The notes below the pieces were generated by a model that was not told where the DNA came from, did no database searches, and saw only the letters and a program-made list of their open reading frames with translations. Positions 1 through 64,000 of a DNA stretch of 64,000 bases are shown here, piece by piece (the stretch's first letter is position 1; every line of letters begins with the position of its first letter). The position numbers were made by a program, and so were the translations under genes. This stretch comes from Sphingosinicellaceae bacterium (GTDB lineage: Bacteria > Pseudomonadota > Alphaproteobacteria > Sphingomonadales > Sphingomonadaceae): assembly GCA_019285715.1 (NCBI GenBank), contig CP079108.1, forward strand, positions 558,001 through 622,000, written 5' to 3'.

Positions 1-767
1 CCGAGATGGCTGGCCTCGAGGGCGAAGTCCGCCAGCGGACAGACGCGCTCGACGCGGTCGGCAACACCACCAAGGCGGTCACCAAGGGCTATGCGATCGG
101 CTCGGCCGGCCTTGCCGCGCTGGTGCTGTTCGCGACCTACACCGAGGACCTGAAACGCTTCTTCGGCAACGTCGTCGTCGATTTTTCGCTGTCCAACCCC
201 TACGTCGTCGTCGGGCTGCTGCTCGGCGCGCTGCTACCATACCTGTTCGGCGGCATGGCGATGACCGCGGTCGGGCGCACTGCCGCGGCGGTCGCTCAGG
301 ACATCCGCGCGCAGTTCAAGGAGAACGGCCCGGCGATCATCAGCCGCCAGGCTCGCCCGGACTACGCCCGCACCGTCAGCCTGGTCACCGCGGGCGCGAT
401 CCGGGAAATGATCATCCCGTCGCTGCTGCCGGTGCTCGCGCCGGTCGTCGTCTATTACGCGATCACCGCGGTTGCGGGGCAGGGCAACGGCTTTGCCGCA
501 CTCGGCGCGCTGCTGATGGGCGTCATCGTCTCCGGGCTGTTCGTCGCGATCTCGATGACGTCGGGCGGCGGTGCGTGGGACAACGCCAAGAAGGTCATCG
601 AAGTCGGTGCCTATGGCGGCAAGGGCTCGCCCGCCCACCAGGCCGCAGTCACCGGCGACACCGTCGGCGACCCGTACAAGGATACGGCCGGCCCGGCCGT
701 CAACCCGATGATCAAGATCACGAATATCGTGGCGCTGCTGCTGCTCGCGGCGCTGGCGGGGGCGTAA
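1..767 (+). CDS. hppA: Membrane H+-translocating pyrophosphatase, C-terminal part (cut by window edge)
   Basis: Membrane-bound pyrophosphatase that couples PPi hydrolysis to proton pumping. Only about the last 255 codons are visible; the ATG at 6 is internal and the frame is open to the edge. The motif [10 protein letters not shown] lies about 20 residues after that Met. Known family rule: Lys and Thr here (instead of Ala and Gly) mark the K+-independent H+ pumps. Several hydrophobic helices follow, then the conserved GGAWDNAKK stretch and the [13 protein letters not shown] segment that ends the family, so the C-terminus is complete. It converges on bamE across a palindromic repeat. Confidence in family is very high; subtype is inferred from two residues. 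Confidence 0.96.
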
Positions 768-791
768 AGCGGGGTCGGCCTGGCGAGAAAT

Positions 792-885
792 TGTCATTCC
801 CGCGAAGGCCGGAACCCAGCTAGCTCACAGGCTCTGAATTTGGAGCGTTTGGGGCAGTTGGGCTCGGGCCTTCGCCGGAACGACA
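792..885. repeat. Palindromic intergenic repeat, diverged relative of the 88-bp family
   Basis: Two arms of about 30 bases (792-821 and 856-885) are inverted copies with roughly five mismatches. They carry the same tgtcat...cccagct edges as the elements at 21128, 29774 and 33646, but the core differs (cgaaggcc instead of gggcttgaccc) and the spacer is unrelated. It sits between the convergent hppA and bamE ends, so folded RNA could also end transcription from both sides; that role is inference. Confidence 0.75.
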
Positions 886-916
886 AGTCATCTCAGCCAC
901 ATACCACCCGTCGCGC

Positions 917-1393
917 TCAACGCGGTCCGTCGCGGCCCGTGCTGTCGCCGCCCGGCGCCGTGCCCGCGCCGACCTGGCCGATATTGCCGAACAGGTCACG
1001 CAGCAGGTTCTTGTCGCGGCCCAATGTCGGGGTCTTGTCGCGGACCGGGTTGATGCTCGCGGTCTGCTCGAGGCCGCGGCGGTCGATACCGGTGACATTG
1101 CCGCGGGCGTCGAAGCTGATGCGGATCACCGACTGGCTCGTCGCCTTGGGGGCCGCGAACGCCAGCTGCGTGGTGTTGCGCGAGACGTAATACCACTCGC
1201 GCTGGTCGAACTCGCTGGTGAAGGTCGGGCGGCCCAGCGTCTTGGCCACCGACTCCTGGTTATCGACGCCCGGCTGGATCGCCGAGACCAGCGACTCGTC
1301 GACGATATAGCCCATGTTCTGCTTCAGCCGGCTGCACCCGGGCAGCACGGCAGCGGCGACGGCCACCGCAATTAGGACACGTGACGCCCGCAT
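917..1393 (-). CDS. bamE: Outer membrane protein assembly factor BamE (SmpA/OmlA lipoprotein)
   Basis: Small lipoprotein of the BAM complex that inserts beta-barrel proteins into the outer membrane. The 158-residue product starts MRASRV, has a hydrophobic signal segment and a lipobox ending LPGC near residue 20, then the BamE fold signatures: the IQPGVDNQESVAKTLGRPT region (helix-turn typical of the family) and REWYYVSRN. The C-terminal 40 residues are Gly/Arg-rich and probably disordered. It is divergent from the bc1 chaperone gene with 93 bases between starts, where both promoters should lie. The start is chosen at the ATG that places the signal peptide at the N-terminus. Confidence 0.93.
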   Translation of the reverse strand: MRASRVLIAVAVAAAVLPGCSRLKQNMGYIVDESLVSAIQPGVDNQESVAKTLGRPTFTSEFDQREWYYVSRNTTQLAFAAPKATSQSVIRISFDARGNVTGIDRRGLEQTASINPVRDKTPTLGRDKNLLRDLFGNIGQVGAGTAPGGDSTGRDGPR

Positions 1394-1486
1394 GGGCAAA
1401 CTCCTGGACACTGCGGCACCCCGACCATTGCAGCGGGGCGCGGCGGCCTCAATATGCGCCCCACGGGTTTTGAACAAGGTTGCCAA

Positions 1487-1987
1487 ATGAAATGGCCTGA
1501 CTGGACGGGGCGGCGGACACCGCCTGGGGATGCGCTGTACCGGCGCATTGTCGAACTGGCGCGGTCGCCGTCTTGGTTCCAGGCCGGCGGCGTGCCCGAC
1601 ACCGTCGACGGGCGCTTCGACGCGGTCGCGCTGGTGCTGGCACTGGTCATGCTGCGGCTGGAGCGCGAAGATGCCGCGCGTTTCTCGGTCGACGTCACCG
1701 AGCGCTTCATCGCCGACATGGACGGTTCGCTGCGCCAGATGGGTATCGGCGACCCGACTGTCGGCAAGCAGGTCGGCCACATGGTCGGCGCGCTCGGCGG
1801 GCGGTTGGGAGCCTACCGTGAGGCGCTGGCCGGGCAGGCTCCGCTCGCCGAGGCGCTGGCGCGCAACCTGTACCGCGGTGCCGCCGTCGATCCGGTCGCG
1901 CTGGCGTGGAGCGAGGGCGAGGTCCGGCGCCTGGTGGCGAAGTTCGACGCCCTGCCCGAAGCGGCAATCCGGGAAGGACGCCTGTGA
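1487..1987 (+). CDS. Ubiquinol-cytochrome c chaperone family protein (CBP3-like)
   Basis: Soluble helical protein of 166 residues related to mitochondrial CBP3, which assists cytochrome bc1 complex assembly. Seen: YRRIVELARSPSWF near the N-terminus, the conserved DTVDGRFDAVALVLALVMLRL block and RFIADMDGSLRQMGIGD, all family hallmarks. The ATG at 1487 is preferred over the one at 1454 because AAGG lies 6 bases before it. Its stop overlaps the GTG of the next gene (GTGA), so the two are probably translated together. No bc1 genes are in this window, so the functional link comes from the family only. Confidence 0.9.
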   Translation: MKWPDWTGRRTPPGDALYRRIVELARSPSWFQAGGVPDTVDGRFDAVALVLALVMLRLEREDAARFSVDVTERFIADMDGSLRQMGIGDPTVGKQVGHMVGALGGRLGAYREALAGQAPLAEALARNLYRGAAVDPVALAWSEGEVRRLVAKFDALPEAAIREGRL

Positions 1988-2499
1988 CTCCCGAGACGCC
2001 CGAATTTTCACGCCCGATGCGGCTCCACGACATCGGCTCGGCGGCGCGCGAGATCGCCTTCACGGCCACGCTCGACGAGCGCGCGGCGCTGGTCAAACGC
2101 TTCGACCTGCTCGATCTCGAAGCGCTGACCGCGACGCTGTCGGCCCGGACCGAGATCGGCGGCATCCGCGTCACCGGGCGCGTCGTGGCGAAGGGCTTCC
2201 AGCCGTGCGGGCTGTCGGGCGCGCCGGTCAACTTCGCGGTCGACGAGCCCGTCGACCTGCGGTTCGTGGCGCTCAAGACCGGCGGCGAGGACATCGAGCT
2301 CAGCGACTCCGACCTCGACGTGCTGCCGATCGAGGGCGAGGCGATCGACCTTGGCGAGGCGGCGGCGCAAAGCTTCGGGCTGGCGCTCGACCCCTATCCG
2401 CGCGCGCCGGACGCCGAACTGCCGCCCGCGGTCATCGCCGAGGACAAGGTCGTGCCATTAAAGCGGCCCAACCCGTTTGCTGTCTTGAAGCGGGAGTAG
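1984..2499 (+). CDS. DUF177 / YceD family protein
   Basis: Family usually encoded before rpmF and plsX and linked to 23S rRNA and ribosome maturation. The product is 171 residues from the GTG that overlaps the preceding stop. Features: FSRPMRLHDIG start typical of the family, the GRVVAKGFQPCGLSG segment (most relatives have a CxRCL motif; here only one Cys remains) and an acidic C-terminal half ending KRPNPFAVL, a conserved tail. Unusually, rpmF and plsX do not follow; an SDR gene converges 4 bases downstream. Family assignment is firm, function is not. Confidence 0.88.
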   Translation: MTPETPEFSRPMRLHDIGSAAREIAFTATLDERAALVKRFDLLDLEALTATLSARTEIGGIRVTGRVVAKGFQPCGLSGAPVNFAVDEPVDLRFVALKTGGEDIELSDSDLDVLPIEGEAIDLGEAAAQSFGLALDPYPRAPDAELPPAVIAEDKVVPLKRPNPFAVLKRE

Positions 2500-2503
2500 C
2501 GCG

Positions 2504-3199
2504 TCACGGCGCGATGCGCTGCCCGTCCCACGCGAAACAGCCGCCGCTGTCGGCCGGCGTCAGGCCCGCCAGCACGTCCAGCAGCGCCTCTGCCGACCGC
2601 TGCGGCGTGAACAGCTGCCCGGGCGGGACGCCGCGCTGGAAAGGCTGGCTGAGCCCGGTGTCGACGGTGCCGGGGTGGAGTGCGATACAGACCGCCTCGG
2701 GCCGGGTCCGCGCCAACTCGATCGCCAGCGTCCGGACGATCATGTTGAGCGCCGCCTTCGAAGCGCGATAGCCGTACCAGCCGCCGAGCCGGTTATCGCC
2801 GATGCTGCCGACCCGCGCCGACAGCGCCGCGAACACCGCCGGGCCACGGCTCAAGAGCGGCAGGAAGTGCTTGGCGACCAGCGCCGGGCCGATGGTGTTG
2901 ACCGCGAAATAGCGGGCGAGGCCGTCGGCGGACAACTCGCGCGACGACTTCTCGGGGGCGATGCCATCGCCCTGCAGGATGCCGGTTGCGACGATCACGA
3001 GATCGACCGGGCCGCCGGAGCCAGTCCGCCCGGCAGCGGCCGCAATGCTGGCCTCATCCTCGATGTCGAGGTGGTCGTCGCCGGTCGTCGCACGGGAGAG
3101 GGCGAAGACCTCGCTGCCGGACTGGCGGAGCGCCTCGGCCAGCGCCCCGCCGATGCCGCCCGATGCGCCGACGACGACCGCGCGATCGTATCGCCTCAG
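2504..3199 (-). CDS. SDR-family oxidoreductase with apparent CTG start
   Basis: NAD(P)-dependent short-chain dehydrogenase of about 231 residues, substrate unknown. The nucleotide-binding motif GASGGIG lies about 10 residues in, NTIG-type and [12 protein letters not shown] catalytic motifs follow, and [10 protein letters not shown] fits C-factor/CsgA-like SDRs. The frame contains the full Rossmann N-terminus, but I find no ATG, GTG or TTG upstream of it in frame. The only near-cognate codon is CTG at 3199-3197, which overlaps the ssb stop as CTGA, mirroring the GTGA and TTGA overlaps used elsewhere in this window. An ATG start at 2998 would delete the cofactor site. The protein call is strong; the start is tentative. 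Confidence 0.85.
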
Positions 3200-3714
3200 A
3201 ACGGCACGTCGTCGTCGAGGTCGTCCGCGAAGTCGCCGCCGGTGAACGCGGGCTTCTTGGCCGCACCGCCGCCGCCGTTGCCGCCGCCGAAGTCGCGGCC
3301 GGGGCTGCCGCCACCGGCACTACTGCCACGGTCATAGTTGCCGCCGCCACCTTCGCCGCCGCCGTCACGACCGCCGAGCAGGGTCAGGTTCGAATTGAAG
3401 TTCTGCAGCACGACCTCGGTGGTGTACTTGTCGGCGCCCGACTGGTCCTGCCACTTGCGGGTCTGCAGCGAGCCCTCGAGGTAAACCTCGCTACCCTTCT
3501 TGAGGTACTGGCTGGCGATCTTGCCGATACCCTCGTTGAAGATCACGACGTTGTGCCACTCGGTCTTTTCCTTGCGCTCGCCGGAATTCTTGTCGCGCCA
3601 ATTTTCGGACGTCGCGAGGCTGAACTTGACGACGCGCCCGCCGTTGCCGAACTCCTTGGTTTCCGGGTCCTTGCCCAGGCGTCCGACGAGAATGACTTTG
3701 TTGACTCCGGCCAT
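3196..3714 (-). CDS. ssb: Single-stranded DNA-binding protein
   Basis: Homotetrameric OB-fold protein that coats ssDNA in replication and repair. 172 residues: [18 protein letters not shown] opens the OB domain, W residues in NWRDK and KTEWHNVV are the DNA-stacking region, followed by [11 protein letters not shown] Gly-rich linker of about 60 residues leads to the acidic tip DDLDDDVPF, the motif that recruits partner proteins. Its start has AAAGGA 7 bases upstream. The last codon overlaps the start of the SDR gene behind it. It is divergent from the DUF3667 gene. Confidence 0.97.
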
Positions 3715-3857
3715 GCGCTGATCCTTTCTCGATCCAACAGAACGTATAAAGAACATAGAGCGCGTCGAACGACTCGCCATGTCGGGAGATTAACCGTCGG
3801 CGCTTGAAATTGCGACCGCGTTGCGCCACCGTGAAGGTGTGTGAGGGGAACAAGACG

Positions 3858-5108
3858 GTGGCGAACGAGATCGAAGCGCTCGGGCAGCTCGCGACGGCGG
3901 GCCTTGCCGCGTCGGGGGTCGATCCGTTGACCGGGAACGAGCGGCCCTCGACCCGTCGGCGGCTGGCGCGCGAGCGGGCGGTGCGCGAGGCGCAGTGGTG
4001 GCGCCGGCATCCGGTCGAACCGGCCGACACCCATGTCGCACCGCACACCTGCGCCAACTGCGACGCCCACCTGCAGGGCGACTTCTGCCACGTCTGCGGG
4101 CAGTCGGCGCACGTCCACCGCAGCGTCGGCCACCTGGTCGAGGAGTTCGCGCACGGGCTGTACCACTTCGACAGCAAGGCGTGGCGGACCCTGCCGGCGC
4201 TCGCCTTCCGGCCCGGCAAGCTGACCCGCGACTACACCCACGGCCGCCGCGCGCGCTATGTCGCGCCGCTGGCGCTGTTCCTGCTGTCGGTATTCCTGAT
4301 GTTCTTCGTGTTCGGCTTCAGCGGCGGCTCGCCGAACTTCGACCCGGCGGTGTTGAGCGGCGGCAAATCCGACAAGGTCGCGAACGCGCGCGAAGCAGTG
4401 AAAGACGCGCAAGCGGAGGTCGTCGATTCCCAGACCGAGCTCACGCAGGAGCGCAAGGATACCGACAACACGCCCACCGCTATCCAGCGCTACGAGGCCA
4501 CGGTGAAGACCAACCAGGCGGCGCTGGCGACTGCGCAGGCGTCCCTTGCCAAGGCACTGGCCGCGCCGCCGTCGGCCGACAAGCCGGTGGTCATCGCGCC
4601 GGGGACGAAATGGACCGATGCGCTGGCCGAGCAGGCGCGTGCCGGCAAGATCAACGTCGACACCGGCATTCCCTGGGTCGACACCAACATCAAGAAGGCC
4701 CTCAAGGACCCGGAGTTCGCTTTCTACAAGGTCCAGCAGAAGGCCTATAAACTCAGCTTCCTGCTGGTGCCGCTATCGCTGCCGACGCTGTGGTTGTTGT
4801 TCCTGTGGCGGCGCGACGTAAAGATCTACGACCACGTCGTGTTCTCGCTGTACTCGCTGTCGTTCATGTCGCTGCTGTTCGTTGTCGCGGTCCTGCTCGA
4901 CAAGGGGAGCACCTGGGTACCGGTGCTGGCCACCGCCGCGAGCCTGCTGTTCTTCGCTCCGCCGGTGCACATGTTCGCGCAGTTGAAGGGCGGCTACGCG
5001 CTGAGCAATTGGGGGGCCGCGTGGCGGACCGTGATCCTCGCCTTCGCCTCAATAATGACGCTCGCGGGGTTCGGAACGCTGATCATCGTGCTCGGGCTAG
5101 CGGACTAA
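3858..5108 (+). CDS. DUF3667 membrane protein with zinc-ribbon-like motif and internal coiled coil
   Basis: Membrane protein of unknown function, about 416 residues. The N-terminal part has two CxxC pairs (CANC, CHVC) spaced like a zinc ribbon, followed by the DUF3667 block (HLVEEFAHGLYHFDSKAWRTL...RDYTHGRRARYV). One transmembrane helix comes next, then a charged 130-residue segment rich in Ala, Glu, Gln and Lys that looks coiled-coil, then four more helices. The GTG at 3858 is chosen because GAGGGG lies 9 bases upstream; a TTG at 3804 and a GTG at 3831 are alternatives. It converges on feoB, whose stop overlaps its own. The long insert between helices 1 and 2 is the odd feature. Confidence 0.85.
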   Translation: MANEIEALGQLATAGLAASGVDPLTGNERPSTRRRLARERAVREAQWWRRHPVEPADTHVAPHTCANCDAHLQGDFCHVCGQSAHVHRSVGHLVEEFAHGLYHFDSKAWRTLPALAFRPGKLTRDYTHGRRARYVAPLALFLLSVFLMFFVFGFSGGSPNFDPAVLSGGKSDKVANAREAVKDAQAEVVDSQTELTQERKDTDNTPTAIQRYEATVKTNQAALATAQASLAKALAAPPSADKPVVIAPGTKWTDALAEQARAGKINVDTGIPWVDTNIKKALKDPEFAFYKVQQKAYKLSFLLVPLSLPTLWLLFLWRRDVKIYDHVVFSLYSLSFMSLLFVVAVLLDKGSTWVPVLATAASLLFFAPPVHMFAQLKGGYALSNWGAAWRTVILAFASIMTLAGFGTLIIVLGLAD

Positions 5109-6958
5109 GCCCCCAGCCAGACTGCGATCCAGTACGTCGCGCCCGCCGCGACATAGGCCATCGCGAACAGGTACCCGAACATGAACGCCGGCCACGCCCA
5201 GCCGCCGGTCTCGCGTCGCGTCACCGCCAGTGTCGAGATGCACTGCGGCGCGAACACGTACCACGCCAGGAAGGCGAGGGCGGTGGCCAGGCTCCAGCGG
5301 CCGCGCAAGCGCTCGACCAGGGGCTGCGCGTGGTCGGCGTCGGCGCCCTGCAGCGAATAGACCGTGCCGAGCGCCGACACCGCGACCTCGCGCGCCGCCA
5401 TGCCGGGGACCAGCGCCAGCGCGATCTCCTTGTTGAAGCCGATCGGGCGGAACACCGGCTCCAGCGCCGCGCCGATCTTGCCGGCGATCGAGTATTCGAG
5501 CGCGGGGCGGGTCGCGCCCTCCGGCGGCTTGGGCCACGACGCCAGCGCCCACAAAGCGACGGTCGAGATCAGGATGATGCCGCCGGCCCGGCCCAGGAAC
5601 GCCCAGGCGCGCTGGTACAGTCCGATGCCGATGTCGCGCGGGGCCGGCCACTGGTAGGCGGGCATCTCCATCAGGAAGGTCGGGGTCGTGCCCTTGGTCA
5701 CGGTGCGGCGCAGCGCCCAGGCGGCGACCAGCGCGCCGACGACGCCCGCGACGTACAGCCCGAACAGCACCAGCCCCTGCAGCCCAAGCACGCCGAGCAC
5801 CGGCCGGTTCGGGATGAACGCCGCGATGACGATGGCGTACACCGGCAGCCGCGCCGAGCAGGTCATCAGCGGCGCGATCAGGATTGTCGTCAGCCGGTCC
5901 TTGGGTTCGTCGATAGTGCGCGATGCCATGATGCCCGGGATCGCGCAGGCGAAGCTGCTGATCAGCGGGATGAAGGCGCGGCCGTTCAGCCCGACGCGCG
6001 CCATGACGCGGTCCATCAGGAAGGCGGCGCGGGTCATGTAGCCCGACTGCTCGAGACAGAGGATGAAGAAGAACAGGATCAGGATCTGCGGCAGGAAGAC
6101 GATCACCGCGCCAACGCCGCCGAGCACGCCGTCGTTGAGCAGGCTGCGGAACCAGTTGTCCGGCAGCAGCGTGCCGAGCTGCGCCTGCAGCCACGCGACG
6201 CCCTTCGCCAGCATGTCCATCGGCACCTCGGCGAAGCTGAACACCGCCTGGAACATCAGGAATATCAGCCCGGCGAGCAGTATCGGCCCCCACAACGGGT
6301 GCAGCGCGATACCGTCGAGGCGCTGGGACCACTTGCGCTTGATGCCCTGCGACAGCGTCACGGTGTCGGCGATCACCCGCGCCTCGCGCTGCAGGAGCCG
6401 GATATCCGACTCGGGCGGGATCGCGGGGATGGGCGCGTCAGCGAGGCGCGGCGCGAGTTCGGCGGCAAGCTCGGCCAGTCCCCGGCGGCGGACGGCGACG
6501 GTCGGCACGACGGGCATGCCGAGGATACTGCTCAGCCGCGCGACGTCGATCTGGGTGCCGTCGCGCTCCGCGAGGTCGATCATGTTGAGCGCCACGATCA
6601 TCGGCAGGCCGAGGCGGCGCAGTTCGAGCACAAAGCGCAAGTGGTTGCGGAGGTTGGTCGCATCGACGACCGCGACGATCGCGTCCGGCCGGCGTTCGCC
6701 GACCTGGGTGCCCATCACCATGTCGCGGGTGACGGCTTCGTCGGGGGAGCGCGGCGACAGGCTGTAGGTGCCGGGCAGGTCGACGAGTTCGGCGATGCGC
6801 CCGTCGGGAAGTGCGAGGCGTCCAGACTTCCGCTCGACGGTGACGCCGGGGTAGTTGCCGACCTTCTGGCGGCTGCCGGTCAGCGCGTTGAATAGACTGG
6901 TCTTGCCGGCGTTGGGGTTTCCGACCAATGCCGCGAGCGGCATCGCGAGCGTGCTCAC
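5105..6958 (-). CDS. feoB: Ferrous iron transport protein B
   Basis: Inner membrane Fe2+ permease with an N-terminal G domain. In 617 residues: G1 GNPNAGKTS near residue 13, switch region NYPGVTVERK, G3 DLPGTYSL, G4 NMID, then Gate-type membrane segments with the conserved Cys motif in SFACAIPGIMASR and a second gate later. A C-terminal SLATALAFLAWYVFAPQCISTLAV stretch is typical of FeoB. It overlaps feoA by ATGA and is transcribed with it; there is no feoC. Slightly shorter than E. coli FeoB (773), as is common in alphaproteobacteria. Confidence 0.97.
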   Translation of the reverse strand: MSTLAMPLAALVGNPNAGKTSLFNALTGSRQKVGNYPGVTVERKSGRLALPDGRIAELVDLPGTYSLSPRSPDEAVTRDMVMGTQVGERRPDAIVAVVDATNLRNHLRFVLELRRLGLPMIVALNMIDLAERDGTQIDVARLSSILGMPVVPTVAVRRRGLAELAAELAPRLADAPIPAIPPESDIRLLQREARVIADTVTLSQGIKRKWSQRLDGIALHPLWGPILLAGLIFLMFQAVFSFAEVPMDMLAKGVAWLQAQLGTLLPDNWFRSLLNDGVLGGVGAVIVFLPQILILFFFILCLEQSGYMTRAAFLMDRVMARVGLNGRAFIPLISSFACAIPGIMASRTIDEPKDRLTTILIAPLMTCSARLPVYAIVIAAFIPNRPVLGVLGLQGLVLFGLYVAGVVGALVAAWALRRTVTKGTTPTFLMEMPAYQWPAPRDIGIGLYQRAWAFLGRAGGIILISTVALWALASWPKPPEGATRPALEYSIAGKIGAALEPVFRPIGFNKEIALALVPGMAAREVAVSALGTVYSLQGADADHAQPLVERLRGRWSLATALAFLAWYVFAPQCISTLAVTRRETGGWAWPAFMFGYLFAMAYVAAGATYWIAVWLGA

Positions 6959-7206
6959 TCGGCGGCCTCGCGGAACGGCTCGACGCTGATGCGGACCGCG
7001 AGCGCCTTGCGCAGCGCGACGGTCATGTTGCCGACCCGGACCGCGATCGGGTCGCCGCCGACCGGGCCGCGGTGGAGGACCTCGACATCGACGCCGTCGT
7101 CGAAGCCCATCTCGTGGAGCCGCCGCGTCGCGCTCTCGTCGCCGACGCTGTCGATGGCCGAGATTTGCGCCCGCTCGCCGCGCCGCATCGTCAGGATCGT
7201 TCCCAT
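6955..7206 (-). CDS. feoA: Ferrous iron transport protein A
   Basis: Small cytosolic SH3-like partner of FeoB. 83 residues: GERAQISAID, RRLHEMGFDDGVDVEVLHRGP and DPIAVRVGNMTVALRK match the FeoA core domain. It is the first gene of the feoAB operon, with its stop overlapping the feoB ATG. A Fur-type palindrome lies 26-45 bases upstream of the start, so iron repression is likely. Confidence 0.94.
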   Translation of the reverse strand: MGTILTMRRGERAQISAIDSVGDESATRRLHEMGFDDGVDVEVLHRGPVGGDPIAVRVGNMTVALRKALAVRISVEPFREAAE

Positions 7207-7231
7207 GGCACGGCTATAGCGCGCCGCGAAA

Positions 7232-7251
7232 GAGAATGCGAACGATTATCA
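7232..7251 (-). promoter_or_regulatory. Probable Fur box of feoAB
   Basis: On the minus strand the sequence reads TGATAATCGTTCGCATTCTC, close to the Fur consensus of imperfect AATGATTATCATT-type repeats (GATAAT and GCATTC arms). It lies just upstream of feoA. Family knowledge predicts repression by Fe2+-Fur; a MUR or Irr regulator cannot be excluded from sequence alone. Confidence 0.7.
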
Positions 7252-7332
7252 GAGGGGATGATCGATCAAGTTCAGTACGGCAAGCACCTGAATTCATGTT
7301 AGGATAGAGGCAACAATGGGGGGAGTCGCGCG

Positions 7333-8040
7333 ATGCGCCTTTTGATTGTGATTGTAGCCGCGGCCCTTGCCTTGCCGGCCACCGCTACCGAGGCGACGAT
7401 ACTTTTCGACTCGGGGCATACTTCGGCGGCAGCGCTCTTTCCCGACGACTACGAATATTTCCCCTGTGACGACAACGACGTCTGTACCGATGTCGAGTAT
7501 CAAAAAATCGTCGCAAGCAAGTTTCATCTTGTCACCGGCGGTCTTGTCACCGCGCTCAGTTTCGCCGTCGCGGGCGAGATTGACGGGACGAGCTATGAGA
7601 TCGTTGCAGACGAGGCGGGCAGGGTGCCGGCGGGTTTCGGCGACGGCAGCGGAGTGTGGACGAGCGCGATGGGCACGCTGGTCGCGACTTCACTGGCGGA
7701 TCCTGCTTATCCGGCGCAGGGCTTGCGCTACGATTATTCCGGCTTCGGCATCACCTTGGCGGCAGGCGACTACTGGTTCGTGGCGCATCCGCACTATCCG
7801 CACTTCGATCGTGAAATCGTCTATGCCGGGACCGGGATGAGCGCCAACGCCGAGCGGGTCGAAACGATCGTCGGCGACGGACCGAATTACGGCCCGCTCT
7901 ATGGTGCCGGTCCTCAGGTCGGCCTGCGCCTGGAAGGCATCGCAGTTGTTCCAGAACCCACGTCATGGGCGCTGATGCTGGGCGGTTTCGGCGTCGCCGG
8001 TGCCGGACTCCGCCTGCGCCGGCGTCAGACCGCCGGGTAG
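7333..8040 (+). CDS. PEPxxWA-CTERM exported protein
   Basis: 235 residues with an N-terminal signal peptide (MRLLIVIVAAALALPATA), a secreted domain of unknown fold rich in Asp, Tyr and Gly, and a C-terminal sorting signal: VVPEPTSWALMLGGFGVAGAG followed by LRLRRR. Known biology: such tails are recognised by an exosortase system, which removes the anchor and releases the protein to the envelope or outside. Two Cys in the CDDNDVC segment may form a disulfide. A Gly-rich run (ggggggag) 6-8 bases upstream serves as RBS. Its 3' end overlaps the COQ9 gene by 16 bases on the opposite strand. No exosortase is in the window. Confidence 0.88.
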   Translation: MRLLIVIVAAALALPATATEATILFDSGHTSAAALFPDDYEYFPCDDNDVCTDVEYQKIVASKFHLVTGGLVTALSFAVAGEIDGTSYEIVADEAGRVPAGFGDGSGVWTSAMGTLVATSLADPAYPAQGLRYDYSGFGITLAAGDYWFVAHPHYPHFDREIVYAGTGMSANAERVETIVGDGPNYGPLYGAGPQVGLRLEGIAVVPEPTSWALMLGGFGVAGAGLRLRRRQTAG

Positions 8041-8690
8041 CGCAGCCGCCCGAGAAAGCGTGCCGGGCTCGGGAAATGCAGGCCGGTCAGTCGTGCCTTC
8101 GTCTTCTCGAAGCGCATGATGCCGTCGATGCGGCGGTCGAGGAACGCCGGCCAGCCCTCGGAATCGTCGAGCCAGACCAGCAGTGTCGCGGAATAGACCG
8201 CCCCCAGGATCATGCGCTTGGTGTAGTGGTTGTAGTCGGTCGCGGTGTCGCCGGCGGCGCGCCACATCGTATCGGCGGTGCGCCACAAGGTCCGCGCCGC
8301 GACCGCCGGGTGCAGCGCCAGCACCGCCAGCGTCCGCCGCACGACCTCGCGTTCGCCGTCGGCCTGCTGGAGCCGGGTCGCGACCGCCAGCCGGATACGC
8401 TCGCGAATCTTGTGCCCGGACAGGTCGCCGAGGGCCGCCAGCATGCGCGCGTCGGCCAGGGCGATATACGCCTCGACCATCTGCAGCGTGCCGCCCCTGA
8501 AAGCGACGGCGGCGAGGTCGGGGTCGATCCCGGCGTCCAGCGCGCCCGCTGCGACCGACTCCTGGCTCCAGCCGTCGAAGGCGACACTGGGTAACATCGC
8601 CGCGATCAGGCGCGGGCGGAGTTCGTCGAGGGTCTCGTCCGCGGCGTCGGGGACGGCTGCGCTGGTCTCGGAGATCATGCCGTGGTTCAT
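8025..8690 (-). CDS. COQ9-family protein (ubiquinone biosynthesis)
   Basis: About 221 residues from the ATG at 8690 (another ATG at 8678). COQ9 is a lipid-binding TetR-fold protein that presents intermediates to the COQ7 hydroxylase in ubiquinone synthesis. Seen: N-terminal helical half (RPRLIAAMLPSVAFDGWSQESVAAGA), then the COQ9 C-terminal hallmark WRTADTMWRAAGDTATDYNHYTKR and VYSATLLVWLDD. The frame stays open to 8798 across an 18-bp tandem repeat, which would add repeated LLPAST-like residues; I treat that as leader, not protein. Confidence 0.9.
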   Translation of the reverse strand: MNHGMISETSAAVPDAADETLDELRPRLIAAMLPSVAFDGWSQESVAAGALDAGIDPDLAAVAFRGGTLQMVEAYIALADARMLAALGDLSGHKIRERIRLAVATRLQQADGEREVVRRTLAVLALHPAVAARTLWRTADTMWRAAGDTATDYNHYTKRMILGAVYSATLLVWLDDSEGWPAFLDRRIDGIMRFEKTKARLTGLHFPSPARFLGRLRYPAV

Positions 8691-8719
8691 AGTCGGGGGC
8701 GCGGCCCGGTGGAAGTCGC

Positions 8720-8791
8720 GCGTTGACGCGGGCCCAAGCGTTGACGCGGGTCGAAGCGTTGACGCGGGCAGAAGCGTTAACACAGGCTGGT
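8720..8791. repeat. 18-bp tandem repeat, three good copies plus one decayed
   Basis: Units gcgttgacgcgggNNNaa start at 8720, 8738 and 8756; a fourth at 8774 is degenerate (gcgttaacacagg). The last three variable bases differ per unit while the rest is constant. It lies between the divergent COQ9 and rpsU starts, so it spans their promoter region. Repeated binding sites or slippage are both possible. Confidence 0.8.
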
Positions 8792-8914
8792 CACGCACCC
8801 GGGGCTCTGCTATGGCCCCGCCCTTCGCGTTCGCCGACTCGTGGTCGACGGGCGTTCAACCCAATGACAAGCGCACGCCATGCTGAGGCGCGACGCGTGA
8901 ATGGAGTGTACGGC

Positions 8915-9121
8915 TTGCAGATCGTAGTTCGCGACAACAATGTCGACCAGGCGCTGCGCGCGCTCAAGAAGAAGCTGCAGCGCGAAGGCGTCTACCGCGA
9001 GATGAAGCTGCGCCGTCACTACGAGAAGCCGAGCGAGAAGCGCGCCCGTGAAAAGGCTGCCGCCGTCCGCCGCGCCCGCAAGCTCGAGCGCAAGCGCGCC
9101 GAGCGCGACGGCGCCAAGTAG
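8915..9121 (+). CDS. rpsU: 30S ribosomal protein S21
   Basis: Small-subunit protein needed for translation initiation. 68 residues: [20 protein letters not shown] and [16 protein letters not shown] match S21 from start to end, with a Lys/Arg-rich C-terminal helix. The family begins MQI-V-RDNNV, which places the start at the TTG at 8915; GGAG sits 8 bases before it. Upstream in-frame GTG codons would add residues no S21 has. The FKBP gene starts 5 bases after its stop. Confidence 0.95.
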
Positions 9122-9126
9122 CACCC

Positions 9127-9642
9127 ATGGCCTCGAACGCGCCGGGTGTCCGGCCGTCGTCGTACACCGGCCGCTGGATCGTCATCGGCCTCGTCGTCGC
9201 GGCGCTGGTCGGGCTGCTGGTCTGGGTCGGCACCAGGACTGCTGTCGACGCGGTTCGGCCTGCCGACATGGCTTACCTTAAGCATAACCGGGAGAAACCG
9301 GGCGTGATCACCACACCGAGCGGCCTGCAGTACGAAGTCATCACCGAGGGCAAGGGCACGCGCCCGGCGCGCACCGACACGGTCGCGGTCCAGTACGAAG
9401 GCAAGTTGATCGACGGCACCGTCTTCGATTCGAGCTACCAGCGTGGCCAGCCGGCGGTGTTCCCGCTCGACCAGGTCATCCCCGGCTGGACCGAAGGCGT
9501 CCAGCTGATGACTCCTGGGTCGAAGTACCGCTTCACCATCCCAGCGGCGCTCGGCTACGGTGCCAAGGGTGCGGGCGGCGTCATCCCGCCGAACGCGGTG
9601 CTGCTGTTCGACATCGAGTTGATCGCGATCAAGGGCAAGTAG
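9127..9642 (+). CDS. FKBP-type peptidyl-prolyl isomerase, membrane-anchored
   Basis: 171 residues. A transmembrane helix (about residues 19-36, IVIGLVVAALVGLLVWVG) anchors the protein, leaving an FKBP domain in the periplasm: TPSGLQYEVITEGKG, VQYEGKLIDGTVFDSSY, the active-site loops VIPGWTEGVQLM and IPAALGYG, and a VLLFDIELIAI end strand. It catalyses prolyl isomerisation and probably helps envelope protein folding. It starts 5 bases after rpsU and may share its transcript. Confidence 0.93.
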   Translation: MASNAPGVRPSSYTGRWIVIGLVVAALVGLLVWVGTRTAVDAVRPADMAYLKHNREKPGVITTPSGLQYEVITEGKGTRPARTDTVAVQYEGKLIDGTVFDSSYQRGQPAVFPLDQVIPGWTEGVQLMTPGSKYRFTIPAALGYGAKGAGGVIPPNAVLLFDIELIAIKGK

Positions 9643-9714
9643 GGTCGACTTGCCCCCCGGTCGTCACGCAGGCGACTTGCTCCGTTGTCCTGCGCCGTGC
9701 CAAACGCACGCGCA

Positions 9715-10377
9715 GTGACCAAGTTTACACCCCCAGCCGCCGCCACGACTCCCGCCCGCCGTGGCCTGATGTTCGTACTGTCGTCACCCAGCGGGGCGGG
9801 CAAGACGACGATGTCGCGCCGCCTGATGGAGGGCGACAGCGAGATCGTGATGTCGGTGTCGGTGACGACGCGGGCACCACGCCCGGGCGAGGTCGACGGG
9901 CACGATTATTACTTCATCGACGACGCCAAGTTCGACGCGATGCTGGCCAGTGGCGACCTGCTCGAATGGGCGACAGTGTTCGGGCACCGCTACGGGACGC
10001 CGCGCGAGCGGGTGCAGGCGGCGCTGCACGAGGGCCGCGACGTACTGTTCGACATCGACTGGCAGGGCACCCAGCAGCTCCAGCAGACTGAGTCGGGCAG
10101 CGACCTCGTGCGGGTCTTCATCCTGCCCCCGCACATGGCCGAGCTCGAGCGCCGACTGCAATCGCGCGGCACCGACAGTGCCGCGGTCATCGCCCACCGC
10201 ATGCGCCGCGCCGCGACCGAGATCAGCCACTGGGGCGAATACGACTACATCCTGATCAACGACGATCCCGAGCAGTGCCTCGCGGAGATCAGCGCGATCC
10301 TGAAGGCGGAACGCCTGGCGCGGCGGCGGCAGCTCGGGCTGGCCGCGTTCGTCCGCGACATGCTGGCCGCGAAATGA
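9715..10377 (+). CDS. gmk: Guanylate kinase
   Basis: Phosphorylates GMP to GDP with ATP. Walker A SSPSGAGKTT, the GMP-binding TTRAPRPGEVDGHDYYF block and YGTPRERVQ are all present, as is the lid region RRLQSRGTDS. The GTG at 9715 (MTKFTPP after decoding) gives 220 residues and a 16-residue lead before RRGLMFVLSS; GTG at 9697 or TTG at 9685 are alternatives and no strong RBS decides. The stop overlaps the ATG of the DUF4893 gene. Confidence 0.95.
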   Translation: MTKFTPPAAATTPARRGLMFVLSSPSGAGKTTMSRRLMEGDSEIVMSVSVTTRAPRPGEVDGHDYYFIDDAKFDAMLASGDLLEWATVFGHRYGTPRERVQAALHEGRDVLFDIDWQGTQQLQQTESGSDLVRVFILPPHMAELERRLQSRGTDSAAVIAHRMRRAATEISHWGEYDYILINDDPEQCLAEISAILKAERLARRRQLGLAAFVRDMLAAK

Positions 10378-10967
10378 GGCGCGCCGCTGTCGTGCTCGCC
10401 CTGCTGCTGGCCACCCAGCCGGCGTGGGCCGAGCCGCGGCCGTGGCGGCAGGTGATCACCAACCCCGACCGCAAGCGCCTCGCGGAACTGTGGAAGACGT
10501 GGCAGCTGGCCAAGACCCAGGTCGCCGATGCCGGTCACGCGGCCGAGTGGACCGCGCTCGGCGACCTCGTCGAGCCGCTTGCAACCGCCGAGTTCAGTCC
10601 GCCGCCGCCGGGCCAGTACCGCTGCCGCACCGTCAAGCTCGGCACCCGCAACCCTGGGATGCCGGTGTGGGCGATGTCGGACACGACGCCGTGCCGCATC
10701 GATATCGACGGTGAAAACCTGCGCTTCGCCGACGGCGGCGGGGTCCAGCGCACCGCCGGCCTGCTGTATCCCGACGGCGAGCGCTTGATCTACCTCGGTG
10801 CGCTGACGCTCGGCGCCGAGCCCGGGCGCTTCAAGTACCGCCGCGACGGCGAGCGCGACCAGGTCGGCGTGCTCCACCGCATCGGCCGCGCCCGGTGGCG
10901 GCTGGAGCTGCCGCTGCCGAAGTGGGAATCGACCCTCGACGTCATCGACATCGTGCCCTCCCGGTAA
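10374..10967 (+). CDS. Exported DUF4893 protein
   Basis: 197 residues beginning with a signal peptide (RRAAVVLALLLATQPAWA). The mature part carries WRQVITNPDRKRLAELWKTW, a Cys pair (YRCRTVKLG...PCRIDIDGE) and a beta-rich end with YPDGERLIYLGALTLG, which is how I recognise DUF4893. Function unknown. Its ATG overlaps the gmk stop (ATGA), so it is co-translated with gmk, but I see no functional link. Confidence 0.85.
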   Translation: MRRAAVVLALLLATQPAWAEPRPWRQVITNPDRKRLAELWKTWQLAKTQVADAGHAAEWTALGDLVEPLATAEFSPPPPGQYRCRTVKLGTRNPGMPVWAMSDTTPCRIDIDGENLRFADGGGVQRTAGLLYPDGERLIYLGALTLGAEPGRFKYRRDGERDQVGVLHRIGRARWRLELPLPKWESTLDVIDIVPSR

Positions 10968-10985
10968 GCTCGCCTAAACCCGCCC

Positions 10986-12284
10986 TCACTTCTCCCGAAA
11001 CGCATTGTCCGTGAGCTTGGTCACCGGCGTCAGCAGGTAGCTCAGCACCGAGCGCTTGTGGCCGAGCAGGTCGACCTGCGCGACCATACCCGAACCGACC
11101 GGCAGCGGCCGCCCGTCCTGCCCCTTGAGCGCCTGCCCCGCCGTCCGCACCCGCACCGCATAGTGGCTCTCGCCGGTGCGCTCGTCGACGATGGCGTCGG
11201 GCGAGATGCGCTCGACCGTGCCGGCCAGCGACCCGTACACCGAATAGTCGTAGGCAGTGAGCTTGACGGTGGCGCGCTGGCCCGGATGGACGAAGGCAAC
11301 GTCGGCCGGCTTGACCTGTGCCTCGACGACGAGGGCGTCGCCGCGCGGCACGATCTCGACCAGCGGCTCACCTGGCCGCAGGCTGCCGCCGACCGTTGCG
11401 ACGAGGACGCGGTTCACGGTCCCGGCCACCGGGGCGCGGACGACGGTGCGGCTCAGCCGGTCCCTGGCGGCGGGCAGCGCGACGCCCTGCGCGGCAAGGT
11501 CGGCGCGCGCCTGCACCAGTTGCTCCGACGCCTGCGCGCGGAAGCGGTCACCGACCCCGCGCAGCCCCGCGCTGGCCTCGGCGACGGCAGCGTGGGCGCG
11601 GCGAACGGCGAGCGCGGCACCGACGCCGGCGCCGCGGGCCTGGTCGAGGCTGGCGCTGGCGCGGAGCAGGGTGATGCGCGGCTCGATACCCTTGTCGACG
11701 AGCGGCGCAACCATCGCCACCTCCTGCGCCGCGAGCGCCGCTGCCGATCCGCGCGACGCCGCCTCGGACTGCGCCTCGCCGAGCATGCGCTCCGCCTGCG
11801 CCAGCTTTGCCGCCTCGATCGCGGTGCTGGCGGCCGCCTCGTCCCGGCGGGCGGCATAGAGCGCGCGCTCGGTGGCGGCGAGTTCGGGGGCGGCGGCGAA
11901 CACCGGGGCATGGCCGCCGACCTCCGCCGACAGCCGGGCGACGCGGACCGCGAGCGCATCATAGGCGGCGCTGGTGCGGCCATAGTCGGCACCGACCTGC
12001 CCCCGGTCGAGGCGGATCAGCGGCTGGCCCGCGACCACGATGGTCCCCGGCCGGACCAGGATCTCGGCGACGATGCCGCCCTCGAGATTGGACACGACCT
12101 GCAACTGGCTGGCGGGCACGACGCGGCCCTGGGCGCTGGCGACCTCGTCGACGCGGGCGAGGCCGGCCCACAGGATCGTCGCGAAGGTGAGGGCGGCGAC
12201 GGCCCACAGCAGCCAGCGTGAGACGCGGGCGGGCTCGAGCGCGGGGGGGTGGGCGTCGTAGGTGAGGGCGTCTGTTGCTGCCAT
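10986..12284 (-). CDS. HlyD-family membrane fusion protein of type I secretion
   Basis: Periplasmic adaptor linking the inner membrane ABC exporter to TolC. 432 residues from the ATG at 12284, which has GGAGAG 7 bases upstream. One N-terminal helix (WLLWAVAALTFATILWAGLA), a lipoyl half (VVSNLEGGIVAEILV), about 200 Ala-rich residues forming the alpha-hairpin, the second lipoyl half (TVVRAPVAGTVNRVLV) and the beta-barrel with YSVYGSLAGTVERISPDA. The open frame extends to 12332 only because a palindromic repeat happens to encode MFMGPRLRGDD; that part is not protein. Last gene of a tolC-ABC-HlyD operon. Confidence 0.93.
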   Translation of the reverse strand: MAATDALTYDAHPPALEPARVSRWLLWAVAALTFATILWAGLARVDEVASAQGRVVPASQLQVVSNLEGGIVAEILVRPGTIVVAGQPLIRLDRGQVGADYGRTSAAYDALAVRVARLSAEVGGHAPVFAAAPELAATERALYAARRDEAAASTAIEAAKLAQAERMLGEAQSEAASRGSAAALAAQEVAMVAPLVDKGIEPRITLLRASASLDQARGAGVGAALAVRRAHAAVAEASAGLRGVGDRFRAQASEQLVQARADLAAQGVALPAARDRLSRTVVRAPVAGTVNRVLVATVGGSLRPGEPLVEIVPRGDALVVEAQVKPADVAFVHPGQRATVKLTAYDYSVYGSLAGTVERISPDAIVDERTGESHYAVRVRTAGQALKGQDGRPLPVGSGMVAQVDLLGHKRSVLSYLLTPVTKLTDNAFREK

Positions 12285-12299
12285 CGTCTCTCTCCGGTT

Positions 12300-12413
12300 G
12301 TCATCCCCGCGCAGGCGGGGGCCCATGAACACCGCTATTCGCCGTCGCGGTCGACCGGCGGCGCATCGTCTCGACTAGCGGTGATCATGGGTCCCCGCCT
12401 GCGCGGGGATGAC
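12300..12413. repeat. Palindromic intergenic repeat, 33-bp-arm family (copy 1)
   Basis: Inverted arms at 12300-12330 and 12384-12413 share the core ccccgcgcaggcgggg and the edges tgtcat...cccatga. The spacer is about 53 bases, longer than in other copies. It lies inside the secretion operon between the ABC stop (12448) and the HlyD start (12284). A stable hairpin here could shape mRNA decay or relative expression of the two genes; that is inference. Confidence 0.85.
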
Positions 12414-12447
12414 ACCGAATGCTTGGCACCGCGCCGCTGCACGCCCC

Positions 12448-14202
12448 TCAGTTCACCGCCAGCGACTTCAGCACGTCATCTCGCGGCCCGACCGCGACGA
12501 TCTTCCCCCGGTCGAGGATGATCACCCGGTCGACCAGCCGCAGCATCGACTGGCGGTGCGTGACCAGCACCACCGTCCGCCCCGCCAGCTCGGGCTCCAG
12601 CCGCGCGATCAACGCATTCTCCGACTGGATATCCATCGCGGAAGTCGGCTCGTCGAACAGCATGATCGGACGTTCGTGAGCCAGCGCCCGGGCGATCGCG
12701 ATCGACTGGCGCTGGCCGCCCGACAGGCCCTCGCCGCGGTCGGCAAGCCGCAGGTCGTAGCCGTTCGCCAGCTGCCCGATGAAGTCGTGGGTGCCGCTGA
12801 GCTTTGCCGCCCGGAGCACGGCCGCGCCGTCCACCGCAGCCTCCCCCAGGTCGATGTTCTCGCGCACCGAGCCGCTGAGCAGCATCACGTCCTGCAGGAC
12901 CGCGCCGATGTTGCGGCGGAGGTCGTCGGGGTGGAGCTGGCGGACGTCGGCGTCGTCGATCAGCACCGCGCCTTCCTCGGCATGGTACAGCCCGAGCAGC
13001 AGGCGGCCGATCGTCGACTTGCCGCTGCCGACCCGGCCGATCACCGCGACGCGCTCGCCGGGCTCGATGCGGAACGACACGTCGTCGAGCGCGCGCGCCG
13101 TCGCGCCGGGGTATTTGAACACGACGTTCCGGAACTCGATGCCACCGTCGAGTTTGTCACGGCGCAGGTAGTTGCCGCTGGTCTCGCCGCTCGCCTGCAT
13201 CAGCCGGTCGATCGCCGCGTAGGCCGAGCGGGTGTGGCTGAGCCGGGTCAGCAGCGCCGCGATCTGGGCCAGCGGCGCGACGCAGCGTCCGACCAGGATC
13301 GAACAGGCGATCAACCCGCCCATGCTCAGCGACTGGTGCGCGATCATCGCGACCCCGGCGACGACGGTGGCGACATAGGCGACCTGCTGGGCCGAGGCGG
13401 CGACGTTGATGCCGGCCGCCGCGACCAGCCGCTGGCGCAGCGACGACGCGGCATGGTCGTCGACCGCGCTCGCCCAGCGCCGGGCGAGAAGGGGGCCGGC
13501 CGAGGACGACTTGATCGTCTCCAGCCCGGAGATCGCCTCGACCAGCACGCCCTGCTTCGACATGCCCTGGTTGAGGCCCTGCACCGCGAGGCGAGCCAGC
13601 AGGGGTTGCGTCGCCAGTCCGACGAGGACGACGAGCGGGATCAGCACCAGCGGTACCATCACCAGCCAGCCGCCGATCGCCCAGATCACGACACCGAACA
13701 GCAGGATGAACGGCACGTCGACGACCGCGGTGAGCGTGGCGGAGGCGAAGAAGTCGCGCAGCGCCTCGAACTCGCGGAGCAGCCCGGCGAAGGCACCGCT
13801 AGAGCCCGAGCGATCACCGAGCTTCATGCCGAGCATGCGCTCGAAGATCGCGGTGCCGACGACGCGGTCGATGCGGCTGCCGGCGATGTCGATGAAATAG
13901 CCGCGCAACGTCCGCAGCACGAAGTCGAACACCACGACGATGCCGACGCCGATGGTCAGCGCGACCAGCGAGTCGATCGCGTTGTTGGGGACGATGCGGT
14001 TGTACACCGTCATCGAGAACAGGCTCGTCGCCAGTCCGAACAGGTTGACCAGCACGGCGGCCAGCGCGACCTGCAGGTACAGGCTGCGGCTGTCGCGGAT
14101 CGGCCCGGTCAGCCACTCGGCGAGGCGCGGCTCTGGGGCCGCGTGAACCTGGCCGGTCAGGCGCGGCGCATCCGTCGTTGGGGTCATCGGGGTCATCCTC
14201 AC
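12448..14202 (-). CDS. Type I secretion ABC permease/ATPase
   Basis: Exporter ATPase that energises secretion of unfolded substrates, often RTX or adhesin proteins. 584 residues: a membrane domain (VNLFGLATSLFSMTVYNRIVPN, about residues 50-330, six helices), then the ATPase with Walker A GRVGSGKST, signature LSGGQRQ, Walker B IMLFDEPTSAMD and His-loop LVTHR. The region resembles the LssB/LapB branch, but the N-terminal C39-like peptidase domain of about 130 residues that branch normally carries is absent. The GTG at 14202 overlaps the tolC stop; ATG at 14196 or 14187 is equally possible. Confidence 0.93.
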   Translation of the reverse strand: MRMTPMTPTTDAPRLTGQVHAAPEPRLAEWLTGPIRDSRSLYLQVALAAVLVNLFGLATSLFSMTVYNRIVPNNAIDSLVALTIGVGIVVVFDFVLRTLRGYFIDIAGSRIDRVVGTAIFERMLGMKLGDRSGSSGAFAGLLREFEALRDFFASATLTAVVDVPFILLFGVVIWAIGGWLVMVPLVLIPLVVLVGLATQPLLARLAVQGLNQGMSKQGVLVEAISGLETIKSSSAGPLLARRWASAVDDHAASSLRQRLVAAAGINVAASAQQVAYVATVVAGVAMIAHQSLSMGGLIACSILVGRCVAPLAQIAALLTRLSHTRSAYAAIDRLMQASGETSGNYLRRDKLDGGIEFRNVVFKYPGATARALDDVSFRIEPGERVAVIGRVGSGKSTIGRLLLGLYHAEEGAVLIDDADVRQLHPDDLRRNIGAVLQDVMLLSGSVRENIDLGEAAVDGAAVLRAAKLSGTHDFIGQLANGYDLRLADRGEGLSGGQRQSIAIARALAHERPIMLFDEPTSAMDIQSENALIARLEPELAGRTVVLVTHRQSMLRLVDRVIILDRGKIVAVGPRDDVLKSLAVN

Positions 14203-15635
14203 AGCGTGATGTCGAGCTTGATGCCGAGCACCGGGAGCATCTCGCCGGTGCGCGCCAGCAGGGCGTAGCGGGCGACGTCGAGGTCGACGCTACCCTGCAA
14301 CAGCGCGGCAGCGGCGGACTGGAACTCCTGCTCGGCGCGCAGCAGCTCGATCAGCGTGCCGCGCGACACCCGGAACTGCTCGACGTACGCATCGCGCACG
14401 CGGCGGTTGGCAACGTAGGCGGTTTCGAGGCTGGCGGCGGAGCGGGTCAGCGCGGCGACGTCGGCGAAGGCGGACGCCGCGTCGCGCTCGCTGTTGCCAG
14501 CTTGATAATCGGCGTTGGCGGCGGCGGCGCGGGACTTCGCGGCGGCCTCGGCGACGACGCCGCGCTGGTGGCCGCCGGCGAACAGGCTCTGGCGCAGCGT
14601 GAGTTGTCCGCGGACCTCGTAGTCGGAGCCGGTGAACACGTCGTAGCGGGTCGCGGCGATCCCGGCCGACAGGCGCGGCAGGCCGTCGGCGTGGGCCGCG
14701 CGCCAGTCACGCCGGGCAGCGGTGGCGAGGCTCAATGCGGCGACGACGGCGGGTGACTTTCGCGCCATCGCGGCGGCGGCGTCCAGGCTGTGGGCGGCGG
14801 ATTCGGGGGCGAGCGGGCGCGGCAGTTGTGCCGGGGCTTCGACTCCGAACGCCTCGCGGTACCGTGCCAGCGCCTGCCCGAGCTTGCGGTCGTAGCGCGC
14901 CGCCAGCCCGAGCGTGTCGGCGAGCATCGCTTCGGCGCGCGCGATGTCCCCGCCGGCGCCGAGGCCCTGGTCGACGCGGGCGCGGACCTGGTCGAGGATC
15001 GCCTGCTGACGCTCGGTCGCAGCGGCTTCGAGGTCGACCAGCAGCCGCGCCGCGACGACGTCGTACCAGGCTTCGACGCCGCTTAGCGCCGTGTCGGCGG
15101 CGGTGCGCTCGACCTCGGCGCGGGCGGCGTCGATGCGGGCGCTGGCGGCGGCGATGCGGTTGCCGGTGGCGCCAAAGTCGAACAGCAACTGGTCGCCGTT
15201 GGCCAGCGCATCGGTCCGGCCGCGCGGCTGCAGGCTCTCGACGATGGTGTCGCTGGTGTGGAAATCGCGCGCCAGTTGCCGGCTCGCGACGAGGCTGACG
15301 TCGAGCTGCGGGAACAGGCCGGAGCGGACCTGGGTCCGCACCCCCTGCGTCGCCTGCGCCTCGGCGATCGCGGCGGCGACGGCGGGGTGATGCGCGACCG
15401 CCTCGCCGAGCCGGTCGAGGAAGGGTTGGGCCGGGGCCGCCCCCCGGACGAAACCGAGCAGCGGATCGCGGGCGAAGTCGATGCGCTGCGGGTCGCCACT
15501 CGGGGCGGGCAGCACGAGGGTTGCGGCGGCGAGGGGTGCGGCGAGGGCGAGCCAGACAGCGCTGGCGGCGAGGGGCCAGCCCTTGCTAGGCTGTGCGCCT
15601 GCCCCGCTGAAGGAATCCGATTTGCGCGCGATCAT
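14199..15635 (-). CDS. TolC-family outer membrane channel
   Basis: Outer membrane exit duct of the type I system. About 478 residues with a signal segment (WPLAASAVWLALAAPLAAA near residues 20-38). Two TolC repeats of long Ala-rich helices follow (AVAAAIAEAQATQGVRTQVRSG and the later NSERDAASAFADVAALTRSAAS), with the QLLFDFGATGNRI and LRQSLFAGGHQRG strand regions typical of the family. The ATG at 15635 is the last start that keeps the signal peptide. It overlaps the start of the divergent M20 gene (15622) by 14 bases. First gene of the secretion operon. Confidence 0.92.
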   Translation of the reverse strand: MIARKSDSFSGAGAQPSKGWPLAASAVWLALAAPLAAATLVLPAPSGDPQRIDFARDPLLGFVRGAAPAQPFLDRLGEAVAHHPAVAAAIAEAQATQGVRTQVRSGLFPQLDVSLVASRQLARDFHTSDTIVESLQPRGRTDALANGDQLLFDFGATGNRIAAASARIDAARAEVERTAADTALSGVEAWYDVVAARLLVDLEAAATERQQAILDQVRARVDQGLGAGGDIARAEAMLADTLGLAARYDRKLGQALARYREAFGVEAPAQLPRPLAPESAAHSLDAAAAMARKSPAVVAALSLATAARRDWRAAHADGLPRLSAGIAATRYDVFTGSDYEVRGQLTLRQSLFAGGHQRGVVAEAAAKSRAAAANADYQAGNSERDAASAFADVAALTRSAASLETAYVANRRVRDAYVEQFRVSRGTLIELLRAEQEFQSAAAALLQGSVDLDVARYALLARTGEMLPVLGIKLDITL

Positions 15636-16869
15636 TGCCATTTCAGCGCTGCTCGCCAGCACGGCGGCTGCGGCGGCACCGCCCACCGATCTCGTCGCGA
15701 TTTACCGTGATCTGCATGAGCACCCCGAGACCGCGTTCAAGGAAACCAGGTCGGCTGCGATCCTCGCCAAGGAGGCGAAGGCCGCGGGCTTCACGGTTAC
15801 GACGGGCGTCGGCAAGACCGGCGTCGTCGCAGTCTTGGTTAACGGTCCGGGGCCGGTGCTCTTAATCCGCACCGACATGGATGCGCTGCCGGTGACCGAG
15901 ACGACAGGGCTGCCCTATGCCAGCCTGACGCCGGGAACGATGCATGCCTGCGGGCACGACATCCACATGAGCAGCTGGATCGGGCTGGCGCGCTACATGT
16001 CCGAAAACCGCCAGAAATGGTCGGGCACGCTGGTAATGATCGGGCAGCCCGCCGAGGAGGGCGTCGGCGGGGCCAAGGCGATGCTCGAGGACGGGCTCTA
16101 TACGCGCTTCCCCAAGCCGCAGTTCGCGCTCGCCTTCCACGACTCCGCCAGCCTGCCCGCGGGGCAGGTCGGCATCACCGACGGCTATGCGCTGGCCAAC
16201 GTCGACTCGATCGACATGACGGTGCGCGGCATCGGCAGCCACGGCTCCGAGCCGCAGAACGGCATCGATCCCATCGTCATCGCGGCGCGCATCGTCGGCA
16301 CGCTGCAAACCCTCGTCAGCCGCGAGAACGACCCGCGCCAGCCCGCGGTCATCACCGTCGGGGCGTTCAACGGCGGCACCCGCTACAACATCATCCCCGA
16401 CGAGGCGAAGCTGATGATCACCGTCCGCAGCTACGACCCCGTCGTCCGCGAGCGGCTGATCGCGAGCATCCGCCGGGTGGCGCGCGCCGAGGCCGAGGCG
16501 GCGGGCGTGCCCGAGGCGCTGATGCCGGTGATAACCCGCGGCAACGGCAGCGAGTCGACCTTCAACACGCCCAAGATGACCGCCACCGTCACCGCCGCGC
16601 TCGACAAGGCGCTGGGCCCGGACCGGGTCAAGCGCGTGCCCGCCTCGATGGCGGCGGAGGACTTCGGCGCGTTCTCGCGCGGCCTCGGCGTCGAGAGCAC
16701 GATGTTCTGGGTCGGCGCCCAGCCGCAGGCGACGTGGGATGCGGCCGGCGGCGATGTCCGCAAGCTGCCCGGCCTGCACAGCGCCAAGTTCGCGCCCGAT
16801 CCCGCCCCGACGCTGGCGACTGCGGTCAAGGCGATGGCGGCGGCGGCACTGTCTATCGTTGGAAAGTAA
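15622..16869 (+). CDS. Exported M20-family amidohydrolase/peptidase
   Basis: Zinc hydrolase of the aminoacylase/IAA-amino acid hydrolase group, 415 residues. Decoded from the TTG at 15622 it begins with a signal peptide (RAIIAISALLASTAAAA), so it acts in the periplasm. GAAGGA lies 8 bases before the TTG. Motifs: LHEHPETAFKET, metal ligands in HACGHDIHMSS, the general base region GQPAEEGVGGA and the dimerisation domain GSHGSEPQNGIDP. Starts are head-to-head and overlapping with tolC, an unusual arrangement. Natural substrate unknown. Confidence 0.92.
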   Translation: MRAIIAISALLASTAAAAAPPTDLVAIYRDLHEHPETAFKETRSAAILAKEAKAAGFTVTTGVGKTGVVAVLVNGPGPVLLIRTDMDALPVTETTGLPYASLTPGTMHACGHDIHMSSWIGLARYMSENRQKWSGTLVMIGQPAEEGVGGAKAMLEDGLYTRFPKPQFALAFHDSASLPAGQVGITDGYALANVDSIDMTVRGIGSHGSEPQNGIDPIVIAARIVGTLQTLVSRENDPRQPAVITVGAFNGGTRYNIIPDEAKLMITVRSYDPVVRERLIASIRRVARAEAEAAGVPEALMPVITRGNGSESTFNTPKMTATVTAALDKALGPDRVKRVPASMAAEDFGAFSRGLGVESTMFWVGAQPQATWDAAGGDVRKLPGLHSAKFAPDPAPTLATAVKAMAAAALSIVGK

Positions 16870-16903
16870 GCGCTAGTGTCCGAGAACGAACGTGGCGGGT
16901 GAC

Positions 16904-16915
16904 GTTTACGTAAAC
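16904..16915. promoter_or_regulatory. Perfect 12-bp palindrome upstream of the aldehyde dehydrogenase
   Basis: GTTTACGTAAAC is a perfect dyad 45 bases before the ALDH start. From memory it resembles MerR-type LiuR operators (TTTACGTAAAC core) that control branched-chain acyl-CoA catabolism. No liuR gene is in the window, so assignment is tentative; it is a good operator candidate. Confidence 0.5.
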
Positions 16916-16959
16916 CGGTGCTAAAAACCGCTCAAAATAAAACCTTGGGAGACGTTGCG

Positions 16960-18399
16960 ATGCGCGATTACCTGAAGTTCTACATCGACGGCGCGTGGGT
17001 CGACCCGGTCGCCGGGGCCCGCCAGCTCGACGTCATCAACCCCGCCACCGAAGCCGTCGCGGGGCGCATCAGCCTCGGCGGTGCCGCCGACGTCGACGCC
17101 GCGGTAAAGGCCGCCCGGCGCGCCTTCGAGAGCTTCAGCGTGTTCACCCGAGAGCAGCGCCTCGAGTTGATGCAGAACGTCGTCGCGGAATACCAGAAGC
17201 GCTACAACGACGTCGCCTCGGCCGTCACCGAGGAGATGGGCGCGCCGGTGTGGCTGGCGACGCAGGCCCACGCCGCGATCGGCATCGGCCACCTGATGAC
17301 CGGCATCGAGGTCCTGAAGACCTACAGCTTCGAGGAGTTGCACGGCACGACGATGATCGCCAAGGAGCCGGTCGGCGTCTGCGCTTTCATCACGCCGTGG
17401 AACTGGCCGATCAACCAGATCGCCTGCAAGGTCGTGCCGGCGCTGGCGACCGGTTGCACGATGATCCTGAAGCCGTCGGAGATCGCGCCGTTCTCGGCGC
17501 AGGTGTGGACCGAGATCATGCACGCGGCCGGCGTGCCCGCAGGCGTCTTCAACCTCGTCAACGGCGACGGCCCGACGGTCGGCGCGGCGCTGTCGTCGCA
17601 TCCCGGCGTCGACATGGTCAGCTTCACCGGCTCGACCCGCGCCGGCATCGAAGTGGCGCGCAACGCCGCCCCGACCGTCAAGCGCGTCGCCCAGGAACTC
17701 GGCGGCAAGTCGCCGAACATCGTCCTCGACGACGCCGACCTGCAGACCGCGGTGACGTCCGGCGTCCTCCAGATGATGACCAACAGCGGCCAGAGCTGCA
17801 ATGCGCCGAGCCGGATGCTCGTCCCCGCCGCGAAGATGGCGCAGGCCAAGGAGATCGCGCGCGCCGCGGCCGAATCGGTGACCGTCGGCTCGCCCGACGG
17901 CAACGCGAAGATCGGCCCGGTGGTCAGCGAGCTCCAGTGGAACAAGATCCAGGGCCTGATCCAGAAGGGCATCGACGAGGGCGCGACCCTCGTCAGCGGC
18001 GGCACCGGCCGGCCCGAGGGTCTGGAGGTCGGCTATTACGTCAAGCCGACGGTGTTCGCCGACGTCACCAACGAGATGACCATCGCGCGCGAGGAAATCT
18101 TCGGACCCGTCCTGACGATGCTGCCCTACGAAGGCGAGGACGAGGCGGTCCGCATCGGCAACGACACGGTCTACGGTCTTGCGGGCTACGTCCAGGGCGA
18201 GCTCGTCCACGCTCGCGAAGTCGCCCGCAAGCTGCGCGTCGGGCAGGTCTTCATCAACGGTGCGCCCGGTGACATGAACGCCCCGTTCGGCGGCTACAAG
18301 CAGTCGGGCAACGGTCGCGAATGGGGTGCCCACGCGTTTGCCGAGTTCCTCGAGACCAAGTCGATGCTCGGCTACGAGGTCAAGCAAGCCGCGGAGTAG
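16960..18399 (+). CDS. NAD(P)-dependent aldehyde dehydrogenase
   Basis: 479 residues. Oxidises aldehydes to acids. Seen: TPWNWPINQIACK (substrate/cofactor entry), the Rossmann FTGSTRAGIEVAR, the general-base Glu in QELGGKSPNIV, the catalytic Cys in NSGQSCNAPSRM and the C-terminal EEIFGPVLTMLPY. The QSCNAPSRM context is less common than QxCTA and fits a broad ALDH subgroup without a fixed substrate. The ATG at 16960 has GGGAG 9 bases upstream; an ATG-less leader from 16918 is rejected. A large palindromic repeat follows, then a DUF1330 gene. Confidence 0.93.
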   Translation: MRDYLKFYIDGAWVDPVAGARQLDVINPATEAVAGRISLGGAADVDAAVKAARRAFESFSVFTREQRLELMQNVVAEYQKRYNDVASAVTEEMGAPVWLATQAHAAIGIGHLMTGIEVLKTYSFEELHGTTMIAKEPVGVCAFITPWNWPINQIACKVVPALATGCTMILKPSEIAPFSAQVWTEIMHAAGVPAGVFNLVNGDGPTVGAALSSHPGVDMVSFTGSTRAGIEVARNAAPTVKRVAQELGGKSPNIVLDDADLQTAVTSGVLQMMTNSGQSCNAPSRMLVPAAKMAQAKEIARAAAESVTVGSPDGNAKIGPVVSELQWNKIQGLIQKGIDEGATLVSGGTGRPEGLEVGYYVKPTVFADVTNEMTIAREEIFGPVLTMLPYEGEDEAVRIGNDTVYGLAGYVQGELVHAREVARKLRVGQVFINGAPGDMNAPFGGYKQSGNGREWGAHAFAEFLETKSMLGYEVKQAAE

Positions 18400-18402
18400 C
18401 AT

Positions 18403-18548
18403 CTACCCTCCCCCCTCGGGGGGAGGGACAGGTCGCGTCTTCGCGACCAGGGAGAGGGGCCGGGAGCCGCTCACCCGGAGGATCCCCTCCCTCTCCCTCT
18501 CCCTGGCTGCAAGCGCAGCCGTCCCTCCCCCTCAAGGGGGGAGGGTAG
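18403..18548. repeat. Long palindromic repeat (146 bp, third family)
   Basis: Arms of 27-28 bases at 18403-18429 and 18521-18548 are inverted copies with about two differences; each arm is itself nearly self-complementary (ccctccccc and ggggaggg). A second nested pair of agggagagg/cctctccct blocks lies inside. It fills the gap between the ALDH and DUF1330 genes. GC-rich elements of this look are common in alphaproteobacterial intergenic DNA. Only one copy is in this window. Confidence 0.82.
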
Positions 18549-18564
18549 CAAGAAGGAAGATCGT

Positions 18565-18852
18565 ATGACCGCCTATATCGTTTTTACGCGCGAGCGCCTT
18601 CGCGACAAGACCGAGTTCGACGCCTACGGGGCCGTTGCCGGCGGCACGCTGGCCGGGCATCCGGGCAAGCCGCTCGCCTTCTACGGCACCAACGAGACGC
18701 TCGAGGGCGCGCCGATCGAAGGCGCGGTGATCGTCGAGTTCCCGACCATGGCCGAGGCGAAGGCCTGGTATGAAAGCCCCGACTACCAGGCCGCGGTCCC
18801 CCACCGTTGGGCCGGCGCCGACTACCGGGTGTTTATCACCGAGGGGATGTAG
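18565..18852 (+). CDS. DUF1330 family protein
   Basis: 95-residue ferredoxin-like (dimeric alpha/beta barrel) protein of unknown function. Hallmarks: AYIVFTRERLRDKTEFDAYG, the KPLAFYG turn, VIVEFPTMAEAKAWYESPDYQ (typical DUF1330 core) and a short end. GAAGGA lies 6 bases before the ATG. Its stop TAG shares one base with the GTG of the next gene, so it is probably co-translated with the nitronate monooxygenase-like gene. Confidence 0.9.
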   Translation: MTAYIVFTRERLRDKTEFDAYGAVAGGTLAGHPGKPLAFYGTNETLEGAPIEGAVIVEFPTMAEAKAWYESPDYQAAVPHRWAGADYRVFITEGM

Positions 18853-19814
18853 TGGGCCTGCGCACCCCGATCTGCGACCTGCTCGGGGTCGAGCATCCGA
18901 TCCTCCTCGCCGGCATGGGCGGGGTCTCGTACGCCGAGGTCTGCGCCGCGGTCAGCGAGGCCGGCGGCTTCGGCTCGCTCGGCATGGCGGGGCTCGGGCC
19001 CGACCGCATCCGCCAGCAGATGCGGCGCGTCCGTGAGCTGACCGACAAGCCGTTCGGAGTCGATCTCCTGACGGCGCAGCCCGAGACGCTGACCGACGCC
19101 GTCGATGTGATCATCGAGGAGGGCGCCAAGGCCTTCATCGCCGGACTCGGCGTGCCGGTGGCGATCGTCGACCAGCTTAGGCAGGCGGGCGTTATCGTGA
19201 TGTGCATGGCGGGCAATGTCCGCCACGCCGTCAAGGCGGTCGAGGCGGGCTGCGATGTCGTCATCGCGCAGGGCACCGAGGCCGGCGGCCACACCGGCTC
19301 GGTCGCCTCGGTGGCGCTGTGGCCGCAGGTCGTCGATGCGGTCGACGTGCCGGTGATCGCGGCGGGCGGGCTGTTCGACGGGCGCGGCCTTGCAGCTGCG
19401 CTGGCGTTCGGTTGCCAGGGCGTCTGGATGGGCACGCGGTTCATCGCCAGCGACGAGGCGCATGCGGGGCAAGCCTACAAGGACGCGATCGTCGCGATGT
19501 CGGAGAGCGACACGGTGATCAGCCGCGCCTTCACCGGCAAGACGCTGCGCGCCATCGCCAACGCCACCACCAGGGAGTGGGAGGGCAAGCCGACGCTGCC
19601 GTTCATGGCGCAGGTCGCGAATTCGGTGCGCAACAACCTGCTCGGGCCGATCTCGGGGATCATGGAGGTCGACGCCGACACCCAGTGCCTCGCGGCGGGC
19701 CAGGGCGGCGGCGCGATCACCGAGGTGCTGAGCTGCGCCGAGATCGTGCGGCGGACGATGGCGCAGGCCGAGGCGACGATCGAGCGAATGGGCGCGCGGC
19801 TAGGCCGGGGCTGA
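18852..19814 (+). CDS. Nitronate monooxygenase / FMN-dependent dioxygenase-like protein
   Basis: 320 residues of the NMO TIM-barrel family, which oxidises alkyl nitronates using FMN. Motifs: HPILLAGMGGVSYAEVCAAVSEAGGFG (FMN phosphate and flavin side), the GTEAGGHTG loop, PVIAAGGLFDGRGLAAALAFG and GVWMGTRF. It starts at GTG 18852 (TAGTG junction, GAGGGG just upstream). The end overlaps the convergent sulP gene by 15 bases. Many members have other oxidase or reductase activities, so substrate is not claimed. Confidence 0.9.
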   Translation: MGLRTPICDLLGVEHPILLAGMGGVSYAEVCAAVSEAGGFGSLGMAGLGPDRIRQQMRRVRELTDKPFGVDLLTAQPETLTDAVDVIIEEGAKAFIAGLGVPVAIVDQLRQAGVIVMCMAGNVRHAVKAVEAGCDVVIAQGTEAGGHTGSVASVALWPQVVDAVDVPVIAAGGLFDGRGLAAALAFGCQGVWMGTRFIASDEAHAGQAYKDAIVAMSESDTVISRAFTGKTLRAIANATTREWEGKPTLPFMAQVANSVRNNLLGPISGIMEVDADTQCLAAGQGGGAITEVLSCAEIVRRTMAQAEATIERMGARLGRG

Positions 19815-21056
19815 GACCCGCTTCAGCAGCCACGCCAGCGCAACGCCGACGCCGATCGCGACCGTCAGGTCGACGAGCACGGTCAGCAGGAAGGTGACGA
19901 GCAGCACCGCAGCATCGCCGCGCGGCGCCTTGGGCAGCGCGGCGAAACGGTGCGCCTCGCTCATCCCCCAGGCGACGACGAGCAGCACCGCGGCCAGCGC
20001 CGCCATCGGGACGTAGGCCATCAGGCCCCCCGCCAGCCCCATGAAGGCGAGCAGGAACACGGCGTGGAGAATGCCGGCAACCGGGGTCCGGCCGCCGCTG
20101 CGGACATTCGTCGCCGTCCGGGCGATCGCGCCGGTCGCGGGCAGGCCGCCGAACAGCGCCGAGCCGAGGTTGGCGACGCCCATGCCGACGAGTTCCTGGT
20201 TCGAGCGGTGGTTGAACCCGGTCATGCCGTCGGCAACGACCGCCGAGAGCAGCGCCTCGATACCGGCGAGAAAGGCGATGACCAGCGCCGATGGCAACAG
20301 CTCGATCACGCGGGCGACGGTGACGACGGGCAGCGCCGGCATCGGCAGGCCGGTGGGGAGCGCCGGGAAGCGCGAGCCGATGGTGTCGACCGGCAGGCCG
20401 AGTGCTGCGACCGCGACCGCCGCGGCGACGACTGCGACCAGTGTCGCCGGCCCCTTCGGTACGATGCGCCGCACCAGCAGGATCAGCGCCAGCGCCGCCG
20501 CGCCGACGGCCAGCGCCGCCGGGTTGATGCTGCCGAGCGCCGCCGCATAGGCGCGCCACTTGGGGACGAAGTCGGCGGGAACCGACGCCATGTGCAGCCC
20601 GAGGAAGTCGCGGACCTGGCTCGACGCGATGATCACCGCGATCCCCGCTGTGAAGCCGGTGACCACGGGCTGGGGCACGAAGCGGATATAGCGCCCCAGC
20701 CCCGCGAACCCCGCGACGATCAGGATCAGTCCCGCCAGCAGCGTCGCGATGACCAGGCCGTCGTAACCATGCGCCGCGATCACCCCGAAGACGACGACCA
20801 CGAACGCGCCGGTCGGGCCGCCGATCTGGACCCGCGAGCCGCCCAGCAGCGAGATCAGGAAGCCGGCGACGACGGCGGTGACCAGGCCCTTGTCGGGCGA
20901 GGCGCCGCTGGCGATCCCGAGCGCCATCGCCAGCGGCAGGGCGACGATGGCGACGGTCAGCCCCGCGACCGCATCGGCGCGCAGGTCGCCGAGACGGTAG
21001 CCCGCACGCAGCACGGTCCACAGCTTCGGCGTGAATTGCAGGGCGCGATCGGTCAT
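19800..21056 (-). CDS. SulP-family anion transporter lacking a STAS domain
   Basis: Inner membrane permease for sulfate, bicarbonate or dicarboxylate-type anions. 418 residues. RLGDLRADAVAGLTVAIVALPLAMALGIASGASPDKGLVTA is the family N-terminus, then SRVQIGGPTGAF, NQELVGMGVANLGSALFGGLPATGAIART (second conserved block). Most SulP proteins run to 500-600 residues with a C-terminal STAS domain; this one stops right after the last helix. The ATG at 21056 is preferred to the 21077 start because it begins MTDRALQFTPKLW. Ends convergent with the NMO gene. Confidence 0.92.
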   Translation of the reverse strand: MTDRALQFTPKLWTVLRAGYRLGDLRADAVAGLTVAIVALPLAMALGIASGASPDKGLVTAVVAGFLISLLGGSRVQIGGPTGAFVVVVFGVIAAHGYDGLVIATLLAGLILIVAGFAGLGRYIRFVPQPVVTGFTAGIAVIIASSQVRDFLGLHMASVPADFVPKWRAYAAALGSINPAALAVGAAALALILLVRRIVPKGPATLVAVVAAAVAVAALGLPVDTIGSRFPALPTGLPMPALPVVTVARVIELLPSALVIAFLAGIEALLSAVVADGMTGFNHRSNQELVGMGVANLGSALFGGLPATGAIARTATNVRSGGRTPVAGILHAVFLLAFMGLAGGLMAYVPMAALAAVLLVVAWGMSEAHRFAALPKAPRGDAAVLLVTFLLTVLVDLTVAIGVGVALAWLLKRVSAPA

Positions 21057-21127
21057 CGCAGCCGGTCTGGGCCGCAATCATGGCCGAATTGTCCCGGAGG
21101 CAGGCGGCGGGTGCTGTTGCGCCCCCG

Positions 21128-21216
21128 TTGTCATCCCGGGCTTGACCCGGGACCCAGCTAACGCCGTGCTCGGACTTCGGAAGAAGCTGGGTCCCGGGTC
21201 AAGCCCGGGATGACAA
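21128..21216. repeat. Palindromic intergenic repeat, 88-bp family (copy 1)
   Basis: Perfect 32-base inverted arms at 21128-21159 and 21185-21216, each containing cccgggcttgacccggg. The 25-base spacer contains gctcggacttcgg, which recurs in the copy at 29774 and, diverged, at 33646. It lies between the sulP start and the GFA gene end. Confidence 0.92.
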
Positions 21217-21257
21217 TAGGCCAGCGCCCCCTCACGCCGATGGGGCCAGCGCCGCTC

Positions 21258-21680
21258 TCACTCCGGCACGCTCTCCCCCGAACCCCCAAGCTCCGCCGGG
21301 AAATCCTTCAACTTCGGCAGCCCGTCGCGCATCGGCAGCACAGTCTCGGCGTAGTTGACGTGGACGCCCGGGACAAAGGCCAGTTCGGGGATCGTCGCGG
21401 CGAACACGTCGACGAGGCCGAGCGGCGGGTGGTTGGTCATCAGGTGGCCGCCGCACAGGCTGCAGAACTTGCGCTGGCTCAGCGGCGACGCGGAATAGGT
21501 CGCGACGTGCCCGGCACCGGCGACGACGACGACCGCCGCAGGCTTCCACAGGCTGAACGCGTTGACCGGGCTGCCCGACCATAATCGGCACGACGCGCAG
21601 TGGCAGTAACCCATGCCCTCGGGCTCGCCGCTGACCTCGATCTCGACCGCCCCGCAGAAACATTTGCCGTGAAGTGTCAT
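21258..21680 (-). CDS. GFA-family zinc protein
   Basis: 140 residues of the GFA/CENP-V fold, the family named after glutathione-dependent formaldehyde-activating enzyme. Zinc ligands: CFCGAVEIE, CHCASCR and CSLCGGH. The ATG at 21680 begins MTLHGKCF, right before the first ligand pair. Biochemical role of most GFA proteins, including this one, is unknown. It stands alone, after a palindromic repeat. Confidence 0.92.
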   Translation of the reverse strand: MTLHGKCFCGAVEIEVSGEPEGMGYCHCASCRLWSGSPVNAFSLWKPAAVVVVAGAGHVATYSASPLSQRKFCSLCGGHLMTNHPPLGLVDVFAATIPELAFVPGVHVNYAETVLPMRDGLPKLKDFPAELGGSGESVPE

Positions 21681-21865
21681 CGCAGTTTTCTCCGTCACCC
21701 GATCGACGACGATAGCGGCTGCAACGCTATCGGCATTGGACAGAAGCGACAAGGACGACCCGCCGGCATGCCGGCAGGGCATCACACTCAGATCACCTAA
21801 GCCGTCGAAATTGCTTAACGTTTAATGTGCAAACCCCGTATAAGCGTAAACATCGTACAGTTCGG

Positions 21866-22405
21866 TCAGGCCTTCGTTGCCGGCCTCGCGACCATCGACG
21901 GCGCGAGCCGCGCCGCCTCGCTGGGCGTCGTCTCGGGCGACGGCAGGCCTGCATCGACTCCGCCCGCCGCGGCCCGGTGGATCGCCTTGCGGATGCGCGG
22001 GTAGGTGCCGCACCGGCACAGGTTGGTGATCGCGGCGTCGATCTGCGCGTCGCTCGGGTGCTTGTTGACCTTGAGCAGCGCCGCCACCGCCATGATCATC
22101 CCCGACTGGCAATAGCCGCACTGCGGTACGGCTTCCGCGATCCATGCCTGCTGGACCGGATGCGAGCGATCGTCGGCGAGGCCCTCGATGGTAGTGACGA
22201 AGCTGCCCTCGATGTCGCCGATCGCGACCTGGCAGCTGCGCTGTGCAACGCCGTCGACGTGGACCGTGCAGGCGCCGCACAGCCCGGCCCCGCAGCCGAA
22301 CTTGGTGCCGGTCAGGTTCGATGCGTCCCGCAGCGCCCACAGCAGCGGCGTCGACGGCGGCATCAGGTACTGGACGGGGTTGCCGTTGACGGTGAACTTG
22401 GTCAT
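21866..22405 (-). CDS. [2Fe-2S] subunit of a molybdenum hydroxylase (IorA-like), orphan
   Basis: 179 residues. Small electron-transfer subunit of xanthine-oxidase-type molybdoenzymes such as isoquinoline 1-oxidoreductase. The plant-type cluster is [16 protein letters not shown] plus a following Cys (RSC), and the second cluster has CGYCQSGM and [15 protein letters not shown]-terminal tail of about 30 residues is Ala/Pro-rich. The large Mo-binding subunit that normally follows is not in this window on either side. Start ATG at 22405; 31 bases separate it from the divergent crotonase gene. Confidence 0.92.
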
Positions 22406-22436
22406 GCCGGGAACAGATAGCCGAGGAACGACGCGC

Positions 22437-23255
22437 ATGGAACTGACGACGCTGACGCTCGAAGTCGCCGATGCCGTGGCGACCGTGACGATGATCCGCC
22501 CGCAGGCGCTCAACACCATGAACAAGGAATTCTGGACCGAGCTGATCGAGGTCTTCGCCGTCATCGACGCCGACCCGAGCGTCCGCGCCGTCGTCATCGC
22601 GTCGACCGGCAGGCACTTCACCGCGGGCCTCGACCTGCAATGGGCGGGCGCGACGCTCGGCGGTCCTCCCGGCGACGCGGGCCGGGCCCGCGAGGCCTTC
22701 CGCCGCCACACCCACGACATGCAGGACACCTTCAGCGTCGTCGACCGCTGCCGGGTGCCGGTGATCGCCGTGGTCCAGGGCGGCTGCATCGGCGGCGGCG
22801 TCGACTTCGTCACCGCCTGCGACATGCGGATCGGCACCGCCGACTGCTTCTTCACGGTGCAGGAGATCAACATCGCCATCGTCGCCGACGTCGGCACGCT
22901 GCAGCGCATCCCGCACCTGCTGCCGCAGGGCATCGTCCGCGAGCTTGCCTACACCGGGCGGCGCTTTCCGGCGGAGGAGGCGAAGGCGCACGGCTTCCTC
23001 AACCGTGTCGAGCCCGACCATGCGGCGGCGCTGGCCAGCGCGCGCTCGCTCGCCCTCGAGATCGCTGCCAAGTCGCCGCTGGCGATGACGGGCGTAAAGG
23101 CGGTACTCAACTACGGTCGCGACCATTCGATCGCCGACGGACTCGAATATGTCGCGCTCTGGAACGCGGCGATGTTGCAGGGTGAGGACGTGCCTGCAGC
23201 GGTCGGCGCACAGATGCGCAAGGAAAGCGCACGCTTCGCCGATCTGAAGGCATGA
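22437..23255 (+). CDS. Crotonase-family enzyme, likely dienoyl-CoA isomerase
   Basis: 272 residues. [10 protein letters not shown] (oxyanion hole 1), [17 protein letters not shown] (oxyanion hole 2) and the block [17 protein letters not shown] are present. The latter, with its acidic residues, matches the active site of delta3,5-delta2,4-dienoyl-CoA isomerases (ECH1 type), which shift double bonds during breakdown of unsaturated fatty acids. A plain enoyl-CoA hydratase is the alternative. GAGGAA lies about 8 bases before the ATG. Divergent from the iorA-like gene. Confidence 0.88.
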
Positions 23256-23287
23256 GTCATTTGCCTCGTGTGCGACCGCTTGCGCGC

Positions 23288-23316
23288 TTGTCGCACTGCA
23301 CCACGGCGCATATAAG
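23288..23316 (+). promoter_or_regulatory. Candidate sigma-70 promoter of the cox operon
   Basis: TTGTCG (23288-23293) and TATAAG (23311-23316) are separated by exactly 17 bases, and lie 52 bases before coxB. This fits a housekeeping promoter for coxB and the genes behind it. Not tested. Confidence 0.55.
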
Positions 23317-23367
23317 CCCCCGCAACGTCGACCGCCGCCGGCATTCCCGTCGCTACCTGAGGGCCTG

Positions 23368-24462
23368 ATGAACCGACTGAGGCTTGCCTGTTCTGCCCTG
23401 CTGCTGGCGATGACGCCGGTGGGCGCGCTTGCGCAGGTCGCTGCCGCGCCCGTGACTCCGGTCCAGACCGTCGAGGTCCAGCCGGGTGGCCCGGCCGTCA
23501 CCCGCGTTCCTCAGGTTGCCGGCATCGGGCAGCCGACCCCGGGTGCTTGGCAGCTGCAGGCTCCCGAGACGCCGATCGCCGACGAAGCGCATGGCATGGT
23601 GCTCAGCGTGCTCGATCCGCTGATGATCGTGATCTCGGTGTTTGTGCTCGGTCTGCTCGGCTATGTCGTCTTCCGCTTCCGCGCCAGTCGCAACCCGACT
23701 GCGTCGCGGACCAGCCACAACACTGTCGTCGAGGTGATCTGGACGGTCGTGCCGGTCCTGATCCTGGTGTGGATCGCGGTCCCGTCGTTCCGCCTGCTGG
23801 CAAACCAGTACTCGCCGCCCAAGGCCGACCTGACGATCAAGGCGACCGGCCACCAGTGGTACTGGGAGTATGAATACCCGGACCAGGGCAAGTTCAGCTT
23901 CGACTCGATCATGCTGACCAAGGAGGAAGCCGCCAAGGCCGGCTCGCCGTATCAGCTCGATGTCGACAACCGGATCGTCGTGCCCGTCGGCGCGACCGTC
24001 AAGATACTGACGACATCCGCCGACGTCATCCACGCCTTCATGATCCCGAGCTTCTGGGTTCAGATGGACGCCGTGCCGGGCCGCATCAACGAGACCTGGT
24101 TCAAGGCGTTAAAGACCGGCGTGTATTTCGGCCAATGCTACCAGCTCTGTGGCACGCGCCACGCCTTCATGCCGATCGCGGTCGAGGTCGTTTCGAAGGA
24201 CCGCTTCGACGCCTGGGTCGCCGCCAAGCAGAAGGAAAACGGCATCACGCCCGCCGGTGCTGCAAGCGGTGCTGCTCCTGCGCCCGTGGGCAATGCCACT
24301 GCAGAGGCCGCGACGACGCCGACCCCGTCTGATCCGGCGAAGGCTGCTGCTGCCGGCGGCCTGTCGACTCCGGTAACCGAAACCGACTCAACCGCCGCGT
24401 CCGCGCCCGCCAAGGCTGCTGCCGCGACCCCGGCGCCTGCCGCCGCCCCTGCCGCGAAGTAA
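23368..24462 (+). CDS. coxB: Cytochrome c oxidase subunit II
   Basis: CuA-bearing subunit that takes electrons from cytochrome c. 364 residues: signal peptide (LACSALLLAMTPVGALAQ), a Pro/Val-rich lead of about 40 residues, two helices (HGMVLSVLDPLMIVISVFVLG and TVVEVIWTVVPVLILVWIAV), the aromatic WYWEYEYPD patch, and the CuA site with a His in VIHAFM plus C257, C261, H265 and M268 in CYQLCGTRHAFM. After about residue 300 a Thr/Ala/Pro-rich tail of 60 residues extends beyond usual length. First gene of the oxidase operon. Confidence 0.97.
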   Translation: MNRLRLACSALLLAMTPVGALAQVAAAPVTPVQTVEVQPGGPAVTRVPQVAGIGQPTPGAWQLQAPETPIADEAHGMVLSVLDPLMIVISVFVLGLLGYVVFRFRASRNPTASRTSHNTVVEVIWTVVPVLILVWIAVPSFRLLANQYSPPKADLTIKATGHQWYWEYEYPDQGKFSFDSIMLTKEEAAKAGSPYQLDVDNRIVVPVGATVKILTTSADVIHAFMIPSFWVQMDAVPGRINETWFKALKTGVYFGQCYQLCGTRHAFMPIAVEVVSKDRFDAWVAAKQKENGITPAGAASGAAPAPVGNATAEAATTPTPSDPAKAAAAGGLSTPVTETDSTAASAPAKAAAATPAPAAAPAAK

Positions 24463-26145
<1,683 letters not shown>

Positions 26146-26146
26146 C

Positions 26147-27073
26147 ATGACGACGACTGTCCTCCCGGCGCCGACGGAGCTGATCCCGTCGGCGGCCCTC
26201 GCTGATTGGCGCGACTATTTTGCGCTGCTCAAGCCGCGCGTGATGACGCTGGTCGTCTTCAGCGCTGCGTGCGGCCTGCTGGTTGCGCCAGGGCACATCA
26301 ACCCGTTTCTCGGCTTCGTCGCGATCTTGTGCATCGCGGTGGGAGCGGGCGCGGCGGGCGCGCTGAACCAGTGGTACGAAGCCGACATTGACGCGGTGAT
26401 GAAGCGCACCGCCGGCCGCCCGATTCCCGCTGGCAAGGTCTCGCCGCAGGAAGCGCTCTCGTTCGCGGTGGCGCTGGCGGGTGGTTCGGTGATGGTGATG
26501 GGGCTGTCCGTCGGCTGGTTGGCGGCGGGATTGCTCCTCGGCTCGATCCTTTTCTACGCGGTCGTCTATACCGTCTGGCTCAAGCGCCGGACCCCGCAGA
26601 ATATTGTCATCGGCGGTGCGGCTGGGGCGTTTCCGCCGGTGATTGGCTGGGCTGCGGTGACCGGCGATGTGACGCTGATGCCGGTGCTGCTGTTCGCGAT
26701 CATCTTCCTGTGGACGCCGCCGCACTTCTGGAGCCTCGCGCTGTTCATGGAGGCCGACTACTCCAAGGCTGGCGTGCCGATGCTTCCCGTCACTCACGGC
26801 CCCAAGGCGACGCGGACGCAGGTGCTGCTGTATTCGCTGGTTCTGGTGCCCGTGTCGGCGTTGCCGTGGGCGCTCGGTTACACCGGCTGGGTATACGGCG
26901 CGGTCGCGCTCGGCCTCGGCGCTGTCTTTATCGTCGAGGCGTATGTGGTGTCCCGGAGCACGGCGGTCGCCACCGCTGACATGCTCGCCGAAAAGCGCCT
27001 CTTCCGTTTCTCGCTGCTCTACCTGTTTCTCATCTTCGCCGGCCTCGTCGCCGACCACTGGATCCTCACGTGA
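26147..27073 (+). CDS. ctaB: Protoheme IX farnesyltransferase (heme O synthase)
   Basis: Membrane prenyltransferase making heme O, precursor of heme A. 308 residues; [18 protein letters not shown] start, the prenyl-diphosphate site [23 protein letters not shown], and the second Asp-rich/Lys loop [14 protein letters not shown]. About eight helices. ATG one base after the coxA stop. Its TGA overlaps the GTG of coxF. Confidence 0.96.
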
Positions 27074-27195
27074 CGCCGGCCGAGACCCGCGTCTTCATGG
27101 CCAAGCGGCGGTCGCGGAGCATTGCGCTCGGTGTGCTCCTGGGGGCGCTGGCGCTGCTGTTCTTCGGGATCACCATTGTCCGGATGGTCAAGTGA
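27070..27195 (+). CDS. CoxF-like small membrane protein of the oxidase operon
   Basis: A 41-residue protein missed by usual length cut-offs. It starts at GTG 27070, overlapping the ctaB stop as GTGA, and ends at TGA 27195, overlapping the ctaG GTG. Sequence shows a basic N-terminal part (MAKRRSRS) and one helix ([21 protein letters not shown]). Alphaproteobacterial cox operons often have a short coxF between ctaB and ctaG; position and layout match. Homology is inferred from context, not from alignment. Both junctions argue strongly that it is real. Confidence 0.82.
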
Positions 27196-27776
27196 GCCTC
27201 GCTGCCGCCAAGCGCCAGACCGCGATCGGCACCGCCGCGATCGCTACGGGAATGATCGCGTTGTCGTTCGCCGCGGTGCCGCTGTACCGCGCTTTCTGCC
27301 AGGCGACTGGTTTTGCCGGGACGACTCAGCGTGCCGAAGCGAGCGCGCTGCCGAACCAGACGGCGCTCACCGGCCGCACCATCAAGATCCGCTTCGACGC
27401 CAACACGTCGGCTGGGATGCCGTGGCAGTTCGCGCCCGAGGTGACCGACGTGCCGGTCAAGATCGGCGAGCGCAAGCTGGCGTTCTTCAAGGCCACGAAC
27501 ATCAGCGCTGCGCCGGTCACGGGTCGTGCCACCTATAATGTGTCTCCCGACGTTGCTGGCAAATACTTCAAGAAGATCCAGTGCTTCTGCTTCAACGAGC
27601 AGACGCTCAAGGCCGGCGAGACGGTCGAGATGCCAGTGACGTATTTCGTCGATCCGGCGATCCTCGACGACCCGATCGCCAAGCGCATCGACGAGATTAC
27701 CCTCAGCTACACTTTCTACCCGGTGGACGAGCGCGACCGGACGCAGGTAGAGAGCAATTCGAAGACACAGGGCTAA
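27192..27776 (+). CDS. ctaG: Cytochrome c oxidase assembly protein CtaG/Cox11
   Basis: Copper chaperone that delivers CuB to subunit I. 194 residues from GTG 27192 (GTGA overlap). One N-terminal helix (TAIGTAAIATGMIALSFAAVP), then the LYRAFCQATGFAGTTQ signature, and the copper site IQCFCFNEQTL (CFCF). The domain lies in the periplasm. Upstream coxF and downstream coxC confirm its role. Confidence 0.96.
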   Translation: MSLAAAKRQTAIGTAAIATGMIALSFAAVPLYRAFCQATGFAGTTQRAEASALPNQTALTGRTIKIRFDANTSAGMPWQFAPEVTDVPVKIGERKLAFFKATNISAAPVTGRATYNVSPDVAGKYFKKIQCFCFNEQTLKAGETVEMPVTYFVDPAILDDPIAKRIDEITLSYTFYPVDERDRTQVESNSKTQG

Positions 27777-27781
27777 GACCA

Positions 27782-28615
27782 ATGGCAGCCGGCAAGACCC
27801 ACTCGTTCCACATCGTCAATCCTTCGGCGAACCCGCTGCTGGCCGCCTTCTCGGCGTTGGTGCTGGCGAGCGGCGCGGTGTCGTGGATGCACAAGCTCGG
27901 TGCCTGGGCGCCGTGGATGTTCGGCATCGGCGCAGTGCTGGTGCTCTATACCTTCTATCGTTGGTGGTCGGACGTGGTGCATGAAGCCAACGCCGGCGAC
28001 CACACGCCAGTCGTCCAGCTCCATCACCGCTACGGCATGATCCTGTTCATCGCCTCCGAGGTGATGTTCTTCGTCGCCTGGTTCTGGGCCTATTTCAGCG
28101 CTGCACTGTACCCGTCGGGCGCCGAGGTCATCGGTGGTGTCTGGCCGCCCAAGGGCATCGAGGCGCTCGACCCGTTCGTCTTCCCGCTGCTCAACACGAT
28201 GATCCTGCTGCTGTCGGGCACGACCGTTACCTGGGCCCATCACGCGCTCATCCATGGTGACCGCAAGGGCCTGAAGCAGGGTCTGTGGCTGACCATCGTC
28301 CTCGGGCTCTGCTTCTCGGCGATCCAGGCCTTCGAGTATCACCACGCCGAGTTCGGCTTCGCAGGCAGCATCTACGGTGCGACCTTCTACATGGCGACCG
28401 GCTTCCATGGCTTTCACGTCATCGTCGGCACGATCTTCCTCATGGTCTGCCTGGCGCGTGCCTACCGCGGCGACTTCACGCCCCGTCAGCATTTCGGCTT
28501 CGAGGCGGCGGCCTGGTACTGGCACTTCGTCGACGTGGTCTGGCTGTTCCTGTTCGTCTCGATCTACGTCTGGGGTTCGAACTTCGGCGCGGCGGCCGCA
28601 GCCGCGGTGCATTGA
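27782..28615 (+). CDS. coxC: Cytochrome c oxidase subunit III
   Basis: 277 residues, seven helices, structural subunit supporting proton uptake by subunit I. Signatures: SFHIVNPSANPLLAAFSALVL, LHHRYGMILFIASEVMFFVAWFWAYF with the conserved Glu, HHALIHGDRKG and HVIVGTIFLMVCLARA...HFGFEAAAWYWHFVDVVWLFLF. ATG at 27782, five bases after ctaG. Its TGA overlaps the TTG of the DUF983 gene. Confidence 0.97.
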   Translation: MAAGKTHSFHIVNPSANPLLAAFSALVLASGAVSWMHKLGAWAPWMFGIGAVLVLYTFYRWWSDVVHEANAGDHTPVVQLHHRYGMILFIASEVMFFVAWFWAYFSAALYPSGAEVIGGVWPPKGIEALDPFVFPLLNTMILLLSGTTVTWAHHALIHGDRKGLKQGLWLTIVLGLCFSAIQAFEYHHAEFGFAGSIYGATFYMATGFHGFHVIVGTIFLMVCLARAYRGDFTPRQHFGFEAAAWYWHFVDVVWLFLFVSIYVWGSNFGAAAAAAVH

Positions 28616-28977
28616 CCCGGAAGCTCGCGCGGCCGCTCGTTACCGGCGCGCTGCTCGGAGCCTGTCCGCAATGCGGGGCACCGACCCTGTTCCGCAGCGT
28701 CGCCGGTTTCGCCAAGCGCTGCCCCAAGTGCGGTCTCGACTTCGAGCAGTTCGATGTTGGTGATGCCGCCGCTCCCTTCCTGATCTTCTTGGTCGGCACG
28801 GTCGTCGTCGTCGGCGCGATCTGGCTTGAACTGTCCCGGTCGCCGCCGTGGTGGGTCCACGCCCTGATCTGGGTACCGCTGACGATCATCCTGACGCTGG
28901 CTCTGCTCCGTTTCGCCAAGGCGATGCTGGTTGCCCTCGAGTACAAGAACGAGGCAAAGCTCGGCCGCCTCGAGTGA
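28612..28977 (+). CDS. DUF983 membrane protein
   Basis: 121 residues starting at TTG 28612, overlapping the coxC stop (TTGA). Two CxxC pairs (CPQCG, CPKCG) make a zinc-ribbon head, followed by FEQFDVGDAAAPFLIFLVGTVVV and a second helix (VHALIWVPLTIILTLALLRF). DUF983 proteins are regularly found in alphaproteobacterial cox operons. Proposed involvement in oxidase assembly is from this context only. GTGA links it to SURF1. Confidence 0.9.
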   Translation: MTRKLARPLVTGALLGACPQCGAPTLFRSVAGFAKRCPKCGLDFEQFDVGDAAAPFLIFLVGTVVVVGAIWLELSRSPPWWVHALIWVPLTIILTLALLRFAKAMLVALEYKNEAKLGRLE

Positions 28978-29639
28978 CGCCCCCAGTGAACCGTCGCCTC
29001 CCCCTGATCCCGACGCTGATGACCCTGGTCATGGTCGGCACGATGATCTGGCTCGGCTTCTGGCAGCTCCAGCGGCGCGAGTGGAAGCACAGGCTCATCG
29101 CCAGCCTCGAGGCGGCCGAGCATTTGCCACCCGCGACCCCGAGCGACTTCTACCGCGCGATGATCGGCGCCGGCAGCGTCCAGTACCGCCGCGCCGTCGT
29201 CGCTTGCCACCCGGGTCGCGTCACCCCCTATGACGTCCGTGGCGGCGAGAGCGCCACCGGCCAGTCCGGCTTCCTCATCGTCGTCGCCTGTCGCGAGCCG
29301 GCGTATACCCACAAGAAGGGCCCCGACCTCGTCGTCGTCGCCGGCTTCAGCGATCGTCCCGAACTCCGCGCGCCCCTCATCGTTGACACCGAGTTCGACG
29401 GCACCATCATCGAGCGGCCATACGACAAGCAGCCCGGTCGACCGCTGTTCATGCTCATTCCGAAGACTGCGGTGCCGCCGCTGACGCCGTCCCGCCTGCC
29501 GTCGCCCGAGGATTTGCCCGATAGCCACCTGAGCTATGCCATCCAGTGGTTCTCGTTCGCGACGATTCTTGCGGTGATCTACGCAATTTTCGTCTTTCGG
29601 CGGCAGCGTGACCAGCGAGCAACCGGGGTGATGGTCTGA
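28974..29639 (+). CDS. SURF1-family oxidase assembly protein
   Basis: 221 residues from GTG 28974 (overlaps the previous stop; GTG 28986 is a second option). SURF1/Shy1 helps insert heme a into subunit I. Two helices flank a periplasmic domain: PTLMTLVMVGTMIWLGFWQLQRREWK at the start (GxWQxxRxxWK signature) and LSYAIQWFSFATILAVIYAIFVFRR at the end (YAIQWF motif). Last gene of the compact coxB-to-SURF1 run. Confidence 0.93.
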   Translation: MTPPVNRRLPLIPTLMTLVMVGTMIWLGFWQLQRREWKHRLIASLEAAEHLPPATPSDFYRAMIGAGSVQYRRAVVACHPGRVTPYDVRGGESATGQSGFLIVVACREPAYTHKKGPDLVVVAGFSDRPELRAPLIVDTEFDGTIIERPYDKQPGRPLFMLIPKTAVPPLTPSRLPSPEDLPDSHLSYAIQWFSFATILAVIYAIFVFRRQRDQRATGVMV

Positions 29640-29990
29640 CGAACTTTACGAAGTTTAGGCTTAGTCGACTGATTGCATCATACCTTTTCACCGAGATAGT
29701 TTGTGACAACCTTAAGACATAACCCATAGGGTTCGTAATGTCAAGGTGCGATCGGCGTTCTTTTGTAGCCCCATTGTCATCCCGGGCTTGACCCGGGACC
29801 CAGCTAGCTCAGCGCTCGGACTTCGGGGTTAGCTGGGTTCCGGGGCAAGCCCGGGATGACAGGGGGGGTGGCCCGGGCGGAATGACTTCGCATTGCCCAC
29901 ACCAACCCCCGCGCCACCCCCCGCCTCCCGCACTCCCGCAGCGGCGCGGCAATATTGCGCTGCACCACTCCCGCGCCTAAACCCCGCGCG
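29640..29990. other. Intergenic region between SURF1 and thrC
   Basis: 351 bases with no credible gene. The first 110 bases are AT-rich compared with neighbours and hold the inverted repeat AACCCATAGGGTT (29722-29734), a possible operator. A palindromic repeat fills 29774-29861. A thrC promoter should lie here, but I see no clear -35/-10 pair. Confidence 0.5.
29774..29861. repeat. Palindromic intergenic repeat, 88-bp family (copy 2)
   Basis: Arms at 29775-29805 and 29831-29861 are inverted copies with two mismatches in 31 bases; the core cccgggcttgacccggg matches the copy at 21128. The spacer again contains gctcggacttcgg. It sits between SURF1 and thrC. Confidence 0.92.
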
Positions 29991-31382
29991 ATGCGTTACA
30001 TCAGCACGCGCGGCCGTGCGCCGACCCTCGACTTCGAAGCCGTGACGCTTGCCGGGCTCGCCAGCGACGGCGGGCTCTACGTGCCCGAGACGCTCCCGCA
30101 TTTCAGCGAAGCCGCGATCGCCGGGTTGGCGGGCCTGTCCTACGTCGAGACCGCGGTGCGCATCTGCCTGCCGTTCGTCGGCGAAGCGCTGACCGAGGCT
30201 GAATTGCGCGCGCTGCTCGCCGAAGCCTACGGCAGCTTCGACCACGACGCCGTGACCCCGCTGGTCCAGCTCGACCAGCGGTACTGGCTGCTCGAGCTGT
30301 TTCACGGCCCGACGCTGGCGTTCAAGGACGTCGCGCTCCAGGTCATCGGGCAATTGTTCGAGCGCTTCCTCAAGGGGCGCGGCGAGCATCTGACGATCAT
30401 CGGGGCAACCAGCGGCGACACCGGGTCGGCGGCGATCCACGCGCTGGCCGGGCGCGCCAACCTCGACGTCTTCATGCTGCATCCGGCGGGCCGGGTGTCC
30501 GACGTCCAGCGCCGCCAGATGACGACGGTGATGGCGCCCAATGTCCACAATATCGCGGTGACGGGCACGTTCGACGACGCGCAGGCGCTGGTGAAGGCGA
30601 TGTTCAACGACGATGCGTTTGCGGGGCGTTTCCGGCTGTCGGCGGTCAATTCCATCAACTGGGCGCGGCTGCTGTTCCAGATCGTCTATTATTTCTATGC
30701 GGCCGTCCGCCTCGGCGCACCGGGGCGGCGGATCAGCTTCGCGGTCCCGACCGGCAATTTCGGCGACGTCTTCGCGGGCTATCTGGCCGCCCGGATGGGC
30801 CTGCCGATCGAGCGGCTGATCGTCGCCACCAACGTCAACGATATCCTGTCGCGGGCGCTCGGCAGCGGCGATTACTCGGTCGGGCACGTCGAGCCGACCG
30901 CGGCACCGTCGATGGACATCCAGGTCAGCTCCAACTTCGAGCGGCTGCTGTTCGACCTGCATGGTCGCGATGGGGCCAGCCTTGCCGCCGCGATGCACGG
31001 CTTCGAAGTGAGCAAGCGACTGCAGCTTTCGCCCGACCAGCAGGCGCAAGCGGCAGGATTGTTCTCGGCCGCGCGCATCGATGCCGACGGCATGGCGCTG
31101 ACGCTGCGCTGGGCCCACGAGCGCTGCGGGCAGGTCATCGACCCGCACACCGCGATCGGGCTGGCGGCAGCGCGTGCGCACCCTGGCAACGAGCCGGTGG
31201 TGACGCTGGCGACCGCGCACCCGGCGAAGTTCCGCGATGCCGTCGAGCGCGCCACCGGAGTGCGCCCGTCGATGCCGCCACGCGCGCAGGGGCTGTTCGA
31301 CCGCGAGGAGCGCTTCGACACGCTGCCCGCCGACCTTGCTGCGGTCGAGGCGTTCATCGCCGCACGGGCGGTGGCGCGATGA
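29991..31382 (+). CDS. thrC: Threonine synthase
   Basis: PLP enzyme converting O-phosphohomoserine to threonine, 463 residues. RYISTRGRAPTLDFEAVTLAGLASDGGLYVPE is the bacterial ThrC start; the PLP lysine lies in GPTLAFKDVALQ; the phosphate loop follows in TSGDTGSAAIHAL; VPTGNFGDVFAGY is another family block. The ATG at 29991 is preferred to 29955. ATGA overlap with the M16 peptidase gene. thrA/thrB are elsewhere; asd is in this window at 51478. Confidence 0.97.
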   Translation: MRYISTRGRAPTLDFEAVTLAGLASDGGLYVPETLPHFSEAAIAGLAGLSYVETAVRICLPFVGEALTEAELRALLAEAYGSFDHDAVTPLVQLDQRYWLLELFHGPTLAFKDVALQVIGQLFERFLKGRGEHLTIIGATSGDTGSAAIHALAGRANLDVFMLHPAGRVSDVQRRQMTTVMAPNVHNIAVTGTFDDAQALVKAMFNDDAFAGRFRLSAVNSINWARLLFQIVYYFYAAVRLGAPGRRISFAVPTGNFGDVFAGYLAARMGLPIERLIVATNVNDILSRALGSGDYSVGHVEPTAAPSMDIQVSSNFERLLFDLHGRDGASLAAAMHGFEVSKRLQLSPDQQAQAAGLFSAARIDADGMALTLRWAHERCGQVIDPHTAIGLAAARAHPGNEPVVTLATAHPAKFRDAVERATGVRPSMPPRAQGLFDREERFDTLPADLAAVEAFIAARAVAR

Positions 31383-32605
31383 CCCGGATCACCACCCTCG
31401 CCAACGGCCTCCGCGTCGTCAGCCAGGCGATGCCGCACGTCGAGACCGTAGCCGTAGCGCTCCACATCGACGCCGGTGCGCGGCACGAGGGCGCTGGCGT
31501 CAACGGTGTCGCGCACCTGTTCGAGCACATGGTTTTCAAGGGCACCGCGACTCGCTCGGCGCGCGACATCGCCGAGGTCGTCGAGGACGTCGGCGGCTCA
31601 TTGAACGCCTACACCGCGCGCGACATGACGGTGTTTCACGCCCGTCTGCTCAAGGACGACCTCGGGCTCGGGGTCGAGGTCATCGCCGACCTCGTCACCG
31701 GGCCGCTGTTCGATGCGGAGGAGACCGAGCGCGAAAAGCAGGTCGTGCTGCAGGAGCTCGGCGAGGCGCGCGACACGCCGGACGACATCGTCTTCGACCA
31801 CCTCCAGGAGGCCGCGTTCCCAGGCCAGGCGCTCGGCCGCTCGATCCTCGGCACCGACGACAGCATCGCCAGCCTCGGGCCGACGCACCTGCGCGACTGG
31901 CTGGCGACGCAGTATCGGGCCGGGTCGTGCGTGCTCGTCGCGGCGGGGGCGGTCGAGCACGAGGCGCTGGTGGCGATGGCGGAACAGCGGCTCGGCGGCC
32001 TGCCCGCGGGCGAGCGTCCGGCGACCATCGGGGCGAGCTTCGGCGGCACGACGCATCACGACCGCCGCAAGTTCGAGCAGGCGCATCTGACGCTCGGGTT
32101 GTCGGCTCCGGGCCACGGCGCGTCCGACCATGACGCGGCGATGCTGTTCACCACGGCGGCGGGCGGCGGCGCGTCGTCGCGGCTGTTCCAGGAACTGCGC
32201 GAGGACCGCGGACTCGCGTACAGTGTCTACGCCAGCACGACGCCCTACGCCGACACCGGGCTGTTCTCGGTTTATCTCGCGACCGCCAAGCGCGACGCGG
32301 CAAAGGCGCTGGCGCTGACCGACACCGTCCTCGCCGCGACCGCTGCGGGCCTGACCCAGGCCGAGCTCGACCGGGCGAAGGCGCAGGTTCGCGCCGGGCT
32401 GCTGATGTCGCTCGAGGCACCCGGCGGCTGGTCCGAGTATCTGGCGCGCTCGCTGCTGGTCCACGGGCGGGTCGTGCCGACGGCGGAAGTCGTAGCGCGG
32501 ATCAACGCGGTGACCGTCGACGAGGCCCGCGCCGCCGGGGCCGCGATGCTGGCCGGGCCGCGCGCGCGCGCCGATGTCGGGGCGCCGCTGCTGAAGGCCG
32601 CGTGA
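31379..32605 (+). CDS. M16-family zinc peptidase (processing-peptidase-like)
   Basis: 408 residues. The inverted zinc motif HxxEH is in VAHLFEHMVFKGT near residue 46-50, with the distal Glu in EREKQVVLQELGEARD, so this is the catalytic type. VGGSLNAYTARDMTVFHARLL and GGGASSRLFQELREDRGLAYSVYAS match beta-MPP-like peptidases. Starts by ATGA overlap with thrC, a gene order repeated in many alphaproteobacteria. It has no signal peptide. Substrate unknown. Confidence 0.94.
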   Translation: MTRITTLANGLRVVSQAMPHVETVAVALHIDAGARHEGAGVNGVAHLFEHMVFKGTATRSARDIAEVVEDVGGSLNAYTARDMTVFHARLLKDDLGLGVEVIADLVTGPLFDAEETEREKQVVLQELGEARDTPDDIVFDHLQEAAFPGQALGRSILGTDDSIASLGPTHLRDWLATQYRAGSCVLVAAGAVEHEALVAMAEQRLGGLPAGERPATIGASFGGTTHHDRRKFEQAHLTLGLSAPGHGASDHDAAMLFTTAAGGGASSRLFQELREDRGLAYSVYASTTPYADTGLFSVYLATAKRDAAKALALTDTVLAATAAGLTQAELDRAKAQVRAGLLMSLEAPGGWSEYLARSLLVHGRVVPTAEVVARINAVTVDEARAAGAAMLAGPRARADVGAPLLKAA

Positions 32606-32642
32606 TGGCTACGAACGTCGCTATCATCCCCGCGCCACTCCC

Positions 32643-32736
32643 TGTCATCCCCGCGCAGGCGGGGACCCATGAACACTCGTTTGCGCTTAAAGGCGGAACC
32701 CGGTGTTCATGGGTCCCCGCCTGCGCGGGGATGACA
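32643..32736. repeat. Palindromic intergenic repeat, 33-bp-arm family (copy 2, perfect)
   Basis: Arms 32643-32675 and 32704-32736 are exact inverted copies over 33 bases, with 28 bases between them. Core ccccgcgcaggcgggg and edges tgtcat...catgaaca match the other copies. It ends 17 bases before the methyltransferase start, so its hairpin lies in that gene's leader or the M16 gene's 3' end. Confidence 0.93.
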
Positions 32737-32753
32737 AGCAACGTCGGCCCCCG

Positions 32754-33626
32754 ATGCAACTGAGCATCCTCACCGCCGAGCCTTGGCCCGACTACGCGCT
32801 GCTCGACAGCGGCAACGGCCGCAAGCTCGAGCGCTACGGCCCCTACCGCTTCATCCGCCCCGAACCGCAGGCGTTGTGGTCTCCAGTCGAGACCGAATGG
32901 CAGGCGGACGGCGAGTTCGTCGGCGGGTCGGAGGAGGACGGCGGCGGGCGCTGGAACCTGTCGGGCAATGTCCCGGCGTCGTGGCCGCTGGGTCGGGGCG
33001 CGCTGCGCTTCCACGCCGCGAACACCAACTTCCGCCACCTTGCGTTCTTCCCGGACATGGCGGTGCACTGGGACTGGATGGCCGAGCGGCTCGGAGCGGG
33101 GAGCAGCGTGCTCAATGTCTTCGGCTACACCGGCGTCGGCAGCCTGGCGTGCGCTGCCGCCGGAGCCTCGGTTACCCACGTCGATGCGTCGAAGAAGGCG
33201 GTCGCCAGCGCGCAGGCCAACGCCCAGCTATCGGGGCTGTCGGGCGCGCCGATCCGCTGGCTGACCGACGACGCGATGAAGTTCATCCGGCGCGAGGTCC
33301 GGCGCGGCAAGCGCTACGACGGCATCGTGCTCGACCCGCCCAAATATGGCCGCGGGCCGGAGGGTGAGGTCTGGGAATTGTACCGCGACCTGCCCGAACT
33401 GGTGCGCGCGGCGCGCGCGCTGATGGATGCGGACAGCCGCTTCCTGGTGCTGACCGTCTACGCGATCCGCATGTCGGCGGTGGCGATCGCCGAGCTGGTC
33501 GCGGAGGCGTTCGCCGACCTCGGCGGAACGGTGACTGCGGGCGAGATGACGATCCGCGAGGAGGGCCGGGGGCGGTTGCTGCCGACCGCGATCTTCGTGC
33601 GCTGGGAGGCAGCGGGCGCGGACTAA
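32754..33626 (+). CDS. Class I SAM-dependent methyltransferase, RlmI/RlmK-like
   Basis: 290 residues. Motif I is LNVFGYTGVGSLACAAAGA, motif II THVDASKKAVASAQANA, and the catalytic-type motif LDPPKYGRG (LDPPxx, as in rRNA cytosine-5/guanine methyltransferases of the RlmI/RlmL group). The N-terminal 90 residues hold a small beta domain (AEPWPDYALLDSGNGRKLERYG). The ATG at 32754 is used; the frame extends to 32703 only through the palindromic repeat. Likely an RNA methyltransferase, target unknown. Confidence 0.9.
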   Translation: MQLSILTAEPWPDYALLDSGNGRKLERYGPYRFIRPEPQALWSPVETEWQADGEFVGGSEEDGGGRWNLSGNVPASWPLGRGALRFHAANTNFRHLAFFPDMAVHWDWMAERLGAGSSVLNVFGYTGVGSLACAAAGASVTHVDASKKAVASAQANAQLSGLSGAPIRWLTDDAMKFIRREVRRGKRYDGIVLDPPKYGRGPEGEVWELYRDLPELVRAARALMDADSRFLVLTVYAIRMSAVAIAELVAEAFADLGGTVTAGEMTIREEGRGRLLPTAIFVRWEAAGAD

Positions 33627-33645
33627 GAGCGCGTCCGAACCCCGA

Positions 33646-33732
33646 TTGTCATCCCGGGCTTGACCCGGGACCCAGCTTACTCCGGAGTCCGACCTCGGGG
33701 TTAGCTGGGTCCCGGGTCAAGCCCGGGATGAC
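33646..33732. repeat. Palindromic intergenic repeat, 88-bp family (copy 3)
   Basis: Arms 33647-33677 and 33703-33732 are perfectly complementary over 30 bases and carry the cccgggcttgacccggg core. The spacer (gtccgacctcgggg) is a diverged version of that in copies 1 and 2. It separates two convergent genes, so a terminator role is plausible. Confidence 0.92.
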
Positions 33733-33752
33733 GAGGGAGCACCGGGAACGCG

Positions 33753-34901
33753 CTACCGCCGCGCGAAGATTTCGCTCAGCGGGTTGGACGGGGCCATGCT
33801 GCCGTCGCCCTGCAGGAACGACACCAGCGGGCCACGGCGGCGGGCGAGCTCCGACTGGCCGAGGCGGGCGAGTTGGATGACCGCGCAGATCACGCACCAG
33901 GCGACCAGCACGCGGTATCCTTCGGTGATCATGCCGAGCGCCAGGGCCACGGTGAGGATCAGCAGGTTCGGGTTGCGGCGCGCGAGGATCAGGCGGAAGC
34001 GCGCATCGAAGGGCCGCCAGACGAACGGGCCGAAGCCGTTCCGGAGTTCGAAGGCACCCTCGCACAGGCGGCCGACGACATAGCTCGCCATGATCAGCCC
34101 GAAACAGATCCACAGGCGCGCGTCGCCGGCGGGGGGCTCGTCGATCATCGCGCCCCACATGAACGCCCACCACCAGATCGGCGGGAAGACGATGTCGGGG
34201 ATGTGATCGAAGTAATTGCCGAATTTCGAGTAGCTGACGGTGACCCGCGCCAGCTTGCCGTCGACGGTGTCGAGGAAGGTCATGCCCCAGGCGCAGGCCA
34301 GTCCGGCGGCAAACCAGTGGGTCATCAGCAGCGGGATCGCGGCGATCGACAGCAGGGTCGACAGCGTCGTCACCATGTTCGGCGTAATGCCGAGCGCGAC
34401 GCAGGCGCGGACGACGAGCAGCGCCGGGTGCGGCCAGGCGTACTTCGTGACGAGGTCGGTGACGCCCTTGAAGCTGGCGAAGTAAAGCGCGTCCTCGGGC
34501 GCTTTCGAGCGGTCGTCCGAGCGGCCGTAGGCGAGGAATTTCTCGCGCTTCTTGAGGGTGCCGCTGGCGAAGTCGAAGCTGCCCGCGACCACGACGGGGC
34601 AGGGTGGGGCGGCGGGTAAGGTGCCGCTGGCGAAGCTGTCGCGCAGGCCGTCGACCATCGCCGGGTCGACCCAGCCGAGCAGCGGGCGGCCCTTCGCATC
34701 GGTGACCAGCAGCGGCTCGCCGGCCAGTAAATGGGCGAGGGCGGGAGTGTCGACGATCGCATCGCTGGCGACCATGAGCACGCGGCTGGCGGCGGGCTTG
34801 AGACGGGCAAGCTGGCGGTCGAGTCGGGTCGCGGGCGACAGGCCGAAGGTCGTCGCGGGGGTGCCGGGGTAGTCGATGCGGACGACTGCGGTTGCGCTCA
34901 T
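33753..34901 (-). CDS. CDP-alcohol phosphatidyltransferase with degenerate nucleotidyltransferase-like N-domain
   Basis: 382 residues. The C-terminal membrane domain carries the full CDP-alcohol motif, DTVDGKLAR then eight residues then GNYFDHIPD (all four Asp present), so it should transfer a phospho-alcohol from a CDP-activated donor. The N-terminal 140 residues look like a decayed nucleotidyltransferase (SPATRLDRQLARLKPA, VTDAKGRPLLGW) without the Gly-rich NTP site. The linker FASFKGVTDLVTKYAWPHPALL...GITPNMVT resembles bifunctional IPCT/DIPPS proteins. An intact cytidylyltransferase gene is two genes away. Acceptor unknown. Confidence 0.88.
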   Translation of the reverse strand: MSATAVVRIDYPGTPATTFGLSPATRLDRQLARLKPAASRVLMVASDAIVDTPALAHLLAGEPLLVTDAKGRPLLGWVDPAMVDGLRDSFASGTLPAAPPCPVVVAGSFDFASGTLKKREKFLAYGRSDDRSKAPEDALYFASFKGVTDLVTKYAWPHPALLVVRACVALGITPNMVTTLSTLLSIAAIPLLMTHWFAAGLACAWGMTFLDTVDGKLARVTVSYSKFGNYFDHIPDIVFPPIWWWAFMWGAMIDEPPAGDARLWICFGLIMASYVVGRLCEGAFELRNGFGPFVWRPFDARFRLILARRNPNLLILTVALALGMITEGYRVLVAWCVICAVIQLARLGQSELARRRGPLVSFLQGDGSMAPSNPLSEIFARR

Positions 34902-34927
34902 GCCGCGCCTCGGGCAGCGTCGGTGGC

Positions 34928-35374
34928 ATGCATGCGACACTCGCCAAGTTCGGCTACGGCCCCGGCACGGTCTTCGAGGACGAGCATTGGGCGGTCGTGG
35001 TTCGTGCCGCTCAGCCGACGCTCGGCGCGGTCGTGCTGATCGCCAAGCGCGAGGTCGAGGCGTTTGGCGACCTGACCCCCGACGAAGGCGCGGCGCTGCC
35101 GGCGATGGCGGCGCGGATCGCGCTGGCGCAGGCTGGTGTCTCGCAGCCGCAGAGGGTCAACTACCTGATGTTGATGATGGTCGACCGCCACGTCCATTTT
35201 CACGTCATTCCGCGCTACGAGCAGGCGCGCGCATGGCGCGGGCGCAGCTTTCCCGATGCCGGCTGGCCGGGGGTGCCCGAACTCGGCGCGGCGGTGACGC
35301 TCGATGCGGACGGCGTGGCTCAGATGGTTCGCGACCTGCGCGACGCGCTGAACGGCACCACGCTCGGGGGCTGA
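34928..35374 (+). CDS. HIT-family nucleotide hydrolase/transferase
   Basis: 148 residues. The catalytic triad region is RHVHFHVIPRY (H-x-H-x-H), with the family DLTPDEGAALPAM helix before it. HIT enzymes act on phosphoanhydride bonds such as Ap4A or nucleoside phosphoramidates. ATG at 34928; divergent from the CDP-alcohol gene with 26 bases between starts. Its last 55 bases overlap the end of the convergent nucleotidyltransferase gene. No metal- or substrate-specific features visible. Confidence 0.9.
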   Translation: MHATLAKFGYGPGTVFEDEHWAVVVRAAQPTLGAVVLIAKREVEAFGDLTPDEGAALPAMAARIALAQAGVSQPQRVNYLMLMMVDRHVHFHVIPRYEQARAWRGRSFPDAGWPGVPELGAAVTLDADGVAQMVRDLRDALNGTTLGG

Positions 35375-36108
35375 GCCCAGGTGGCGGTCGACCATGACGC
35401 GGTCAGCGCACGCGCCCCGGGCAGATCGGCCGGGAAGTCGACCTCGGCGGATTCGTGGCCGGTGACGTCGGTCGCGCCGACGACTCCGGTGATCGCCAGT
35501 TCCGCCACGGCGCTGAGGTAGTAGTTGCCGGTGCCGCCCTCGCGCGCGATGACGCGGTCGACCATCGCGGCGAAGGTCGCGCCGCCCGTGCCCTTCATCA
35601 CCAGCATGCCGATCGACTCGGCGTCGGTCTCGCCGGGGGGCAGCAGCTTCGACACCGCCGTAACGCGGCCGGCGGCGAGCGTCACCTTCATGTCGTCGGC
35701 GTCGTAGGCGGGCTTGACCGCGATCGTGACGTTGACCGGAGCGGAGGCCCCGGCGATCGCCTGCGCGATCAGCTCGGGCCCGATCAGCGTGTCACCGTTG
35801 AGGACAATGGCGTCGCCCGCGGCCAGCACGCCGCGCGCCAGCCAGACCGACGAGATGTTGTCGGCGATCCGGTAGAACGGGTTGTGCAGCGTCTCGACGT
35901 TGACGTGCGCCGCCGCCAGCCGGTCGCGGACCTGCCCAGCCTCGAAGCCGGTGACCACGGTCATGCGGTCGACCCCGGCGGCGGCCAGCGCCGCCACCTG
36001 CCACTCGAGCAGGCTGCGGCCGTGGAAGTCGATCAGGCACTTCGGCGTCGTGGCGGTCAGCGGCGCGAGCCGCGACCCCTGGCCGGCGGAAAGGATGACT
36101 GCGTGCAA
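35320..36108 (-). CDS. NTP transferase, phosphocholine-cytidylyltransferase-like
   Basis: 262 residues. AVILSAGQGSRLAPLTATTPKCLIDF is the nucleotide site (GxGxRL...PK), NPFYRIADNISSVWLARGVL matches LicC-like phosphocholine cytidylyltransferases, and VLNGDTLIG holds the metal Asp. TTG at 36108 is chosen: GAAGG lies 8 bases upstream and no ATG or GTG is in frame nearby. The last 18 residues are antisense to the HIT gene and may be dispensable. With the CDP-alcohol transferase it could make and use a CDP-alcohol. Confidence 0.87.
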   Translation of the reverse strand: MHAVILSAGQGSRLAPLTATTPKCLIDFHGRSLLEWQVAALAAAGVDRMTVVTGFEAGQVRDRLAAAHVNVETLHNPFYRIADNISSVWLARGVLAAGDAIVLNGDTLIGPELIAQAIAGASAPVNVTIAVKPAYDADDMKVTLAAGRVTAVSKLLPPGETDAESIGMLVMKGTGGATFAAMVDRVIAREGGTGNYYLSAVAELAITGVVGATDVTGHESAEVDFPADLPGARALTASWSTATWAQPPSVVPFSASRRSRTI

Positions 36109-36187
36109 GGCGGTGACCTTCGGAACTTCGGTCGCATGATCTGCCGGTGGCTTGCGGCGATTTTGCGGCGAGTTTGTTACGCTCGGC

Positions 36188-36871
36188 TCAGGCCGGCGCG
36201 CGCACGCACGGCTTGATCGCCGACGGTGCCGGACGTCGGCCGACCGGCTCGAACACCGCGAGGTAGCCGCCCGCCGCGCCGAGATCGAGATCGCCGATGC
36301 GACGGAAGCCGACTGCGGCGAGTTCGCAAGCAAGCTGGGCGCGGGGCGTGCCGTGCTGGGCGGCGGGCCGGTCGACGTCGACGATCGCGACCTTGCCGCC
36401 GCGGCGCAGGGCCCCGTGGACGTGCCACAGCAAGGCGTAGGGCTGGCGAACCTCGTGGTACATGTGGACCATCAGCGCGGCGTCGACGCTGTTGAGCGGC
36501 AGGTGCGGATTGTCGGGTGCGCCGCGCACGACGGTGACGTTCTTCAGGCGCTGCTCGCGGACGCGCTGGCGCAGCGCGGTGATGTAGGCGGGCACGATAT
36601 CCTCGGCGATGACGCGGCCGGTCGGCAGCAGGCGCGGCGCGAGGCGGACGGTGTAATAGCCGCTGCCGGCCCCGATGTCGGCGACGACCATGCCGGGCTT
36701 TGCGCCCAGGAAGACCATCACCTGCTCGGCCTCGCGGGCGGCATCGCGGCTGTTTTCGTCGGACCATTCATCGGCGACGATCGAGGCGACCGGGCGCTCG
36801 ACCTGCGGAAAGCGGCTGGGGCTCGCGCCGATCAGGACGAGCAGGGGCAGGACGGCAAGGGCTCGGGACAT
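36188..36871 (-). CDS. Exported class I SAM-dependent methyltransferase
   Basis: 227 residues. A signal-like N-terminus (ALAVLPLLVLIGASPS) precedes a methyltransferase fold: motif I VVADIGAGSGYYTVRLA, IAEDIVPAYITAL, VVRGAPDNPHLPLNSVDAAL and KVAIVDVDRP. Methyltransferases with signal peptides are odd, since SAM is cytosolic; the N-terminus could instead be a membrane anchor. A short Arg/Pro-rich tail ends the protein. Substrate unknown. Confidence 0.85.
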   Translation of the reverse strand: MSRALAVLPLLVLIGASPSRFPQVERPVASIVADEWSDENSRDAAREAEQVMVFLGAKPGMVVADIGAGSGYYTVRLAPRLLPTGRVIAEDIVPAYITALRQRVREQRLKNVTVVRGAPDNPHLPLNSVDAALMVHMYHEVRQPYALLWHVHGALRRGGKVAIVDVDRPAAQHGTPRAQLACELAAVGFRRIGDLDLGAAGGYLAVFEPVGRRPAPSAIKPCVRAPA

Positions 36872-36932
36872 GGCTTACTTGTAGCGAGATTGCAGCGTCG
36901 GTGGCTAGGGGCGGCCCGGGACCGCGCAAAAT

Positions 36933-38465
36933 CTAGCCGCGCAGCTTCGCCATCGCGGCCTTGAAGCGCGCCAGGTCACCGCCGGCAAGATTGGTGCCGC
37001 CGAGGAACTTGAGCGTGATCGGGTTGACCGGCTTGCCGTTGAGCCAGGTCTCGTAGTGGAGGTGCGGACCGGTCGACAGCCCCGTGGAGCCAACGTAACC
37101 GATGACCTGGCCCTGCACGACCTGCTGGCCGGGCTTCACCGCGAACTTCGACATGTGCGCGTAGGCCGTGCTGAGCGTCTTGCTGTGCGCCAGCATGACG
37201 TAGTTGCCGTGGCCGCCGTGCCAGCCAACGAAGCTCACCTTGCCGCTCGCCGCCGCCTTGATCGGGGTCCCCATCGGCACGCCGAAGTCGACGCCCTGGT
37301 GCATCCGCGAATAATTGAGCAGCGGGTGGAAGCGCATGCCGAAGTCCGACGTCAGCCGCGCGCCGTCGACCGGGGTCTTCATCAGGCCCTTGCGGGCGCT
37401 CTCGCCGTTGGCGCGGAAGAACTGCGACGCGCCGCTGTAATCCCAGCGCATCAACTCGGCGTTGCCGAGCGCGGCATACATCAATTTGCCGGTCTGGGTT
37501 TCGCCGGTCTCGGCGCGCTTGTGCTCGACGATGAGTGTGAACTTGTCGTGGCGGCCGATGCCGTGCTGGAAATCGACGACATAGCCGAGCTGCTGGATCG
37601 CATCGGCGATGACGTCGGCGGGCAAACCGCTGGCCTTCGCCGAGCGTGCCATGCTGCCGCCGACGACGCCGCTGACGCGCAGGGGTGTCGAGTCGATGGC
37701 GATCGGTATGCGCTTCAGCTGCAGGGTGCCGTTCTCGGCACGGGTCAGTTCGACGCGGAGGTCGAAGGCGGCGCGGAAGGCGAGGCTTTCGAGGGGGCGC
37801 GGCACGCTCTTGGTCTCGCGGCGGCCGAGCACGACGTCGATGTCGGTGGTGGTGCGGATCTGGTCGAGGCGGACGGCACCGCCGATCGCGCGGGCGGCAT
37901 CGTTGGCGTCCTCCTTGCCGACCCCGGCGCGGCGCAGCGCGCCTTCGAAATTGTCCGACGGGCGGAGCGTCGCGGTCTTTTCGACGCGCGGGCGCTCGGG
38001 GATTTCCGACAGGGCGCGAACGCGGGCGGTCGGGGCAGTGAAGCGGCCGGTCGCGGCACCGAGCGCCAGCGGGGCGATGGTGTCGGGGCGGGCGTCGTCG
38101 TACTGGGCCGGGGTCATCGTGCCGCGCACCGCGACCGGCAGCGGCGTCATATGAGTACCGGCGTAGAGGGTCGCGACCGACAGCAGCGCCAGCGTCGCGA
38201 TGCCGCGCCACCAGGTCCGCGAGCCGATGCCGTCGCCGAGGTCGATGGCAATGTCGGCACCGGCGAGCCGGTCGATCAGGGCGGCATGGTCGAAGCGACG
38301 GCGGCGCGGCCCGGTGGCGTTCCCGCCGAAGCCGGACAGCGACGGGGCGAACCCGTCCGCGACCAGCACTCCGCCGAATCCTCGCCCGCTCGCTTGAAAC
38401 AAGTCCGTCGCCCCCCGGGATCCCGCGAGGCGCAACAGGCCCCGCGCCGCCAATGAAGTCAACAA
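36933..38465 (-). CDS. M23-family peptidoglycan endopeptidase
   Basis: Up to 510 residues. Cleaves peptide crosslinks in murein. One helix near residues 87-105 (IATLALLSVATLYAGTH), a 200-residue periplasmic middle (LysM-free, OapA/DipM-like GALRRAGVGKEDANDAARAIG) and the LytM domain with zinc ligands about H389 and D393 (HQGVD) and HLHYE near 468-472, so it is the active type. The start is uncertain: TTG at 38465, 38462 and 38453 compete and no RBS stands out. Confidence 0.92.
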   Translation of the reverse strand: MLTSLAARGLLRLAGSRGATDLFQASGRGFGGVLVADGFAPSLSGFGGNATGPRRRRFDHAALIDRLAGADIAIDLGDGIGSRTWWRGIATLALLSVATLYAGTHMTPLPVAVRGTMTPAQYDDARPDTIAPLALGAATGRFTAPTARVRALSEIPERPRVEKTATLRPSDNFEGALRRAGVGKEDANDAARAIGGAVRLDQIRTTTDIDVVLGRRETKSVPRPLESLAFRAAFDLRVELTRAENGTLQLKRIPIAIDSTPLRVSGVVGGSMARSAKASGLPADVIADAIQQLGYVVDFQHGIGRHDKFTLIVEHKRAETGETQTGKLMYAALGNAELMRWDYSGASQFFRANGESARKGLMKTPVDGARLTSDFGMRFHPLLNYSRMHQGVDFGVPMGTPIKAAASGKVSFVGWHGGHGNYVMLAHSKTLSTAYAHMSKFAVKPGQQVVQGQVIGYVGSTGLSTGPHLHYETWLNGKPVNPITLKFLGGTNLAGGDLARFKAAMAKLRG

Positions 38466-38660
38466 CTAGCGATTTTTGCCCTCGCGAACTGCGACGAATC
38501 GCCGTCTTCGAACGGTCACTTGAATCGGGAGTCCGACTGTGCGACCTTCCCTGCGTCGGACGCGTTTCAAAGGACGTGATGACCAGTTGGCGTAACGTTT
38601 CGCTCGCGGCCTTGTGCACAGGCCCTTCACGCCCAGATTGGGCGGGATGAGCACTTTACC

Positions 38661-41186
38661 GTGACCAACCGGGCAGGATCCAACCTCACCGCCGTGCTCG
38701 GCCCGACAAATACGGGCAAAACCCATCTCGCCGTCGGACGCCTGTGCGGCCACGTCAGCGGCATGATCGGCTTTCCGCTGCGTCTGCTGGCACGTGAGGT
38801 CTATGACCGCGTCGTCGCAATCAAGGGCGAGGCGCAGGTCGCACTGATCACCGGCGAGGAGAAGATCCTGCCGCCCAACGCCCGCTATTTCCTGTGCACC
38901 GCGGAATCGATGCCTGCCGACCGCGAGGTCGCATTCGTCGCGCTCGACGAGGGGCAGGTCGGCGCGGACCCGGAGCGCGGGCACATCTTCACCGACCGCA
39001 TGCTGCACCGCCGGGGCTATGCCGAGACCATGATCCTCGGGTCGGAGACGCTGCGCCCGCTGATCCGGCGGCTGCTGCCCGACTGCGAGATCATCACCCG
39101 GCCGCGCTTCTCGACCTTGAGCTATGCGCCACCCAAGAAGCTCAGCCGCCTCCCCAAGCGCTCGGCGATCGTCGCGTTCACCGCGGCCGAGGTCTACGCG
39201 CTGGCCGAGATGCTGCGGCGTCACAAGGGCGGGGCGGCGGTGGTGATGGGCGCGCTCAGCCCGCGCACCCGCAACGCCCAGGTCGCGATGTACCAGTCGG
39301 GCGAGGTCGACTACCTCGTCGCCACCGACGCGATCGGCATGGGGCTCAACATGGACATCGCCCATGTCGCGTTCGCGTCGCTGCACAAGTTCGACGGGCG
39401 GCGGCAGCGGCGGCTGACGACCTCGGAGCTGGCGCAGATCGCCGGGCGCGCCGGGCGGCACCAGCGCGACGGCACGTTCGGGGTGGTCCAGCTCGGCCAC
39501 GACGCGGCGCAGACCTTCGAGCCCGAAGAAATCGCGGCGATCGAGAACCACCAGTTTCCGCCTTTGACCCATCTGGTGTGGCGCAACCCAAAGCTCGATT
39601 TCGACAGCCTGCCGCGGCTGATCGGCAGCCTCGAGGAGATGCCGGGCTGCCGCGAACTGATCCGCGCCGACGACGCGATCGACCTCGCGGTGCTGCGGCG
39701 GCTGGCGAGCGAGGACGGCATCGGTGCCCGCGCGCGGGGACGCGACCGGATCCAAAGGCTGTGGGCGGCTTGCCAGCTCCCCGATTACCGCAAGACCGGG
39801 CCGGAGCAGCATGCGCGCCTCGTCAGCCGGGTGTTCCGCCACCTCAGCGAGGGCGACGGCACGTTGCCGCCGGCCTGGATTGCCGCGGAAGTCGCGGCGC
39901 TCGACAACGTGAACGGTGATATCGCGACGCTGTCGGGGCGGATCGCAGCGGCGCGGACGTGGACCTACGCGACGCACCGGCCGGGCTGGATCGCCGATGC
40001 GGCGGAGTGGGCGGCGAAGACGCGGGCGCTCGAGGACCGGCTGTCGGACGCGCTCCACCAGCGCCTGACCCAGCGCTTCGTCGACCGGCGCACGGCGGTC
40101 CTGCTCAAGGATTTCCACGTTCGCGGCGAGCAGCGCGTCGCGGTCGACGACGACGGCGTGCTCGCGGTCGAGGGCGAGGCGATCGGCACGCTCGACGGCT
40201 TCCGCTTTACGCCCGACCCGACCGCCCGCGCCGGCGAGCGCAAGCTGCTGCTCGCCGCCGCCGAGCGCCACCTGCCGCGCGAACTGGCGCGGCGCGCGGT
40301 CGCGCTCGCCGACAGCGCCGACGCCGATTTCGAGATGGTCTTCGATGGCGGGATGCCGCCGCGCATCCTGTGGAAGGGCGCGCGGATCGCCAAGCTCCGT
40401 CCGGGCCGCGACGCGCTGCATCCGCGGATCGATCTCGACCGCGCGCTAGAGGTTATCCCGACGCCCGAGCGGGCCCGCGTCGTCGGACGGCTGGCGGCCT
40501 GGTTCGAGGTGGCGCGCGACAAGCACCTCGCGGCGCTGATCCGCGTCGTCCGGCTGTCGCCCGACCTGTCGCCTGCAGCCCGTGGCCTCATTGTCCGCCT
40601 CGTCGAGCACATGGGCTGCGCGCCGCGCGAGGCGCTGTCGGCGCAGGTCGAGGCGCTGACCCGCATCGACCGCAAGATGCTGCAGGGCGCGGGCGTCCGC
40701 CTCGGCGACATCCACGTTTACGTCCACGAACTGCTGCGGCCGGAGCCGACGCGCTGGCGGCTGGCACTGTGGGGGGTCGCGACGGTTGCCGACGACCTGC
40801 CCGCGCCGCCGCTCGGCGGGCGCGTCGCGATCGACGTCATCGCGACCGCGCCGCCCGCCTATTACGGGGTCGCCGGGTTCTGGATCGTCGGGACGCAGGC
40901 GGTGCGCGTCGACATGGTCGACCGGCTGGCGCGGGCCATGCACGGCGCCCGCGACGGCCGCGCGCCGTTCGTGCCCGACGACAATTGGGTGGCGAGCGTC
41001 GGCATGAGCCGCGACGGCTTCGCGCGGCTGATGCGCGCACTCGGCTACCGCCCGCGCCTCGTCGACGGTGCCCCGGCGTTTGCCTGGGGCGGCATCAGTC
41101 GCGAGCGCGGACGCGACGCCCCGGTCCTGGTTTCTCCCTCCAACCCGTTTGCCGCTTTGGCAGGAATGAAAGGCCCGCGCGGATAG
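38661..41186 (+). CDS. Suv3-like superfamily 2 RNA helicase
   Basis: 841 residues from GTG 38661. Walker A GPTNTGKT near residues 14-21, DEAD-box-equivalent LDEGQVGADPERGH (DEGQ instead of DEIQ/DEAD), the GALSPRTRNAQVAMYQSGEVDYLVATDAIGMGLNMDI block and the arginine-finger motif QIAGRAGRHQRDGTFG. Mitochondrial SUV3 works in RNA turnover; bacterial copies are assumed to do so too. A C-terminal extension of about 350 residues is poorly conserved. It is followed by an S4 protein, ferredoxin and carD, as in many alphaproteobacteria. Confidence 0.93.
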   Translation: MTNRAGSNLTAVLGPTNTGKTHLAVGRLCGHVSGMIGFPLRLLAREVYDRVVAIKGEAQVALITGEEKILPPNARYFLCTAESMPADREVAFVALDEGQVGADPERGHIFTDRMLHRRGYAETMILGSETLRPLIRRLLPDCEIITRPRFSTLSYAPPKKLSRLPKRSAIVAFTAAEVYALAEMLRRHKGGAAVVMGALSPRTRNAQVAMYQSGEVDYLVATDAIGMGLNMDIAHVAFASLHKFDGRRQRRLTTSELAQIAGRAGRHQRDGTFGVVQLGHDAAQTFEPEEIAAIENHQFPPLTHLVWRNPKLDFDSLPRLIGSLEEMPGCRELIRADDAIDLAVLRRLASEDGIGARARGRDRIQRLWAACQLPDYRKTGPEQHARLVSRVFRHLSEGDGTLPPAWIAAEVAALDNVNGDIATLSGRIAAARTWTYATHRPGWIADAAEWAAKTRALEDRLSDALHQRLTQRFVDRRTAVLLKDFHVRGEQRVAVDDDGVLAVEGEAIGTLDGFRFTPDPTARAGERKLLLAAAERHLPRELARRAVALADSADADFEMVFDGGMPPRILWKGARIAKLRPGRDALHPRIDLDRALEVIPTPERARVVGRLAAWFEVARDKHLAALIRVVRLSPDLSPAARGLIVRLVEHMGCAPREALSAQVEALTRIDRKMLQGAGVRLGDIHVYVHELLRPEPTRWRLALWGVATVADDLPAPPLGGRVAIDVIATAPPAYYGVAGFWIVGTQAVRVDMVDRLARAMHGARDGRAPFVPDDNWVASVGMSRDGFARLMRALGYRPRLVDGAPAFAWGGISRERGRDAPVLVSPSNPFAALAGMKGPRG

Positions 41187-41217
41187 TCGCGCTTTAGACA
41201 GGAAAGGACGGTAGCTT

Positions 41218-41529
41218 TTGGTTTACGGTCAGGGATTGCGACTGGACAAGTGGCTCTGGTTCGCACGGCTGGCGAAATCGCGCAGTGATGCGCAACGGCT
41301 CTGCGAGAGCCGACACCTGAGGCTCGACGGCCGGGTCATCGACCGGGCTTCGGCGCTGGTCCGGGCCGGTTCGGTGCTCAGCTACCCCAGGCACGACGAG
41401 GTCGTGGTGGTGCGGGTCGAGGGCCTGGCAGAGCGCCGTGGACCCTTCGTCGAGGCACGGGAGCTCTACACCGACCTGACGTCGCGGCGGGCGTCGGCGG
41501 CACAGGTCGAGGAACTAGTCCTCGCCTAG
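41218..41529 (+). CDS. S4-domain RNA-binding protein (Hsp15-like)
   Basis: 103 residues from TTG 41218; AAAGGA lies 9 bases upstream. LRLDKWLWFARLAKSRSDAQRLCESRHLRLDGRVIDRAS is the S4 fold of heat-shock protein 15, which rescues stalled 50S subunits. The rest is short and charged. It follows the helicase by 31 bases and may be in the same transcript. Confidence 0.92.
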   Translation: MVYGQGLRLDKWLWFARLAKSRSDAQRLCESRHLRLDGRVIDRASALVRAGSVLSYPRHDEVVVVRVEGLAERRGPFVEARELYTDLTSRRASAAQVEELVLA

Positions 41530-41530
41530 T

Positions 41531-41594
41531 GGCATTGAGGAAGGCGGTTGCCGTCGATCAGCGGCATTGACGGAGGCGCTTGCCGCCGTTTAGC
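41531..41594. repeat. Imperfect 32-bp direct repeat before fdxA
   Basis: Two adjacent 32-base units (41531-41562 and 41563-41594) share ggcattga, ggaggc/gaaggc and ttgccg blocks with six or so differences. The second unit overlaps the candidate -35 of the fdxA promoter. Could be a duplicated regulatory site. Confidence 0.6.
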
Positions 41595-41609
41595 AGGGCC
41601 GTAGATAAC
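41580..41609 (+). promoter_or_regulatory. Weak candidate promoter of fdxA
   Basis: TTGCCG at 41580-41585 and GATAAC at 41604-41609, 18 bases apart, 25 bases before the ATG. Matches are moderate. Confidence 0.35.
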
Positions 41610-41634
41610 CTAAAATGCGTTCAGGGGACCGGCG

Positions 41635-41970
41635 ATGACCTATGTGGTGACGGAAGCTTGCATCAAGTGCAAGTACATGGATTGCGTCGAGGTCTGCCCC
41701 GTCGACTGCTTCTACGAGGGCGACAACATGGTCGTCATCAACCCGAACGAGTGCATCGATTGCGGCGTCTGCGAGCCCGAGTGCCCCGCCGAGGCGATTC
41801 TCCCGGACACCGAGGGCGGTCTGGAAAAATGGCTCGAGCTCAACGCCACCCTGTCCGCGACCTGGCCCAACATCACGGTCAAGGGCCCGACGCCCGCCGA
41901 TGCCGACGAGCACAAGGGCGAAGAAGGCAAGTTCGACAAGTATTTCAGCGACAAGCCCGGCGACAGCTGA
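41635..41970 (+). CDS. fdxA: Seven-iron ferredoxin FdxA
   Basis: 111 residues. N-terminal [18 protein letters not shown] supplies ligands of the [3Fe-4S] and one [4Fe-4S] cluster; [16 protein letters not shown] supplies the other. The 40-residue C-terminal extension ([22 protein letters not shown]) is typical of FdxA. Single-electron carrier of unknown partner. It sits between the S4 gene and carD, the usual order in this clade. Confidence 0.96.
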
Positions 41971-42067
41971 GCCGCCTGCCCGGCCCGTATCCGCAAGTCC
42001 GCAACAGTGGATTTCGGCGCAAATTTCTGATATGAAGGATTTGCGTTAATCGCGAACGTCAACCGGC

Positions 42068-42093
42068 TGCCGTACCCGTCCTGCGGTACGGCA
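42068..42093. other. Hairpin between fdxA and carD
   Basis: TGCCGTACC and GGTACGGCA form a perfect 9-bp stem with an 8-base loop. No T-run follows, so it may be a leader structure rather than a terminator. It sits in a 261-base gap; I find no gene in that gap and no clear promoter. Confidence 0.5.
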
Positions 42094-42231
42094 TCGCCTA
42101 TAACAGTCGCCGGCAGGTCAGAGGCAAGGTCCGCAGTCGCTCCTCTCATCGGGAAGGTGCGCTCAACTCTCTTCGGGAGCAAGCGCGCACCACGGCTGGC
42201 CCATCCGCGGCGGCACGAAAGGTAAGACACT

Positions 42232-42738
42232 ATGGTGGTAGCAGCCAAGGCGCTCAACTTCGTCGCGGGAGATTATGTCGTTTACCCCAAGCACGGGGTC
42301 GGCCGGGTGGTCGAAGTGCAAAGCTCCGAGATCGCTGGCGCCGCGCTTGAACTGTACGTGCTCCGCTTCGAGAAGGAGCGCATGACGCTCCGCGTTCCAA
42401 CCAACAAGGCCGAAGGCGTCGGCATGCGCAAGCTGTCGAGCCAGGCGACCCTGCTCGAGGCGCTGACCACCCTGAAGGGCAAGCCCAAGGTCAAGCGCAC
42501 GATGTGGTCGCGCCGCGCCCAGGAGTATGAGGCCAAGATCAACTCCGGTGATTTGGTCTCGATCGCCGAGGTCGTCCGCGACCTCCACCGTGCCGAGGAC
42601 CAGCCCGAGCAGAGCTATTCCGAGCGCCAGATCTACGAGGCCGCGATCGGCCGCCTGGCACGCGAGCTCGCCGCGATGGAGAACATCGACGAGCCGGCAG
42701 CACAGCTGAAGATCGAACAGGTCCTCAAGGCAGCCTGA
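42232..42738 (+). CDS. carD: CarD/CdnL-family RNA polymerase-binding regulator
   Basis: 168 residues. Binds RNAP beta and stabilises open complexes, especially at rRNA promoters. FVAGDYVVYPKHGVGRVVEV is the Tudor-like RNAP-interaction domain; MTLRVPTNKAEGVGMRKLS and the C-terminal helical SRRAQEYEAKINSGDLVSIAEVVRDLHR DNA-contact domain follow. Its 5' region is long (over 200 bases). A strong hairpin follows its stop. Confidence 0.95.
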   Translation: MVVAAKALNFVAGDYVVYPKHGVGRVVEVQSSEIAGAALELYVLRFEKERMTLRVPTNKAEGVGMRKLSSQATLLEALTTLKGKPKVKRTMWSRRAQEYEAKINSGDLVSIAEVVRDLHRAEDQPEQSYSERQIYEAAIGRLARELAAMENIDEPAAQLKIEQVLKAA

Positions 42739-42743
42739 CTTCC

Positions 42744-42790
42744 GGCGCGCAAGGCGAAGTCCGCTTCACGGCGGTTTCGTCTTGCGCGCC
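42744..42790 (+). terminator. Strong hairpin after carD, candidate terminator
   Basis: Arms 42744-42758 and 42776-42790 pair over 15 bases with one G-T pair (ggcgcgcaaggcgaa with ttcgtcttgcgcgcc). It starts 5 bases after the carD stop. There is no long T-run after it, so it may act with Rho or as an RNA end stabiliser. Confidence 0.6.
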
Positions 42791-42815
42791 GACTCATGTC
42801 AGCCTGTGCGTCGCG

Positions 42816-42980
42816 TCAGTTGGGTACAGTCACGTCCGACGCTGGCGGTTGCTCGTTCCAGCCTTCCTGCCATTCGCGGTATTTGCCGGTATCCTGAGCG
42901 AACGGGCAACTGGACTCCGGGGCGCCCTTCAGGCGCGCGTCGAAGCCGGCCCAGAAGGCAGCCCCCGTTACGTCCGACAT
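42816..42980 (-). CDS. Ribosome modulation factor (RMF)-like small protein
   Basis: 54 residues, too short for most gene callers. Reading: AFWAGFDARLKGAPESSCPF then WQEGWNEQ. RMF/CrpP relatives share the pattern AxxxGYxAxxxG...CPY...W..GWxEA, and spacing here agrees (G12, CP25-26, W37, GW40-41). Known role of RMF: dimerises ribosomes during starvation. GGGTGG lies just before the ATG. No frame on the other strand is better supported. Family placement is by motif pattern only. Confidence 0.68.
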   Translation of the reverse strand: MSDVTGAAFWAGFDARLKGAPESSCPFAQDTGKYREWQEGWNEQPPASDVTVPN

Positions 42981-43036
42981 GGCCCACCCGTTGCGCCCAT
43001 GTCCGACCGTTATCGCATCCGCTAATTTGTGACAGT

Positions 43037-43080
43037 CCGTTCACGTACCGCCGTTCGCGTACCGGCCGTTCGCGTACCGG
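43037..43080. repeat. 15-bp tandem repeat
   Basis: Three adjacent units of ccgttcgcgtaccgg (first one with an A for G and one base short) at 43037-43050, 43051-43065 and 43066-43080. They lie upstream of the RMF-like gene (about 57 bases before its ATG) and could carry repeated operator half-sites. Confidence 0.7.
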
Positions 43081-43158
43081 AATGGCGACAGCGACAAACG
43101 CCAACGCCGCACGCGCGCGAAGGCCGTGCCAGTGGGCGAGCTAAAGTGCAGCGCGGAC

Positions 43159-43194
43159 GTCCCATAGACCAACAGGGGTGCTCGCCTATGGGAC
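43159..43194. other. Inverted repeat in the gene-poor stretch
   Basis: GTCCCATAG and CTATGGGAC are perfect 9-bp arms around an 18-base loop. No gene overlaps it. The stretch 42981-43296 otherwise holds only the 15-bp tandem repeat and AT-rich DNA. Confidence 0.5.
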
Positions 43195-43296
43195 GGTACG
43201 CACTCATAACTCGAGGGCAGTCGAGTCGCTCTCTTGATAGTTTAACAACTCGTTAATTACCATCTATCGGATGGTGTACGAGTGGCGGCTGTCGCG

Positions 43297-43488
43297 TCAG
43301 CGGTCGGGGCGGATGGCGCGCGTCGAGAAGCCGCCCCGATGCTTGCTCGTCCGGAAGATGTCGAGGCAGGCGGCGCAGGTGATGCTGCCGTACAGCATCG
43401 TCTGCATGTGCTCGTTTCCGTCGATGACCTGCCCGCAGCGCGCGACCTGATCACGGCGATGCTCGCCGGTCAGGTGGATCGCCGACAT
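43297..43488 (-). CDS. Small Cys-containing protein, hypothetical
   Basis: 63 residues from the ATG at 43488, which has GGAGG 6 bases upstream, one of the best RBSs in the window. MSAIHLTGEHRRDQ opens it; Cys in ARCGQV and a CxxC in ITCAACLDIF, with nearby His residues, might bind zinc. The basic C-terminus ends STRAIRPDR. A longer frame to 43524 or beyond exists but has no RBS. No recognised family. The RBS and Cys spacing are the reasons to call it. Confidence 0.6.
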   Translation of the reverse strand: MSAIHLTGEHRRDQVARCGQVIDGNEHMQTMLYGSITCAACLDIFRTSKHRGGFSTRAIRPDR

Positions 43489-43677
43489 GAAGACCTCCGG
43501 CGCGACTTTTGCATGGCGTCTCATGGCACGGTGTTGCGGCCATGACGGTACGATCTCGGACCAATGATTATTTATTCTGGTACGAAATTGTACAGGACGG
43601 CGTGGGTCCGCCATAAACCGTCTTGAACCCGCCTGTTCGACGTGTATTATTATGCCAATACAGCTTGGGAGCTCTCG

Positions 43678-44388
43678 ATGATCCGCACCGCCGCCATTGC
43701 CGCCGCCCTGCTTGCCTCCGCCGCGACCGGAGCGAGCGCCGCCGAACAGTCGTTTCCGGTCGGGAATTTCGACCGCATCGCGCTCGGCGGCTCTCCCGAA
43801 GTCACCGTGACTACCGGCGCCGCCGCATCGGTGCGCGCGACCGGCGAGCAGCAGGCGCTCGACCGCCTCGATATCCGCGTCGAGGCGGGCGTCCTGCGCA
43901 TCGGCAACAAGCGCGGCAGCGGCTGGAACTGGAGCGGCGGCAACCGCAGCCAGGTCCGCATCGCGGTCACCGTGCCCATGGTCCGCGGCGTCGAGATCGG
44001 CGGGTCGGGCAGCGTCGCCGTCGACCGCGTCAAGGTGCCGGCTTTCGTGGCTTCGGTCGGCGGCTCGGGCTCGATGCGGATCGGCGCGCTCGACACCCGC
44101 GATGCGAGCTTCAGTATCGCCGGCTCGGGCAATGTCACCGTCGATGGCCGCTGCGACACGGCGAAAATCGATGTCGCCGGGTCGGGCCGCCTGCGCCTCG
44201 GCGGGTTCAAGTGCCATACGCTCAGCGCCAGCATCGCCGGATCGGGCAACATCGACGCGACCGCGACGCAAACCGCCAGCGTCTCGGTGATGGGCTCGGG
44301 CGATGCGCGGATCGGTGGCGGTGCGGTGTGCAGCGTCTCGAAGCACGGCAGCGGCTCGGTGATCTGCGGCACGAATTCGATCAGCTAG
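43678..44388 (+). CDS. Exported head-GIN (DUF2807) beta-helix protein
   Basis: 236 residues with a signal peptide (TAAIAAALLASAATGASA). The rest is a beta-helix-like run of GSGS, GSGN and AGSGR turns about 18-20 residues apart, starting FDRIALGGSPEVTVTTG, the DUF2807 signature. Two Cys pairs near the end. Function unknown; such proteins are envelope-associated. ATG at 43678 has GGGAG about 7 bases upstream. Its TAG and that of the DUF1489 gene share the bases CTAG. Confidence 0.88.
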   Translation: MIRTAAIAAALLASAATGASAAEQSFPVGNFDRIALGGSPEVTVTTGAAASVRATGEQQALDRLDIRVEAGVLRIGNKRGSGWNWSGGNRSQVRIAVTVPMVRGVEIGGSGSVAVDRVKVPAFVASVGGSGSMRIGALDTRDASFSIAGSGNVTVDGRCDTAKIDVAGSGRLRLGGFKCHTLSASIAGSGNIDATATQTASVSVMGSGDARIGGGAVCSVSKHGSGSVICGTNSIS

Positions 44389-44804
44389 ACCAGCCAGAGC
44401 GACTGCAGTTCGCGCAGCATCGCCGGCGGGACATCGGCCTCGGGGTCGCTGCCGTCGCGGTCGGGCGGGGCGTCGGCAGGCTCGAAATAGCGCCAGCCCT
44501 GGTGCGCCTTGCGCGGCGTCCCGACCACCGGGACCGGGCCGGGGCGCAGCAGGATGGCGCATTTCTCGCCCCACGGCGTCGGCGTCATGGTCAGGCCGAG
44601 CACCTCCTGCCGTCCGATCAGCCGGTGCTTGATGATCCAGAACAGCGAGCCGCCGACCAGCTCGTCGGCACGGCGCGGCATGTAGCGGGTCAGCGTCACT
44701 GCCGCGGCGCCGAGGCCGGGCAGGTCGGCAGCGCGAGCAGCCTGGCGCGCGGCGAGGACCTCCAGGTCGGCACAACCGACCGCGACCTTGGTCAGGTGGA
44801 TCAC
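44385..44804 (-). CDS. DUF1489 family protein
   Basis: 139 residues from GTG 44804, which overlaps the mgtE stop (GTGA). HLTKVAVGCADLEVLAARQA, TRYMPRRADELVGGSLFWIIKHRL and KCAILLRPGPVPVVGTPRKAHQGWRY are the hallmarks of this alphaproteobacterial family. Function unknown. Its frame continues upstream through mgtE by chance; GTG is the natural start. Translational coupling to mgtE is likely. Confidence 0.92.
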   Translation of the reverse strand: MIHLTKVAVGCADLEVLAARQAARAADLPGLGAAAVTLTRYMPRRADELVGGSLFWIIKHRLIGRQEVLGLTMTPTPWGEKCAILLRPGPVPVVGTPRKAHQGWRYFEPADAPPDRDGSDPEADVPPAMLRELQSLWLV

Positions 44805-46201
44805 GCCAGCAGGAACACGGTCGCCAGACCGAGGAACGAGAAAAAGCCCATGACGTCGGTCATCGTGGTGACGAACACCGCCGACGACACCGCCGGATCG
44901 ACGCCGGCCTTGTCGAGCCCGACCGGGATCAGCAGCCCGGCGAGCCCGGCGACGAGGTTGTTGATCAGCATCGCCGCCGCGATCACCGCGCCGAGCTGCC
45001 ACTCGCCGTAGATCAGCGACACCCCGGCACCGATCAGCACCCCAAGCGCCAAGCCGTTGGCGCAGGCGATGGTAAATTCGCGCAGGATCATCCGGCGGGT
45101 GTTGGCGGTGGTGAGCTGGTTCAACGCCAGCGCCCGCACCGCGACTGCCATCGTCTGCGTGCCGGCGTTGCCGCCCATGCCGCTGACGATCGGCATCAGC
45201 ACCGCGAGCACGACGAGCTTCGAGATCGTCGCCTGGAACAGCCCGACAACCGAGGCCGCGAGGATCGCGGTGAGCAGGTTGACGATCAACCACGACAACC
45301 GGACTTTTACCGTCCGCGCGATTGGCTCGTTGATGTCGCCGTCGCCGGCGCCGGACAGCTTGAGGATGTCCTCGCCGGCCTCCTCCTGGATGATGTGGAC
45401 GACGTCGTCGACGGTGACGACGCCGACCAGTCGCCCGATGTCGTCGATCACGGCAGCCGAGATCAAGGCGTACTTCTGGAAGCGCAGCGCGACTTCCTCC
45501 TGGTCCATGTCGACCGGGATCAGCGTCTGGTCGCGCTGCATGATGTCGGCGACCCTGATCTCGTCGGGCGAGGTCAGCACCAGGCTGAGGCGCATCGTGC
45601 CGACCGGCTTGTGCGCGGTGTCGACGACGAAGATCTCCCAGAACTCGGTAGTCTGGTCGGCGCGCGATCGGGCGAAGGCGACGGTCTGCCCGACGGTGAA
45701 ATGCTCCGGCACCGCGACCAGGTCGCGCTGCATCAGGCGGCCGGCGGAATCGAGCGGGTAGGACAGCGCCTCCTCGATCGCGGCGCGGTCGTCGGGATCC
45801 ATCGCGCGCAGGACTTCGCGCGCGTCGTCCTCGTCCATGTCCTCGATGATCGCGACGGCGTCGTCGGTATCGAGCGCCTCGGCGATGTCGGCGACCTGTT
45901 GCGGCTCGAGCAGGTCGAGCAGTTCGCTCTTCACCCACTCGTTCATCTCGGCGAAGACATCGGCGTCGAGCAGGTCGCCGAGCGCCGTCGCCAGCGCCGC
46001 GCGGTGGTCGCCGCGGACCTGCTCGAACAGGTCGGCGATGTCGGCATTGTGGAGCGGCTCGACGAGCGCCCGCACCCCGGCATAGTCGCCGGCGTCGAGG
46101 GCATCGACGACGTCGCCGACATAGACGCCGGTCAGCCGGTCGTCCTCGTCGAGCGCGGCAGCGCGGGCCTCGGGGGCTGCGTCGGGGAGAGTGTCGGCCA
46201 T
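44801..46201 (-). CDS. mgtE: Magnesium transporter MgtE
   Basis: 466 residues. N-terminal MgtE helical domain (HNADIADLFEQV, MNEWVKSELLDLLEPQQVADIAEALDTDDA), two CBS domains (about 150-270, VAVPEHFTVGQTVAFAR and DVVHIIQEEAGED) that sense Mg2+, then five helices with PIVSGMGGNAGTQTMAVAVRALA, the pore signature. A homodimeric Mg2+-gated channel in the inner membrane. Divergent from leuC. Confidence 0.96.
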   Translation of the reverse strand: MADTLPDAAPEARAAALDEDDRLTGVYVGDVVDALDAGDYAGVRALVEPLHNADIADLFEQVRGDHRAALATALGDLLDADVFAEMNEWVKSELLDLLEPQQVADIAEALDTDDAVAIIEDMDEDDAREVLRAMDPDDRAAIEEALSYPLDSAGRLMQRDLVAVPEHFTVGQTVAFARSRADQTTEFWEIFVVDTAHKPVGTMRLSLVLTSPDEIRVADIMQRDQTLIPVDMDQEEVALRFQKYALISAAVIDDIGRLVGVVTVDDVVHIIQEEAGEDILKLSGAGDGDINEPIARTVKVRLSWLIVNLLTAILAASVVGLFQATISKLVVLAVLMPIVSGMGGNAGTQTMAVAVRALALNQLTTANTRRMILREFTIACANGLALGVLIGAGVSLIYGEWQLGAVIAAAMLINNLVAGLAGLLIPVGLDKAGVDPAVSSAVFVTTMTDVMGFFSFLGLATVFLLA

Positions 46202-46312
46202 TGCCCGGGGCTTATAGCCCTCGAATCGCGCGCGTCATCCCCGCGTGAAGCGGCTGGCCGCTATGCACTGTGCGAACTTTGCGGGGGCCGGAAGCGGTGC
46301 TAGTTGCGGACC

Positions 46313-47740
46313 ATGACCTCTCCACGCACCCTTTATGCCAAGATCTGGGACGACCACGTTGTCGCCCGCGGCGATACCGCCCCCGACGCGGGCGGCACCG
46401 ATCTCGTCTGGATCGACCGGCATCTCATCCACGAGGTCACCTCGCCACAGGCTTTCGAGGCGCTGCGCGTCGCCGGGCGGCGGGTCCACCGTCCCGACCT
46501 GACGCTGGCGGTTCCCGACCACAATGTCCCGACCAGCCACCGCGACCTGCCCAACCCCGACCCGCAAAGCGCGCTCCAGCTTGAGATGCTGACCCGCAAC
46601 TGCGCCGAGTTCGGTATCGAGCTGATCGACGTATTCGCGCCCGAGCAGGGCATCGTCCACATCATCGGGCCGGAGCAGGGCTTCACGCTGCCCGGCCTGA
46701 CGCTGGTGTGCGGCGACAGCCACACCGCGACGCACGGTGCCTTCGGGACGCTGGCGTTCGGCATCGGCACGTCCGAGGTCGAGCACGTCTTCGCGACCCA
46801 GACGCTGCACCTGGCGCGAGCAAAGGCGATGCGCGTCACGGTGACCGGCAGCCTCGGCTTCTCGATTAGCGCGAAAGACGTCGCGCTGGCGATCTGCGGG
46901 CAGCTCGGGGCGGGTGGCGGCACCGGCTACGTGCTCGAATACGCGGGCCCGGTGATCGAGGCGCTGTCGATGGAAGGCCGCATGACGGTCTGCAACATGG
47001 CCATCGAGGCCGGTGCGCGCGCCGGGCTCATCGCACCCGACGACAAGACGTTCGAGTATATCCGCGGCCGCCAGCGCGCGCCGCAGGGCGCCGAGCTCGA
47101 GGCGGCCATCGCCTATTGGCGGACCCTGCCGAGCGACGCGGGCGCGGTCTTCGACGCCGAGATCACCATCGACGGCAGCGCCATCGCGCCGCTGGTGACA
47201 TGGGGCACCAGCCCCGAGGACGTCGTCGCGATCACCGGCCGGGTGCCCGCACCGGCGGACTTCGCGGACGCCGGCAAGCAGGCGGCGGCGGCGAAAAGCC
47301 TCGCCTACATGGGGCTGGCGCCGGGTGACCGGCTGGACGAGGTCCGGGTCGAGAACATCTTCATCGGCAGTTGCACCAACAGCCGCATCGAGGATCTTCG
47401 TGCGGCCGCCGCGGTCGCCAAGGGGCGGCACGTCGCCAGCGGCGTCAAGCAGGCGCTGGTCGTGCCGGGCTCCGGCCTCGTCAAGCGCCAGGCCGAGGCC
47501 GAGGGGCTCGACCGCATCTTCATCGAGGCCGGCTTCGACTGGCGCGAGCCGGGCTGCTCGATGTGCCTCGCGATGAACCCCGACAAGGTCCCGCCCGGCG
47601 AGCGCTGCGCCTCGACCAGCAACCGCAACTTCGTGGGGCGGCAGGGGCCCGGTGCGCGGACCCACCTGCTCAGCCCGGCGATGGCGGCGGCAGCGGCGGT
47701 GACCGGTCGCCTCACCGACGTGCGCGAGTTGATGGCCTGA
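46313..47740 (+). CDS. leuC: Isopropylmalate isomerase large subunit
   Basis: 475 residues. [11 protein letters not shown] start; [13 protein letters not shown] and the [4Fe-4S] ligands [13 protein letters not shown] and [10 protein letters not shown] are present. Aconitase-family dehydratase acting in leucine synthesis with LeuD. ATG at 46313. The stop overlaps the leuD ATG (TGATG). Confidence 0.97.
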
Positions 47741-48345
47741 TGCAGCCCTTTCACACCCTCACCGGCGTCGCCGTGCCGTTCGGCCTGTCGAACATCGACA
47801 CCGACGTCATCATCCCGGCGCGCTTCCTGAAGACGATCACCCGCGCCGGACTGGGGCAGCATGCCTTCGCCGGGCTGCGCGCCGAGCCGGGCAACATCTT
47901 CGACACGGAGCGCAACCGCGGCGCTCCGATCCTCGTCGCGGGCGACAATTTCGGCTGCGGGTCGAGCCGCGAGCACGCGCCGTGGGCGCTTGCCGACATG
48001 GGCTTCCGGGTGGTCATCGCGCCGAGCTTCGCCGACATCTTCGCGGGCAACGCCTTCAAGAACGGCATGCTGCTGGTCGCGCTGCCGCAGGAGGAGATCG
48101 ACCGGCTGATGGTCGTCGCCGAGAACTTCGAGGTCACCGTCGACCTTGAGAACCAGGTCGTCACGACCCCCTTCCAGGACCGCTTCGCCTTCGCCGTCGA
48201 CCCGTTTCGCAAGGACTGCCTGCTGAATGGCCGCGACGAGATCGGGCTGACCGAGACACGGCTCGCGGACATCACCGCTTTCGAGGCGCGGCTGGCGAGC
48301 GCCCGGCCGTGGGTCGCGGGCGCAGCAACGCGGGTGAGCGCATGA
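47740..48345 (+). CDS. leuD: Isopropylmalate isomerase small subunit
   Basis: 201 residues. [16 protein letters not shown], the swivel loop [17 protein letters not shown] and [15 protein letters not shown] identify LeuD. It completes the 3-isopropylmalate dehydratase with LeuC. ATGA overlap with leuB. Confidence 0.97.
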
Positions 48346-49403
48346 CCAAGACCCTGCTCCTGCTGCCCGGCGACGGCATCGGCCCCGAAGTGACTGCGCA
48401 GGCGCGCCGCGTCGTCGAAGCCCTCGACGCCGGCATCGTGATGACCGAGGCGCGCTTCGGCGGTGCCGCGATCGACGCCGACGGCGTGCCGCTGGCGGCC
48501 GAGACGCTGGCCGCGGCGAAGGCGGCGGACGCGGTGCTGATGGGCGCGGTGGGTGGCCCGCAGTGGGCGAAGCAGCCCTACGACAAGCGGCCCGAAGCCG
48601 GCCTGCTGGCGCTGCGAGCGGGCATGAACGTGTTCGCCAACCTGCGTCCGGCGCGGTGCTTCGATGCGCTGGCGGACGCCTCGAGCCTGAAGCGCGAACT
48701 GGTCGAGGGCCTCGACATATTGTTCGTCCGCGAACTGACCGGCGGGGTCTATTTCGGCGAGCCGCGCGGCATCGAGGACCTTGGCGGCGGCGAGCGACGC
48801 GGGCTCAACACCCACAGCTACACCAGCGGCGAAATCCGGCGGGTGGCGCGGGTCGCCTTCGAGCTGGCCGCCGGACGCTCGGGCCGGGTCTGCTCGGCTG
48901 AGAAGTCGAACGTCATGGAGGCCGGGCTGCTGTGGCGCGAGGAGGTCCAGGCCCTGCGCGACGCCGAGTACCCGCACGTCGAGCTCAGCCACATGCTCGC
49001 CGACAACACCGCGATGCAGCTGGTCAAGAATCCGAAACAGTTCGACATCATCCTGACCGACAATCTGTTCGGCGACATCCTCAGCGACGAGGCGGCGATG
49101 CTGACCGGCTCGCTCGGGCTGCTGCCGTCGGCGGCGCTCGGGGAAAAGGGCATGCCCGGCCTGTACGAGCCGATCCATGGCTCGGCGCCCGACATCGCGG
49201 GGCAGGGGCTGGCGAACCCATGTGCCTCGATCCTCAGCCTGGCGATGGCGCTGCGCTATTCGCTCGGGCGGGTCGATCTGGCGGACCGGGTCGAGGCGGC
49301 GGTCGAGGCGGCGCTCGATGCGGGGGCGCGGACGCGGGATCTGGGCGGGGTGCTTGGGACGCAGGCGATGGGTGACGCGGTGCTGTCGCGGCTGAGCGTC
49401 TAA
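48342..49403 (+). CDS. leuB: 3-Isopropylmalate dehydrogenase
   Basis: 353 residues. [15 protein letters not shown] start, the substrate arginines in [17 protein letters not shown], and [25 protein letters not shown] with the metal Asp residues. Oxidatively decarboxylates 3-isopropylmalate with NAD+. Third gene of the leuCDB operon. leuA is not in the window. Confidence 0.97.
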
Positions 49404-49409
49404 ATCCAG

Positions 49410-49485
49410 TGTCATCTCCGCGCAGGCGGAGACCCATGAACACGGAATGCGGTGTTCATGGGTCCCCGCCTGCGCGGGGATGACA
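49410..49485. repeat. Palindromic intergenic repeat, 33-bp-arm family (copy 3)
   Basis: Arms 49410-49442 and 49453-49485, only 10 bases apart, with two mismatches between them. Same edges and core as the copy at 32643. It begins 6 bases after leuB, so it can form the 3' end structure of the leu mRNA. Confidence 0.92.
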
Positions 49486-49575
49486 GTCGGGTGAGATCGC
49501 CGGGAAACAGGGCGCCATCCGTCCTCCAAGCTTTCCTCGTTTGCCAAACCCGCGCCGCCCGCGTTCACTGCGCGC

Positions 49576-50817
49576 ATGACCCTGACCGTCCGCATCTTCC
49601 TCGCCCTCGTGCTCGGCCTCGGCGGCGGCATCGCGCTGGCGGCCTTCGCCTCCCCTGACATTGTCGCGCGCATCGCCAGCGTTGCCGAGCCGACCGGCGG
49701 CATCTGGCTCGACGCGCTGCAGATGACCATCATCCCGCTGGTCTTCGGGCTGCTGTTCACGGGCATCGTCTCGGCGGCGGGCAGCGCGGGGGCGAGCAAG
49801 CTGGCGGGCCGCGGCCTGTTGTGGTTCGCGGTGATCATCATCGCGGGTGGCGCGATGAGCGTCATCGTCGTGCCGTTGCTGCTCCAGCTCGTGCCGATCC
49901 CCGAGACCGCGGCGAAGGCGTTGCTCGCGACCGCCGGTGCCGCCCCCGCCGCGGTGCCGCTCAGCGCCGGCGCCTGGGTCCGCAGTTTCGTGCCGTCGAA
50001 TGCCTTCAGCGTCGCGGCGGAGGGCAAGATGCTGCCGCTGGTGGTGTTCGGCATGGCCTTTGCCTTCGCCGCGACGCGTATCCCCGATGCACCCCGCGCC
50101 GCGCTCAACGGGTTTTTCGACGCCGTCGTCCAGACCATGCTGGTGCTGGTCGAGTGGGTGCTCTGGCTCGCGCCGGTCGGGGTGTTCGCGCTGGCGCTGC
50201 TGGTTGGCGCGCACGCCGGGCTCGGTGCGATCGGCGTGCTGGCGCATTATGTCGGCATCGTCATCGCGGTCCAGCTGGTGCTGATTGCCGGGCTCTACGG
50301 GCTGGTCGCGGTGTTCCGCCCGGTGCCGTTCATGCTGTTCGTGCGCGCCATGATCCCGGTGCAGGTGGTGGCGCTGAGCACCCAGTCGTCGATTGCGACG
50401 CTGCCCGCGATGGTCGAGGCTGCCAACGAGAGCCTCAAGCTGCCGCAGCCGCTGACCCGCCTGATCCTGCCGCTCGCGGTGTCGATCTTCCGTGCCACCA
50501 GCGCCCCCGCCAATCTCGCGGTCGTGGTCTATGTCGCGCATCTCCACGGACTGGTGTTGTCGCCGACGACGCTGGCCGCGGGTGTCGCGGTGGCGTTTGC
50601 GGTCAGCATCGCGGCGATCGGGCTGCCGGGCCAGGTGTCGTTCATCACCAGCGTCGCGCCGATCGCGCTGGCGATGGGGGTACCGATCACGACGCTGCCA
50701 CTGCTGATCGCGGTCGAGCTGCTGCCCGACCTGTTCCGCACCATCGGCAACGTCACCGGCGATGTCGCGGTGACCGCGCTTGTCGGCAAGGGCAAGGCTG
50801 GAAGCCAAAATCCGTAA
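49576..50817 (+). CDS. Dicarboxylate/amino acid:cation symporter
   Basis: 413 residues of the DAACS (glutamate/aspartate transporter) family. Signatures: LDALQMTIIPLVFGLLFTGIVSAAGSA, the serine-rich hairpin region LSTQSSIATLPAMVEAA (HP1) and FRATSAPANLAVVVYVAHL (TM7/HP2). The final GPGQVSF-like GLPGQVSFITSVAP also fits. Substrate probably C4-dicarboxylate or acidic amino acid. Separate from leu by a palindromic repeat. Confidence 0.93.
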   Translation: MTLTVRIFLALVLGLGGGIALAAFASPDIVARIASVAEPTGGIWLDALQMTIIPLVFGLLFTGIVSAAGSAGASKLAGRGLLWFAVIIIAGGAMSVIVVPLLLQLVPIPETAAKALLATAGAAPAAVPLSAGAWVRSFVPSNAFSVAAEGKMLPLVVFGMAFAFAATRIPDAPRAALNGFFDAVVQTMLVLVEWVLWLAPVGVFALALLVGAHAGLGAIGVLAHYVGIVIAVQLVLIAGLYGLVAVFRPVPFMLFVRAMIPVQVVALSTQSSIATLPAMVEAANESLKLPQPLTRLILPLAVSIFRATSAPANLAVVVYVAHLHGLVLSPTTLAAGVAVAFAVSIAAIGLPGQVSFITSVAPIALAMGVPITTLPLLIAVELLPDLFRTIGNVTGDVAVTALVGKGKAGSQNP

Positions 50818-50862
50818 CAATCTTTCGTTAACCCCTTCGTAACAGCAGGGGGTTTTCTGGCG

Positions 50863-51396
50863 ATGACGAAGTTGAAACTGGCGCTGGCTGCAGCGCTGCT
50901 CGGGAGCAGCGCAGCGCAGGCGGCGACCTTCCAGTTCACCTACCGCGCCGATGCGGGCACCGTGAGTGGCCGCCTGACTGGCACGCTCCAGTCCGACAAC
51001 AACACGGTCCTGGTCGACGGCGTCCGCGACTTCGTCACGCTCGACGGTGTCGCGCTGCCGTCGTTCCCGTTCGTCACCACCGGCAGCAGCATCTATGGCA
51101 CGCCGCGCGCGGCGTCGGTGACCTTCGACGGTTCCAACCTCGATTTCCTCGCCTGCACTGCCGACGAATTCTGCTCGGACCAGGGGATCGGCTTCGATCC
51201 GGACACCCTGGCGTTTACGCCGGTCTTCCGCATCTTCGTCGGTGCCGTCAGCCCCGACCTGATCGAGGAAGCAACCGACGCTACGCGCTGGACCCTCAGT
51301 GCCGTCCCTGAGCCCGCGACCTGGGGCCTGATGCTCGTGGGCTTCGTCGCTATCGGCGCGGTCAACCGCCGACGTACGGCAAGCGTCGCTGCCTGA
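50863..51396 (+). CDS. PEPxxWA-CTERM exported protein
   Basis: 177 residues. Signal peptide (KLKLALAAALLGSSAAQA), a middle beta-rich domain with two Cys (LACTADEFCSD), and the sorting tail VPEPATWGLMLVGFVAIGAVNRRR. The tail should be handled by an exosortase elsewhere. The gene is short and no other family is recognised. Independent of the one at 7333: they share only the tail. Confidence 0.88.
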   Translation: MTKLKLALAAALLGSSAAQAATFQFTYRADAGTVSGRLTGTLQSDNNTVLVDGVRDFVTLDGVALPSFPFVTTGSSIYGTPRAASVTFDGSNLDFLACTADEFCSDQGIGFDPDTLAFTPVFRIFVGAVSPDLIEEATDATRWTLSAVPEPATWGLMLVGFVAIGAVNRRRTASVAA

Positions 51397-51477
51397 ATGG
51401 TGACCTGACAGCTGCGCAACCGGTCTTGCCCGAAACGGCCACCGGCCTTAAGTCGCAGCGCTCAGGAGATCAACAAC

Positions 51478-52506
51478 ATGGCTTATAAAGTCGTCGTCGT
51501 CGGCGCGACGGGCAGCGTCGGGCGCGAAATGCTCAATATTCTCGCCGAGCGCCAGTTCCCGATCGACGAGATCGCAGCGCTGGCCAGCGGTCGCAGCCAG
51601 GGCGACATCATCGATTTCGGCGAGAACGGTCGCGAGCTCAAGGTCCAGAACCTCGAGCATTTCGACTTCACCGGCTGGGACATCGCGCTGTTCGCGGCGG
51701 GCTCCGGCCCGGCGAAGATCTATGCGCCGAAGGCTGCCGCTGCGGGCTGCACCGTCATCGACAACTCGTCGCTGTTCCGCATGGATCACGACGTGCCGCT
51801 GATCGTGCCCGAGGTGAATCCGCAGGCGATCGACAAGTACCGCAAGCGCAACATCATCGCGAACCCGAACTGCTCGACCGCGCAGATGGTCGTCGCGCTG
51901 AAGCCGCTCCACGACGCGGCGACGATCAAGCGTGTCGTCGTCTCGACCTACCAGTCGGTCAGCGGCGCCGGCAAGGCGGGCATGGACGAGTTGTTCGAGC
52001 AGACCCGCGCGGTGTTCGTCGGCGACCCCAAGACCAGCCACAAGTTCACCAAGCAGATCGCCTTCAACGTCATCCCCCACATCGACGACTTCATGGCCGA
52101 CGGCCAGACCAAGGAGGAGTGGAAGATGGTGGTCGAGACCCGCAAGATCCTCGATCCCGACATCGAGGTGACCGCGACCTGCGTCCGCGTGCCGGTGTTC
52201 GTCGGGCACTCCGAGGCGATCAACATCGAGTTCGAGCGGCCGCTGTCGGTCGCCGAGGCGCAGCGCATCCTGCGCGAGGCCCCGGGCATCATGCTCGTCG
52301 ATAAGCACGAGGACGGCGGCTACATCACCCCGATCGAGTGCGTCGGGGAGTTCGCGACCTACGTCAGCCGCGTGCGCAAGGACCCGACCGTGCCGCACGG
52401 CCTCAACCTGTGGTGCGTCAGCGACAACCTCCGCAAGGGCGCGGCGCTGAACGCGGTGCAGATCGCCGAACTGCTCGGCCGGCGGCACCTGAAGAAGGCG
52501 GCTTAA
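51478..52506 (+). CDS. asd: Aspartate-semialdehyde dehydrogenase
   Basis: 342 residues. VVVGATGSVGREMLNIL (NADP site), the catalytic Cys in ANPNCSTAQMV, SVSGAGKAGMDELFEQT and the VRVPVFVGHSEAINIEF block with the catalytic His. Branch enzyme for lysine, threonine, methionine and diaminopimelate. Separate transcription unit. TGA-to-repeat spacing: a palindromic element lies 11 bases after its stop. Confidence 0.97.
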   Translation: MAYKVVVVGATGSVGREMLNILAERQFPIDEIAALASGRSQGDIIDFGENGRELKVQNLEHFDFTGWDIALFAAGSGPAKIYAPKAAAAGCTVIDNSSLFRMDHDVPLIVPEVNPQAIDKYRKRNIIANPNCSTAQMVVALKPLHDAATIKRVVVSTYQSVSGAGKAGMDELFEQTRAVFVGDPKTSHKFTKQIAFNVIPHIDDFMADGQTKEEWKMVVETRKILDPDIEVTATCVRVPVFVGHSEAINIEFERPLSVAEAQRILREAPGIMLVDKHEDGGYITPIECVGEFATYVSRVRKDPTVPHGLNLWCVSDNLRKGAALNAVQIAELLGRRHLKKAA

Positions 52507-52517
52507 CGGGAAAACCC

Positions 52518-52592
52518 CGTCATCGCCGCGCGGGCGAGGAGCCGTCACCACGGCATCCCGTGGTGATGGGCCCCGCCTGCGCGGGGATGACG
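52518..52592. repeat. Palindromic intergenic repeat, diverged member of the 33-bp-arm family
   Basis: Arms 52518-52553 and 52558-52592 retain ccccgcctgcgcggggatgacg on the right and a more altered left arm; the spacer is only about 4 bases. It ends the asd transcript region. Confidence 0.75.
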
Positions 52593-52640
52593 GGCTGCGG
52601 GATTGGACTCGCTTCACCGGTTCCACTGCCCGCCCCGCCG

Positions 52641-52665
52641 CCCCTGCATGGCTGCCATGCAGGGG
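52641..52665. other. Perfect hairpin upstream of the outer membrane protein gene
   Basis: cccctgcatgg and ccatgcagggg pair over 11 bases with a 3-base loop. No T-run follows. It sits 97 bases before the ATG and may be a leader structure or a protein-binding palindrome. Confidence 0.5.
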
Positions 52666-52761
52666 GTCGGCGGATGAACCTGCGTAACGCGACCGGGCTG
52701 CAGCTGGATCGCTGCTCCTTGCGCCGGTGCAGTTCGCCGGAAGTAGCGCGAGTTTGAACCC

Positions 52762-53394
52762 ATGAAAAAGCAGATCCTTATCGCCGTGGCGGCACTGGTT
52801 GCCGCGCCCGCGTTTGCCGCGCCCGCCGAGCCGTTCGACGGTCCGTTCGTCGGCATCCAGGGTGGCTGGCAGCAGGATACCCAGCATCTTCGCATCGACG
52901 ACGTCGACAGCACCGACCGCTTCCGCGAGCGCAAGGACGGTTTCGCTTATGGTGGCCAGATCGGCTACGACTACCGCATCCAGCCCCGCGTCGTCCTCGG
53001 GTTCGAGGCGAGCGTGACCGGCCGTACCGGGCATGACGACTTCAGCGACTCCGCCGGCAACGACTACCGCCTCAAGCAGGGCCGTACCGTCGGCGCTAGC
53101 GCGCGTGTCGGCTATCTGGTGACACCGACCGGGCTGCTCTACGCCCGCGGCGGTTATACCAACGCCCGCTTCGACCTCAACGACACACTCGGTGACCGTG
53201 CGTCGAGCAACCGCGACGGCTATGTCGCGGGCGTCGGTTACGAGCAGGCGCTGACCAAGACAGTGTCGGCGCGGGTCGAGTACGACTACTCGAACTTCGG
53301 CCATGACCGGCTTTACGATGTCGGTAGCGATACCGACGCGACGGCCCGCTACCGCCGCAACGCGGTCACCGCCGGGCTCAACCTGCACTTCTAG
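52762..53394 (+). CDS. Outer membrane beta-barrel protein (OmpA-like/porin family)
   Basis: 210 residues. Signal peptide (KKQILIAVAALVAAPAFA), then a barrel with repeated amphipathic strands (PFVGIQGGWQQDTQ, GFAYGGQIGYDYRIQPRVVLGFEAS, GYLVTPTGLLYARGGYTNARF, RVEYDYSNFG) and a final strand ending LNLHF, typical of outer membrane insertion signals. Likely an eight-stranded barrel of the Omp-25/OmpW-like group. Function unknown. Confidence 0.85.
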   Translation: MKKQILIAVAALVAAPAFAAPAEPFDGPFVGIQGGWQQDTQHLRIDDVDSTDRFRERKDGFAYGGQIGYDYRIQPRVVLGFEASVTGRTGHDDFSDSAGNDYRLKQGRTVGASARVGYLVTPTGLLYARGGYTNARFDLNDTLGDRASSNRDGYVAGVGYEQALTKTVSARVEYDYSNFGHDRLYDVGSDTDATARYRRNAVTAGLNLHF

Positions 53395-53408
53395 TGACGG
53401 CCCGCGAC

Positions 53409-53434
53409 GCCACCCTCGCGACCGCGGGGGTGGC
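53409..53434. terminator. Hairpin between convergent genes
   Basis: gccaccctcgcg and cgcgggggtggc form an imperfect stem around a 2-3 base loop. It sits between the ends of the OMP gene and the gene at 53443, so it could end both transcripts. No T-run. Confidence 0.4.
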
Positions 53435-53442
53435 AGCGGTGC

Positions 53443-54093
53443 CTAGCCGTCGATCGTCGGCAACGTGTCCGGCTGGACGTCGACAAGCCACAGGCTGACC
53501 GAGTTCGGCACCGGGGTCAGCGAGGTCCGCAGCACTGGCGTCGCACCGAGCGCGTATTTGCCGAGTTCGCCCCGGGACAGCATCAGCGCCCCACGACCGA
53601 TCTCGCTCGAAGCCAGGCAAAAAGCGTATTGCGCGTCGAGGGTCGAGAAGCTGTTGTAGGTCCGGGTCGTGTACTGGTCGAAGCTGTTGAGCGCCCGGGT
53701 GCCGTCATAGCGCTTGAAATGCTTGAGCATCGTCGCCTGTGCGTCGGCCAGTTCGCCCGAGTGCAGCTTCAGCAGGTCGTTATAGATCCGCACCGTCGCG
53801 AGAAACGGCGAATATTGGCACTGCAGCGCCGCGACATTGAGCCCGGCGCGCAGGTTCCAGATCGCGTTCGCCTCGGCCTCTGCCGGGGTCAGCGGTTTCA
53901 TGATTGTCGCTTGCGGGATGTGGATCCCGGGATGGGCGTCGTAGACCGGCGCTGCCTCGACCTCGGCAGGCTTTTTCGCCGCTGGTTTCTTGGCCGCCGA
54001 CTTGGTGGGTGCCCGCTTGGGCGGGGCCGCGGCCAACGGTGCGGTGGCAACGGCGAACGCCGCCAGGCTTCCGAGAACGACCTGAATACGCAT
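53443..54093 (-). CDS. Exported hypothetical protein with Lys/Ala/Pro-rich lead
   Basis: 216 residues from the ATG at 54093, which has GGGGAG 5 bases upstream (an adjacent ATG at 54096 is possible). Signal peptide (VLGSLAAFAVATAPLAAA), then a KRAPTKSAAKKPAAKKPAE linker and a domain with MKPLTPAEAEANAIWNLRAGLNVAALQCQYSPFLATVRIYNDLLKLH and LSRGELGKYA. Two Cys residues. I do not recognise the family, though the block ending CQYSPFL...YN is striking. Periplasmic, role unknown. Confidence 0.78.
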   Translation of the reverse strand: MRIQVVLGSLAAFAVATAPLAAAPPKRAPTKSAAKKPAAKKPAEVEAAPVYDAHPGIHIPQATIMKPLTPAEAEANAIWNLRAGLNVAALQCQYSPFLATVRIYNDLLKLHSGELADAQATMLKHFKRYDGTRALNSFDQYTTRTYNSFSTLDAQYAFCLASSEIGRGALMLSRGELGKYALGATPVLRTSLTPVPNSVSLWLVDVQPDTLPTIDG

Positions 54094-54187
54094 CATAACT
54101 CCCCGACGCCGTGCGCTTGTGATGCGACATAGCCCTCACCGGCGACGACCGCTAGCCGCCGCCGCCAGGTGCCGGGAAACTTTGCGT

Positions 54188-54487
54188 CTAGCCGAGGATG
54201 CTGCCGAGCTGCATCGCGACGCCCATGTCGCCTTCGACCTTCAGCTTGCCCATCATGAAGGCCATCTGCGGGTTCTGCTTGCCGGTCGCCATGTCGGTAA
54301 AGTCCGACATGCTGACCTTGACCGTGCAATCGGTCGGCAGGCTCTGGTTGTCGACCACGGCGGGGCTGACCGTGTCGTCGATGCGGACGACGCCGTCGTC
54401 ACCGAAATCGAACTTGACCGACTTCTTGAGGTTCGCGCTGGCGCCGACGCGGGCGCGCATCTGCTCGGTGATCGTGTCGAGGCTCAT
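54188..54487 (-). CDS. SCP2 sterol-carrier domain protein
   Basis: 99 residues from ATG 54487 (GGGAG upstream). SCP2 domain: KSVKFDFGDDGVVRIDD, DCTVKVSMSDFTDMATGKQNPQMAFMMGKLKVEGDMGVAMQL. Binds hydrophobic ligands, probably lipid or acyl-CoA. Stand-alone in bacteria, function not known. A terminator stands upstream, belonging to the next gene. Confidence 0.9.
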   Translation of the reverse strand: MSLDTITEQMRARVGASANLKKSVKFDFGDDGVVRIDDTVSPAVVDNQSLPTDCTVKVSMSDFTDMATGKQNPQMAFMMGKLKVEGDMGVAMQLGSILG

Positions 54488-54545
54488 CGTCTCACTCCCC
54501 AGTGGGTCTGCTTCGTGGCCGGGCTCGATGCGAGCCAGACAAAAG

Positions 54546-54570
54546 AAGGGCCGCCAGTGCGGCGGCCCTT
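54546..54570 (-). terminator. Intrinsic terminator of the Thr/Ala-rich lipoprotein gene
   Basis: On the minus strand AAGGGCCGCC, a 5-base loop and GGCGGCCCTT form a perfect 10-bp stem followed by CTTTT. It lies 30 bases after the lipoprotein stop. The best textbook terminator in the window. Confidence 0.85.
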
Positions 54571-54599
54571 CCCTAACATTCGAACGAGCTAAAAGAAGC

Positions 54600-54890
54600 T
54601 TACTTCTTTTCGGTCGTCGTCGTGGTGCTCTCGGTGGTGGTGGCCGGAGCAGCCATCGCGTCGGCGGCCGGAGCGGTCGCGGTTGCGTCGGTGGCACCAG
54701 CAGCCGGCGCCATCGCGTCGGTGGTGGTGGCATCGGCGGCCGGCGGCGTCGCGGTCGCATCAGCGGCCGGCGGCGTTGCTTCGGTCGTCGTGGTGGTGCT
54801 GGTGTCGGTGGTCTCGGCCTTCTTGCCGCAAGCGACGAGTGCCAGGCCAACGCCCGCGATCAGCGCGACAGTCTTGAGATTGCTAACCAT
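54600..54890 (-). CDS. Small Thr/Ala/Pro-rich lipoprotein
   Basis: 96 residues. Signal peptide with lipobox LALVAC at the Cys near residue 21, then almost only Thr, Ala, Pro, Asp and Glu, with repeats of ATPPAADAT and runs of Thr, ending TTTTTEKK. Such sequences are extended and may act as envelope spacers; no catalytic fold is possible. The start has a perfect GAAGGAG 6 bases before the ATG. Its own promoter and terminator suggest a monocistronic, strongly made product. Confidence 0.85.
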   Translation of the reverse strand: MVSNLKTVALIAGVGLALVACGKKAETTDTSTTTTTEATPPAADATATPPAADATTTDAMAPAAGATDATATAPAADAMAAPATTTESTTTTTEKK

Positions 54891-54969
54891 ATTTATCTCC
54901 TTCGGTGTTTTTCTTGAGCGAGCGTTATAGCGACGGTTTGGTTCAGCCCTTATCCCCACACCGGAGTGG

Positions 54970-54997
54970 ACATTAGCACATATCGCGCGCCCCTCAA
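54970..54997 (-). promoter_or_regulatory. Candidate sigma-70 promoter of the lipoprotein gene
   Basis: Minus strand TTGAGG, 16 bases, TAATGT, about 80 bases upstream of the ATG. Reasonable match to a housekeeping promoter. Confidence 0.5.
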
Positions 54998-55101
54998 GCG
55001 CGATTGATGCGGTCCTGAAACCGCAATATTGCCAATGCCCGTACGCAACGCGCGAGGAACATTGCAACTCTAGTCGCATGTCGGCACGATCGCAACAATT
55101 G

Positions 55102-55719
55102 TCAGCGCAACAGCGGCGGAACGGTCGCAGCGAGCGCCGCGTCGAGCGCGGGAAGGCCTGCCGTGCTGTCTAGCGCGGCGAGGCTGGTGACCGCGAACTC
55201 GGGCAGTCCGCAGGGCACGATGCCGGCGAAATGTCCGAGGTCGGGCGACACGTTGAGCGCAAATCCGTGGTAGGTGACCCAGCGCCGAACGCGCACGCCG
55301 ATCGCACCGATCTTGGCTTCGCCCGCCGCTGTGTCGACCCACACCCCGACCCGCCCCGGCACCGCATAGGCCGTCACGCCCAGCTGTCCGAGCGCGGCGA
55401 TCGCCCAGCCTTCCAGGCTCGCTACATAGCCTCGGATGTCGCGTCCGCGCTTGTCGAGATCGGCGATCACATAGACCACGCGTTGGCCCGGGCCGTGGTA
55501 GGTGTAGCGCCCGCCGCGGCCACTCACGAACACCGGGAAACGCGACGGCTCGAGCAGTTCGTCCTCGGCCGCGCTGGTCCCGGCGGTGTAGAGCGGCGGG
55601 TGCTCGACGAGCCAGATCAGCTCTTCCCCGCCCGCGTCGCGGACAGCGGCGGCGCGTGCCTCCATCGTTGCGACGGCATGCGGGTAGGGCGTGAGGCCCG
55701 GCTCGACCCGCCACTCCAT
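55102..55719 (-). CDS. lipB: Octanoyl-[ACP]:protein transferase
   Basis: 205 residues. Transfers octanoate from ACP to apo-lipoyl domains. [34 protein letters not shown], the catalytic Lys in AKIGAIG and catalytic Cys in [12 protein letters not shown]. Third gene behind GMC oxidoreductase and epoxide hydrolase, 8 bases after the latter's stop, an unusual pairing. lipA is not in the window. Confidence 0.96.
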
Positions 55720-55727
55720 CGCCGTCG

Positions 55728-56855
55728 TCAGAGCCCCGCCGCGAAGGCGCGTACATCCGCAAGGAACAACTCGGGCTCCTCGAGACTGGCGAAATGCCCG
55801 CCGCGAGGCATCGTCGTCCAGTGCACGACGTTATAACCGCGCTCGACGACGCGACGCGCCGGGAAGGCGAGCAGGTCGTGCGGGAACGCCGCAACGCCGG
55901 TCGGCACTTCGACGCGGCTGCCCTCGGGGATCGCGAAGCCCCCGTCGAGGATCATGCCGCGGTAGATCCACGTCGCCGTCGCAAAGCTGCGCGTCGACAG
56001 GTAGATCATGATGTTGGTGAGCAGCCAGTCCATCGAATAGGGCGGGTCGGTGACCTTGCCGCCACCGTCGGACCAGCCGACGAACTTCTCGCAGAACCAC
56101 GCCGCCACGCCCATTGGCGAGTCCATCATCGCGAAGCCGAGGCTTTGCGGCTTGGTGCCCTGGAGCTGGAGGTAGCCGGTCTCGTTGTCGCGGACCTTCA
56201 TCGCCTTCTGCAGCCAGGCGACGTCTTCCGGAGTCTCGGGGCTCATGTTGGCCGGACGCAGGCCGAAGCCGCTGAGGTGCAGCGCATCGAGGCGCGTGCT
56301 GTCGAGGCCGAGCCAGCCCCCAATCACGCAGCCCCAGTCGCCGCCCTGGTACATGTAGCGGTCGTAGCCGAGCGCCGGCATGAGCTTGTCGTACAGCCCG
56401 GCGATGTGCCGCGGCCCCCACATGTCGGTCGGCCGGTCGGACCAGGCGTAGCCGGGCAGCGACGGCGCGACGACGTGAAAGGCGGGCGACCCGTCCTCAG
56501 GCTCGGCGAGGCGCTCGATGATCGCATCGAACTCCATCACCGATCCCGGCCAACCGTGCGCGATCAGCAGCGGGCGAGCGTCGGAACGCAACGAGCGGCG
56601 GTGGATGCAGTGGAGGCTGAAGCCGGGCTCGACCTCGACCCTGAAATGCGGATGGCGGTTGAGGCTGGCGACTGCAGAGGGCCAATCGAAGCTCTCGAGC
56701 CAGTAGGTCCGCAATTTCTCCATGTAGGCGCGGTTGGCGCCGTGCTTCCAGCCCGCACCCTTGGGCTCGTCGAAGAAGCGGTAGGCGGCGACGCGCTCGC
56801 GCACCCACGCCGCTTCGGCCTCGGCAACGGGGACGGTGAAGGGCTGGGCAGTCAT
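55728..56855 (-). CDS. Epoxide hydrolase family protein (alpha/beta hydrolase)
   Basis: 375 residues. The N-terminal EHN domain ([37 protein letters not shown]) marks microsomal-type epoxide hydrolases. Nucleophile Asp in GGDWGC, oxyanion HGWPGSV, and the catalytic His in [16 protein letters not shown] overlap with the GMC gene. Substrate unknown; could detoxify or degrade an epoxide or lactone made by the partner oxidase. Confidence 0.93.
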
Positions 56856-58474
56856 GCGGCAAGGGCCTGCTTTGCTTGTGCCAGGATCATGTCGCTGGCC
56901 TTTTCGGCGATCATGATCGTCGGCGCGTTGGTGTTGCCGCTGACGAGATAGGGCATGACGCTGGCGTCGACCACTCGCAGCCCTTCGACGCCGTTGACCC
57001 TGAGCGAGCCGTCGACGACCGCGGCATCGTCGACGCCCATGCGGCAGGTGCCGACCGGATGGTAGATGGTCTCGCCCCACTCGCGCATCGCCGATAGCAG
57101 CGCCGCGGGGTTGTCGGCGACCGCTTCGGTCGGCCAAAGTTCGGCCTTGCGGTAGGGGTCGAAGGCGGGCGAATTGCCGATCTTGCGCGCGATGTGGACG
57201 CCGGCGGTCAGGGTCTCGACGTCCTCGCGCGCCGTGAAGTAGCGCGGGTCGATCGCAGGGGGCGTCGCAGCGTTCGGTGCAGTCAGCCGGATCGTGCCCC
57301 GGCTCTCGGGGCGGAGCTGGCAGACGTGCATCTGGTAGCCATGCTCGGCCGACATCGTGCCGGCGCCGTGGGCGCGGCCGCGCACCGGCATGAAATGGAT
57401 CTGGACGTCGGGTGCCGCCAGTCCCTCGCGGGTCGACAAGAACGCGCCCGCCGGGGTCGGCATGAAGGCGGCATTGCCGGCCTTCTTGAAGCGCCAGTTG
57501 AACAGCGCAACCAGCTTGCGATGGAAGGCCGCGTTGCCGTTGAGCGTGATCGGCTGGGTGCAGCTCCACTGGACGATCATGTCGAGGTGGTCCTGCAGGT
57601 TGCCGCCGACGTCCTTCGCGTCGTGGACGACCGCGATGCCGAGGTCTTTCAGATGCCCGGCGGGGCCGATGCCCGACAGCATCAGGAGTTGCGGCGAGGC
57701 GACCGCGCCGCCGCACAGGATGACCTCGCGCGCCGCCACCGCCTGGGGTTTGCCCTTGACGGTGTAGGCGACGCCGGTGGCGCGCTTGCCCTTGAAGGTG
57801 ACGCGCTCGACCTGGACCCCGGTGCGAATCTCGAGGTTCGCGCGCGGCTTGGCGGCGTCGAGATAGGCGCGCGCCGCCGACCAGCGGCTACCGCCCTTGA
57901 TGGTCGAATCGTACAGGCCGGCGCCCTCGAAGCGGGCCCCGTTGAAATCTTCAGTGCGGTCGTAGCCGGCCTCGACGGCAGCCTCGATGAAGACCTCGTT
58001 GAGGACGTGGGGCAGGCCACGGTTCGAGGTGTGGAGCGGACCGCCCTCGCCGTGGAAGTCGCAGCCGCCACGCTCGCTGTGCTCGGCCCGGCGGAAATAG
58101 GGGAGCACGTCGGCCCAGCCCCAGCCGGTCAGGCCAAGCTGCGCCCAGCGGTCGTAGTCGCTCGAATGGCCGCGGATGTAGACCATGCCGTTGATCGACG
58201 AACTGCCGCCGAGCACCCGGCCGCGCGGCCAGTACATCCGGCGGCCACCCATCTCGGCCTGCGGTGTCGTCCAGAAGCCCCAGTCGTAGGGACTGTCCTT
58301 CTCGGGCGGGATGATCGAGACGAGTCCGCCCGGCATGTCGATCATCGTGGCATTATGGTCGCCGCCCGCCTCGAGCAGCAACACCCGGTTGCCCGGGTCC
58401 GCCGAGAGCCGATTGGCGAGGACGCACCCCGCACTGCCACCGCCGACGATGATATAGTCGAAAATCTCGCTCAT
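56852..58474 (-). CDS. GMC-family FAD oxidoreductase (choline/alcohol dehydrogenase-like)
   Basis: 540 residues. YIIVGGGSAGCVLANRLS is the FAD Rossmann motif, PRGRVLGGSSSINGMVYIRG and the C-terminal HPVGTCRMG with DASVMPYLVSGNTNAPTIM are GMC signatures. Oxidises primary alcohols or choline-like compounds. GGGGAGG lies 7 bases before the ATG. First gene of a three-gene operon with the epoxide hydrolase and lipB. Confidence 0.94.
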   Translation of the reverse strand: MSEIFDYIIVGGGSAGCVLANRLSADPGNRVLLLEAGGDHNATMIDMPGGLVSIIPPEKDSPYDWGFWTTPQAEMGGRRMYWPRGRVLGGSSSINGMVYIRGHSSDYDRWAQLGLTGWGWADVLPYFRRAEHSERGGCDFHGEGGPLHTSNRGLPHVLNEVFIEAAVEAGYDRTEDFNGARFEGAGLYDSTIKGGSRWSAARAYLDAAKPRANLEIRTGVQVERVTFKGKRATGVAYTVKGKPQAVAAREVILCGGAVASPQLLMLSGIGPAGHLKDLGIAVVHDAKDVGGNLQDHLDMIVQWSCTQPITLNGNAAFHRKLVALFNWRFKKAGNAAFMPTPAGAFLSTREGLAAPDVQIHFMPVRGRAHGAGTMSAEHGYQMHVCQLRPESRGTIRLTAPNAATPPAIDPRYFTAREDVETLTAGVHIARKIGNSPAFDPYRKAELWPTEAVADNPAALLSAMREWGETIYHPVGTCRMGVDDAAVVDGSLRVNGVEGLRVVDASVMPYLVSGNTNAPTIMIAEKASDMILAQAKQALAA

Positions 58475-58595
58475 GATCGGCCTCCCCAGGCAGACCCGCA
58501 CCTTAGGCGTGCGGAGTGAAGGAACGCAATGCGGACGGCGGTGCAGTGCCGCCGCACTCTTCACTTTCGCCGCCCGCACTGCCACATGCGGTGGC

Positions 58596-59474
58596 ATGAG
58601 CGACCCGCAAGCCCTGATCGATGCCGCACCCTACGAGGTGTCGGAGGTGGTGTCGCCGTTGGTCCGCAGGGTGCTGGCACGGAACCCCTCGCCGTTCACC
58701 TACACCGGGACCGGGACGTACATCGTCGGCAACGGCACGGTCGCGATCATAGATCCGGGTCCGGCTCGGGAGTCCCACATCGAGGCGCTGCTGCGCGCGG
58801 TCGAGGGACATACGGTGAGCCACATCCTCGTCACCCACACGCACAACGACCACTCTCCCGCCGCGCCCGCGATCAAGGCCGCGACCGGCGCCGAGATCGT
58901 CGGCTGCGTGCCGCTCGTGCTGTCGGACGACGGGCCGCGCGCGGATGCGGGCTTCGACCCCGACTACGCCCCAGACCGGGTGCTCGCGGACGGCGAGAGT
59001 GTTGCCGGTCCGGGCTGGACACTAACCGCAATTGCCACACCGGGGCATACTTCCAACCATTTGTGCTTCGCTCTCGCCGAGGAGCAGGCATTATTTTCGG
59101 GCGACCACGTCATGGGCTGGTCGACGACCGTCGTCGCACCGCCCGACGGCGACATGGCGGATTACATCGCAAGCTTGCGGCTGCTCACCGACCGCGACGA
59201 CCGCATCTATTACCCGACCCACGGCGCGCCGGTGACGGAGCCGCAGCGCTTCGTGCGCGGGCTGATCGGCCACCGCAAGCAGCGTGAGGGCCAGATCCTG
59301 CGGCTACTCGGCGAGGGCGAGAAGGCCGTCCCGGCGCTGGTCGCGACCATGTACGTCGGTGTCGATCCGCGCCTGCATCCCGCCGCCGGGCGTTCGGTAC
59401 TGGCGCACCTCATCGACCTCAGGACGCGGGGGCTGGTGGCGCAGAGTGGCGACGACTGGAGGCTGGCGGCATGA
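58596..59474 (+). CDS. MBL-fold metallo-hydrolase (LACTB2-like)
   Basis: 292 residues. Zinc motif VTHTHNDHSPA (HxHxDH), GHTSNHLCF and FSGDHVMGWSTT with the metal-bridging Asp. A C-terminal helical region (HRKQREGQILRLLGEGEKAVPALV) matches LACTB2/RNase-like members. Substrate unknown; RNA is possible. Divergent from the GMC gene; ATGA overlap with the DUF4230 gene. Confidence 0.92.
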   Translation: MSDPQALIDAAPYEVSEVVSPLVRRVLARNPSPFTYTGTGTYIVGNGTVAIIDPGPARESHIEALLRAVEGHTVSHILVTHTHNDHSPAAPAIKAATGAEIVGCVPLVLSDDGPRADAGFDPDYAPDRVLADGESVAGPGWTLTAIATPGHTSNHLCFALAEEQALFSGDHVMGWSTTVVAPPDGDMADYIASLRLLTDRDDRIYYPTHGAPVTEPQRFVRGLIGHRKQREGQILRLLGEGEKAVPALVATMYVGVDPRLHPAAGRSVLAHLIDLRTRGLVAQSGDDWRLAA

Positions 59475-60094
59475 AGTGGCGGGCGGTTCTACTTGGAGTG
59501 TTGGCGGGTCTCGTGGCGGGCGGGCTGATTGTGGCGCTGCTCGGCACATCGCTGACCAGCCTGTTCGGGCGTGGGGTCGATCCTCAGACGATCGCTGCGA
59601 CCTCGTTGCGCAGCGTCCAGGCCCAAAATCGCCTGACGTCGTTCGCTGCCGGCTTCAACGTCGCGGTGACCTCGGAGCAAACCCGCCTCGGCATCTTCAC
59701 TGCCAAGAAGACGCTGATCGTGCCCGGCACCGTGCGTTACGAGCTCGACTGGAACCGGGTGTCCAAGAACGACCTCGTGTGGGACGCCGCCACCAAGACT
59801 TTGACCGTCACCGTGCCGCGGCCGACAGTCAGCGAACCGGCTATCGATCTGACGCGCATCCGCGAGTTCAAGGACGGCGCGGTGCTGTTCGCGCTGACCG
59901 ATGCGGAGGCGAGCTTCGACGCCTCCAACCGCAGCCGGGCGGTCAAGGAAATGCTGACCGAGGCGCAGGCGCCGGTTCTCCTCGGCATGGCCGACAAGGC
60001 CACGACCGAGGCGGTAGCGCGGACCTTCGCGCTGCCATTCGCAGCGGCCGGCATCGACGCCAAGGTCGTGGTTCACATCGCGGGGCAGGGCTAG
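59471..60094 (+). CDS. DUF4230 protein with N-terminal membrane anchor
   Basis: 207 residues. One helix ([20 protein letters not shown]) then a domain with [49 protein letters not shown], the DUF4230 core. Probably periplasmic. It starts by ATGA overlap with the MBL gene and ends 4 bases before nadA. Function unknown. Confidence 0.9.
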
Positions 60095-60098
60095 GCTC

Positions 60099-61094
60099 AT
60101 GGACGCACGTATCGCACTGCTCGGCGGTAACCCGACTGGCCTCGACCTCCGCTCGGAGATCGAGCGACTGCGGAAGGACAAGAACGCCGTCATCCTGGCG
60201 CATTATTACCAGGACCCGGTGCTGCAGGATCTCGCGGACTTCGTCGGTGACAGCCTCGACCTGAGCCGCAAGGCGGCGGCGACCGACGCCGACGTCATCG
60301 CGTTTTGCGGCGTGCGCTTCATGGCCGAGGTTGCAAAGATCCTCAGCCCGCAGAAGACCGTGGTGCTGCCCGACATGGCGGCGGGGTGCAGCCTCGAGGA
60401 TTCGTGCCCGCCCGACGAGTTCGGCGCGTTCCGGAACGCCCACCCGGACCACATCAGCCTGACCTACATCAACTGCTCGGCGGCGGTGAAGGCGCACAGC
60501 GACATCATCGTGACCTCGTCGTCGGCGGAGAAGATCATCGCCCAGCTGCCCGCCGACCAGAAGATCATCTTCGCCCCGGACAAGCATCTCGGCGCGTACC
60601 TGAACCGCAAGACCGGGCGCGACATGCTGCTGTGGGACGGCAGCTGCATCGTCCACGAGGCGTTCTCGGAGACCGAGCTGCTCAAGCTGATCGCGCTCAA
60701 TCCCGGCGCGCCGGTCGCCGCGCATCCCGAGTGCCCGGGCTATATTCTCGACCACGCGGACTTCGTCGGGTCGACGACGGCGATCCTCGAATGGTCGATC
60801 AAGTCGCCGGCGCAGGTGATCATCGTCGCCACCGAGGCGAACATCATCCACCAGATGCAGCTCAAGGCGCCGCACAAGCTGTTCATTGGAGCGCCGGGTG
60901 CGGACGGCAACTGCAACTGTAACATGTGCCCGTACATGGCGCTGAACACGCTCGAGAAGCTGTACCTGTGCCTGCGCGACCTCAAGCCGGAAATCATCGT
61001 ACCCGAGGCGATCCGGGTCCGCGCCAAGCTGCCGCTCGACCGCATGCTGGAGATGGCGAGCGCGGTGAGCTCGGTGCCGGTAAAGGGCGACTAG
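60099..61094 (+). CDS. nadA: Quinolinate synthase
   Basis: 331 residues. Condenses iminoaspartate and dihydroxyacetone phosphate for NAD synthesis using a [4Fe-4S] cluster. [25 protein letters not shown] start, [21 protein letters not shown] and the terminal [19 protein letters not shown]. nadB and nadC are not here, which is unusual but not rare. No terminator recognised in the 176 bases after it. Confidence 0.97.
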
Positions 61095-61270
61095 GCGGGC
61101 GCCGCAAGTGTCCCTAGTCGGTGGAAAGGCGACCGTCCGCTCTCGGGGAGGGGGAGGCGCCTAGCCGACGTTGCCGGTGGGCTACCGCCTTTTCCTAAAA
61201 CGATCGAGACTGTTGAAAAGGCCCGACGCCTTGCCCCGATCGTCTTGGTCAGGATGTCAGGCAATACTAT

Positions 61271-62140
61271 CTATCGCTGCCAGTCTACGATGATCCTTCC
61301 TACCTCCCTTATCACGGCTTCCTGCGCTGCCAGTTCCATGGCGGGCGCTGCGTAATAGGCAGCGATCAAAAGTAGTGAGCGGCCAGGCCGGCGGGCGAAA
61401 GCATAGTCGTTACAGATGCCATCGCCGGTACCGGTGCGATCGCCGGATTCCCATTTCGCTGGAAAGGCGGCTCGCAGCCGGGAGCGGCCGACTTTGTTGC
61501 TTGCCATCCACGCTTCCCATTGACGGCGCTCCGGCTCGGGCAAAATGGGGCCGGCCAAGATGCGACGGATCGTCGACGTGACCGCAGCGGGAGTGGTGGT
61601 GTCGGCCGGAAAAGGCGCCGTTGCCAGCTGCGGGCCTTCATAATTGTCGACGCGGGTAGTTCGATCGCCGATGCTCCGCAGATAGGCCGTTACCGCCAAG
61701 GGTCCGCCCATCCGCCGCATGAGAAGATTGGCGGCGGCATTGTCGCTAGTCGCCATAGTAGCTGCGCACAGTTCACCGACCGTCATCGTGCCGGCGGCAA
61801 CATGCTCCGTCGTGACGGGTGAAGCGTTCAGAAGATCGGCCGGGCTGTAGCGGACTGGCGCGTCAAGCCGGTCACGACCCGTTGCCACCTGGTGCAGCAT
61901 CATGGCCGTAAGCAGACCCTTGAAACTGCTTTGAAGTTTGAACCGCTCGCCTGCTCGGTGCGCCACAAAATGGCCGCTTGAAAGGTCGATGGCATATACA
62001 CCGAGACGACCGCCATGAAGGCGCTCCAGTTCGGCAAAGGGATTTGCAGGTACGACGGCAACCGCTGGTAGCGCGGATGTCAGCATGCCCGCGGCGAGAC
62101 CAGACAACACCGTCCTCCGGCCAATTTCATCTACCTTCAA
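61271..62140 (-). CDS. Class A beta-lactamase-like serine hydrolase
   Basis: 289 residues. Twin-arginine-like signal (GRRTVLSGLAAG). SSFK at residues 71-74 is the SxxK nucleophile motif; SDN at 132-134; E168 in RVDNYEGPQL occupies the general-base position; RTG at 235-237 replaces KTG as in carbenicillinase-type enzymes. The Asn that usually follows the Glu in the omega loop (ExxLN) is missing. Local GC looks lower than neighbours. A true beta-lactamase is likely, but a non-hydrolysing relative is possible. Confidence 0.88.
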   Translation of the reverse strand: MKVDEIGRRTVLSGLAAGMLTSALPAVAVVPANPFAELERLHGGRLGVYAIDLSSGHFVAHRAGERFKLQSSFKGLLTAMMLHQVATGRDRLDAPVRYSPADLLNASPVTTEHVAAGTMTVGELCAATMATSDNAAANLLMRRMGGPLAVTAYLRSIGDRTTRVDNYEGPQLATAPFPADTTTPAAVTSTIRRILAGPILPEPERRQWEAWMASNKVGRSRLRAAFPAKWESGDRTGTGDGICNDYAFARRPGRSLLLIAAYYAAPAMELAAQEAVIREVGRIIVDWQR

Positions 62141-62254
62141 GGATCGCTCCCCTACATTCTACGAACACGTGGCGGGACCACCGCTTTGGCGAGGGTTTGC
62201 GGATCGCCAGGCTGAGCGTCCGAGATTGGGGCGCCGCCCGCCGTCACCGACCTT

Positions 62255-63148
62255 CTAAGCCGTTCGCTCCCCGCGATCCTTGGCGTTGGTCGCCTGGATC
62301 GACTGCTTGATCGTGCTCCAGTCGTCCTTGTCGAGAGCGCTGAGGCTGTGGAAGTTGCCGCCCGAAGCCAGCCATTGCCCGCCGTCGATGGGGATGACGG
62401 CGCCGGTGAGGTAGTCGCACTGGCCGCTCAGAAGGAACACCGCGAGGTTGTTGAGCTCGTGGTAGTCGCCCATGCGGCGCAGCGGGATGCTGTCGGAGCC
62501 GGTGCCGGCACCGGTCTTCTTGGCGAGCGGCGCGGGCATCAGGCGCTCCCACGCACCCTTCGTCGGGAAGGGGCCGGGCGCGATGGCGTTGGCGCGGATG
62601 CCCTTGGGACCCCACTCCTGCGCGAGGCTCATCGTCATCGCGGCGACGCCGGCCTTCGACATCGCGCTCGGTACAGTGAAGGGGCCACCGGTCCACACCC
62701 AGGTCGTGACAATCGAGACGATCGAGCCCTTGAGGCCGCCCTCGATCCAGCGCTTGCCGGCCGCGACCGTGGTGTTGAAGGTGCCGGCAGCGACGATGCT
62801 GGCGATGGCGTTGAAGGCGTTGGGCGACAGGTCCTCGGTGGGCGAGATGAAGTTGCCCGCGGCGTTGTTGACGAGCCCCGTCAGCGGCCCGGCGTCGAAC
62901 ACCGTCTGCATCGCCTCGTCTATGGCCGCGCCGTTACGGATGTCGACTGCCATCGGGGTGCAGGTGCCGCCCGTCGCCTCGCGCATCTCCTTCGCGGCAG
63001 TCTCGAGCACAGCGCCGCGGCGGCCCCAGATCACGACTTCCGCACCCAGCGTCATGAACGCCTCCGCCATGCCGCGGCCGAGGCCAGTCCCGCCACCGGT
63101 GATCAGGATCTTCTGCCCCTTGAGCAGGCCTTCGGCGAACATCTGCAT
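62255..63148 (-). CDS. SDR-family 2,4-dienoyl-CoA reductase-like protein
   Basis: 297 residues. TGGGTGLGRGMAEAF and the IRNGAAIDEAM region are SDR. The usual YxxxK reads VPSAMSKAGVAAM: Ser stands where Tyr should be, as in mitochondrial/peroxisomal 2,4-dienoyl-CoA reductases. The NAAGNFISP and APGPFPTKGAWERLM blocks also match that subgroup. It should reduce 2,4-dienoyl-CoA in unsaturated fatty acid oxidation, and a thiolase lies 750 bases away. Confidence 0.9.
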   Translation of the reverse strand: MQMFAEGLLKGQKILITGGGTGLGRGMAEAFMTLGAEVVIWGRRGAVLETAAKEMREATGGTCTPMAVDIRNGAAIDEAMQTVFDAGPLTGLVNNAAGNFISPTEDLSPNAFNAIASIVAAGTFNTTVAAGKRWIEGGLKGSIVSIVTTWVWTGGPFTVPSAMSKAGVAAMTMSLAQEWGPKGIRANAIAPGPFPTKGAWERLMPAPLAKKTGAGTGSDSIPLRRMGDYHELNNLAVFLLSGQCDYLTGAVIPIDGGQWLASGGNFHSLSALDKDDWSTIKQSIQATNAKDRGERTA

Positions 63149-63193
63149 GCGTCTCTCCCCATAGTCTTTCAGGCCATGCTAGGGGAGGCGGCG

Positions 63194-63409
63194 ATGCCCG
63201 GCCAGCCTGTCATAAGTGTCGACGCCCGAGGTCTCCGATGTCCTTGGCCAGCGCTGCGGCTGGCGCGGGCGGTGCGCGAGGCCGGGCCGGGCGCGACCAT
63301 CGAGCTGGTCGCAGACGACCCGGCCGCGGTCGCCGAGGTCACGGCGCTGGCGGCAGAGCGCGGTTGGCGGCTCGAGGCCAACCCGCCGCACTTCGTCGTC
63401 AGAGCCTAG
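63194..63409 (+). CDS. TusA-family sulfur carrier
   Basis: 71 residues. SVDARGLRCPWPALRLARAV contains the CPxP motif (Cys near residue 16) that carries persulfide sulfur. GGGGAGG precedes the ATG at 63194 by 6 bases. Stand-alone. Partners cannot be read from context. Its TAG overlaps the TAG of the response regulator on the other strand (CTAG). Confidence 0.92.
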   Translation: MPGQPVISVDARGLRCPWPALRLARAVREAGPGATIELVADDPAAVAEVTALAAERGWRLEANPPHFVVRA

Positions 63410-63819
63410 GCGGCGAGTTCGACCAGCGTGTTGAGCATCGCGCGGATCGGGATCGGCTTGTCGAAGCGCGGCGCGGCGGCATAGGGCTCGGGCACGGCCT
63501 CGGCTCCCATCGCGTTGGCGCTGGCGAACACGTAGGGCACCCGGCGCTTGCGCAAAGCCTCGGCGACCGGCCAGACCTTCTCGCCAAGCAAGTTGATGTC
63601 GAGGACGGCGACGTCGATCGGCTCATTGTCGGCCAGCGCGAGGGCCTCCTCGACCGAGAACGCCGGACCGACGACCTTCGCGCCTGCGACCTCGACTTCG
63701 GCGGCAATGGTGATCGCGACGAGAACCTCATCCTCGACAACGAGTACGCGGCGGCCGGTCAGGTTGACGCCGCGCGCCGCTGACCAGACATCGTGAACAG
63801 GATCGATCTCGTTCGTCAC
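63406..63819 (-). CDS. Stand-alone response regulator receiver protein
   Basis: 137 residues, receiver domain only. LVVEDEVLVA supplies acidic residues at 29-31, phospho-acceptor D74 is in VAVLDINL, and K121 is in RFDKPI. Thr/Ser at switch position is present in VFASANA. No output domain, so it works by phosphotransfer or protein contact. The sensor kinase is not in the window. Confidence 0.93.
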   Translation of the reverse strand: MTNEIDPVHDVWSAARGVNLTGRRVLVVEDEVLVAITIAAEVEVAGAKVVGPAFSVEEALALADNEPIDVAVLDINLLGEKVWPVAEALRKRRVPYVFASANAMGAEAVPEPYAAAPRFDKPIPIRAMLNTLVELAA

Positions 63820-63893
63820 TTTGAAACTCTCTAAAGCAGCCCCTCTAACGCCAAACCAACGACTTAGGCGCTAGTTCCGGCCGACCGCGGCTG

Positions 63894-64000
63894 TCACGCG
63901 ACAATCTCGAACGCCATCGCCGTGGCTTCCCCGCCGCCGATGCACAGGCTCGCGATCCCAAGGCTGCCCCCGGTGCGGCGGAGGCCGTGAAGCAGGGTCA
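63894..64000 (-). CDS. Acetyl-CoA acyltransferase (thiolase), C-terminal end, cut by window edge
   Basis: Only 35 codons: TLLHGLRRTGGSLGIASLCIG then GGEATAMAFEIVA and stop. GGSLGIASLCIGGGEA holds the second active-site Cys, so the final domain is intact. The rest is beyond the edge. Together with the dienoyl-CoA reductase nearby it points to beta-oxidation. Confidence 0.93.
   Translation of the reverse strand, partial: TLLHGLRRTGGSLGIASLCIGGGEATAMAFEIVA

Follow-up and report, generated by a model that had tools for sequence, protein, structure and literature searches.

Which product would come from a CDP-alcohol phosphotransferase whose fused nucleotidyltransferase-like half appears to be dead, and which is encoded next but one to a separate, live cytidylyltransferase? 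The genes lie in the window analyzed here, a stretch of 64,000 nucleotides covering bases 558001 to 622000 of a 4.43-Mb single-contig genome of a Sphingosinicellaceae bacterium. The original prediction saw in them a split version of a bifunctional IPCT/DIPPS enzyme, which could yield a phosphodiester, lipid, or solute of the inositol or choline type that would be new to this group. We consider it quite probable that the two genes and the HIT gene between them form the headgroup-extension module of the ceramide phosphoglycerate pathway, which in Caulobacter involves CpgA (CC_1159/CCNA_01217) and CpgD (CC_1152/CCNA_01210), two protein families also found in the window.

Layout of the locus

The transferase, the HIT protein and the cytidylyltransferase are all encoded by intact open reading frames in the predicted arrangement (Table 1), with the start codon of the cytidylyltransferase, a TTG, being uncertain. 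The HIT gene lies on the strand opposite to the cytidylyltransferase and overlaps its end by 55 bases, and the trio is therefore not one operon. The scanned flanking genes encode methyltransferases and M16 and M23 peptidases according to Pfam, with no inositol gene among the flanking genes examined. None of the scanned proteins reached an NCBIfam cut-off (for some proteins, among the best 25 families listed).

Table 1. Features of the trio, in window positions
Feature	Position	Strand	Evidence
CDP-alcohol phosphotransferase, CpgA-type	33753..34901	-	Intact ORF, 382 aa including Met; PF01066 E 5.4e-10
NTase-fold N-terminal domain without NTP signature	34479..34898	-	Residues 1-140 after Met; VIA-align
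CDP-alcohol active-site motif DTVDGKLAR...G...D...D	34194..34271	-	Signature residues 8/8 invariant, 60/60 rows
HIT-family protein	34928..35374	+	Intact ORF; PF01230 E 2e-6
HIT motif, last two histidines	35195..35203	+	H89, H91 invariant, 28-row alignment
CpgD-type CTP:phosphoglycerate cytidylyltransferase (predicted)	35320..36108	-	Intact ORF; PF12804 E 7.7e-14, PF00483; phylogeny, key residues
Nucleotide-binding signature AGQGSR, live cytidylyltransferase	36070..36087	-	Pattern in 24/24 rows
NGD motif, cytidylyltransferase	35791..35799	-	Placed at CpgD N110-G111-D112

A live transferase with a putatively dead N-terminal half

CDP-alcohol phosphotransferases carry the signature D-x2-D-G-x2-A-R-x8-G-x3-D-x3-D, and all eight of its residues, including the four catalytic Asp that had been predicted to be kept, are invariant across the 60 aligned rows, the window protein among them. 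Four arginines outside the signature (R277, R302, R307, and R308) are likewise invariant in 60/60 rows. The AlphaFold model of the transferase (pLDDT 90.6), from which we read six membrane helices, was compared over both domains with solved structures by VIA-align, giving Z 22.7 and rmsd 3.1 over 306 residues for AF2299 of Archaeoglobus (4o6m; 15% identity) and Z 20.8 and rmsd 4.5 for the bifunctional IPCT-DIPPS (4mnd). The latter likewise combines a nucleotidyltransferase and a CDP-alcohol transferase fold in one chain, with both halves acting on inositol compounds; unlike in IPCT-DIPPS, the fused half in the window has no nucleotide signature and the live nucleotidyltransferase is a separate, putatively CpgD-type enzyme. 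AF2299 shares the cytidylyltransferase-like N-domain and the six-helix phosphotransferase and differs in its reported donor, CDP-glycerol (PMC4634129; this and the other papers are cited for the passages concerned). A cytidylyltransferase-like domain on a CDP-alcohol enzyme has been described for AF2299 (PMC4634129), and with the fold match this means that the architecture of the transferase is already known. The idea of a split bifunctional enzyme fits the form of the transferase, whose modelled architecture matches DIPPS/AF2299-type enzymes.

Taken alone, the N-domain gives Z values of about 5 to 7 against nucleotidyltransferases, which are weak by themselves, including a middling 7.0 over 107 residues against the cytidylyltransferase 2xme, and hhalign comparison with the nucleotidyltransferase family (15 to 21%) is too weak to decide. 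A nucleotidyltransferase fold is accepted here because of the structural comparison, not the profile comparison. The NTP-binding signature is missing from the first 140 residues of the window transferase, and a loose GxGxR-type pattern occurs within the first 90 residues in only 2/60 rows of one alignment (A3) and 0/22 of another (A2), compared with 24/24 rows of the live cytidylyltransferase family. At the position resembling NGD, one Asp is retained by the window transferase, by 39/60 rows of A3, and by 1/22 rows of A2. The fold of the model together with the absent signature supports a nucleotidyltransferase half that would have lost its NTP site, in agreement with the dead domain originally proposed.

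The relatives of the transferase are 33 to 40% identical to it and include Caulobacter genes that neighbor cpgB, cpgC, and spt. In the tree, the window transferase groups with that of a congener on a deep branch apart from the main clade of sphingomonad CpgA, nearest to five sphingomonad sequences (support, 90). Forcing the two into a clade with the main sphingomonad CpgA rows was not rejected (p-AU = 0.45, the tested grouping having been chosen with the tree already in view). No HIT gene or cpgD was found beside the five nearest transferases in the stretches fetched, one of which (L106) is incomplete; three of these five genomes were searched whole, with HIT found in 3/3 and a strong CpgD in 2/3. 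Only in the two genomes of the window genus was this divergent transferase lineage observed next to HIT and cpgD.

The cytidylyltransferase resembles CpgD

A live LicC-like cytidylyltransferase had been expected, and the enzyme does carry the AGQGSR signature and has the choline-phosphate cytidylyltransferase LicC (1jyk) as its best PDB sequence match, with the alignment limited to the first 107 domain residues and with DAD in LicC versus NGD in the window enzyme. No chain named CpgD occurs among the best 60 of 72 solved-structure matches to the CpgD profile; CpgD structures are published (PMC12275187, PMC13228409). We placed the CpgD positions given in the cited parts of those two papers via the Caulobacter segnis row, by motif and spacing, and found G111, the active-site residues R16, K26, and D112, and the glycerate contacts N90, N110, M147, K161, and S170 all kept. 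By comparison, the two inositol-type nucleotidyltransferases lack N110, M147, and S170. Position 88, a backbone contact, differs from CpgD, and T93 is replaced by Ser, as in 43 of the 59 others. W201 is replaced by Tyr in the window and its congener, the position being Trp in 58/59 others and Phe in one, and also Phe in four rows of a divergent cytidylyltransferase branch; W201 sits in a moving loop and is not called defining in the passages cited (PMC13228409, PMC12275187).

Phylogeny separates 65 rows, including Caulobacter CpgD, from the two inositol-type rows with 100/100 support, in an unrooted tree of CpgD-like and two inositol-type rows that leaves out sugar and choline enzymes and poorly separates the branching near the window. 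Membership in an unrelated sugar pathway had been named as grounds for abandoning the pairing, and this partial phylogeny, with no sugar enzymes in it, does not refute the pairing. Caulobacter CpgD converts CTP and 2-phosphoglycerate to CDP-glycerate and gives no product with glycerol-1-phosphate (PMC12275187). From the sequence, we infer that the window cytidylyltransferase is CpgD-type, with CDP-glycerate as its predicted product. The retained glycerate contacts, at three of which the two inositol-type enzymes differ, speak against the inositol- or choline-type product that was first suggested.

Co-occurrence and gene neighborhoods

Of 149 genomes from the family, 44 carry the transferase (E of 1.1e-45 or better, the next best being 1e-16), and the same 44 carry the cytidylyltransferase (E of 1.8e-38 or better, the next best being 1e-12). 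This identical distribution agrees with the claim that the pair belongs together, and a lack of co-occurrence, which had been named as the result that would speak against it, was not found; Fisher P values for co-occurrence ignore relatedness. The two genes lie within 3 kb of each other in 31/44 genomes, 72 to 860 kb apart in 3/44, and on different contigs in 10/44, some of which are fragmented assemblies. The HIT subfamily (E of 4.1e-30 or better) is found in 39/149 genomes, all 39 of them within the 44, and is missing from G028, G043, G067, G112, and G123; in the first four the cytidylyltransferase forms the divergent branch (G123 was left out of the alignment). Seven of the 53 genera with multiple genomes contain two genomes that differ, with cpgA, cpgD, and HIT being present or absent together. 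In four loci (L094, L096, L097, and L100), from genomes without HIT, a protein of about 320 to 400 amino acids, which we take to look TagF-like, adjoins a divergent cytidylyltransferase that has Ser in place of N90; Pfam gave no match for the single member scanned.

Genes like cpgC are found in 116/149 genomes and 42/44 of the cpgA/cpgD carriers, and genes like CC_1153 in 117/149 and 43/44, respectively. A widespread cpgC with cpgA/cpgD in a subset is expected if cpgA/cpgD add a second phosphoglycerate. The breadth of the CC_1153-like gene does not follow from a second phosphoglycerate, with Caulobacter needing CC_1153 for CPG2. Two CpgC homologues (L101:15062-15955 and L194:8586-9497) had no NCBIfam match, and the one of them scanned against Pfam had none there.

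We surveyed by tblastn the neighborhoods of the best 80 named loci by transferase profile, many of which are incomplete, and found cpgC in 65, CC_1153-like genes in 56, a metallophosphoesterase in 54, cpgB in 49, HIT in 47, cpgD in 42, and spt in 40. Among the 52 of these loci that are at least 17 kb long, 28 have HIT and cpgD, 8 HIT alone, and 6 cpgD alone. Three Caulobacter loci (L147, L157, and L183) hold cpgA, HIT, cpgD, cpgB, cpgC, spt, and cerR together, a layout much like the published C. crescentus region (PMC11324152). CpgA-type genes near genes resembling those for Mla lipid transport were observed in L069, L070, and L095.

The genome of the window itself carries a single locus of companion genes around 3.58 Mb, with spt-like (53% identity to Caulobacter), cerR-like (40%), acpR-like (37%), cpgC-like (39%), and cpgB-like genes, the last being the weakest at 28 to 30%, as well as aasR-, CC_1154-, and LptF/LptG-like genes; a CC_1153-like gene (40% identity) lies at 905 kb. 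The likeness to Caulobacter CpgA/CpgD thus comprises the kept CpgD contact residues and these companion genes, with HIT also clustered alongside in the Caulobacter loci examined. Unlike in Caulobacter, the trio, at 0.59 Mb, is detached from the ceramide locus, the transferase is divergent, W201 of CpgD is Tyr, and no LpxC was detected in the family (0/149 genomes; the controls included Caulobacter vibrioides, which was positive).

The HIT protein

The HIT motif is H-x-H-x-H-x-x and reads HVHFHVI in the window, the first His being Asp in the subfamily consensus. The AlphaFold model (pLDDT 94.7) has HIT proteins as its best fold matches, and PF01230 scores above its cut-off. The gene is also present in C. 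segnis (tblastn and genome search). In 20 further genomes searched, HIT was absent from three, all of which have CpgD, and a link between HIT loss and CpgD loss in Dongia-type genomes was accordingly dropped. The Dongia-type clusters L115, L127, and L138 contain two CDP-alcohol phosphotransferases each; CpgD is not in the fetched clusters but is in the genomes, and HIT was not found in the genomes.

Our search of the literature, mostly in non-subscription journals, found nothing linking the HIT gene to the CPG2 pathway, and the passages cited of the Caulobacter CPG2 work report no role for it (PMC12275187, PMC11324152, PMC13228409). Judged from its position, CC_1157 of C. crescentus, called "probably unrelated" (PMC11324152), is likely this HIT gene. 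The HIT protein looks like a dedicated, so far unnoticed partner of the same pathway, and our guess would be that it hydrolyzes or recycles a cytidylylated intermediate or side product.

Proposed pathway and alternatives

In the reaction scheme that we favor, ceramide and ceramide phosphoglycerate would be supplied by distant genes of the genome that resemble spt, cerR, acpR, cpgB, and cpgC, and CpgD would make CDP-glycerate from CTP and 2-phosphoglycerate. The CpgA-type transferase would then displace CMP from CDP-glycerate and hand the phosphoglycerate to an acceptor, most likely ceramide phosphoglycerate, yielding ceramide diphosphoglycerate (CPG2), with the N-domain, which lacks the NTP signature, probably resting against the membrane part as its AF2299 counterpart does. 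Substrates, product, step order, and the HIT reaction are all inferred here. The CpgA step is a proposed reaction in the published work as well (PMC12275187, PMC11324152, PMC13228409); CC_1159 is a CDP-alcohol enzyme by Pfam and is required for CPG2 (PMC11324152). CPG2 synthesis is not a new prediction for the group, because Sphingomonas wittichii has already been predicted to be able to make CPG and CPG2 (PMC11324152), and the claim of a product not described there was too strong. The deep transferase branch, the replacement of W201 by Tyr, the detached trio, and the cpgB-like gene at 30% identity count against the CPG2 reading, as do the lack of HIT in 5/44 cpgA/cpgD genomes and 3/20 further genomes and the six-helix form discussed below.

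A split IPCT/DIPPS pathway, in which the pair would make CDP-inositol and then a di-inositol phosphodiester or an inositol lipid, draws on the fold match to 4mnd and on the fact that inositol-phosphate-type synthases are the best matches of the transferase in PDB sequences and in NCBIfam, there at a score far below cut-off. Against it stand the residues missing from the compared inositol-type enzymes, the lack of an inositol gene among the flanking genes noted above, and a different, inositol-type CDP-alcohol enzyme beside inositol-1-phosphate synthase in the same genome (L066), which lies far from the window transferase in the tree; we hold this pathway to be extremely unlikely. A pathway to a choline, glycerol, or different polymer, resembling those of LicC, TagF, or AF2299, seems very improbable. 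LicC is the best PDB match of the cytidylyltransferase, AF2299, the best fold match, binds CDP-glycerol (PMC4634129), and a gene that to us looks TagF-like adjoins the nucleotidyltransferase in some relatives; however, that gene is not adjacent to the window trio, LicC has DAD and not NGD, and Caulobacter CpgD is inactive on glycerol-1-phosphate (PMC12275187). The inositol/choline reading was set aside on the residues, the tree, and the separate inositol-type gene. The second transferase at L066 (G000:C1:2414000-2431000, positions 7984 to 9252) has a long N-terminal part resembling a degenerate nucleotidyltransferase; a nucleotidyltransferase follows an L066-type transferase in L104 and L105, and a Wzi capsule protein is found in L104.

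A different order of steps concerns the acceptor and is a variant of the CPG2 reading, so that the odds of the two overlap. CDP-glycerate and a soluble phosphoglycerate would first give a soluble glycerate phosphodiester headgroup, as in DIPPS, which would then be joined to an activated ceramide, replacing a single phosphoglycerate; we know of no such soluble intermediate. This order was raised because the six-helix form has been reported with soluble acceptors (PMC4634129), which, given the six helices of the model, would be in tension with a lipid acceptor. The invariant R277, R302, R307, and R308 could hold an anionic acceptor, and the CpgC domain suggests a CDP-DAG synthase (PMC11324152). 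Caulobacter makes CPG, but not CPG2, without CpgD (PMC12275187) or CpgA, with CC_1160 alone restoring CPG in a CC_1159/1160 mutant (PMC11324152), and the soluble order predicts this as well. We regard it as unlikely, and it is doubtful to a somewhat greater degree that HIT is an overlooked CPG2 enzyme acting on a cytidylylated intermediate together with a DIPPS-like CpgA-type enzyme making a soluble glycerate phosphodiester headgroup.

With CPG2 kept as the preferred product, the CpgA reaction now has a structural model, with its acceptor posed as a clear alternative of lipid or soluble, and the putative HIT partner offers a concrete new gene to study. Caulobacter CPG2 supports life without lipopolysaccharide (PMC12275187). 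With no LpxC detected, the outer leaflet in this family must be built without lipid A, and a full CPG2 gene set in relatives lacking lipopolysaccharide genes from the outset makes life without lipopolysaccharide testable in the wild type.
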